The notes under the pieces are model-generated. The model ran no database searches. It saw only the letters and a list, made by a program, of their open reading frames with translations, and had not been told where the DNA came from. Made by a program: the position numbers and the translations under genes. A stretch of DNA of 31,781 bases from a virus. Position 1 is the first letter of the stretch. Each line of letters opens with the position of its first letter. Shown piece by piece: positions 1 through 31,781 of the stretch. Location of the stretch: IMG/VR virus record IMGVR_UViG_3300034198_010292, positions 1-31,781 of that record, one strand, 5' to 3'.

Positions 1-26
1 GATGTACCTCTTGTTCCAGATGTACC
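1..26. repeat. Terminal direct repeat (matches 31756-31781)
   Basis: The first 26 bases equal the last 26 base for base, and the same codon register continues on both sides. The simplest reading is an assembly overlap of a circular or circularly permuted genome. A chance match within the collagen-like repeat is the alternative, because near-copies of the unit occur nearby. Confidence 0.7.
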
Positions 27-237
27 ACTTGTACCAGTAGCACCAGCAGCACCAGCAACACCAGATGTACCAGCTGTTCCACTTATACCTGATGTACCTG
101 ATGTTCCTCTCGTTCCACTTGTTCCAGATGATCCAGCAACTCCACTCGTACCAGATGTTCCATTGACACCACTTGTGCCATTTGTTCCATTAGCTCCATC
201 TTTACCTTGACCTCCATCAGTTCCAGATGTTCCACTA
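1..237. repeat. GTS-type collagen-like coding repeat at left edge
   Basis: This is a degenerate 9-base repeat; on the minus strand the units read GGN ACN AGN or GGN ACN TCN and encode Gly-Thr-Ser, with some Gly-Ala-Ala, Gly-Asn and Gly-Val units. The units vary at third positions. A similar block lies at 31611-31781, and the window edges fall inside the two blocks. Repeats like this can break or mis-join assemblies and can change copy number by recombination. Confidence 0.85.
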
Positions 238-1658
238 CAAATTCCTAAATCATAAACATCAATCCAATCAGCACCATCACCACTAATAGAATATCCATCA
301 GTAGAGAATATACAAAGTTCTACAAATTCATCAACATTTATAACCCAAGATGCTCCATTACCACTACAATCAGTGTAATAAATAGTATAAGGTCCGTAAA
401 CAGATAAATTTTCAAATCTTAAACTTTGACAATAAGCCAGTGGTCCAGCAGGTCCTTGAGCACCACTCGTACCAGATGTACCGTGTGTTCCTGTACCTGA
501 TGTTCCTGATGTTGATTGTTGCATGAACATTACTTGTGTCATTGTTACAATTAATGATGGTATTCCTGGTCTATTTGGATTAGTCTGACCACCAAGAGCA
601 GTCATTTGAACGCCTGTATCAGCAGAACTCCACCAAATTTCAACATATTCTAAAGGTTGTAATGTTATTACCCAGTTCCAAGCTGGTACTTGATATCCAG
701 GTTGTCCTGGATTTTTATAAATGGTTTCTCTCGTATTACTGAAAGCAACTTGTACTGGCAGTGATGACGGTGAACCTTTCATTAACCATATATCATATTC
801 AGCAGTTGAATTTTGTTTATGTTCAAATTGTGCTGAAAATTGTATGTTGTATGTACCTCCGTAAATTGATTGGAATGATTTTTGATTTAATGCGACTACT
901 CCATTATTCTCTACCGTTTGATTACACTTCATTATATTTACGGTAGAGGCAGTCGGGTTAGTTTGTGTTACAGATGAATAAAACACACCATAATAACCTT
1001 GAGCACCACCAGCACCAGTCGCACCAACAGCACCACTTGTTCCTGATGTTCCTGATGTTCCCATCATACCTGATGTTCCACTTGTTCCTGCCGGTCCTGT
1101 TGGTCCTGTTGCACCTACTGAACCTATTAATCTTACTTCACTTGTATAATTATTTAATGAATATGTGTATCCAGCAATCGGAATATAAGGGTTATTACAT
1201 GGATTAAACCTCATTGGATATCTTAATGTAAATTCTGCGACCCATCCATTACAATTGTCTTTTGAAAATTCATATAGTGGATCAAATCTTACTTCTTCAG
1301 TTAGTATTATACCAAGGTCTCTTAAATATTGGTGTTGATTTATTTCACTGATATATGTTTCCAGTGTGTATTTACAATCTGATAGTACTTCTATGTAGTT
1401 TGGGTCACCTTTTGATATTCTATCTATTACATATACTTTGAATGTTTGTTCTTCTGTTAAGAATGATTGTGAGTCATAACTTATTGGCCATCTTGAGGCA
1501 CCTGTTTCAACATACATGTACGGAAATTGTGTGTCTTTTACTGTATCTAAATTCCAGTCTGGTCCTGCGAAATCAAATCCATTTAGGAATTTGTGATTTG
1601 CAAAGAAGAGTGTGAATACATTCTTCAAAAAGTTAATCGTTGGAGTATTGTTCGCCAT
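1..1658 (-). CDS. Collagen-like tail fibre, N-terminal part (runs off the left edge)
   Basis: The frame opens at ATG 1658 (MANNTPTINFLKNVF) and stays open for 552 codons to the edge. Residues 1-180 form a globular domain, possibly related to tail-terminator or tail-attachment domains. Three Gly-X-Y blocks follow at about 180-222, 382-407 and 472-edge, rich in GTSGTSG and poor in proline. Two beta-type domains lie between them, at about 223-380 and 408-470. This is a trimeric, rod-like fibre design: the N-terminus should bind the tail and the distal end should reach the host. The frame matches that of the gene entering from the right edge (30372-31781), so the two are probably halves of one protein of about 1,013 aa. 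The start lies just after the chaperone extension (stop at 1667), behind an AAAAGAT leader. Collagen-like nature is certain; the role of the N-terminal domain is inferred. Confidence 0.85.
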   Translation of the reverse strand, partial: MANNTPTINFLKNVFTLFFANHKFLNGFDFAGPDWNLDTVKDTQFPYMYVETGASRWPISYDSQSFLTEEQTFKVYVIDRISKGDPNYIEVLSDCKYTLETYISEINQHQYLRDLGIILTEEVRFDPLYEFSKDNCNGWVAEFTLRYPMRFNPCNNPYIPIAGYTYSLNNYTSEVRLIGSVGATGPTGPAGTSGTSGMMGTSGTSGTSGAVGATGAGGAQGYYGVFYSSVTQTNPTASTVNIMKCNQTVENNGVVALNQKSFQSIYGGTYNIQFSAQFEHKQNSTAEYDIWLMKGSPSSLPVQVAFSNTRETIYKNPGQPGYQVPAWNWVITLQPLEYVEIWWSSADTGVQMTALGGQTNPNRPGIPSLIVTMTQVMFMQQSTSGTSGTGTHGTSGTSGAQGPAGPLAYCQSLRFENLSVYGPYTIYYTDCSGNGASWVINVDEFVELCIFSTDGYSISGDGADWIDVYDLGICSGTSGTDGGQGKDGANGTNGTSGVNGTSGTSGVAGSSGTSGTRGTSGTSGISGTAGTSGVAGAAGATGTSGTSGTRGT

Positions 1659-1666
1659 ATCTTTTA

Positions 1667-1912
1667 TTATTTATTTGTCATTACTTTATCTTTTACTGCC
1701 CAGTAACTCATTATATATAAAATTGAACGCCAGTTCATTTTATAAATTTCTTCATGTTTTGTTACGTCACCGTCACTTAATCTGTCTATCATAGCTATGT
1801 AAGAATATTCTTCAGGCATCTTCATTTGTAAGCCTTCTATACCATTTTGATTATTTGTATTTGTATCATAAATCGGTTTGTATTCATTATAGTTTATTTT
1901 TTCCCAGTCAAA
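1667..1912 (-). CDS. Frameshifted C-terminal extension of the tail assembly chaperone (GT-like)
   Basis: An open frame in -1 relative to the 201-aa gene continues from the 9-T run (plus-strand A's at 1910-1918) to TAA at 1669-1667. Slipping back one base after codon 196 gives TTT then GAC TGG GAA and 80 further codons, a fusion of about 277 aa. The tail of the extension (EYSYIAMIDRLSDG followed by TKHEEIYKMNW) resembles the short helical T domain of phage chaperone fusions as I know them. The extension has internal Met codons (1825 onward) but no convincing start signal, so frameshifting is preferred over separate initiation. Confidence 0.7.
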   Translation of the reverse strand, partial: FDWEKINYNEYKPIYDTNTNNQNGIEGLQMKMPEEYSYIAMIDRLSDGDVTKHEEIYKMNWRSILYIMSYWAVKDKVMTNK

Positions 1913-2499
1913 AAAAAAGTGAGAGTTGGTAGTATCAATCTTGTTTCTGTGTTTTTAAATAATTCTGCTCTCCATTCCAAGTTTTGAATATCTTTTCTAC
2001 TGAATGGTTGTATTTCTATTCTTGTTTCACCAGTTTCATCATCTACTATTTCTTGTGTTGGTCGTATTAAAATAGCGGCAACGTATGGTGCGTATTGATA
2101 GAAGTCATTATTCATATTACTTTGATATGTTTTGATTGATATCATTTCACCGGCATCTACTTCATTTAAATTACTTATGTTTCTTGTTGCGTATAGTGTG
2201 TTATTGATTTCAAATGTTGGTTGCCATTCTGGTAGTCCGTCTTGCATTATTAGATTAATTACCTTTTCTGTTATTTCTTCAATATACTTTACCGGTATTC
2301 TGTCTGCGTCTTCACCAATAATTAGTGATATAAGTTCTAATGTGTCTATTGATCCATCTATTGATGAAAAATACTCATCAACTTGTTCTGGTTTCATCTT
2401 TGTTAGTTTCTCTGTGATTTTTACTACCTCTAAATATCTACTCAGTGGTAGGTCTAAAATACTCTCTGGTATTTTAATTTCAATTTCTTCTAATGTCAT
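1894..2499 (-). CDS. Tail assembly chaperone (G-like, zero-frame product)
   Basis: This 201-aa acidic, helical protein starts MTLEEIEIKIPESIL and ends in the hydrophobic stretch LILPTLTFFLTGKK. It sits in the tail region and ends on a homopolymeric slippery run, the arrangement of the lambda G/GT pair. Known role of the family: it coats the tape measure protein during tube assembly and is absent from the virion. Unusually, it follows terL and precedes the fibre rather than lying directly upstream of the tape measure gene (20720-22864). A strong copy of the promoter-like element at 2506-2533 precedes it. The assignment rests on architecture and frameshift rather than on a sharp sequence signature. 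Confidence 0.65.
   Translation of the reverse strand: MTLEEIEIKIPESILDLPLSRYLEVVKITEKLTKMKPEQVDEYFSSIDGSIDTLELISLIIGEDADRIPVKYIEEITEKVINLIMQDGLPEWQPTFEINNTLYATRNISNLNEVDAGEMISIKTYQSNMNNDFYQYAPYVAAILIRPTQEIVDDETGETRIEIQPFSRKDIQNLEWRAELFKNTETRLILPTLTFFLTGKK
1910..1918 (-). other. Slippery T9 run, probable -1 ribosomal frameshift site
   Basis: On the minus strand the zero frame reads ACT TTT TTT TTG ACT; a -1 slip reads TTT GAC TGG and enters the 80-codon extension. Nine identical bases at the exact end of a chaperone-like gene, only 15 bases before its stop, is the layout expected of programmed frameshifting. A sequencing-length error in the run is the main alternative. Confidence 0.65.
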
Positions 2500-2505
2500 A
2501 ATATC

Positions 2506-2533
2506 TATATATATCTTTTTTTTGTAAAATACT
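2506..2533 (-). promoter_or_regulatory. Class I phage promoter-like element before the chaperone gene
   Basis: On the minus strand this is AGTATTTT (2533-2526), 10 bases rich in A, then GATATATATA (2515-2506), ending 6 bases before ATG 2499. The identical box arrangement recurs at 17536-17563 and 28701-28728, with a looser copy at 22869-22896. The upstream box overlaps the terL stop codon. The boxes lie so close to the start codon that a translational role is possible. Confidence 0.6.
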
Positions 2534-3704
2534 ATTTAAATGAATAAAAAGATGATAGTTTTTGATTATATACCTTTTTCTTACTTGAATGTATAGCGTA
2601 CCTTACTGCATCGAGTGCGTCATCAAATAGTTTTATTGGTTCATCTAATACTTGATCACCTTTTGTTTTCCAACTATACATTTTATATTCTTTCCATAAA
2701 TTAGTACTTTCTTTACTTATATTAATTGAAGTCATTTTGATTGTATTTATTCCTTCTCTAACTTCTTTATTACTATCTTTCATATTGTAGCCGGCTCTTT
2801 TTAAATCTTCAATGATTTCTGGTCGAGCGTAGTCACTATAAATATATTTTGATTTGTCTATGTTTAGATTATTAAATTCTCTCACTATATCTGATGATGT
2901 TAAGTGTGATTTATATAGTAGTTCTTCTATGTAGGCTTCTCCATCTGACATATAAACTTTTACGAGTGCTGTCGGGTGATTAAATCCCCAATCGGCTCCA
3001 TATACAATATCATCTATTCGTTCTGGTAGTTTATCATATTGTTTAAAGTGTGTGTATATTCTTGTCGTTGGTGTTGGTCTCTCACCAAGTGCGTATATTT
3101 TATAATAGTTTTCATCAATTGATATTAAATGTTCTATTTCTTTTACTTGTTCATCTGGTAGGAACGGGTTATCTAAGTATGTACTTTTAATAAGTTTTGA
3201 ATTATTTCGTTCCATCAATTCATACAACCAATGTTCGTTGTCTGATGGATTAAAATCGAATATTAATTTATCAGATGTTCTCATATTCAACTGATTATAC
3301 TCATCAAATGTTAATTCATTCGCCTCATTCGCCCATAATATGTCACGTTTTCTACCACGTAGTTTCTGTTCATCATCTACTGAGAAGAATTCAACTGATG
3401 ATCCATTCTTAAAATGATATATATTATCTGTCTTGTGGTGTTCGTTTATATTATAAAGGTTAAGATCTCTCATTACTTCAATAAAGTCTCTTAAAACCGA
3501 ACTTCTTAATGATGGGAACGACTTTCTAACTATACTAATCATTTTGCCTGGGTTTGTTAGACAATAAACAATTAGCATTTGACATATAGAATATGTTTTA
3601 CTACTTCTCGAGCCACCCTGATTTATTACAAATCTAATATCATCGTTGTTTAGTTGTTCAAAGTTTTTAGTGAATACTGTTGTGTGTTTGATTTCAAGTT
3701 CCAT
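2532..3704 (-). CDS. terL: Terminase large subunit
   Basis: This is the DNA-packaging motor ATPase and headful/cohesive-end nuclease (390 aa). The ATPase domain has a Walker A-like loop GGSRSSKT (residues 30-37), a Walker B region DILWANEANEL (121-131) with acidic residues for catalysis, and a coupling-type motif FDFNPS near 149-154. The C-terminal RNase H-like nuclease carries acidic residues at GADWGF (D238), YSDYARPE (D291) and DDALDAVRYA (D361-D365). Length and motif order fit the Terminase_3/Terminase_6C group. Its start overlaps the end of terS by 11 bases, the usual translationally coupled pair. The protein docks on the portal (15357-16955) during packaging. Confidence 0.95.
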   Translation of the reverse strand: MELEIKHTTVFTKNFEQLNNDDIRFVINQGGSRSSKTYSICQMLIVYCLTNPGKMISIVRKSFPSLRSSVLRDFIEVMRDLNLYNINEHHKTDNIYHFKNGSSVEFFSVDDEQKLRGRKRDILWANEANELTFDEYNQLNMRTSDKLIFDFNPSDNEHWLYELMERNNSKLIKSTYLDNPFLPDEQVKEIEHLISIDENYYKIYALGERPTPTTRIYTHFKQYDKLPERIDDIVYGADWGFNHPTALVKVYMSDGEAYIEELLYKSHLTSSDIVREFNNLNIDKSKYIYSDYARPEIIEDLKRAGYNMKDSNKEVREGINTIKMTSINISKESTNLWKEYKMYSWKTKGDQVLDEPIKLFDDALDAVRYAIHSSKKKVYNQKLSSFYSFK

Positions 3705-4053
3705 TTAAATTATCTTTTTTTACTTCAACCAATTTTATTTCGGTTAATTTTTCACCACCTGATGTTATATCTAAACTATCAGTGTAGCCTCTTTTTCTGC
3801 CTTTATATTTCATATAAAATAATATACTTCTTTCACTGCCTTCTTTTATCTTTTTTAGGAGTTGTGTTTCGGCGAAGTCTATTGTTATTTCATTTATATC
3901 ATCTACTGCCTTTCTGAATTCTTCATCTTCATTATAGTAAGTATAGAATGTGTTTCGTGATATACCTACTTCTTTACAGGCTGCTGTCACTATACCGAGG
4001 CTTTTCTCGAGTGCCTCTATTAATTGTTTCTTGTTTTTTTCTGGATTCTTCAT
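3694..4053 (-). CDS. terS: Terminase small subunit
   Basis: This 119-aa protein has an N-terminal helix-turn-helix of the kind that recognises the packaging site: IVTAACKEVGISRNTFYTYYNEDEEF is split over residues 21-46, with the recognition helix around SRNTFYTYY. A helical middle follows, and a C-terminal tail that would contact TerL. The position directly upstream of terL, with an 11-base overlap, supports the call. Transcription probably continues from the methyltransferase gene, which ends only 7 bases upstream. Confidence 0.88.
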   Translation of the reverse strand: MKNPEKNKKQLIEALEKSLGIVTAACKEVGISRNTFYTYYNEDEEFRKAVDDINEITIDFAETQLLKKIKEGSERSILFYMKYKGRKRGYTDSLDITSGGEKLTEIKLVEVKKDNLNGT

Positions 4054-4060
4054 AGTTGTT

Positions 4061-4879
4061 TTATTTAATTCCTGGAATACACAATCTTAATAATTCTTCA
4101 AAGTCTGTTACTGTACAATTATTTGTTGATATACACTTTTTACTTAAAAATTGTGTTTCTTTATTGTGGTGGTATAACCATTTTATACATTTTAAAATTT
4201 CTTCTTTGTTATCTGGGTTATTACATTTTACTGCAATTTGTCCTGCTGTTTCGTACGGTTTTGTTTCTTTAAAAACATTACCAAATATAGTTATACAGAT
4301 ATCATAGTCTATATTTTTTAAATGTTCGCCTTTCTTATTACTTCTACTTACTCTTGTGAGTGTTATATCTTTTAATTTTTCATATTTAGGTCTCCAATCA
4401 TCTTTGTCTGGATTTCTTTTATAAATTGTGAATGATGTGTAGAGTTCGTGATTCGTATAGTTGGCTTTTAATAAACATGAATAGACGATTTCAAATCTAT
4501 AAAATCTACTATAATTTTTATAAAATGCAGGTGGTTGAATAAATGCAATATAGTCGCCGTTATCACACGCTTTATTATAAAAATCTTTTATTATTTTACC
4601 GGCTCCTGCACCGAATGGATGATTACCAATAAAACATCTTCCTTTCTTGTAGCCCCCTAAATCTAATTTTAGAAAGTCTGCCTGTTCAATATATTCATGT
4701 TGTGGATATAAATCATACGCCTTACAACCTGGTATCTGGTGACTGAATGAACCTGATCCGGCTGACGGTTCTACCCATTCTGTTATGTTTTCTTCACCAA
4801 TAATTTCTTTTGTCTTTTCAATACACCACTTTGCTACTATTGGTGGAGTATAGTATTTATCAAATGCTATTTTAGCCAT
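4061..4879 (-). CDS. DNA methyltransferase-like protein (adenine-N6 type fold)
   Basis: Using ATG 4879 (MAKIAFDKYYTPP), one base after the preceding stop, gives 272 aa; an in-frame ATG at 4918 would overlap the upstream gene. The S-adenosylmethionine-binding motif I is VEPSAGSGS (36-44), and the catalytic motif IV region is GNHPFG (85-90), where the usual N/D-PP-Y/F has His in place of the first Pro. The N-terminal YYTPP is typical of amino-methyltransferases. Such enzymes modify phage DNA against restriction or take part in gene regulation. The ParB-like gene just upstream is a frequent partner in phages. The motif IV change could alter target or activity. No cognate restriction enzyme is visible. 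Confidence 0.75.
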   Translation of the reverse strand: MAKIAFDKYYTPPIVAKWCIEKTKEIIGEENITEWVEPSAGSGSFSHQIPGCKAYDLYPQHEYIEQADFLKLDLGGYKKGRCFIGNHPFGAGAGKIIKDFYNKACDNGDYIAFIQPPAFYKNYSRFYRFEIVYSCLLKANYTNHELYTSFTIYKRNPDKDDWRPKYEKLKDITLTRVSRSNKKGEHLKNIDYDICITIFGNVFKETKPYETAGQIAVKCNNPDNKEEILKCIKWLYHHNKETQFLSKKCISTNNCTVTDFEELLRLCIPGIK

Positions 4880-4880
4880 G

Positions 4881-5075
4881 TTAATATTTAAATTTTTTTT
4901 CTCTAAATAAGTTATCAATATACTTATCTAAGTGTTGAAGTTCTGGTTTATCATATTCGTCACTTACAATTGTAGATATAATTTCATATCTTTCATCTGC
5001 TTGGACTAATTTCGGAATCAATTCTTTATCTTCAATCTTACAGAATAAAATAATTTTAGATTTCGTTTCTGCCAT
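4881..5075 (-). CDS. Hypothetical protein, 64 aa
   Basis: I do not recognise this protein. It is a small charged protein starting MAETKSKIILFCKIED, with a short beta-like hydrophobic segment then acidic and helical sequence ending in a Lys-rich tail. It overlaps the ParB-like gene by 20 bases at its start and ends one base before the methyltransferase start. It lies between two proteins that often work together on DNA, so it may be an accessory of that pair. Confidence 0.6.
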   Translation of the reverse strand: MAETKSKIILFCKIEDKELIPKLVQADERYEIISTIVSDEYDKPELQHLDKYIDNLFREKKFKY

Positions 5076-5673
5076 ATTGTATTATTAATTTTTTCAAATC
5101 ATTTATAAACGATTCTTTAGTTGATATACCATTTAAATTTCTTATCGATTGTTTAATTTCATCATCTTCAAATTCAATCATCATTTCATTAAAGAATATT
5201 ACATTTTGTTTAATGAAGTCATCCACATTCACTTCTTCTGGGTCGAAGTTTGAACCTTCGAGTGCTTTCTTATTCTTGTTAGACATTTCATTCGTTCCGA
5301 ATATATCAATAAGGTCCCACTGTTCGAAGCCACTATCTAACAACATATCTTTGTCCCATTCACTTAAAAGTTTTGTGTCCCATTCACCGAATGATTGGTT
5401 ATCTTTTAATATAAATTCCTTTTTTTGTGTTTCTGTTAGTTGTGACGCCTTTATAATAAAAACCTCTTTTAGTCCTGCCTCTTTACAGGCTTTTAGTCTC
5501 ATATTTCCACCTAATACGACGCCATCATCATCGACAACGATTGGTCTTATTTCTAACATTTGAGGAAACTCTCTTATTGATTTGACTAACTTTTTATATT
5601 TATCATCTTTAATAAATCTTGGGTTCTTGTCATTCTTTTTTATCTGATCGATACTTACTTTTTCAATATTCAT
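5056..5673 (-). CDS. ParB-like nuclease/Srx-fold domain protein
   Basis: This is a 205-aa protein. The N-terminal ParB/sulfiredoxin-type domain (about residues 3-90) has LEIRPIVVDDDGVVLGGNMR with the GGNMR signature at 55-59 and the following helix RLKACKEAGLKEV. Next come LKDNQSFGEWDTKLLSEW (about 89-106) and GFEQWDLIDIF, a linker common in phage ParB-methylase proteins, then an acidic C-terminal part. In many phages and mobile elements this domain is fused to, or encoded beside, a DNA methyltransferase, as here with 4061-4879. It is probably a DNA-binding or nuclease accessory rather than a chromosome-partition protein, because no ParA is present. Confidence 0.82.
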   Translation of the reverse strand: MNIEKVSIDQIKKNDKNPRFIKDDKYKKLVKSIREFPQMLEIRPIVVDDDGVVLGGNMRLKACKEAGLKEVFIIKASQLTETQKKEFILKDNQSFGEWDTKLLSEWDKDMLLDSGFEQWDLIDIFGTNEMSNKNKKALEGSNFDPEEVNVDDFIKQNVIFFNEMMIEFEDDEIKQSIRNLNGISTKESFINDLKKLIIQYGRNEI

Positions 5674-5708
5674 ATACTTTTTTATTTTTTAATCTATTGT
5701 CATGTTTG

Positions 5709-5897
5709 TCATTTTTTTATCAAATCAATAATCTTATTGTTATCTGATTTGAAGTTTTTTTGTATGTGATAGTTTAGCCATTTTGTACCTTCTACTGATC
5801 TTAATCTGACATAGAGGTGGTTCAATTCTGTTTTGTGGAAGCCTTCTACAATATATTTCTCTCCATCTATTATAATTACCGCATCTTCACCCTTCAT
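5709..5897 (-). CDS. Hypothetical protein, 62 aa
   Basis: I do not recognise this protein. The sequence (MKGEDAVIIIDGEKYIVEGF) alternates hydrophobic and charged residues in a way that suggests a small beta-barrel of SH3 type, with a basic C-terminus. It overlaps the end of the 48-aa gene upstream (stop at 5887) by 11 bases, consistent with one compact operon. Confidence 0.6.
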   Translation of the reverse strand: MKGEDAVIIIDGEKYIVEGFHKTELNHLYVRLRSVEGTKWLNYHIQKNFKSDNNKIIDLIKK

Positions 5898-6033
5898 TGT
5901 TTAAATATTCTTTTATTAATTCGTTTGTTTCTTCTCTTATTTCAATAATTTTGTCTTGTTCGTCATATGTTAGTGCTAACAATAAGTCGTAGTTCAGTTC
6001 AATAATTCTTCTTTTAATTTCTTTTTTTGTCAT
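5887..6033 (-). CDS. Hypothetical protein, 48 aa
   Basis: A short frame from ATG 6033 (MTKKEIKRRIIELNYDLLLA) to TGA at 5889-5887 fills what would otherwise be a gap. The product is a charged, fully helical peptide. An A-rich leader precedes it, and its stop lies inside the start of the next gene, as for its neighbours. The function is unknown. Confidence 0.55.
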   Translation of the reverse strand: MTKKEIKRRIIELNYDLLLALTYDEQDKIIEIREETNELIKEYLNNEG

Positions 6034-6047
6034 TGTTATTTTTATTT

Positions 6048-6245
6048 TTATAAGTTGAAGCCTGTATCTATTCTGTTTTCATTATAGAACTTTTCAATCA
6101 TTTTTTTCTGTTTATCATTTAAATCTGATAGGTCTATATCTTTTAGTTTTTCACCTGATTGTATTCTTTTACATATTTTAAAAATTAACATATCAGTTGT
6201 TCTACTTCTTTCTTTTTTTAATTTCTTTGATGTTGCTAAACTCAT
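6048..6245 (-). CDS. Hypothetical basic protein, 65 aa
   Basis: ATG 6245 (MSLATSKKLKKERSR) is preferred to an in-frame ATG at 6281 because it starts one base after the upstream stop at 6247. The N-terminus is strongly basic, followed by a helical segment (LIFKICKRIQSGEKL) and a DLSDLNDKQKKMIEKFY stretch. The basic N-terminus hints at nucleic-acid binding, but I do not recognise the family. Confidence 0.6.
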   Translation of the reverse strand: MSLATSKKLKKERSRTTDMLIFKICKRIQSGEKLKDIDLSDLNDKQKKMIEKFYNENRIDTGFNL

Positions 6246-6246
6246 A

Positions 6247-6834
6247 TTATTTAAAAAATTTTCTATAAAAGTTTGGACCACCTTCTAATATACGGTCTTC
6301 ACCGAAGTAGTCAATACATTTGTATATTAAAATAGGTTGTATTCCTTGACTTGTCATTTTTACAACATATCCAATAATTGATCTATCTTTATCAAGTCGT
6401 ATAGGTAGAGACTTTTCTAAGTCATATCCACTTTTATTTACAATTTTATTTCCATCAATCTTCCAACCAGTGCCGGTTCCTACTATTGAGAAGTATCCAT
6501 CATCTACTCTATAAACAGACTTTGGTGATTTCTCTAATTCTTTATTAGGTTCATCTTTAATTACCTCTCTTAATAGTGGTTCTCTTCTTCTTATTAGTGG
6601 GAATTTTACTGGTGTTATTTGTGTTATATCTAAAATGGCTTGACCTGACGTTATAGATTTTACTTGTTGATGTATTACATTACAATTACAATTTAAATTC
6701 TGTAAATCGTTCTGTAACTTCAAAATAACGGCTGTTTGAATTAGTACAGTGTTTCTAATTTCATTTAGAATATTTACCCAGTTTGTTTGATTGAATTCAA
6801 CCCAGGCTCCTGTATCATTCATTAAAAATTCCAT
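6247..6834 (-). CDS. Hypothetical protein, 195 aa
   Basis: I do not recognise this protein. The N-terminal third (to about residue 60) is helical with a Cys-Asn-Cys-Asn motif (LNCNCNVI) followed by HQQ, which might bind a metal. The middle contains many charged residues, and the C-terminal half (VYRVDDGYFSIVGTGTGWKI onward) looks like a small beta-domain. It begins MEFLMNDTG; the internal Met 5 is an alternative start. It is part of the tightly packed minus-strand block. Confidence 0.6.
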   Translation of the reverse strand: MEFLMNDTGAWVEFNQTNWVNILNEIRNTVLIQTAVILKLQNDLQNLNCNCNVIHQQVKSITSGQAILDITQITPVKFPLIRRREPLLREVIKDEPNKELEKSPKSVYRVDDGYFSIVGTGTGWKIDGNKIVNKSGYDLEKSLPIRLDKDRSIIGYVVKMTSQGIQPILIYKCIDYFGEDRILEGGPNFYRKFFK

Positions 6835-6852
6835 GTGTTTTTATTTATTTTT

Positions 6853-7086
6853 TTACCCGAATAGGCTTCCGTTTTGTAGATACCATTCTCTTAATGTATT
6901 AAAATAGGTTTCTATACTTAATGCACAATTTCCGCACCCCGAGTTTGGTCTTTGAGCATTTGGATCGATATATTTTTTATATAATCCATAAAACCATTCT
7001 AACTTACCCCAATCATTAATGACTGTAATCATAAGTTTATTTAATTCTTCGGCATCTTCTTTTGTGTATTTAAATTGTTGGGCCAT
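6853..7086 (-). CDS. Hypothetical protein, 77 aa
   Basis: The start at ATG 7086 (MAQQFKYTKEDAEELNKLM) is chosen over 7113 because it limits the overlap with the upstream gene to 17 bases. The protein is helical, with a conserved-looking NSGCGNCALSIETYFNTLREWY segment near residues 50-72. Similar small CxNC-containing proteins are familiar from phages as unnamed genes, but I cannot assign a role. Confidence 0.6.
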   Translation of the reverse strand: MAQQFKYTKEDAEELNKLMITVINDWGKLEWFYGLYKKYIDPNAQRPNSGCGNCALSIETYFNTLREWYLQNGSLFG

Positions 7087-7345
7087 TTGTTGGTGTATTT
7101 TTTTCGTTATCAATTAATAGGTCTGTTCCATACGGTAGACCTGCTTCTTTTAATAAAAGGTTCTCACTATATTTTACCCATAGTGTTTCTAAATCTATAC
7201 CGATAAGTTCATTCACTTCTTCATAAAGTTTCATTAGTTCTTCTTCGGTCATTTTTTTCAATTCAGATACTCTATACTTTCTTTTACCTATTTTTACTTT
7301 TTTGTTACCATGTACATCTTTATTGTATAGTTCCATTAGCGTCAT
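7070..7345 (-). CDS. Hypothetical protein, 91 aa
   Basis: I do not recognise this protein. It starts MTLMELYNKDVHGNKKVKIG, with a short basic beta segment and then an acidic helix (LKKMTEEELMKLYEEVNELIG). It overlaps the membrane-protein gene upstream by 26 bases and the next gene by 17. The helix could mediate protein contacts. Confidence 0.6.
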   Translation of the reverse strand: MTLMELYNKDVHGNKKVKIGKRKYRVSELKKMTEEELMKLYEEVNELIGIDLETLWVKYSENLLLKEAGLPYGTDLLIDNEKNTPTNGPTI

Positions 7346-7694
7346 TTATTTTTTTCAAAAGTTTTTCACATCTTTTCATATAATACTTTATTTTTATTTC
7401 GGAGTATTTATTATATATCTCTTTTTTTATTAGATTACTATAATAGTTGAATTTATCGTCTCGTGATAGTGCTGAGGCGAGAAAGAATATAAAGATTGAT
7501 AAGTATATGTTTCCTGTCCATATTAGAGTGATCCAAAAACTAACACATTTCAAACAGCCTGTTAGTAAATGAAGGAGACTTTGAATAAATCCGGCTGGTA
7601 TTTTATCAATAATCCATGTTAGTGGTAGGAATTGACTTATAATGTAGCCTAATCCCAAGATTTTTAGTATTAAAATTATATTTAATGTTATCAT
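7320..7694 (-). CDS. Small membrane protein with CxxC-SFW segment
   Basis: This 124-aa protein has a hydrophobic N-terminal helix (about 3-22, ITLNIILILKILGLGYII) and a second hydrophobic region (about 42-75) containing GCLKCVSFW, then a long Lys-rich cytoplasmic-type tail (about 80-124). The C-x-x-C-x-S-F-W pattern beside membrane helices recalls the DUF1360 family of phage and Bacillus membrane proteins, a weak resemblance. It could act in lysis (holin-like), in superinfection exclusion or in membrane anchoring, but nothing in the sequence decides among these. Confidence 0.65.
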   Translation of the reverse strand: MITLNIILILKILGLGYIISQFLPLTWIIDKIPAGFIQSLLHLLTGCLKCVSFWITLIWTGNIYLSIFIFFLASALSRDDKFNYYSNLIKKEIYNKYSEIKIKYYMKRCEKLLKKINDANGTIQ

Positions 7695-8116
7695 TGTAGT
7701 ATTTTTTTTATTTTTTTATTCCTCATTTCAGCAAGAACGTCAGATATAATCTGATTTTGATTATTCATATCAATTGAGTCATTTGGTTCAAAATATCCGT
7801 AGTGTTCTTTTCGTTCATCAAATGGTGATGATAAAGCTTCTGAAATTGATTTTGAAGCCATCTTTAACCTTATATCTGAGGTGCTTTCATATTCTAATGC
7901 ACCAGCGATAGGATATTTCAAATTATAACATACTATAATCCATTGACCTTTTGCATCTTTTTCTACTGAATAAATATCTCTATTCCCATCTAAAAAAACT
8001 CCATTATCATTAGTACAGATTGGACCTTTATTAAATTCCCAGTTCAAGATTTCAGCCATTGTTTCAGCGAATTCGTCATATTCTGGTTTTCTACTTATAA
8101 TTAGTGGACATTTCAT
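7691..8116 (-). CDS. Hypothetical protein, 141 aa
   Basis: I do not recognise this protein. It is an alpha/beta protein starting MKCPLIISRKPEYDEFAET, with a beta-rich middle (DGNRDIYSVEKDAKGQWIIV) and an acidic helical C-terminus. Its start overlaps the stop of the 40-aa gene upstream in an ATGA arrangement, and its stop overlaps the membrane-protein start by 4 bases, so it is translationally coupled on both sides. Confidence 0.6.
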   Translation of the reverse strand: MKCPLIISRKPEYDEFAETMAEILNWEFNKGPICTNDNGVFLDGNRDIYSVEKDAKGQWIIVCYNLKYPIAGALEYESTSDIRLKMASKSISEALSSPFDERKEHYGYFEPNDSIDMNNQNQIISDVLAEMRNKKIKKILQ

Positions 8117-8235
8117 TTGTTTAATTTATTTTTTATTTCTTCTACTTCTTCTTTTATTTTTTCAAGTTCAAGTTTAATTTCTTCAAATTTTCTTGATATA
8201 AACTTTACTAACTCTGCTGTTGTCCATCCGTACAT
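8113..8235 (-). CDS. Short coiled-coil peptide, 40 aa
   Basis: The frame runs from ATG 8235 (MYGWTTAELVKFISRKFEEI) to TGA at 8115-8113, whose bases overlap the ATG of the next gene. The second half is a continuous Lys/Glu heptad-like helix. It fills the space between the sigma-like gene and the next gene with the ATGA coupling seen throughout this operon, which supports it as a real gene. The role is unknown. Confidence 0.55.
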   Translation of the reverse strand: MYGWTTAELVKFISRKFEEIKLELEKIKEEVEEIKNKLNK

Positions 8236-8243
8236 TTATATTT

Positions 8244-8810
8244 TTATTTTTTTATTTCATCGAAGATTTCTTTTCGGACGAATTGTAATGTGAAGTTGAC
8301 TGACTTTCTTATACTTTCGTAGCCTATATCTGTTTCTTTTGCTATTTCTGTTATTTTCATTCCTTCATAAAAATATAATTCAAATACGCATCTATTAAAA
8401 AAATAATTTACTGAGTTTGTGTTTATTTTAAAAAATTTATCAAGTATAGTATTCATATAAACTTTATCATCAAGAAGGTTTAAAATTATATCTTGTTCTG
8501 TTTTTTCTTCTTCTATAAATTCTGTTATATCATCATCAATTTCTATGTTATCTATTTCGCCGTGTTCTAACCAATACCCTTTTCTTATTGTTTTATTATT
8601 TAAATTCCATTGTATCCATATCATTCTTTTAAAATAATTTATTAGCCCGTTATTTTTATTTATTCTTCTAAATTTATTCCAGTTCATTTGTAGTAGTTTT
8701 TCAAATACATAGTGTTTTAAATCTTCACGATGTTTTTTCGGTATATACGACATTACTGTATTTACTTCTCTTGATAGATATAAATTTGATATAATTTGTG
8801 ATTTAGTCAT
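8244..8810 (-). CDS. Sigma-70-like RNA polymerase sigma factor
   Basis: This 188-aa protein has the size and layout of a minimal sigma factor. The N-terminal half (about 8-70) is helical with aromatic and basic residues (NYFKRMIWIQWNLNNKTIRK) where a region 2-like domain would contact the -10 element. The C-terminal part contains a clear region 4-type helix-turn-helix: FELYFYEGMKITEIAKETDI, then GYESIRKSVNFTLQFVRKEI (about 141-180). Phage sigma factors redirect host RNA polymerase to late promoters. The recurring AGTATTTT-N10-GATATATATA element (2506, 17536, 22869, 28701) is an obvious candidate target. It overlaps the upstream gene by 8 bases. Region 4 is well supported; region 2 is weak. 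Confidence 0.72.
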   Translation of the reverse strand: MTKSQIISNLYLSREVNTVMSYIPKKHREDLKHYVFEKLLQMNWNKFRRINKNNGLINYFKRMIWIQWNLNNKTIRKGYWLEHGEIDNIEIDDDITEFIEEEKTEQDIILNLLDDKVYMNTILDKFFKINTNSVNYFFNRCVFELYFYEGMKITEIAKETDIGYESIRKSVNFTLQFVRKEIFDEIKK

Positions 8811-9195
8811 TAATGATCCACTTTTCTTTTTGTTGTTGTATCAAATCTTTCATTATAAGAAGATTGGCTGCCGCCTCATACATTTCTTGTTCTTCTCTAA
8901 CTTTAATATATTCATCCAATACATCAATCAGGATTACAAAAGTTAGAGCAAATACTAATATATCTTCACATATATCAGCCATCAAATAAAAATACTTATT
9001 TACATATTCAGAGAAGTTTCTTTTTATATACCTTGTTCTGATTATTTTACAATCATGTCTTGATATTTCAATTACTAAGTCTTCCATCATTATTAAAATT
9101 TGGTTTCTTTGTAGTGTATCAAGTTGTATGTCTTTAAATCTTTGATAGATAGATTCCCACATTCTAATTAGTTTATCATCTTGTTTTGTTTTCAT
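8803..9195 (-). CDS. Hypothetical helical protein, 130 aa
   Basis: I do not recognise this protein. It is almost entirely alpha-helical, with a hydrophobic segment EDILVFALTFVILIDVLDEY near residues 77-96 that could be a membrane helix or a buried core helix. It overlaps the sigma-like gene by 8 bases, so the two are translationally coupled, and it may modulate it. A weak class II promoter-like element lies 3 bases upstream (9199-9226). Confidence 0.6.
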   Translation of the reverse strand: MKTKQDDKLIRMWESIYQRFKDIQLDTLQRNQILIMMEDLVIEISRHDCKIIRTRYIKRNFSEYVNKYFYLMADICEDILVFALTFVILIDVLDEYIKVREEQEMYEAAANLLIMKDLIQQQKEKWIIND

Positions 9196-9198
9196 ATA

Positions 9199-9228
9199 GT
9201 ATATATTGTTTAAAAAAAGTCACTTTTT
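9199..9228 (-). promoter_or_regulatory. Weak class II promoter-like element with palindrome
   Basis: On the minus strand AATATATAC (9207-9199) is preceded at the class II spacing of 12 bases by a degenerate upstream box (AAAGTGA, 4 of 7 matches to AAAACCA). The upstream part is also a perfect 15-base palindrome, AAAAAGTCACTTTTT (9214-9228), which would suit an operator. It lies just before the 130-aa gene and the sigma-like gene. Confidence 0.35.
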
Positions 9229-9242
9229 GACATATCGGTTTT

Positions 9243-9437
9243 TTATAAGGAACATTCACAGTTGTCTTCTAATTCACCACAATCAATACAGATTAGAGGC
9301 CTTCTTCCCCAAAGTTCGATGTGTTTTTTATCTTTACTATCAATAATTGACCATTCAAATATCTTTCCTTTCATATTTAAATCATAGATAGTTTTCATTA
9401 GTTCGTCATAATTCTTCGCTTTCTTTATTAGTTTCAT
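9243..9437 (-). CDS. Small zinc-binding-type protein, 64 aa
   Basis: MKLIKKAKNYDELMKTIYDL opens a short helical domain. The C-terminus RPLICIDCGELEDNCECSL holds four cysteines in a CxxC-x6-CxC pattern that should bind one zinc ion. It overlaps the tandem zinc-ribbon gene upstream by 32 bases. Two zinc proteins in a row, just ahead of a sigma-like gene, suggest a regulatory set, but this is context only. Confidence 0.65.
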   Translation of the reverse strand: MKLIKKAKNYDELMKTIYDLNMKGKIFEWSIIDSKDKKHIELWGRRPLICIDCGELEDNCECSL

Positions 9438-9981
9438 ATATTAGGTGTTTATTTTTTTCATAAATGTTTTTTAATTCTTTCAACATTAAATAGGCTTGAT
9501 AGTCTGGACTATAATTATCAAATAGTGTTTGGTATCCACAACATTCTAAATGTAGATTTAAAATTAAAAATATATCAATATCATTATGTAATCCGTGTTT
9601 TACTCTAATTAACAATAGTTTTATTTGTTGTATTGTTTCAGGTTCAATAATGATTGGTTTTCTTCTTGTTTGTGTTATTCCTGATTCTGCTTTACAGACA
9701 CGACATAATCCATGTTTAGATTTACCGAATAGTTTTATACCACACGTTATACAATTTTTAAAGTCGAGTAGGTGTCTTCTATAACATCGAGCACACATAC
9801 CTTTACCTTGATGTTTAATTTCTGTGAATGGAACTTCACATTCAATACATTCTGTGTATTTTATTCTTGGTGGTTTTTTTGGTAATAGTGCTTTTCTTCT
9901 TTTTTGGTAGCATCTACTACATATTTCTTGTTTTTTACTTTGTATTCTTTTTGCTACCTCATTACATACTTTACATACCAT
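9406..9981 (-). CDS. Triple zinc-ribbon protein
   Basis: In 191 aa there are three CxxC pairs-of-pairs at regular spacing: C3/C6 with C21/C24, C45/C48 with C63/C66, and C77/C80 with C93/C96. Each is a zinc ribbon or knuckle with Arg/Lys-rich linkers (YQKRRKALLPKKPPR, YRRHLL), which suggests binding to nucleic acid or RNA polymerase. The C-terminal half (about 110-191) is helical with a CC pair (LECCGYQ). It is the first gene after a minus-strand terminator (10019-10045) and has a strong class II promoter-like element directly upstream (9987-10014), so it begins its own transcript. It is a plausible transcription regulator; the exact role is unknown. Confidence 0.72.
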   Translation of the reverse strand: MVCKVCNEVAKRIQSKKQEICSRCYQKRRKALLPKKPPRIKYTECIECEVPFTEIKHQGKGMCARCYRRHLLDFKNCITCGIKLFGKSKHGLCRVCKAESGITQTRRKPIIIEPETIQQIKLLLIRVKHGLHNDIDIFLILNLHLECCGYQTLFDNYSPDYQAYLMLKELKNIYEKNKHLIYETNKESEEL

Positions 9982-9986
9982 ATTAT

Positions 9987-10014
9987 TTATATATTAGATA
10001 TCAAAAATGGTTTT
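9987..10014 (-). promoter_or_regulatory. Class II phage promoter-like element before zinc-ribbon gene
   Basis: On the minus strand this is AAAACCA (10014-10008), 12 bases, AATATATAA (9995-9987), then ATG at 9981. The same two boxes with the same 12-base spacing occur at 11530-11557 and 12139-12166. The element sits between a terminator and a gene start, which supports promoter function. Confidence 0.6.
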
Positions 10015-10018
10015 TAAT

Positions 10019-10045
10019 AAAAAAACCCAGTCGTTAGACCGGGTT
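10019..10045 (-). terminator. Rho-independent terminator, minus strand
   Basis: Arms at 10037-10045 and 10024-10032 pair over 9 positions with one mismatch around the tetraloop TAAC, and the minus-strand transcript then runs into seven T's (A's at 10019-10025). It follows the stop of the 101-aa gene at 10054 and precedes a promoter-like element, so it separates two transcription units. Confidence 0.85.
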
Positions 10046-10053
10046 CAGTATTA

Positions 10054-10359
10054 TTAATCTAATAAATTATTTATTCTTTTATCTCTCCATTCTATTCTTT
10101 GTATTTTCATTATTTCATCATAATCAATTTGATTAATATAAATGAACTTCCAATTAGGATCTTCGTCTTCATCATCTGATCTTATCGAATAACCAACAAT
10201 TATATCATTCACTCTGTTATCTATTATAAGACCTTTAAGGTTATTTTTATCTTCATTATTTAAATTTTCTATAAATTCTAATATAATAGGACTTGATAGG
10301 AAAATTTCTGATTCAACATTTCCATTAAAAAACATTTTAAAAACAAAATTGTAATTCAT
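10054..10359 (-). CDS. Hypothetical acidic protein, 101 aa
   Basis: I do not recognise this protein. It starts MNYNFVFKMFFNGNVESEIF, has a helical stretch EFIENLNNEDKNNLKGL and an acidic loop SDDEDEDPNW, then a short helix near the end. It overlaps the preceding membrane-protein gene by 4 bases (ATGA) and is the last gene before the terminator at 10019-10045. Confidence 0.6.
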   Translation of the reverse strand: MNYNFVFKMFFNGNVESEIFLSSPIILEFIENLNNEDKNNLKGLIIDNRVNDIIVGYSIRSDDEDEDPNWKFIYINQIDYDEIMKIQRIEWRDKRINNLLD

Positions 10360-10616
10360 TCGTCTTTTATTATTTTTAAATCATCATCAATTTTAGATAG
10401 ATTTTCTGCTGGTTTAGTTGGTATCGGTTTTGTCGTATTATACGTTTTATACGTTCCAGTAAATCTACATATTAGTTTAGCCATCACTATAATAAATACT
10501 TTTAATAGTAAGAATAAAATAGCGAGGTCTATTAAAAATCCGAATATACCCCATAAAATTATTGAAACGTTATGTAGTAAAACATCATCAGCCGGCATTT
10601 GTTTAATTATTTCCAT
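10356..10616 (-). CDS. Small membrane protein, 86 aa
   Basis: A long hydrophobic stretch (about residues 13-47, VLLHNVSIILWGIFGFLIDL then AILFLLLKVFIIVM) can form one long or two short transmembrane helices, followed by basic residues and a charged C-terminal tail. Size and layout fit a holin-like or other small phage membrane protein. With no endolysin identified nearby, a lysis role is only a possibility. Confidence 0.62.
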   Translation of the reverse strand: MEIIKQMPADDVLLHNVSIILWGIFGFLIDLAILFLLLKVFIIVMAKLICRFTGTYKTYNTTKPIPTKPAENLSKIDDDLKIIKDE

Positions 10617-10632
10617 CGTGTTTTTTCTTTTT

Positions 10633-10875
10633 TTATATTCCTAATTGTTTTAGTTTTTCGTCTCTTTTAGTCATTTCTAAAAATGATTTTAAATTTCTGT
10701 GTTCAACTTTAAATTCTTCACCACTTATTTTATGTTTAAATTTATAATAATTTTGAACTTTTGTGATTCCACTATCATAAATCATTGTATAATTTTTTTT
10801 GATTTCGAGTAGTGTATCAAATCTATCTGCGTATGTTCCACTCATCATATTTCGAGGTACTGTATTACAAGCCAT
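10633..10875 (-). CDS. Hypothetical protein, 80 aa
   Basis: I do not recognise this protein. MACNTVPRNMMSGTYADRFD starts a protein with a beta-like middle (YYKFKHKISGEEFKVEHRNL) and a helical, basic C-terminus. It has an AT-rich leader and close spacing to its neighbours (16 and 9 bases). Confidence 0.6.
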   Translation of the reverse strand: MACNTVPRNMMSGTYADRFDTLLEIKKNYTMIYDSGITKVQNYYKFKHKISGEEFKVEHRNLKSFLEMTKRDEKLKQLGI

Positions 10876-10884
10876 AATCTTTTT

Positions 10885-11331
10885 TTATTTTTTTAGTTTA
10901 TCAATTTCGTCATCTACCATGTCCCATAGGTCTTGTGATTTATTTGCTTGATCTATAAGTCTTATGTTGTTTAATATATTCATCATTCCGTCTGCGGCGG
11001 CTGTTATAGCGTTTGCTCGAGACATTAATGAACGTATCATCATTAGAATGTCTTCTGGTTCATACGATAGGTAGTATCCATTACTTGTTGATATAATTGG
11101 TAGTATAGCGTTCACTCTCATGTGATTCACGATCTTTCGTAATCGTGCTTCAGAGAACCTTTTTATATCGAGTTTGATTTTTCTTTCTATAATTCCTTGT
11201 ACTAATTCTTTTGAGTAGATTGGTTTATTTTTATTTGTTCTTAAAAATACTTTTGTGATAATCGGCATCAGTTTTTCTTCTTCTGCATTTAATTTATCAA
11301 GTTGTGCTTTTGTGTCGTGTGTTTTTTTCAT
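10885..11331 (-). CDS. Winged-helix DNA-binding protein, probable
   Basis: This 148-aa protein has an N-terminal acidic helix and then IYSKELVQGIIERKIKLDIKRFSEARLRKIVNHMRVNAILPIISTSNGYYLSYEPED (about residues 38-94, broken here only by reading). This is the pattern of a winged-helix domain: helix, recognition helix SEARLRKIVNHMR, and a wing with SNGYYL. Similar proteins in phages often sit in replication or early-control regions. A C-terminal helical part could mediate dimerisation. In the absence of recognised replication genes it is one candidate for an origin-binding or regulatory protein. Confidence 0.6.
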   Translation of the reverse strand: MKKTHDTKAQLDKLNAEEEKLMPIITKVFLRTNKNKPIYSKELVQGIIERKIKLDIKRFSEARLRKIVNHMRVNAILPIISTSNGYYLSYEPEDILMMIRSLMSRANAITAAADGMMNILNNIRLIDQANKSQDLWDMVDDEIDKLKK

Positions 11332-11340
11332 GTGTGTGTT

Positions 11341-11511
11341 TTATTTTTTGTAGGTTTTTATACCTTTAATATAGATCCATTCTGGTTCTTTATCTAAAAT
11401 GTTTTTCTTTTGAGGTATTACATCATATCCTCGTTGGAACCGTGTTTCGTTTATAAACATTTCGGTGATTTGTTCGTCGGTGAACTCTCTGTAGTTGTCT
11501 TCGTGTTTCAT
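11341..11511 (-). CDS. Hypothetical protein, 56 aa
   Basis: The frame runs from ATG 11511 (MKHEDNYREFTDEQITEMF) to TAA at 11343-11341. It is a small charged protein with an aromatic C-terminal part (PEWIYIKGIKTYKK). The strong class II promoter-like element at 11530-11557 lies directly upstream, so this is probably the first gene of the transcript running through 11331, 10875, 10616 and 10359 to the terminator at 10019. The function is unknown. Confidence 0.6.
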   Translation of the reverse strand: MKHEDNYREFTDEQITEMFINETRFQRGYDVIPQKKNILDKEPEWIYIKGIKTYKK

Positions 11512-11529
11512 GTTTTCGTTTGTTTTTAT

Positions 11530-11557
11530 TTATATATTAACTTTTTAAACTGGTTTT
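11530..11557 (-). promoter_or_regulatory. Class II phage promoter-like element before the 56-aa gene
   Basis: On the minus strand this is AAAACCA (11557-11551), 12 bases, AATATATAA (11538-11530). It exactly matches the boxes and spacing at 9987-10014 and 12139-12166, and it lies 18 bases before ATG 11511. Confidence 0.6.
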
Positions 11558-11687
11558 GTCGTTTTTTCGTAATAAAATCAATAATTTATGTTAATTAATT
11601 GTTAAGGAATAGTCTGTTGAGTATTTGATATAACGATACCTTTATCCTTCATATAATAATTTTTAATCAATCATTATAATCGGATTT

Positions 11688-11746
11688 GTAAATCATTACT
11701 GAATTTACCTGGCTAATAGCACCCAGAGAGTATCGTTACTTCTCTC
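11688..11746 (-). ncRNA. Three consecutive small hairpins after the 118-aa ORF
   Basis: Reading the minus strand there are three hairpins in a row: GAGAGAAGTA/TACTCTC (11746-11726, one bulged A, tetraloop ACGA), CTGG/CCAG (11726-11709) and GTAAAT/ATTTAC (11708-11688). No T-run follows, so this is not a simple terminator. It lies in a segment with visibly higher GC than its surroundings. It may be a structured RNA or the 3' end of an inserted element; I do not recognise a known RNA family. Confidence 0.35.
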
Positions 11747-11751
11747 CATCC

Positions 11752-12108
11752 TCACATTAAACCATGAGTCATCTTGACTTTTAGGTTTAACTTTACTTGG
11801 TAAGTATCTTTTGAAACCATTTCTGGTATGAAGGACCCGTTGTTAGGTATGAACAGAGCGGGATTTAATAAAAGATACATTCTATTAACCTGAAATAACT
11901 CCGGCCATAAAGAGCCGCCGGATTTATTTCTTGTTTTCATACACCCAGTAAGGCTGATCAGACCTATTCTGTCGTATGCGGGGTTGATTTTTAAATATCT
12001 GGCTCTGATATTAAGGAGCTCATACCCGGTTGATGAACCTTTTTGTCTTTCTAATTTAATTCTGATTTGCTCTTGATTTGCCTTCGTGTGCTTTCTAATG
12101 CCTTTCAT
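11752..12108 (-). CDS. Hypothetical basic protein, 118 aa, compositional outlier
   Basis: I do not recognise this protein. MKGIRKHTKANQEQIRIKLE starts a very basic protein rich in Lys and Arg, with a middle segment around GCMKTRNKSGGSLWPELFQV. Codons such as CCG, GGC, GCC and CGG are commoner than in nearby genes and the GC content is clearly higher by eye, which suggests a recent origin elsewhere. It follows a strong class II promoter-like element (12139-12166), and a hairpin cluster follows it. Coding status is likely but not certain, since the region could instead be a structured RNA element with an incidental frame. Confidence 0.5.
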   Translation of the reverse strand: MKGIRKHTKANQEQIRIKLERQKGSSTGYELLNIRARYLKINPAYDRIGLISLTGCMKTRNKSGGSLWPELFQVNRMYLLLNPALFIPNNGSFIPEMVSKDTYQVKLNLKVKMTHGLM

Positions 12109-12138
12109 TTATAATTTGCCTTTTATTGTTTCTTTATG

Positions 12139-12166
12139 TTATATATTCCGTTTTAAAAATGGTTTT
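12139..12166 (-). promoter_or_regulatory. Class II phage promoter-like element before the 118-aa gene
   Basis: On the minus strand this is AAAACCA (12166-12160), 12 bases, AATATATAA (12147-12139). It is identical in boxes and spacing to the copies at 9987-10014 and 11530-11557, and the next start codon is ATG 12108. Confidence 0.6.
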
Positions 12167-12190
12167 CTTGATTTTTTGAATTTTTTTCAA

Positions 12191-12544
12191 TTATTTTGAA
12201 AAATACTTATCATCATTATTCAAACAATAATTTATAGAATGTTTAGACATCCACTCTCTTTCTCTTGTACTTAAATATCTACTAAATGCCAATACGGCTG
12301 TTTTTCCCTTCACCTGGTGAGTTTTCTTCCAGTCAGACAATGAAACATATTCCAGGACTTTAAATCGTATGTCTGTGACTTTGTTTTCATTAAATTTTTC
12401 TTGTAGTTTAGGTGAGTGGTGTCTGTTTAGTTTTAGTGATGTGTAGTGGTTTGACCATCTTGAGAACACGTCAACACTTTTTCCAATATAGTAGTAGTCG
12501 TCAATTTCAATTATGTATATACCTGCGAGTTTAACCTTTAACAT
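12191..12544 (-). CDS. GIY-YIG endonuclease
   Basis: This 117-aa protein has the nuclease signature at its start: GIYIIE (8-13) and DYYYIGKS (16-23). These are followed by RWSNHYTSLKLNRHHSPKLQ, with the conserved Arg and His region, and by a later Glu-containing helix STREREWMSKH. Free-standing GIY-YIG proteins of this size in phages are usually homing endonucleases that copy themselves into related genomes. It lies at the divergent point between the minus-strand block and the plus-strand early operon. A partial class I-like element (GATATATAAT, 12557-12548) lies 3 bases upstream of the start. Confidence 0.85.
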   Translation of the reverse strand: MLKVKLAGIYIIEIDDYYYIGKSVDVFSRWSNHYTSLKLNRHHSPKLQEKFNENKVTDIRFKVLEYVSLSDWKKTHQVKGKTAVLAFSRYLSTREREWMSKHSINYCLNNDDKYFSK

Positions 12545-12583
12545 ACAATTATATATCTTTTTTTAAAGAAAGTTCGTAATTGA

Positions 12584-12615
12584 TTTGGTTGGATGAAAAT
12601 TTCTCCGTATCTTCG
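12584..12615 (+). promoter_or_regulatory. Bacteroidota-type promoter, distal copy
   Basis: TTTG at 12584-12587, 20-base spacer, TATCTTCG at 12608-12615; one base differs from the TAnnTTTG consensus of the -7 box. It shows local similarity to the copy at 12664-12695 and may be a duplicated, weaker promoter. Confidence 0.6.
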
Positions 12616-12663
12616 TAGGTCATGATTGTTGTAAATAAAAAAAATAAAAAAAATTGTAAATTA

Positions 12664-12695
12664 TTTGGTGGAATAGAATTGTTGCCGTATCTTTG
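12664..12695 (+). promoter_or_regulatory. Bacteroidota-type promoter of the plus-strand operon
   Basis: TTTG at 12664-12667, 20-base spacer, TATCTTTG at 12688-12695, exactly the -33/-7 consensus of Bacteroides and Flavobacterium housekeeping promoters. Transcription should start near 12700, giving a leader of about 16 bases before ATG 12716. Confidence 0.8.
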
Positions 12696-12715
12696 TTGTA
12701 TAAATAAAAAACGAT

Positions 12716-12940
12716 ATGAAAAGATTTAAAAGTTTTAATCAGGCACTTAACTACTTAAATAAGAATTTTGGTAGTGTATGGATTAACCACGATGTTGATT
12801 TCCAATTTTATATTAATAATATATGGTGTGAGGCTAATCATGGTTTTCGTATGGACCCTAATACAGATGAAGAGTATGAGTTGTTCCATAATTGTTGTAG
12901 TGATAAGGTTGCTGAGGAAATTAATTTGAGATTAACCTAA
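12716..12940 (+). CDS. Hypothetical early protein, 74 aa
   Basis: I do not recognise this protein. It is the first gene of the only plus-strand operon, directly behind a host-type promoter. It starts MKRFKSFNQALNYLNKNFGS, has aromatic-rich sequence (VDFQFYINNIWCEANHGFRM) and ends with a CC pair and a helix. As an early product of a phage it may act on the host, but nothing in the sequence shows how. Confidence 0.65.
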   Translation: MKRFKSFNQALNYLNKNFGSVWINHDVDFQFYINNIWCEANHGFRMDPNTDEEYELFHNCCSDKVAEEINLRLT

Positions 12941-12945
12941 TTAAA

Positions 12946-12977
12946 TTTGGTACGTTTAAATAATTGTATTATCTTTG
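12946..12977 (+). promoter_or_regulatory. Bacteroidota-type internal promoter
   Basis: TTTG at 12946-12949, 20-base spacer, TATCTTTG at 12970-12977: a perfect second copy of the -33/-7 pair. The predicted start of transcription falls at about 12981-12985, on or just before the next start codon (12982 or 12990), so the message would have almost no leader. Confidence 0.78.
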
Positions 12978-12981
12978 TTGT

Positions 12982-13260
12982 ATGAAAAAAATGGAGTTAG
13001 ATAGTAAGTTTAGTCAAGTAACAACTGGTAGTGTTGATATTAACGGTTTTAAATACAATACATTCAAGTTGGTTGAAAATGAAAGGTATATTGATTTGAA
13101 TAATCTTCAAAATTATACTATAAAACAATTAATTAGTATTTATGGATATCCGATTAGAGGAGCTAAGAAGGCTGATTATATTAATTTTATATTAAAGAAT
13201 AAGTCTAATGAAATTAAATCTGAGAATAGAAGTGTAATCTTAAAAAATTTAGGTATATGA
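12982..13260 (+). CDS. Small early protein with SAP-like segment
   Basis: ATG 12982 (MKKMELDSKF) or ATG 12990 (MELDSKF) are the plausible starts, because the promoter at 12946-12977 ends just before them; a longer frame from 12964 would begin inside the promoter. Of about 92 aa, residues 42-72 (LQNYTIKQLISIYGYPIRGA then KKADYINFIL) resemble the SAP helix-extended-helix DNA-binding motif, including the Gly-x-Lys-Lys turn. The stop overlaps the next start in ATGA fashion. The SAP assignment is tentative. Confidence 0.65.
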   Translation: MKKMELDSKFSQVTTGSVDINGFKYNTFKLVENERYIDLNNLQNYTIKQLISIYGYPIRGAKKADYINFILKNKSNEIKSENRSVILKNLGI

Positions 13261-13448
13261 ATAAAGAGTATTTTTTAAAAATGTTAGATGATTATAATGG
13301 ACAACACGCACCATCTGACGAATTAACCAAGGAGTGGTTTGAAAAAGATTTAAATGATTGTTGGAGAATATATGAAACTTTCGGTAGAGATGAGAAATTA
13401 AATCTGTGGGTTTCTTTTTTAAATGGATGTAAAACAGGCAAATTTTAG
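13257..13448 (+). CDS. Hypothetical early protein, 63 aa
   Basis: I do not recognise this protein. It starts by overlapping the preceding stop by 4 bases (MNKEYFLKMLDDYNGQHAPS) and is a mostly helical, acidic protein with several Trp residues. The next gene begins one base after its stop. It is the third gene of the plus-strand operon. Confidence 0.62.
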   Translation: MNKEYFLKMLDDYNGQHAPSDELTKEWFEKDLNDCWRIYETFGRDEKLNLWVSFLNGCKTGKF

Positions 13449-13449
13449 T

Positions 13450-13656
13450 ATGAAAAAATGTGTTATTTGTAAATCACAAATTATAGGATTTGGACATAAT
13501 CCATATCCAATCTTCAACAAAGGACGTTGTTGTGAGTATTGTAATTCTGATTATGTTTTTAGTATAAGAATGTTAGAGAAGATTAATCCGTCACTTGCTG
13601 AGTCGGTATTAAAACAATTTCATCTTGGCAGAAAAATCAATAGTATTGGTATATAA
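13450..13656 (+). CDS. Small zinc-ribbon protein of a common phage type
   Basis: ATG 13450 (MKKCVICKSQIIGFGHNPYP) follows the upstream stop by one base and is preferred to an in-frame ATG at 13423. In 68 aa it has CVIC near the start and GRCCEYCNSDYV in the middle, forming a four-Cys zinc site, with the G-x-G-x-x-x-x-P signature and SIRMLEKI tail. Short proteins of this pattern are widespread in phage early regions as unnamed genes. It is the last gene before the terminator cluster at 13661. Confidence 0.72.
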   Translation: MKKCVICKSQIIGFGHNPYPIFNKGRCCEYCNSDYVFSIRMLEKINPSLAESVLKQFHLGRKINSIGI

Positions 13657-13660
13657 AAAA

Positions 13661-13721
13661 CTCCAAGAACAGTATCCTTGGAGGGTCTAAAAGAAATTTG
13701 CTTTTAGAGGGGTTGTTTTTT
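13661..13721 (+). terminator. Tandem hairpin terminator of the plus-strand operon
   Basis: Hairpin 1 pairs CTCCAAG (13661-13667) with CTTGGAG (13677-13683). Hairpin 2 pairs TCTAAAAG (13686-13693) with CTTTTAGA (13701-13708) and is followed by GGGGTTGTTTTTT ending at 13721. It lies directly after the last plus-strand stop (13656). Confidence 0.78.
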
Positions 13722-13746
13722 AAAAAACCCCCAGGGTTGGGGGTTT
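13722..13746 (-). terminator. GC-rich terminator, best on the minus strand
   Basis: AAACCCCC (13725-13732) pairs with GGGGGTTT (13739-13746) around a 6-base loop. On the minus strand the stem is followed by a run of T's (A's at 13722-13727), so it ends the structural-gene transcript that passes the gene at 13839-14105. A weaker T-run on the plus strand may allow it to act in both directions. Confidence 0.8.
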
Positions 13747-13751
13747 ATGTA

Positions 13752-13819
13752 GTAGAGGAATGAAAGGAATTACTAATAAATAAAATGAAATGTTTCCTCT
13801 ACATTTTTCACCAGTGAAA
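13752..13819. other. Inverted repeats between convergent operons
   Basis: GTAGAGGAA (13752-13760) pairs with TTCCTCTAC (13794-13802) across a 33-base AT-rich loop, and TTTCAC-CA-GTGAAA (13806-13819) forms a second compact stem. No coding frame covers them. They add to the terminators just left and may stabilise RNA 3' ends, or be a replication or packaging-related site; the sequence alone does not decide. Confidence 0.45.
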
Positions 13820-13838
13820 CACACGACTAAAACTCTGG

Positions 13839-14105
13839 CTACTTAATACGACTATTTAAATCTTTAATTTCTTTTGTTAAGTCTCTCATGACTTCTTTTA
13901 GTTCATCAAACTTTTCTGATAGATTGTGGTATTTATTCAAGTGGTCGTTTTTTAAAACTTCTAAATCACTTGCGATTACTGTTTTTTCATCTTTTAATAC
14001 ACTAATATCATTTAAAGTTTGTCTTACAAAGTATCCAATTATACCTATAATTACACTAAATATAAATGTTAGAACTGCTATTATTATATTATAAATTATT
14101 TCCAT
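13839..14105 (-). CDS. Membrane-anchored coiled-coil protein, 88 aa
   Basis: The N-terminus (MEIIYNIIIAVLTFIFSVII, to about residue 27) is one transmembrane helix; the rest (28-88) is a charged coiled coil (SEKFDELKEVMRDLTKEIKD). This layout resembles holin-like or spanin-like inner-membrane phage proteins. It is the last gene of the structural transcript and is followed by the terminator at 13722-13746. A lysis function is a reasonable guess, not shown. Confidence 0.62.
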   Translation of the reverse strand: MEIIYNIIIAVLTFIFSVIIGIIGYFVRQTLNDISVLKDEKTVIASDLEVLKNDHLNKYHNLSEKFDELKEVMRDLTKEIKDLNSRIK

Positions 14106-14108
14106 AGT

Positions 14109-14261
14109 TTAATACTCACTTAAATTATCTTCATGTCTCCAATCATCTTCTGTTTTAGACTTGATTAATGGAACCACAATCTTTTTCTGTTTCTTTTTTA
14201 AAAATTTTAAAAGTTTTACAACGTTTTCAATATTTACTCCTCTCTCGTTTTCTTTTGTCAT
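14109..14261 (-). CDS. Hypothetical basic protein, 50 aa
   Basis: The frame runs from ATG 14261 (MTKENERGVNIENVVKLLKF) to TAA at 14111-14109. The middle is very basic (LLKFLKKKQKKIVV) and the end acidic. The ATG overlaps the stop of the HNH gene (ATGA), and the next gene follows after 3 bases, so it fits the operon. It is unrecognised; the basic helix could bind membrane or nucleic acid. Confidence 0.55.
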   Translation of the reverse strand: MTKENERGVNIENVVKLLKFLKKKQKKIVVPLIKSKTEDDWRHEDNLSEY

Positions 14262-14707
14262 ATTACATGATACTTTTCTTTTGCTTTCAGATAGGCTGCT
14301 CTCGCTTCTTCTTCTGTATTGAACATTCCTAAGTAGATTCCTTTTTTATTAATAGTTATTGAAGCTTGCCATTTATTTCTTTTTTTGTGAAAGTGAAAGC
14401 CTTTACCAAATCTATTCCATTGATTTTGTTGTCTTGTTACTGATCTTAAATTACTAATTCTGTTATCATGTCTAACACAATTAATGTGATCAATTTCAGT
14501 AACAACCTCTTTATTTACCCAATACCAAATAAAATGGTGACCTTTTATATAAATTTGTTCGTCTTCATGTTTAAATGAAAATAATTTATATCCTTGTGAG
14601 CATATACCTTTTAATTCAATCAATTTTTTATTAAAAATTTTACCCGTTTCAGGATCACATGTATATCCTTTTTCTACTGCTAATTTCATTCTATCTATTC
14701 TTTCCAT
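14258..14707 (-). CDS. HNH homing endonuclease with AP2-like DNA-binding domain
   Basis: This 149-aa protein carries the HNH nuclease core in VVTEIDHINCVRHDNRISNL (about 68-87, with D-H, N and N/H residues), followed by RSVTRQQNQWNR. The C-terminal GFHFHKKRNKWQASITINKK, then GIYLGMFNTEEEARAAYLKA, is the AP2/integrase-like DNA-binding fold typical of phage homing endonucleases. It is inserted between the head-tail connector and the membrane-protein genes, a usual site for a selfish endonuclease. Together with the GIY-YIG gene it brackets the early operon. Confidence 0.9.
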   Translation of the reverse strand: MERIDRMKLAVEKGYTCDPETGKIFNKKLIELKGICSQGYKLFSFKHEDEQIYIKGHHFIWYWVNKEVVTEIDHINCVRHDNRISNLRSVTRQQNQWNRFGKGFHFHKKRNKWQASITINKKGIYLGMFNTEEEARAAYLKAKEKYHVI

Positions 14708-14736
14708 AGTTATTATATAAATAAAATGTTATTTTG

Positions 14737-15339
14737 TTAGAGACTTATTGGTCCGCCATTGGGTCCCGAGCAACATCCACCTTCACCCCAGAATGAATTA
14801 CCACGTCTTCCACGAGAACCTCTTCCGTATTTTGATGTGTATATCATATTGAACCCTGTTAATGTTGCAGGTGCGATTCTTTCAACTCCGTTTAATTGGT
14901 AGTATTCTAAAAATTCTCCTGGGTTATTGATTATGTATTCTCTTACACGCTGATCATAGAAACCCGAGTCATTCATTTGTAGACTTTTTAACCATTTCAA
15001 GTCGCCTGTTGTTACGCCTGTTGCGTGATCTGATGTTTGTTGGACGATAGCTTTGTTCGTTATCTTCCAATTAATGAATGGAATACTTTCATATATTGTC
15101 CATTCTAAAAGTGCCGGTTGAACGTAATTATTTAAAAGTGTTTGGTAGAATGTTGAATTGAATGTTCCTGAAGCAGCTTGATTCATTAAACTTTCATAAA
15201 GGTCTTGACCTAATATAATTTGAGTATGTAGGTCTTGTGCCTTTCTGATATAGTATTGTAATAGTTTATCATCTACATTTGATTCCACAATACTTCTTTC
15301 TTTGATATATTGTGTTGTTATAAATTCTATAAAAGCCAT
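14737..15339 (-). CDS. Head-tail connector protein
   Basis: This 200-aa protein lies directly after the portal gene. The N-terminal helical part (ESNVDDKLLQYYIRKAQDLH, then TQIILGQDLYESLMN) follows the gp6-like adaptor plan seen in Bacteroidota phages (DUF6712-like), in which the protein forms a ring under the portal. The C-terminus is Gly/Arg-rich and ends with GEGGCCSGPNGGPISL, an unusual flexible tail. The call rests on position and the helical pattern. Confidence 0.65.
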   Translation of the reverse strand: MAFIEFITTQYIKERSIVESNVDDKLLQYYIRKAQDLHTQIILGQDLYESLMNQAASGTFNSTFYQTLLNNYVQPALLEWTIYESIPFINWKITNKAIVQQTSDHATGVTTGDLKWLKSLQMNDSGFYDQRVREYIINNPGEFLEYYQLNGVERIAPATLTGFNMIYTSKYGRGSRGRRGNSFWGEGGCCSGPNGGPISL

Positions 15340-15356
15340 ATTTTATTTATTATTTT

Positions 15357-16955
15357 TTATACTACTCCACCTTTTCTTCCAGGATATCCATTATCAACTA
15401 AAACGTCCCATACCGCTGCACCCATAGATGGAGTTTTTCCTTCTTGCCATGAACCCCATTTATTAGAACCTGATGTTTTACATACTGCGTCACCAAGTAC
15501 AAATTGTTCAAAGATTTCAATAGGTAGGTTGTCATAGATATATGTAGTTCCATCATTAAATTTGATTACAAGTTCTTGTTTTACATCATCATATTTATAT
15601 TTCCATACATTAGATGACTTTATAGCGTTGTTAGCTGTTCTTGCATTACCATAAGTGATTTTAAATTGATTTAATATACTCTGTTTTTCTGTTGTGTTTG
15701 ATCCACTTTCAATTAATCGGTTAGCTTCTTCTGGTCTATATCCACAAGATATAAGAACTTGTTTCTTTTGTTCGTTAGGTATTTGTGCCGTGATTACTGA
15801 TAATAAATCTGATACTGATAATTCAACATCATAATCTAATTCATATTTATTTAAAAAGATTTCACCGGCTCCATTAATTGAACCTAAACGATTAAAGACT
15901 TTCTCTAAGAAGTTTTGTTTAGGTGTCACATACTGTGCTTGGAATTGTTGTAGATCGTTGATTGTAGCCGTTTTATTTACCATCATTCCTTCTTGCATTA
16001 CACCAAATAGTGTTGGTGATGTTGCACGGTGTCCTGTCATTATACCTTCTGTGATTTCTTTATTGAGTTGAATAAATCTTTCGTCTGATGAATTTTGATC
16101 CATAGTTTCAAATGTGATTTTATCTTCGTCTCCATTTGAAAATGTGATTACAGGAGCATTTGCATTATTTGTTCCTTCAAATTCCATTCTCAATCTATTA
16201 ATTTCACGATCCATTTGATCATCATTAGGAATTCCGTTAGGTATATTTATTCTCATACCTGGTGTGAAGCCATTTTTAGCGGCATTTAAATGAAAGTTAG
16301 ATATTTCGTATTCTAATTCACACCAACGAGCGGCTGACATATAATCAGGTATTCCATAAACTTCGGATGATGGATCATATCTTTTAGCGTATAAGATTTG
16401 ATTAGCATCTTTTCTGTTTATAGTTGAAAATTTAGGTACATAAACAATTGGTGTTGAAGACCATTTAACCCAGTTATTACAGATATAATATCCGTCATCA
16501 TTACCTTCTTCATCTTTTATTTTAGCTCTTAATTTGTGCACAGGAATATGATTGATAGCTTTGATACTTTCTCTGTCTTTATTCCATATAATTTCAAGTG
16601 CAAATGCTCCGAAGATTTCAAAATCATAAGCTGCTCTTGCGACTATTTCATCAAGGTCTGCTTCTCCGAACGGGTTTTTTAAAAAGTTTATTGTTGGTGC
16701 GTTTAGTCCTTCCTTTTGCCATCCATTTCCGGCGATTAATTGTTGTTTAGTAGTGATTAGTGCGTTATGTTTAGGACTTCTTCCAAGTAAACCCAAATAA
16801 TAATTGGGCATCAAATTATCTGAGCCATAATTTACCCATCCATTTGTGTTTTTAGTTTCCTTATATAGAGGAATGTTTATGTCACTTTGTAAATTAAACT
16901 TTTTCAAGACATACCTTTTCATTTCGTTTATATCTTTATTGATTTGCTCGTTCAT
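15357..16955 (-). CDS. Portal protein with C-terminal KTSC-like domain
   Basis: This 532-aa protein has the portal pattern: an N-terminal DNLMPNYYLGLLGRSPKHNA segment, a central RYDPSSEVYGIPDYMSA stretch, and ITEGIMTGHRATSPTLFGVM with the following helical stem. It forms the dodecameric ring through which DNA enters and leaves. From about residue 445 to 503 a separate domain resembles KTSC: SSNVWKYKYDDVKQELVIKF, NDGTTYIYDNLPIEIFEQFV and ending in SMGAAVWDVLV. Such a domain is normally a short stand-alone protein, so the fusion is notable. The gene follows the 135-aa gene by 14 bases and is expressed with it. Confidence 0.85.
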   Translation of the reverse strand: MNEQINKDINEMKRYVLKKFNLQSDINIPLYKETKNTNGWVNYGSDNLMPNYYLGLLGRSPKHNALITTKQQLIAGNGWQKEGLNAPTINFLKNPFGEADLDEIVARAAYDFEIFGAFALEIIWNKDRESIKAINHIPVHKLRAKIKDEEGNDDGYYICNNWVKWSSTPIVYVPKFSTINRKDANQILYAKRYDPSSEVYGIPDYMSAARWCELEYEISNFHLNAAKNGFTPGMRINIPNGIPNDDQMDREINRLRMEFEGTNNANAPVITFSNGDEDKITFETMDQNSSDERFIQLNKEITEGIMTGHRATSPTLFGVMQEGMMVNKTATINDLQQFQAQYVTPKQNFLEKVFNRLGSINGAGEIFLNKYELDYDVELSVSDLLSVITAQIPNEQKKQVLISCGYRPEEANRLIESGSNTTEKQSILNQFKITYGNARTANNAIKSSNVWKYKYDDVKQELVIKFNDGTTYIYDNLPIEIFEQFVLGDAVCKTSGSNKWGSWQEGKTPSMGAAVWDVLVDNGYPGRKGGVV

Positions 16956-16969
16956 ATATTTATTTATTT

Positions 16970-17377
16970 TTATATTCTGTCCATGTTATTGTATGTAAGA
17001 ACTGTTCCTGATGATTGAGTGTAACTTAAATATTGTGAATATGTTGCATTTAAAACAAGTATTCCGTTTTCTACTTCTTTTACTGCATTATTTAAATTTA
17101 AATCGTATGGATTATTCATTTGATAAACAAAGTATTGATATTCACCTGCTGGTATATTTATAATACCTTGTGTTAGTCCTACTGGTGTTGCAATAGATAC
17201 TGTAAATGAATTATAGTACCAAGGTGTAGTTGAACTATCATCTTGATAGAATACTGTTTCAACTAAACTTTGTTTATTTACAAGTTTCCAAGTAAAATAA
17301 GGATTTACAAGGTTAGTTGAGTTTTCATAAAGTGTAACATTCAATAAGTTACTTTGTGTTGGTGATAGTATCAACAT
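16970..17377 (-). CDS. Probable virion neck or tail accessory protein, 135 aa
   Basis: MLILSPTQSNLLNVTLYENS starts a beta-rich protein with the segment NPYFTWKLVNKQSLVETVFY, then DDSSTTPWYYNSFTVSI and IPAGEYQYFVYQM. Proteins with this YFTWK...YYNxFTVS pattern are familiar to me from structural regions of Bacteroidota phages and are immunoglobulin-like in appearance; no precise function is established. It overlaps the 60-aa gene upstream by 29 bases and precedes the portal. Confidence 0.55.
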   Translation of the reverse strand: MLILSPTQSNLLNVTLYENSTNLVNPYFTWKLVNKQSLVETVFYQDDSSTTPWYYNSFTVSIATPVGLTQGIINIPAGEYQYFVYQMNNPYDLNLNNAVKEVENGILVLNATYSQYLSYTQSSGTVLTYNNMDRI

Positions 17378-17531
17378 TTTTTTCTACTACTTTTTTATCT
17401 TCTTCAAATGCATCTGGATAAGCCTTTGAATATATATTGTAAAGTGATTCACTTACATATCTTAAAATCACATCTGAACCACTAATTGGACAATTTACTT
17501 TTGTGTCTAAATATTCTATTTTAATCTTCAT
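17349..17531 (-). CDS. Hypothetical protein, 60 aa
   Basis: MKIKIEYLDTKVNCPISGSD starts a small alpha/beta protein with the segment VILRYVSESLYNIYSKAYPD and an acidic tail. It is the first gene after a terminator (17577-17606) and has an excellent class I element 4 bases upstream (17536-17563), so it begins the portal-connector transcript. The function is unknown. Confidence 0.6.
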   Translation of the reverse strand: MKIKIEYLDTKVNCPISGSDVILRYVSESLYNIYSKAYPDAFEEDKKVVEKNVDTITNTK

Positions 17532-17535
17532 ATAT

Positions 17536-17563
17536 TATATATATCTTTTTTGTGAAAAATACT
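17536..17563 (-). promoter_or_regulatory. Class I phage promoter-like element of the portal operon
   Basis: On the minus strand this is AGTATTTT (17563-17556), 10 bases, GATATATATA (17545-17536), identical in both boxes and spacing to 2506-2533. It lies between a terminator and the first gene of the portal transcript, the clearest context for promoter function. Confidence 0.68.
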
Positions 17564-17576
17564 TTTTTTTTCATAT

Positions 17577-17606
17577 AAAAAAACCCGAAGCATATGCCCG
17601 GGTTTT
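17577..17606 (-). terminator. Rho-independent terminator after the tail-tube gene
   Basis: On the minus strand AAAACCCG (17606-17599) reads into CGGGTTTT (17587-17580 on the other arm), an 8-bp stem with an 11-base loop holding GCATATGC, followed by T's (A's at 17577-17583). It closes the transcript ending at 17635 and is immediately followed by a new promoter-like element. Confidence 0.85.
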
Positions 17607-17634
17607 CCTCTTACACTATTTATAGTTCTTGGAA

Positions 17635-18153
17635 TTATATTCCGAACTGACTTGCTGCGTATGTTGAGATTTGAGTTAATACCTGGTCTGATAAACTTGT
17701 TAGTGTTATCATAGCCCCGTTCAAATCTGTTCCTGCTTTTCCTAATCCAGCATCTGATGCTGATACAAGAGCTGGTGATTTTAGACCCATAATGAAATAA
17801 TTTCCATTGTTATCTAAAATAAGTGCTCTCCAAGTACCTTGGTCTAATGCTCTGATTTTTTCAATTACAGCCGCTGTTATATTATAAACATTAAAACTTA
17901 AAGTTTGTGTTCTTTTATAAGCGTTGTTTTCAGTGTTGTATTCACCTGGTGCTGTATAAGATGCAACCTCTGGATTTTGAAGGAATTGTACCGCAGAAGA
18001 TGTTCCTCCTGAAAATGTTCCAATTGTTAGTCCGTCAGTTTGATATTGATAAGTTAATGATGTTCCATTATAGCTTACTAACCAAATCGTATTAACACCA
18101 GCAACAGCTTTACAAGGAATTGGATTTTGTCCTGATGATAAAGTACATGCCAT
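17635..18153 (-). CDS. Major tail (tube) protein, probable
   Basis: ATG 18153 (MACTLSSGQNPIPCKAVAGV) gives 172 aa; an upstream TTG frame from 18183 enters a hairpin and is less likely. The sequence is beta-rich: YNTENNAYKRTQTLSFNVYN, then LILDNNGNYFIMGLKS and GTDLNGAMITLTSLSDQVL. This DNNGNY...DLNGAxxTxT pattern is shared by tube-like structural proteins of Bacteroidota phages in my experience. The position after the capsid gene also fits. It would stack as hexameric rings around the tape measure protein. Confidence 0.68.
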   Translation of the reverse strand: MACTLSSGQNPIPCKAVAGVNTIWLVSYNGTSLTYQYQTDGLTIGTFSGGTSSAVQFLQNPEVASYTAPGEYNTENNAYKRTQTLSFNVYNITAAVIEKIRALDQGTWRALILDNNGNYFIMGLKSPALVSASDAGLGKAGTDLNGAMITLTSLSDQVLTQISTYAASQFGI

Positions 18154-18177
18154 ATTCTTCTGTTTTATTTTTTTCTT

Positions 18178-18229
18178 TATCAAAGGGTCAAGCTTTCAAC
18201 TGATTCAGTATAACCTGACCCTATTGATA
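18178..18229 (-). other. Long stem-loop between capsid and tube genes
   Basis: TATCAAAGGGTCA (18178-18190) pairs with TGACCCTATTGATA (18216-18229) over 13 bp with one bulged base; the 25-base loop contains a small palindrome, ACTGATTCAGT. On the minus strand no T-run follows (A-rich sequence instead), so it is not a standard terminator for the capsid message. It may be an RNA processing or 3'-protection signal that lets the capsid transcript outnumber its downstream part. Confidence 0.6.
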
Positions 18230-18238
18230 ATTGTTTTT

Positions 18239-19216
18239 TTATTTTCTCTTGTAGATTACATATTGAGGGTAAGCTACTTGAATACCTTGTTTCCAAGCAA
18301 TTCTTGTCATAATAGTTTTTGTTGGGAAATCAAAATACATATTAAAGTTAGAACTGTCTGAGATTAAATCTGTACCGAAGGCGATGTTTTGTCTTGGTGT
18401 TAAGATCGCTGTTCCTTTAACATAGTTAAGACCTCTTGTTGCTACAACTCTCACGTTTGGTGAACCTGGATAGATGAAATCCCATGTGTTTGGATCTGCA
18501 CCCCAGCTGATGTGGAATTGATTTAATTGTCTTAACGCAAATGTTAATGTTTGGAAGTCAGCGTAACCCAATAAACAGATTAATTCTTCTGCTAAGATGT
18601 CTGGTTGATTTACGATCGCTGTTTGGATCAAGTTATCAACAACTGAAATTGCGTTTGTTGATGTAAATGCTCCTGTTCCAGAGTAAGTTGATGTGATTAC
18701 AGACGCTGTTGCTGAAGTTGAATCCAAGATGTAAAGTAAACCATTACATTGTGTTAATGAAGAAGAGTATGTTCCTGAAACTGCTCCTGCGATCGCTAAG
18801 TCTTCTACTCCTGCTGCAACTTTTGCTTGCATGTCAGCTACGTAAGTTTTTGCGAATACTTCTGGGTCTAAAGTTTCACCGTTAGAACCTGCTTTCATTA
18901 ACATACCGAACCAGTATTGTTCAAGGTCTTCAAGACATACTGCTGTCTCAACTTTTAGACGACATACATCAAGATTTCTTTGTGCTGGTGTGAATGAACC
19001 AGTTGCATTGATTGTACCACCAAGGTTACAACCACCAGCTTGGATAACTACGTTTGAAGTTGAGTAGTTGATCGCTACTGAATTTTTTACTCCTTCAATA
19101 GTATTGATATACTTAAAAAGAGTTGGAGCAAGAACTGACTGTCTTAATAGAGGTTGTGACAACTGATCTGTATAAGATGTTAGTGATGCTAAATAAGGTG
19201 TAATTGCTATTGCCAT
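18239..19216 (-). CDS. Major capsid protein (HK97-fold)
   Basis: This 325-aa protein is of typical size. It starts MAIAITPYLASLTSYTDQLS and shows the alpha/beta pattern of HK97-type shells: a central helix EELICLLGYADFQTLTFALR (spine/A-domain region) and a C-terminal TPRQNIAFGTDLISDSSNFN then PTKTIMTRIAWKQGIQVAYP, as in capsid proteins from Bacteroidota phages. Codons are richer in GC-ending and preferred types than in neighbouring genes, as expected of a highly expressed gene. It lies directly after scaffold and protease genes, and a stable stem-loop follows. Confidence 0.85.
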   Translation of the reverse strand: MAIAITPYLASLTSYTDQLSQPLLRQSVLAPTLFKYINTIEGVKNSVAINYSTSNVVIQAGGCNLGGTINATGSFTPAQRNLDVCRLKVETAVCLEDLEQYWFGMLMKAGSNGETLDPEVFAKTYVADMQAKVAAGVEDLAIAGAVSGTYSSSLTQCNGLLYILDSTSATASVITSTYSGTGAFTSTNAISVVDNLIQTAIVNQPDILAEELICLLGYADFQTLTFALRQLNQFHISWGADPNTWDFIYPGSPNVRVVATRGLNYVKGTAILTPRQNIAFGTDLISDSSNFNMYFDFPTKTIMTRIAWKQGIQVAYPQYVIYKRK

Positions 19217-19245
19217 ATACTTTTATTTTTATTTTTTATACTTTT

Positions 19246-19986
19246 TTAGTTTGATATAGTAAATGAACCTCCGAAACCAGGACTTGTTCTTGCCTTAGCC
19301 ATTAATTCATTCATTTCGTTTGCATTAAAGTTGTGTACTTTTTCTGTGTTTTCAGTTTTAACTTTTGAAAAACCTTTATAGTTCACATAATCTTTAATTT
19401 CATCCATTATGTTTCCAGAACCAGAGATTTTAGATTTAATTCCTTCTGAACTTTCTCTATTCAACTCTTCTTTTGTTTGTGAGAACATTTTAGACATTTT
19501 GTTATTTAGTTTATTCATTTCAGTTTCCTGTTTAGACATTAAACCTTGTAACATTTCTGTGATTTTTTCGAGTGCTGACTCTAAAGCCGCAATTCTTTCT
19601 TCAACTCCTGAAGCTGCATCTTCCATGTCTGTTACGTTTGTTGGTTCAGCCATAGTTTCTGCTTCTGGCGCTGCTGTTTCTTCTGGACTTTCAGTTCCTT
19701 CTTCTTCAGAAGCTGCGATTTCAGCAATAATTCCATCAACGATTTCAATTGTGTTACCGTCAAGTAATACATATTCTCCATCTTCACACGGTGTCAATTC
19801 ACCAGCCTCATTGATGTGGAAACAAGGAGTTCCAACTTTCAATTCGTCGCCTTCATTTATGTAAATTGTTTCACCACCAGTTGTTTCAAGAGCCGTATTT
19901 GCGAACTTTTGAGATTTGAATTTCAAATAGTTTTCATAAACTGCTTTCAATTCTTCTGCTTTCTTTTTAATTTCAGTTACATTCAT
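19246..19986 (-). CDS. Capsid assembly scaffold-like protein
   Basis: This 246-aa protein begins with a helix (MNVTEIKKKAEELKAVYENY), then a small beta-domain (INEGDELKVGTPCFHINEAG to about residue 90), a highly acidic Ala/Glu/Pro-rich linker (about 92-125) and a strong coiled coil (EERIAALESALEKITEMLQG, about 128-175). The C-terminal end SPGFGGSFTISN may bind the capsid. Its place between the XkdF-type protease and the capsid gene is that of a scaffold. It is probably cleaved by the protease. Confidence 0.72.
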   Translation of the reverse strand: MNVTEIKKKAEELKAVYENYLKFKSQKFANTALETTGGETIYINEGDELKVGTPCFHINEAGELTPCEDGEYVLLDGNTIEIVDGIIAEIAASEEEGTESPEETAAPEAETMAEPTNVTDMEDAASGVEERIAALESALEKITEMLQGLMSKQETEMNKLNNKMSKMFSQTKEELNRESSEGIKSKISGSGNIMDEIKDYVNYKGFSKVKTENTEKVHNFNANEMNELMAKARTSPGFGGSFTISN

Positions 19987-20038
19987 ATTTTAACTTTTTA
20001 TATTTTATTCAGATATATCTATATATACCTGATTTTTT

Positions 20039-20704
20039 TTATTTCCTTATTTGATCTAAAAAATTTAGGAAATCATCATCGATGTCGAGCCATCCAATTT
20101 CTTTTAGGACTGAGAACCATTCTTCATCTACTTTACTAAATCTGTCTCCTTTGCCTTTAAATATAATATCCATTATACCTTCAATACTAAATCCGTATTT
20201 GCCTTCTTCTTTAACTCCTTTGTTCCAAAAATCTTTATCTTCTACTTTAACTTCCATAAACCATGTTCCTACTGGTAGGTCATATCCATAAAATTTTGAC
20301 TTATCGTAGTAACTATCTTCAACGATCCATGATCCAACTATGTAGGCATCTACCATATTCTCACTGTGTTCATCATTGATTACTCCTTGTGGTTTATCTT
20401 TTAAATTTTTATTAAAGATTTCAACCATTTTAGCAATAGTTTCTTTTGTAAAGTAGCCCATATATAAATTACCGTTTTCATCTTTACGTTTAATTTTGAT
20501 GTTCGGTATCATAGCTGGACCAGCAATTATTTGTTTTTCTTCATCTGAGAACATTTGATACTCTATTTCTTTTGAAAAGTATTTACCTTTAAGTTCGATC
20601 GCTGGATTAGCTGTTAGAGCAATTTTAGATAGTGCTCTTTCATCTTCCTCATCAATAATAAATTCAAATACTGGTAGTTGATTCTCGTTGTAAATTTTTT
20701 TCAT
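20039..20704 (-). CDS. Prohead protease, XkdF-type
   Basis: This 221-aa protein contains KDKPQGVINDEHSENMVDAY (about 95-114) with the catalytic-type His, then YIVGSWIVEDSYYDKSKFYG, and LPVGTWFMEVKVEDKDFW followed by KYGFSIEGIMD with the catalytic-type Ser (GFSIEG, about 174-179). These are the signature blocks of the XkdF / Peptidase_S78_2 family, serine proteases that mature phage procapsids by cutting scaffold and capsid N-termini. Its location directly before the scaffold and capsid genes supports this. Confidence 0.85.
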   Translation of the reverse strand: MKKIYNENQLPVFEFIIDEEDERALSKIALTANPAIELKGKYFSKEIEYQMFSDEEKQIIAGPAMIPNIKIKRKDENGNLYMGYFTKETIAKMVEIFNKNLKDKPQGVINDEHSENMVDAYIVGSWIVEDSYYDKSKFYGYDLPVGTWFMEVKVEDKDFWNKGVKEEGKYGFSIEGIMDIIFKGKGDRFSKVDEEWFSVLKEIGWLDIDDDFLNFLDQIRK

Positions 20705-20719
20705 ATTTATTTTTATTTT

Positions 20720-22864
20720 TTAACCTCCAAGGTAACTTCTACTTTCAATAACACCAACTTTGTTTTGAACTGATGTTATGTCACTTTCTAATACATAAAC
20801 TTTCGTTGAACCATAATTCGCAGATGCACCTGTTTGTGCCTTACCTAAACTAATAAATGTTGAAGGTGTAAAGGCGTTTTCCTGACTTGTCGTATCTGTT
20901 GGTCCAGGTGGTGGTGTTGGAACATCTGGTGGTGACCATCCGCCAAATTGTGTTGATGCAATTTTAGCAATTTGAATAGCGCCTGTTGCTGCTGCCAGTG
21001 CGACTGCAATCGGATTGGGTAATGATTTTGTCACTGCCAGTGCTGTATTCACTACTGCTGATGATAATGAAAAGGCTTTATTTATTTTAAATTGTTTTCT
21101 TGCTTCTCTTTCATTTTTTGCTGTTGCTCCTTCAAATAAACTACCTAATACACCAATAGCTTCAGATGCCATTTGTAATTTTGAGGCAAGTGATTCTCTT
21201 TGTGTCTCTTCATCTATTTTAACGTATTTATCAGTTATTTCTTTTAATTCTCTACCTTTAGCTTCTTCAATAATTTTTAATTGTTCTTTATTGTCACCAG
21301 CCATTGTTAATAGTCTAAAATACTTATCATTAACTGCTTGCTCTTCTCTTTGTTGTTCAGTTAATCCAGCTTGAAAATTTTCTTCACTTAATAATTCTAA
21401 CTCGTCTAAATAAGCATTTATACCATCAGCTTCATATTGTCTTGCTTTATCAGCCGCGTCTTTTTCTAACTTTGCTCTTTTATCAACGAATTCTTGTGTT
21501 ATCTGAGTAATCTTAGCTTCACTCGTTTTTTTGATTTCTTCTTCTAATTGAGCTTTTTGTTCTTTCGTTGCTTTTGTATTTTTTAGATCATCTAATTGTC
21601 TTTGAGCTTCAGTTTCTACTTGTTTTTTAGCTCTCGCCTCTTCATTTTGAATAGTTGATATTTGTAAGTCTTCACGTTTTCTTTGTTCAGATAAAATTTG
21701 ATCTGAAAGATCTGTTAGTTTATCTGCAGTATCGTCAGTTGCATCATTTACACTTTTTGAATTCTCTACATATTTTTTACCACTATTAGTTAATCCATCA
21801 ATTTCAACAGACGCTTCTTGTGATTTTAATCCAAGAAATTTTAAAGCATCTGAATTTTCATCTAATGCCTTCTTTTTCTTAACCAATTCTTCACGGGCAT
21901 ATTCAACATTCATTACTGTTATGCCCGCGTAGTTTTCATTATATTTCTTTAAAACGTCATTATAGTTCTTTTGAGCTTCATTAAGTTCTTGTTGCTTTTT
22001 TTGTCTTTTACCAAGAGCGTATTGTATCTTGTCCTCATTAGCCTTTAAATTATATTCTGCTATTTTAAATTTAATATAGTTGTCAACTTCTAAATTGAGT
22101 TGTTTTTGAAAGTCTTTCTCATCTTTTAGATTTTTTAATGTTGTACCATATTGTTTATTAATTTCTTTAATTAAATCTTTTCTTTCTTTTGAATTTTGAT
22201 TAGTACTTTTGAGACGTGCTATAAGTGTTACAAAAGAAACTGATTCTTTTGATATGTAATCTTGTTGTTTTTTTAACTCTTCGTTTAATTTCTTTTGTTC
22301 TTCTGCTGCTTTTTTAGCTTCTTCACTTTCTTCACCCCATTTACTTATTAAATACCCTACAGCTGTTATTAAAAGTCCTATTCCTGATACTGCAAATACT
22401 TTACTTGCTGTTGTCATTGTACCAAATGTGTTAGATACTACTGCTCCTAATGTTTTGAAGGCATCTTTTGCCTCTAATACACCATTTATACCTTGTGTTA
22501 GAGCCATAGCTGACTGCACTTTCAAAAGTGTTTGTTCAAATTCTTTACTATCAACACCCATTAATCCAAGTGCTCCTTGATAGGCTTGAAATCCATTCAA
22601 TACTCCACCAATAGAATTCGATAGTGATTTAAATTTAGCATCTGGATTAAAGGCATCTGTTAATAATTTAGCGTCACCTATTCTATCAGCCAAATCTGCC
22701 GCCTTTCTCGCTGCGTTTGCCGCCTCTACTGATGTAGCACCAAATTGATCTGATAAAGCAGCCACCTCAGCCTGTGCTTGTCTTAATTGTGCCTTTAAAC
22801 TACCTACTGTGTTGATAGCTCCCTCACCATTTATATTTAGTCCTATATTTACATTTGCATCCAT
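20720..22864 (-). CDS. Tape measure protein
   Basis: This 714-aa protein starts MDANVNIGLNINGEGAINTV and continues with Ala-rich helices (about 20-100), a hydrophobic segment VFAVSGIGLLITAVGYLISK (about 158-178), long coiled coils rich in Lys/Glu/Gln (about 180-580), and a hydrophobic C-terminal part (VVNTALAVTKSLPNPIAVAL then AAATGAIQIAKIAS). This is the usual plan of tape measure proteins, which set tail length and enter the host envelope during DNA injection. At about 0.15 nm per residue of helix it would predict a tail near 100 nm. A looser class I element lies 4 bases upstream. The chaperone gene is not adjacent. Confidence 0.85.
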   Translation of the reverse strand: MDANVNIGLNINGEGAINTVGSLKAQLRQAQAEVAALSDQFGATSVEAANAARKAADLADRIGDAKLLTDAFNPDAKFKSLSNSIGGVLNGFQAYQGALGLMGVDSKEFEQTLLKVQSAMALTQGINGVLEAKDAFKTLGAVVSNTFGTMTTASKVFAVSGIGLLITAVGYLISKWGEESEEAKKAAEEQKKLNEELKKQQDYISKESVSFVTLIARLKSTNQNSKERKDLIKEINKQYGTTLKNLKDEKDFQKQLNLEVDNYIKFKIAEYNLKANEDKIQYALGKRQKKQQELNEAQKNYNDVLKKYNENYAGITVMNVEYAREELVKKKKALDENSDALKFLGLKSQEASVEIDGLTNSGKKYVENSKSVNDATDDTADKLTDLSDQILSEQRKREDLQISTIQNEEARAKKQVETEAQRQLDDLKNTKATKEQKAQLEEEIKKTSEAKITQITQEFVDKRAKLEKDAADKARQYEADGINAYLDELELLSEENFQAGLTEQQREEQAVNDKYFRLLTMAGDNKEQLKIIEEAKGRELKEITDKYVKIDEETQRESLASKLQMASEAIGVLGSLFEGATAKNEREARKQFKINKAFSLSSAVVNTALAVTKSLPNPIAVALAAATGAIQIAKIASTQFGGWSPPDVPTPPPGPTDTTSQENAFTPSTFISLGKAQTGASANYGSTKVYVLESDITSVQNKVGVIESRSYLGG

Positions 22865-22868
22865 ATTC

Positions 22869-22896
22869 TATATATATCTTTTATTTCAATTTTACT
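22869..22896 (-). promoter_or_regulatory. Class I-like element before the tape measure gene
   Basis: GATATATATA (22878-22869) is intact with the same distance to the start codon; the upstream box at the fixed 10-base spacing is AGTAAAAT (5 of 8 matches to AGTATTTT). It is a weaker member of the set. Confidence 0.45.
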
Positions 22897-22897
22897 T

Positions 22898-25800
22898 TTA
22901 ATTTCCTTTTATCAGTTCATATTCTATATTCCAAACAATAGTCGTGGCTGCTTCTCCTGTTACTGTTAGATATAATTGGTTGGATGAAATTCCTAATGAA
23001 GTTGTTGCTGTTGTAAAATCAGTTATTTCTATTGGTGTCTCTGACCCTATTAAAGTTAATGTACCTGAGTAAACTCTATATACAGCTTTCAAATTACTAA
23101 AATAAGATTTTGTTGACGACTGACCGAGAACTCTAACTTGAACATATAACGTCTTACCAGTTGGTGTTGTGAATGGACCGTAACTTGCTGGAACTGCTGT
23201 AGTCGTTGTGTGAGTTTCTGAATAAATTACAGTTGTCATACTCGGATTAAAATAACTATAAACAGTATCAGTTAAGGTTAATAATGAATTATTTGCGTAC
23301 ATACCAACTACTTGGTTATCACCATCAACTCCAATCGTATAAGTATTTGAGTGGTCACTTAATTCTACTCTATCTGGACCAGCCACTAAACTATTCACAC
23401 TTATAAATTGTCCGTCTTGTCCAGTTAATGTTGTTAAACCACCTATACCTGATAAATCTTGAATGTTTCCTGTTACTTGACTAATACAATATAATCCTGA
23501 GAATGATGTAGATTGTTTTGTCACACTGAAGTCGAACCAATATGTTGTACCTGGTGTTAATGATAGTATTTCATCCAATGCTAATGTTCCTGGATATGAG
23601 GCCGGTGTTATACTTTTTAATACCGTTCCAGTAGCAGCTGAACCAGCAGTTGGTGCTGTTCCTGTTCCATATCTTACTTTATAATTACTTATGTATGTAA
23701 ACCATCCATTAAAAACTATTCTGTTTGGATCTGAACTTGGTGTGTATGTGAATGCGAACCCACACATTACTTCTGTTGCTACCGTTGGTGCGTATCCAGT
23801 TAAGTTAGAATATGTATCGTATTTTACAGGTGTTGTGTTTGCGGCAATAGCTGGGTCTAAAATATATGTATCTGATGTTGTTGCGTATTGGTTATTTCCT
23901 ATAATTGTTACATTTGTTAATCCATCAGGTACAGTATTTCCATTACCACTTATTGAAATTGAACTTGTGTTATTTCCTACCGTATTGTTTTCACCATAAA
24001 CTTGTATATTAGATACAGAGACACCTATTGTATTATTGTCACCAGATATTAAAAGTGATTTTGTCTCATTAGTTGAGGCATCAATTGATGAAATTGTAAT
24101 TCCAATTGAATTGTTATCACCAAAAGCTACTACACTTTTTGTATTATATCCAATACTACTGTTGTCACCTAATATCATGTTTGATCTTGTATCAGATGTT
24201 ATAAATGAATTGTCACCAACTAATACTGAACCAATAGATTGTGATGTTGAGTTGTCACCAAGTACTAAATTTGTTTTACCTGTTGATGAAATACCGTCTC
24301 CTGATAAAATGTTATTTCTACCAGTGTCTATTATTCCTAATCCACTTTTTATAGAATTCGATAGTGTGTCTTTGAGTTTTTTCTTATCTACTTTGCCACC
24401 TTTTTTACCAGCAATCGGAACTGTTATATCTTTTATCTTCTGTAATTTTACAGTTGATGTTGTATTCAGTCCTGGATTAAATTTTGATATACTTAATACA
24501 CGATAGTATTGTTTGTTGCCTTTTATTTCTAATAAAATCTTTTTATTAAATTTAAAATTATAAATATCATTTGAATTTAAAAACATTTCACATGTAATAA
24601 TCTTACTGTTACTATCATTAAATTCTTCAAATTGTGTTCTCCAATAATCTTCAATCAAATTATTATTAGTCATTTGACCAGTCCATCCGTATAAACCATC
24701 TGTTAGACCAAAATTTATATCAATTTGTGGGTCGAATGGATTGTCTAAATGTCCAGCGTAAGGTATGTGAGACCAGAGAGCTCCTTCAAATAAATAAGCA
24801 TCATCATTCTCTAATTGTAATAAACCAGATTCACATCTTAAAAGTATTCTTATGTTTGCTGCTGTTTTTGAGAATACACCATTATTTAATTTACCTATTT
24901 TAGGTATCGGAAATTTATTAAAACCAGTTAATGATACAAGTGGTGTTGGACTGAAAACTAATTCAATCTTTTTCTCACCATTAATGAAGTCGTTATCTAA
25001 TTCTTCTTTATATTGTCCATATATTTTATTTGTGACTTGTGTATAATCAGTATTATAGTAGTCGCCATCTGATTTATATGTAGCCAGTGTTGTTCTGTAT
25101 TGTGTATTAGATAATATTTCTTCTTCTATTGGATTGTTTAAATCTAATTTGTCTGTCCATTCTTCAATTACACCAGCTTTATAGTAATCATTTCTTGGTT
25201 CTATATTTAATTGTTTTGGATAGTCTCTGTCTGGTTCAACATATAGATTAAACATTTTTACAATAGATGTTATAAAATCTTTTTGTTTTATATTGTCCGG
25301 CAATACTTTATTCATATCTACCAACATTGGTAGGTCTATTGTAGTTGATACACCAGGTGCTTGTCCATATAAATTACTGAATATATCTGTTCTAATATCA
25401 TTTCCAAAATAAGAGGCAGTTCCAAGTGTCAATGCAGTTGTTGGATATGAACCAAGTCCTTGCCAGAAGAAGATTTTACAGAATACTTTCTCATTCGGAT
25501 ATATTGGTGCTGTTGCCGTATTCGGTCCGCCGTCTAAATAGTTTGTGAATCCATTAATTTGATATCTAATATACGTCATCGATGGATCAGTAAAATCAAT
25601 GTTACCTGTCCAACCTAAACTTTGAATTGTTCCAAGTGTTAAATTGACCCAGTTTGGTATTCCTCCACATTTTATAAAGTTTTCACCTCCTACTACGCCA
25701 GTCACTGGGTCAGCTGTTCTCAATATACCAAGATATACGTCACCAACTGCTGCTGGTACAACAAAGTCTAAATTAAAATAAAATCTTTGTTCCATTGTGA

Positions 25801-26731
25801 CGCTATATGTTACGCCTTCCCAGATAAATGTTGAATTGTTTGTCCATTCACCTGTTGTTGTGTCCCAAGAACCTTGTGGATCATAATATGGAGAACTTTC
25901 ATTAGGAAATTTTAATACTGTTTCAAATATACCTGATGTTGTTGCTGTATAATTTACTGATCCAGTCATACCTACTTTGAATGAATAGGACGGAACTGAT
26001 AATGATTGTTCTAATTTTTCTTTTGTAAATGGAACTATCAATCTTTTGAAAAAATCTGTATTTAAAAAGTTTGAATTATATGTAAAACCAGCTTCTCTAA
26101 AAATTTGGTCCCATATATTTTTAACATAGATAGACGGCATGTAATTATAATAAGCTACTGAATATGTTCCATATCTTCCCATACCAGCTGCCGTATAATC
26201 ATATCCATAATCAATCATTGGGTAGTAGTATCCAAGTGTTTCAGATGAACCACTCCATGAATTAATTACCGTATCTTTATTATAAATATGTAGTAGGCCA
26301 TCAAAATTTAATTCATTAATATATTTTTCAGCCATTTCTTTAAAGAAGTCATCATTGTCTGAATAAACTACTACTTGTACATCTTCTTTATTCATTATAT
26401 CTTCGTATGATGAATTAACGATTTGTAGTGTTCCTGTGATTACTGGTATTGTATCAACCATAATTACACAATTAACCTTTTTATTCGGATTTATTAATGA
26501 GCTGATAGCTGGGTTTGTTATGTCACCAAGTACTTTTCTATTTAATTTTGTTAGTGGTAGATTTATTGTCTTTGAGAATGAACTTCTTCTTTGATCTATT
26601 TCATTTATATCTGATATTTGAAATTGTAAAGCAATTGGATCATATGTATCCAGTGCTTGCCATCCACCATCTATTGATGTAGTTGTTGATGTTTCCGGTA
26701 TTTGAACTAATATGTCGTATCTATTTGTCAT
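22898..26731 (-). CDS. Large tail-tip protein with adhesin-like beta-roll
   Basis: This 1,277-aa protein opens with YDPIALQFQISDINEIDQRR then SSFSKTINLPLTKLNRKVLG (about 30-70), a block I know from tail proteins of Bacteroidota phages, probably a baseplate or hub-type domain. The middle (about 100-780) is rich in aromatic and Gly residues. Residues about 806-950 form at least eight short repeats of the type LGDNS...VLVGDNS...SGDNNTIG, resembling the left-handed beta-roll of trimeric adhesin heads. The C-terminal part (950-1277) is beta-rich and could bind the host. It starts 4 bases after the 528-aa tail gene and precedes the tape measure gene. Confidence 0.75.
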   Translation of the reverse strand: MTNRYDILVQIPETSTTTSIDGGWQALDTYDPIALQFQISDINEIDQRRSSFSKTINLPLTKLNRKVLGDITNPAISSLINPNKKVNCVIMVDTIPVITGTLQIVNSSYEDIMNKEDVQVVVYSDNDDFFKEMAEKYINELNFDGLLHIYNKDTVINSWSGSSETLGYYYPMIDYGYDYTAAGMGRYGTYSVAYYNYMPSIYVKNIWDQIFREAGFTYNSNFLNTDFFKRLIVPFTKEKLEQSLSVPSYSFKVGMTGSVNYTATTSGIFETVLKFPNESSPYYDPQGSWDTTTGEWTNNSTFIWEGVTYSVTMEQRFYFNLDFVVPAAVGDVYLGILRTADPVTGVVGGENFIKCGGIPNWVNLTLGTIQSLGWTGNIDFTDPSMTYIRYQINGFTNYLDGGPNTATAPIYPNEKVFCKIFFWQGLGSYPTTALTLGTASYFGNDIRTDIFSNLYGQAPGVSTTIDLPMLVDMNKVLPDNIKQKDFITSIVKMFNLYVEPDRDYPKQLNIEPRNDYYKAGVIEEWTDKLDLNNPIEEEILSNTQYRTTLATYKSDGDYYNTDYTQVTNKIYGQYKEELDNDFINGEKKIELVFSPTPLVSLTGFNKFPIPKIGKLNNGVFSKTAANIRILLRCESGLLQLENDDAYLFEGALWSHIPYAGHLDNPFDPQIDINFGLTDGLYGWTGQMTNNNLIEDYWRTQFEEFNDSNSKIITCEMFLNSNDIYNFKFNKKILLEIKGNKQYYRVLSISKFNPGLNTTSTVKLQKIKDITVPIAGKKGGKVDKKKLKDTLSNSIKSGLGIIDTGRNNILSGDGISSTGKTNLVLGDNSTSQSIGSVLVGDNSFITSDTRSNMILGDNSSIGYNTKSVVAFGDNNSIGITISSIDASTNETKSLLISGDNNTIGVSVSNIQVYGENNTVGNNTSSISISGNGNTVPDGLTNVTIIGNNQYATTSDTYILDPAIAANTTPVKYDTYSNLTGYAPTVATEVMCGFAFTYTPSSDPNRIVFNGWFTYISNYKVRYGTGTAPTAGSAATGTVLKSITPASYPGTLALDEILSLTPGTTYWFDFSVTKQSTSFSGLYCISQVTGNIQDLSGIGGLTTLTGQDGQFISVNSLVAGPDRVELSDHSNTYTIGVDGDNQVVGMYANNSLLTLTDTVYSYFNPSMTTVIYSETHTTTTAVPASYGPFTTPTGKTLYVQVRVLGQSSTKSYFSNLKAVYRVYSGTLTLIGSETPIEITDFTTATTSLGISSNQLYLTVTGEAATTIVWNIEYELIKGN

Positions 26732-26735
26732 TTAT

Positions 26736-28322
26736 TTATTGATTTTGTGTTGATATTCCATAAGCCATTGTTGCATCAAAGGATATACAGAATAGTCTGT
26801 CTTTTAAATTTGTTTTTATTTCATAGGAACTTGTGTCTATTATAAGTGGTATCAATTCAAATTCACCAGTTTCCCAGGCATCTGTATTTGGCCATACTCC
26901 AGTTTTCTTTCTAAAAATATAAACTTCTGGTGAGTAGATTAATTCTTTTAAATATTTACTTTGTTCCTCGTCTATCCAATCTGATGATAAATATATTGAC
27001 TCACTCACTTGTTGTGATAGAATTGTTGTTCCTCTTTGTTCTACTTTATAGTCCCACGGTAGAGTTTTTTCAAATGTTTTTCTATCTATATTATATGTGT
27101 CTCGTGATATATAATTAAAGTTCCAGAAGTCAAATGCTCCTAAGTTATTTAAAAAATATATTCTGTAGTTTTCATATGGACTACAATTACATACGATTGT
27201 GTAGGCTCTCCATTCATATCCATCTTTATACCTTACATAATAATTTTTCGTATTTGAGTTTATAATTGGTGATCCGTAGGCTCTGTTTATTTGTGCCGGT
27301 CCTGCGCCAGCAATATACATACACGAGTAGGCTGGGTATGATCCAGTTGCTGATAGTGCGTATGTTGTTCCCACTCCATTTTTATCTAATACTCTCACTT
27401 CTAATCCATTTAGTATTGAACCAGGTCCTTCATTTTTATTTGTAATCCAACTTAAACTCTCATATTGGTCTGGTCCGTAATAGTTAGCCGCTGTCGCACC
27501 TGTTCCATAATCATCTAAACAGAATACAGGTTTCATACTTCGGTATGATAAAGTTTCTGCTGATTGTGTTGCTACAACTCCTACACTATAATTATAATTT
27601 TTATAGTTACTTAAAAATCTATTATCTTTCCAGTACTTTTGAAATGAATTATAGTATTCGCTTCTATCTGTATATTGTCTTGATCCGTTCCAAGCCACAT
27701 TTACATAATCAGCACAATCTTTTGTTGAATAAGAGATTACATTTGTTATTGTTCCACCTTCATTTGAAGTTACTGCATCAAATGTTTTATCTACTACTAT
27801 TAAATATGGATTCGGAACTGATGTTATTGAGGCTGTCCCATTATATTGTGGATTTAAAAATGGATCGTTCATTAATACAGTTATCAAATCACCTGCTCCG
27901 AATCCGTGTGGTGTTGAAAATGTGAATCCAAGTGAGCCGGCTCCCACATATTGTGTGTCACTAAATGTTTTTCCTGGATTGTATTCTTCTACTGCACATA
28001 TTGAATAAGTACAATAAGAATTTGAAGCCAGTGTCCATGGTGCTATTGGTGCTGTTGGTTGTAAATCATACGATATATAACTTTTTAATATATCACTCAG
28101 TGCTATTTGTCCTTTACCTGTTGCTGGTGTTGGTGGTACTTTATATGTATAAGTCAATCCACCAACACTTACAAGAAAATTAAATTTAAAATTCTCTTTT
28201 GCTGCGTTTGTACTACCCCATATCCAATAAATAGCTGTATTTTGTGGACCATATACTGGTTGTGGATCACTGATGTCTCCACCTCCTTCTGTTGTTGGTC
28301 CCCAGTTTAAAGTTAATGCCAT
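26736..28322 (-). CDS. Tail protein, 528 aa (distal-tail-like position)
   Basis: MALTLNWGPTTEGGGDISDP starts a beta-rich protein with blocks such as SVGGLTYTYKVPPTPATGKG and LSDILKSYISYDLQPTAP, and a C-terminal region EKTLPWDYKVEQRGTTILSQ. I associate this kind of sequence with Bacteroidota phage tail genes next to the 1,277-aa type, but not with a defined function. It lies after the neck gene by 3 bases, so the pair forms a tail-tip cassette. A distal tail or hub role is inferred. Confidence 0.6.
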   Translation of the reverse strand: MALTLNWGPTTEGGGDISDPQPVYGPQNTAIYWIWGSTNAAKENFKFNFLVSVGGLTYTYKVPPTPATGKGQIALSDILKSYISYDLQPTAPIAPWTLASNSYCTYSICAVEEYNPGKTFSDTQYVGAGSLGFTFSTPHGFGAGDLITVLMNDPFLNPQYNGTASITSVPNPYLIVVDKTFDAVTSNEGGTITNVISYSTKDCADYVNVAWNGSRQYTDRSEYYNSFQKYWKDNRFLSNYKNYNYSVGVVATQSAETLSYRSMKPVFCLDDYGTGATAANYYGPDQYESLSWITNKNEGPGSILNGLEVRVLDKNGVGTTYALSATGSYPAYSCMYIAGAGPAQINRAYGSPIINSNTKNYYVRYKDGYEWRAYTIVCNCSPYENYRIYFLNNLGAFDFWNFNYISRDTYNIDRKTFEKTLPWDYKVEQRGTTILSQQVSESIYLSSDWIDEEQSKYLKELIYSPEVYIFRKKTGVWPNTDAWETGEFELIPLIIDTSSYEIKTNLKDRLFCISFDATMAYGISTQNQ

Positions 28323-28325
28323 ATC

Positions 28326-28697
28326 TTATTTTTTTATTATATAACTACTTGCGAATGAACCAAGTTGTTTATCAAATTTTTCTATTTCGGTGATTATTTC
28401 AATTTTAGCAATCTTTGAAATTAAATCTTTTTCTAAATCTTCAAATTTTTTACTCTTCAATGTATCTTTTGTGATGTTATAGGCTTTTATATATTTAGTT
28501 CCATCATCTAAAAATTTATAGTAATAAACTGCTCCAAGTTTTATTTTAATTTTACCTTTTTCTAAAACGAACTCAGTTGATATACTTCGTATCATTGTTC
28601 CAGTCTTAATCAACTTTTTAATTCTAATTTCTTCTCTGATTAGATTTTTAAACTTTACATTTGCTCGTCTGATTTCACTTACTATTTTAGAGTTCAT
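28326..28697 (-). CDS. HK97 gp10-like neck / tail completion protein
   Basis: ATG 28697 (MNSKIVSEIRRANVKFKNLI) is preferred to an in-frame ATG at 28703, which lies inside the class I element. In 123 aa it has an N-terminal helix, then KLIKTGTMIRSISTEFVLEK and KLGAVYYYKFLDDGTKYIKA, the sequence flow (T/SGxL/M..S...YYxxLDxGTK) of gp10-like proteins that sit at the head-tail joint. The C-terminal half is helical and basic. The call rests on this pattern and the tail context. Confidence 0.62.
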   Translation of the reverse strand: MNSKIVSEIRRANVKFKNLIREEIRIKKLIKTGTMIRSISTEFVLEKGKIKIKLGAVYYYKFLDDGTKYIKAYNITKDTLKSKKFEDLEKDLISKIAKIEIITEIEKFDKQLGSFASSYIIKK

Positions 28698-28700
28698 ATA

Positions 28701-28728
28701 CATATATATCTTTTTTATCTAAAATACT
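28701..28728 (-). promoter_or_regulatory. Class I phage promoter-like element before the neck gene
   Basis: On the minus strand this is AGTATTTT (28728-28721), 10 bases, GATATATATG (28710-28701), 3 bases before ATG 28697. The upstream box overlaps the stop codon of the ATP-grasp gene. Confidence 0.62.
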
Positions 28729-29999
28729 TAAAAATTAAAGCCAAACATTTCAGCAGCATCATTTACAACTTTCATACCTTTTACAAAAGCACCTTCGTCA
28801 TAATATACATCGTAGCCTTCAATCTTTTTAGCAATATTTAAACAGTCTGATATAATTTGTTCTAAATTGTCACCAACACATACTACTGATCCAATTTCAC
28901 CCATTTCAAATCCAGTATATTTCCAGGGTATAATATAATACTCTCCGTCTTTAATGAATGAACCTTTCAATTTTATATTGTCTTTATATTCTTTCGGGAA
29001 TGTTATAGGTAGATAGTTCTCATTCACCATATTTGATTTTAAAATAAGTTCTACTCCATATTTACCATTAAATTGTGGTTCAATTAATTTATTATTTACG
29101 GCTCCAAATAGTATTTCATCCCAGTTGTTTATCATTTCAAGATAAGTATTTGATGGAGGTGATCCAAGTCTCATACACGGGTCTGTATAGTAATATGTTC
29201 CATTCTCTGTGCATCTTATTTCTGTTGAATAAAAGCCATTATGTTTATATTTATTCAATATTTTACTGAATCTTTCATTTACATACTTAACCGGTGTTGG
29301 TAGATTTTTATATTCTGTTTGTTTTCCTATGTAGCAGTTATTCTTTACCTCAAATCCGAATACACAGTTGTCTGTAAATTGTCCATTCATAGTCCATCCA
29401 TCAAATCCAGTTTCACATACTGACGGTATCGGATCCTCAATGATAAACTCAAGTTCATTTTGTAGTGGTCCTAATGTGTATATCATTTGATTTAAGAGAC
29501 TTTCTGAATGTTTCCAGTCTATGTGATGGAACGTCTCTCCTTCACCTCTGTAATACGATATTTTTACCCATTTATCTTTCTTATCTTTTAAATATTCTTT
29601 TAGATTTGATACTCCTGTGATATAATCTGTTGGTGCTACTGGTAGAACTGCACTTTTTAGTTCTTGTTTGAATAGTTTTCTGTTGTTTTCTAATTCTTCA
29701 CCTGGTGTTCCACCAAAAACTAACTTACCCATCTTTCTGAGTGCCTCACCCCAGTCATTAAAATAAATATCAACGAATATGATTACATCAAATAAGTCTA
29801 ATTTGTTCCAGAATTCATTTAAAACTATAATTTCTTTGTAACCTTTCCCTGGTGTTTCTAAACTTAATCTTGGGAAAGGATTTTGCACAACTGAGTAGTA
29901 ATATGTTTTATAGAAAAACTTACTTAATGATAATGCCGCTGGCAAATAAGTCGATCCGACATTATCTACTATACATACATTTAATTTTTTACCTATCAT
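28728..29999 (-). CDS. PurD-like ATP-grasp ligase, phage type
   Basis: This 423-aa protein has an N-terminal Rossmann-like half (KKLNVCIVDNVGSTYLPAAL to about 95) followed by an ATP-grasp core: GGTPGEELENNRKLFKQELK (96-115), a lysine in KWVKIS (about 143-148), YRGEGETF (150-157), an acidic hinge IIEDPIPSVCETGFDGW (186-202) and metal-binding strands TEIR (259-262) and DPCMRLGSPPS (273-283). It resembles PurD-like ATP-grasp proteins found in environmental phage genomes. Family chemistry: an acyl-phosphate is made with ATP and joined to an amine or other nucleophile. Placement between the fibre/HAD genes and the tail genes suggests modification of a virion protein or small molecule rather than purine synthesis. 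Confidence 0.72.
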   Translation of the reverse strand: MIGKKLNVCIVDNVGSTYLPAALSLSKFFYKTYYYSVVQNPFPRLSLETPGKGYKEIIVLNEFWNKLDLFDVIIFVDIYFNDWGEALRKMGKLVFGGTPGEELENNRKLFKQELKSAVLPVAPTDYITGVSNLKEYLKDKKDKWVKISYYRGEGETFHHIDWKHSESLLNQMIYTLGPLQNELEFIIEDPIPSVCETGFDGWTMNGQFTDNCVFGFEVKNNCYIGKQTEYKNLPTPVKYVNERFSKILNKYKHNGFYSTEIRCTENGTYYYTDPCMRLGSPPSNTYLEMINNWDEILFGAVNNKLIEPQFNGKYGVELILKSNMVNENYLPITFPKEYKDNIKLKGSFIKDGEYYIIPWKYTGFEMGEIGSVVCVGDNLEQIISDCLNIAKKIEGYDVYYDEGAFVKGMKVVNDAAEMFGFNF

Positions 30000-30051
30000 T
30001 CTTTTTCTTATTTTTTAAAAACATTCAACATCATGATACAAACAGACACAT

Positions 30052-30372
30052 TTATACTTTAATACCTTTTGTTGTTGTCCACTTTTCAATTTGATTAATT
30101 TCATCTTGTTTATCATCAAAATGAAAGTCAATGTTCATACTATACAACTTTTGATATTTCCATCTGCCGTTTGTGAAGATTACTCTGTTTCTCGGAATAC
30201 CTAATTCATCAGCCACTTTATAAACATCTTCACTCTCATCAGAAAATCTACGAGTTATAATCCATATAGTATTTCTAACTTTTAACTTACGAGCAATATC
30301 CTGTATTTCTGGTCTTTCTAAACAACCATCAAAATCGAAACTTATGTTTTTATTAATTAAATTTAGATTCAT
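30052..30372 (-). CDS. Small HAD-like phosphatase
   Basis: This 106-aa protein shows the haloacid dehalogenase motifs in order: DFDGCL with nucleophile-type D13 and D15, IIT (T40) followed by RR, basic residues K72/K75 after FTNGRWK, and the acidic pair D86/D87 in FHFDDKQDEI. It has no cap domain, as in small HAD phosphatases and polynucleotide-type phosphatases of phages. The ATG overlaps the fibre stop (TAATG), so it is coupled to the fibre gene. The ATP-grasp gene follows after 52 bases; the pair may act together. Confidence 0.78.
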   Translation of the reverse strand: MNLNLINKNISFDFDGCLERPEIQDIARKLKVRNTIWIITRRFSDESEDVYKVADELGIPRNRVIFTNGRWKYQKLYSMNIDFHFDDKQDEINQIEKWTTTKGIKV

Positions 30373-31781
30373 TATGTAGCAATTATTTTTTGACTATTAA
30401 TTATTGGGAAGTAAGTGAATAAATTATCACTAACACCACCTCCTGTCATTTCAATAATTGTTCTCACACCAACATTCTCATAATATATTCCAGTCGTGTT
30501 ATTATAATTTTGAAGGCTTCTTGATATTAATGTTACTTGTAAATCTCCATAGTCATTGTATATACAAGAACCATCACCTCCACCGTACTGATATATACTT
30601 CCAGGGTTCGTTTCAGCATTAAACTGACAATCTGTTATTACAAAGAATATAGTACCTGTTTGAGCACATATACAATGAATAGCATTGTTATTTGAAATTC
30701 CTATATTTCCTTGATTAAACAAAGTAGTAAATTCACTTCTCAACAGGATACATCTATTACTATGTCTATCTGAGTTATAGAATGTTATATTAGCATTCCA
30801 CTCCATATTCGTATTATATGTATTTCCTTTTTGATTATTAAAATTCATACAGAATAAAAAACTATCTTTAATAAAAAGTGTTCCATAGTCATCACAATAA
30901 ATGTTACTTAACCACCAACCTTGGTCAAATTCGGATGATATATAAGGCTCATTATCAGTTCTAAAAATTACTCTATCTAACATAAGATTTCCATTTATAC
31001 CTATATTCATACTCGCTTGTCCTTTAGTATCTGGTGTATTTACCCAACTAATCGGCTGAGAGAATAAAGTAATATTTTCAAATGTTATATTTGTATAGTA
31101 ATTTGATTGTAATAAGTAGTTTTCATGGTTATAGAAAGCTTCAGTATTCCATACTTGTTCTATACTATTCGTTTGATCTTCACTTGTTACTTCAACTCTA
31201 ATCATTTTAGTAGCATCAAGATCTCCATATATTTTAAAGTATGCTCCACTTGTAATGCCAGATGTTTGATCTGGAGCATTCCATTTTATATGGACACCTG
31301 GTTTCAAATGTAATTTAAAGTTAGATATAATTATCAGCGACTGAGTTTCATTATAATCATAAAATCTTGACGGTACCGTTAAATTATTCCAATTCGCGTT
31401 TTCAGCACCAATCGTAGCAGGCCATACTTCAATTACACCGTTAGTGACACCAGCAGTCATACCAGCCGGATCATTATTTAATCCACTCGTTCCATAAAAG
31501 GCACCAGCGATTGTAGCAAATGGTTTATCAAATCTTCCTATTAAACCAGTAGAGTCATCACCATTCGGATGTACAAAACAAGTATTCGGATAGGCAACTA
31601 ACAAAGAGCCTCCACTCGCAGATGTTCCACTCGTTCCATTTACACCGTTAGCACCAGCAGGACCACTTGTTCCTGATGTTCCTCTCGTTCCAGATGTACC
31701 TGACGTAAATCCAGGAGGTGTTGTACCACTCGTTCCCGCTGTTCCATTTATTCCTGATGTACCTCTTGTTCCAGATGTACC
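30372..31781 (-). CDS. Collagen-like tail fibre, C-terminal part with beta-helix tip (enters from right edge)
   Basis: The frame is open from the edge (about 57 codons of Gly-Thr-Ser-type repeat, 31781-31611) through to TAA at 30374-30372, 469 codons in the window. After the repeat, SLLVAYPNTCFVHPNGDDST starts a globular part of about 410 aa. Its Asn/Thr-rich strands (YYTNITFENITLFSQPISWV, MNIGINGNLMLDRVIFRTDN, NNAIHCICAQTGTIFFVITD) look like a right-handed parallel beta-helix of the pectate-lyase kind, common in receptor-binding tips. A TTG at 31604 is in frame but lies after the repeat and is not the start. Frame continuity with 1-1658 across the terminal repeat indicates one protein of about 1,013 aa. 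Confidence 0.82.
   Translation of the reverse strand, partial: GTSGTRGTSGINGTAGTSGTTPPGFTSGTSGTRGTSGTSGPAGANGVNGTSGTSASGGSLLVAYPNTCFVHPNGDDSTGLIGRFDKPFATIAGAFYGTSGLNNDPAGMTAGVTNGVIEVWPATIGAENANWNNLTVPSRFYDYNETQSLIIISNFKLHLKPGVHIKWNAPDQTSGITSGAYFKIYGDLDATKMIRVEVTSEDQTNSIEQVWNTEAFYNHENYLLQSNYYTNITFENITLFSQPISWVNTPDTKGQASMNIGINGNLMLDRVIFRTDNEPYISSEFDQGWWLSNIYCDDYGTLFIKDSFLFCMNFNNQKGNTYNTNMEWNANITFYNSDRHSNRCILLRSEFTTLFNQGNIGISNNNAIHCICAQTGTIFFVITDCQFNAETNPGSIYQYGGGDGSCIYNDYGDLQVTLISRSLQNYNNTTGIYYENVGVRTIIEMTGGGVSDNLFTYFPIINSQKIIAT
31611..31781. repeat. GTS-type collagen-like coding repeat at right edge
   Basis: This is the same 9-base coding repeat as at 1-237: Gly-Thr-Ser with Gly-Thr-Arg, Gly-Ile-Asn, Gly-Pro-Ala and Gly-Val-Asn units. 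Its last 26 bases repeat the first 26 bases of the window exactly. Confidence 0.85.
31756..31781. repeat. Terminal direct repeat (matches 1-26)
   Basis: These 26 bases equal positions 1-26, with position 31781 corresponding to 26. Codons in both genes begin at that base, so joining the ends keeps the frame. Confidence 0.7.

Follow-up and report, generated by a model that had tools for sequence, protein, structure and literature searches.

The minus-strand sequence AGTATTTTTCACAAAAAAGATATATATA at 17536-17563 stands 4 nt before the ATG of gene 17349-17531 (start 17531) and recurs before other genes of the same virus. This arrangement raises the question of whether the element is a promoter and, if it is, which factor recognizes it. 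The account developed here, which as a whole we judge to be reasonably probable, is that it belongs to a set of sigma-type phage promoters that serve the late (structural) genes, are recognized by an ECF-type sigma factor that the phage itself encodes and give rise to leaderless or nearly leaderless messages.

Gene content and host-type promoters

The window (the whole stretch of DNA analysed) is the entire virus record of 31,781 bases, and nearly all of its genes are on the minus strand. Both ends of the record share a 26-nt repeat inside a collagen-like gene with GTSGTS repeats (1-1658 and 30372-31781, minus strand). Circular permutation of a nearly complete genome is therefore probable, and one long fibre gene probably spans the junction of the record. 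TerL, the portal protein, the tape measure protein and the head maturation protease are recognizable, and the 325-aa protein encoded at 18239-19216 is, by its position, probably the major capsid protein. DNA-level close relatives were not found in the phage collection, and a query of bacterial genomes with the major capsid protein gave no match, so no host is named.

The host is probably a member of the Bacteroidota, and the window contains host-type promoters of the form TTG-N20-TATCTTTG. One lies on the plus strand at approximately 12665-12695 (position 12692 is within its -7 box), about 20 nt before 12716-12940, and a second plus-strand site of this form has its -7 box near 12974. These sites precede the only plus-strand genes of the window (12716-13656), which are probably early or regulatory. 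Similar sites occur in clusters in three related genomes (G002, G003 and G008).

A repeated element before putative late genes

The pattern AGTATTTT-N10-GATATATATA, referred to as class I, occurs in four copies on the minus strand, across which AGTATTTT is kept at a fixed spacing. Besides AGTATTTTTCACAAAAAAGATATATATA these are AGTATTTTACAAAAAAAAGATATATATA at 2506-2533, 6 nt before the ATG of 1894-2499 (start 2499); AGTATTTTAGATAAAAAAGATATATATG at 28701-28728, which carries one change; and the looser AGTAAAATTGAAATAAAAGATATATATA at 22869-22896, 4 nt before the ATG (22864) of the tape measure gene 20720-22864. The initial annotation had located all four copies correctly. Its spacing of 3-6 nt to the start codon holds as given for three of them; the copy at 28701-28728 overlaps the first ATG of 28326-28703 (28703), and a distance of 3 nt fits only the second in-frame ATG (28697). 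The first ATG is part of the promoter box itself, which makes 28697 the probable true start of this gene (ATG TAT ATG); with that start all four copies are intergenic and in coding-strand orientation, and 3-6 nt separate them from a start codon. The four genes had been labelled chaperone, pre-portal, neck and tape measure. A PHROG match supports the tape measure gene, and 17349-17531 does lie two genes before the portal gene, but the labels chaperone and neck are not borne out, as no family match was obtained for the product of 1894-2499 or for that of 28326-28703. The genes behind class I copies are taken to be late on the basis of gene content.

A weight matrix built from the four class I sites themselves was scanned across both strands of the window (63,508 positions). 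The four copies are its four best matches, with scores of 35.6, 34.7, 33.8 and 28.7; the next match scores 18.0 and lies within a gene, on the coding strand (7412-7439), and the one after it scores 10.1. The scan found no class I copy on the other strand, where the best match scores 7.6 compared with 28.7-35.6 for the class I copies. Equal frequency inside genes or on the other strand, which had been named as grounds for rejecting the element, was thus not observed. When each site was left out in turn, it ranked third or fourth of the 63,508 positions, behind the sites building the matrix. Local shuffles of 500-bp blocks gave a mean maximum score of 11.0 and 0.05 matches scoring at least 15, versus 5 observed. 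With up to 3 mismatches allowed, there are 6 class I matches in the window versus a mean of 0.46 and a largest count of 3 in 100 dinucleotide shuffles.

It could be argued that intergenic DNA in an AT-rich genome (31% GC) yields TATATA runs through its composition, or that the copies are sites with another role, such as operators or sites for replication or packaging. The exact class I pattern is indeed present in 14 stretches of the viral collection, mostly within open reading frames and with no start codon nearby, and these matches in unrelated contigs are mostly due to chance. Judging from where they lie, the exact class I sequence is specific to this phage. Within the window, the shuffle controls, the single orientation and the placement close to start codons speak against chance or composition, an explanation that we regard as extremely improbable, and it is virtually certain that class I is a real, oriented element.

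Primary promoters of the Bacteroidota, which are probably those of the host, carry TTTG or TAnnTTTG (PMC6847099, PMC9723704). Two plus-strand genes of the window use such promoters, whereas the class I copies have neither motif and their box is unlike it, in agreement with the initial annotation, which had reported no match to the Bacteroidota consensus. A generic sigma70 scan of the window was uninformative, its matches being not above those in shuffles. De novo motif search by EM merged classes I and II into one motif in the window and returned mostly a generic A-rich start context in several relatives, and a box-anchored pairwise comparison was used in its place.

Weaker copies and a further box are also found on the minus strand. 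AGGAAATAAAAAAAATCAGGTATATATA at 20020-20047 is a weak class I-like element with its box 41 nt before the ATG of 19246-19986. The class I-like box AAAAAAAGATATATAAT (12548-12575) lies 11 nt from the ATG of a GIY-YIG-like gene (12191-12544), and the box TATATAAT (14712-14739) lies 12 nt from that of an HNH endonuclease gene (14258-14707), so that each of these two minus-strand genes has a TATATA box of its own 11-12 nt before its start.

Related elements in the middle region

A second class, AACCATTTTT-N8/9-TATATAA, is found on the minus strand in the middle region. AAACCATTTTTGATATCTAATATATAAA at 9986-10013 lies directly after a terminator (10046-10023) and before 9406-9981, AAACCATTTTTAAAACGGAATATATAAC at 12138-12165 has its box 37 nt before the ATG of 11752-12108, and AAACCAGTTTAAAAAGTTAATATATAAA lies at 11529-11556. 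A looser class II-like copy, AAGTGACTTTTTTTAAACAATATATACT at 9198-9225, stands before 8803-9195, the immediate upstream neighbour of the sigma gene discussed below, and so in front of the operon to which that gene belongs. When IMG/VR was scanned for exact copies of the class II sequence AACCATTTTNNNNNNNNAATATATAAATA, only four stretches were returned, three of which are the same locus of one relative (G003/L009), before a gene. The box is common to the middle and late classes; the upstream element is not.

TATATA boxes in related genomes

The window was compared with 13 relatives from IMG/VR, and in these 14 genomes, with genes oriented to the coding strand, intergenic segments containing TATATA were counted against dinucleotide shuffles. 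TerL identity among the relatives reaches 72%, the closest being G002 (71-72%), and the 325-aa protein is 87% identical to that of G001. The window has 10 such segments where 2.2 are expected (shuffle maximum of 5), and excesses are also found in G001 (8 versus 1.9), G004 (8 versus 2.8), G006 (11 versus 2.5), G007 (10 versus 2.7), G011 (12 versus 3.7) and G012 (9 versus 3.2); in each of these genomes the count exceeds that of every shuffle. By the same comparison there is no excess in G002 (3 versus 3.2) or G013. TATATA is palindromic and AT-rich, and lone boxes may be chance occurrences.

In several lineages a repeated upstream element of their own is in register with the box, namely TGAAAAAAAAA-N7-AATCTATTATATAATA in G007, CCACGCACATAAGAGGATATAAATA in G012, CTTAACAAATAAAC-N8/9-TATATATT in G005 and G006, and TGAGTAA with TATATACT in G011. 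The distance of the upstream element from the box differs between phages. A middle-type element, GGGGAGACAA...TAATATATA, recurs in G001, G007 and G012. At the place orthologous to the 17536 copy, G001 has both a terminator and a TATATATA box. The same genome (L077/L078) carries a 34-nt upstream sequence twice in identical form, at coding-strand positions 21994 and 22413; both copies end in AAAAGGGGGACAAAACTTTTT before TATATATATG and belong to the middle element shared with G007 and G012. Orthologous genes show only weak conservation of where the box lies (p = 0.04), which is not taken as main support. The exact class I sequence belongs to one phage, but the pairing of a TATATA box with an upstream element that is particular to each lineage and kept at a fixed spacing is a design of the whole family.

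The position of the element next to start codons allows another reading, in which it acts in the mRNA as an A/U-rich site for ribosome recruitment, the phylum being one that lacks Shine-Dalgarno sequences. The element is near the ATG and A-rich, as are initiation regions of the Bacteroidota (PMC6847099), and its distance to the ATG has a strong peak at 10-13 nt. The relatives supply the main argument for a promoter in DNA rather than a translation signal, since the spacing within the element is constant while one and the same element lies at different distances from the ATG (11 and 48 nt in G005, 13 and 40 in G006, 8 to 32 in G007 and 10 to 39 in G011). Conservation moreover extends some 20 nt beyond the box on its upstream side, and the element is present at only a minority of genes. 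One copy, as first described, comes immediately after a terminator, a place at which transcription has to begin anew; this strong intrinsic terminator is at 17570-17614 on the minus strand (-16 kcal/mol, z -4.0), before the 17536 copy. A translation signal is accordingly quite improbable, and class I is very likely a promoter that acts at the level of DNA. The proposal that these are phage-specific promoters is well supported by the statistics, orientation and position of the copies, by the terminator beside one of them and by the analogous elements in relatives.

A candidate sigma factor

The minus-strand gene at 8244-8810 encodes a 188-aa sigma-like protein with a predicted ECF-type layout (sigma2 plus sigma4), which the initial annotation had put forward as a natural candidate for recognizing the element. 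Its matches to Pfam sigma families are weak and below curated cut-offs (Sigma70_r4_2, E of 2.6e-4). An AlphaFold model (pLDDT of 74 and pTM of 0.45, with the domain arrangement uncertain) is nearest to ECF sigma factors over both domains, with E. coli sigma E (1or7) aligning over 136 residues at a Z-score of 8.3; the sigma4 domain aligns with region 4 of SigR over 65 residues (Z of 8.3, rmsd of 2.1). The alignment with sigma E and SigL covers both domains, as a sigma2 joined to sigma4 without sigma3 would, but it has a large rmsd that reflects domain placement, and the sequence signal for sigma2 is weak. In structural terms, then, the protein is probably an ECF-type sigma factor.

As a single query against viral contigs the protein found no relatives, but an iterated search over the open reading frames of the related genomes identified full-length homologues in 9 of the 13 (G001, G002, G003 and G005-G010). 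G013 gave a partial match only, and the search found no full-length sigma in the incomplete contigs of G004, G011 and G012, though TATATA boxes are present there. In G011 (L093), a 104-aa protein encoded at 12777-13091 aligns solely to sigma region 4 (15.3 bits) and is syntenic with the full-length sigma gene of relatives. The sigma gene is located behind a TATATA box directly in G001 and one gene downstream of it in the window and G007. Between the window and G001 the sigma factors are 33% identical and the 325-aa proteins 87% identical; other early genes have diverged too, so faster divergence of sigma than of the 325-aa protein is suggestive only.

The candidacy of 8244-8810 is thus favoured by its ECF-type structure and its wide distribution in relatives, while its tie to the element is imperfect: G002 has the sigma factor and lacks the TATATA excess, and three relatives have boxes and no full-length sigma. 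The varied distances between upstream element and box in different phages are likewise not simply explained by a single sigma4 geometry.

Boxes in relatives without a full-length sigma, and upstream elements at varied distances, would fit promoters read by a host factor, either host sigma A with a phage activator or an alternative sigma of the host, such that the upstream box is an activator site and TATATA a tolerated -10 element. Middle promoters of T4 are used in this manner, by MotA together with the host sigma70. The upstream elements, which vary in distance from the box and differ between phages, would suit an activator, as would a box shared by middle and late classes whose upstream elements differ. 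Sigma A of the Bacteroidota, however, needs TAnnTTTG (PMC6847099), which is found in this phage but at other genes, most relatives possess a sigma factor, and any activator in the window is only putative. Reading by a host factor is for these reasons unlikely. Recognition of class I by a phage sigma is somewhat probable, and 8244-8810 is the best candidate for that role.

A different kind of reader would be a single-subunit RNA polymerase encoded by the phage. Promoters of the T7-like or mitochondrial type have an AT box that adjoins the start site, and the class I element is similarly short and asymmetric, ends at the presumed start and is phage-specific in sequence. Two proteins of the window, 1277 and 528 aa long and without a family assignment, might be considered for such a role. 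Searches of window proteins in PHROGs and/or Pfam, covering all the large ones and all larger unidentified ones, found no RNA polymerase gene, T7-like or other, and the terminal repeat suggests that the record is nearly complete. A polymerase of this kind is very improbable.

Predicted transcription starts and possible leaderless messages

In the mechanism proposed for reading by the phage sigma, GATATATATA would take the role of the -10 box and AGTATTTT, whose centre is about 16 nt upstream of TATATA, that of a -35-like element. The ECF-type sigma factor would take the place of sigma A on the RNA polymerase of the host. As a related middle-class TATATA box (9205) precedes the sigma gene, the promoters could form a cascade that leads from host sigma to the middle genes, then to the phage sigma and finally to the late genes.

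Transcription may begin about 5-8 nt after the box, at or beside the A of the ATG, which would make the messages leaderless or nearly so. In 28 of the 75 cases pooled over the genomes, 10-13 nt separate the first T of the box from the ATG, where about 2.7 such cases are expected. Only 3 cases lie at 14-17 nt, and a second, broad group occupies about 18-32 nt. This bimodal distribution suggests that both leaderless and leadered messages are made, and indirectly favours the nearly leaderless messages proposed in the initial annotation. In phiEco32, transcription starts 6-8 nt after the promoter element (PMC8948821), and with such a start and a -10-like geometry the 10-13 nt group would be leaderless or nearly so. 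Leaderless mRNAs amount to only 5.5% in F. psychrophilum (PMC9723704), and transcripts of F. johnsoniae are mostly leadered (PMC6847099). On the box-to-ATG distances we lean slightly towards leaderless starts for the phage genes.

Comparison with known systems

The T4 late sigma factor gp55 has about 185 residues, compared with 188 in the protein encoded at 8244-8810. It too is a small phage sigma, and T4 late promoters have an 8-bp TATA box at the -10 position; they lack an upstream element, whereas here AGTATTTT is conserved at a fixed spacing, and gp55 ends in a segment that binds the sliding clamp rather than in sigma4 (PMC2988020). Salmonella phage 7-11 is, with phiEco32 and T4, among the closest precedents; it is a phage whose sigma factor SaPh711_gp47 has a region 4 and whose late promoters are bipartite and phage-specific (GTAAtg-16-aCTA), precede late genes and vary in sequence among related phages (PMC8948821). 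The two systems differ in sequence, spacing, genome and host, the phage 7-11 pair is proven experimentally where the present one is predicted, and boxes that abut start codons and a middle class belong to the phage described here. The phiEco32 sigma factor gp36 acts at middle and late promoters (tAATGTAtA) from which RNA starts 6-8 nt downstream (PMC8948821), but it lacks region 4 and uses a single element, in contrast to the sigma4-like domain and bipartite element here. By analogy with the 7-11 and phiEco32 pairs (PMC8948821, PMC4331800), class I would be a new case of late promoters at which a phage sigma initiates transcription.

Implications

The strategy itself is known. Late promoters of Bacteroidota phages, or of this phage family, were not found in the open-licence literature, and as far as that literature shows the strategy is new for the family. 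The discovery of further phages with other, undescribed sigma-promoter pairs was predicted in the phage 7-11 study (PMC8948821), and the window provides a concrete promoter set in phages with early promoters of the Bacteroidota type. The promoters also flag one gene start, that of 28326-28703, as likely misassigned. The relatives constitute a natural series of sigma proteins and candidate elements that bears on how sigma4 changes specificity and may be a source of orthogonal promoters for Bacteroidota genetics.

More tentatively, these small phages, which probably infect Bacteroidota, may share a modular system in which a constant TATATA box is combined with an upstream element that changes fast and an ECF-like sigma factor that diverges along with it, and in which many boxes are positioned to give leaderless messages, rare in flavobacterial hosts, for the late capsid and tail genes. 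If the messages are leaderless, the late genes would exemplify leaderless translation that works efficiently in a phylum where leaders are the general rule.
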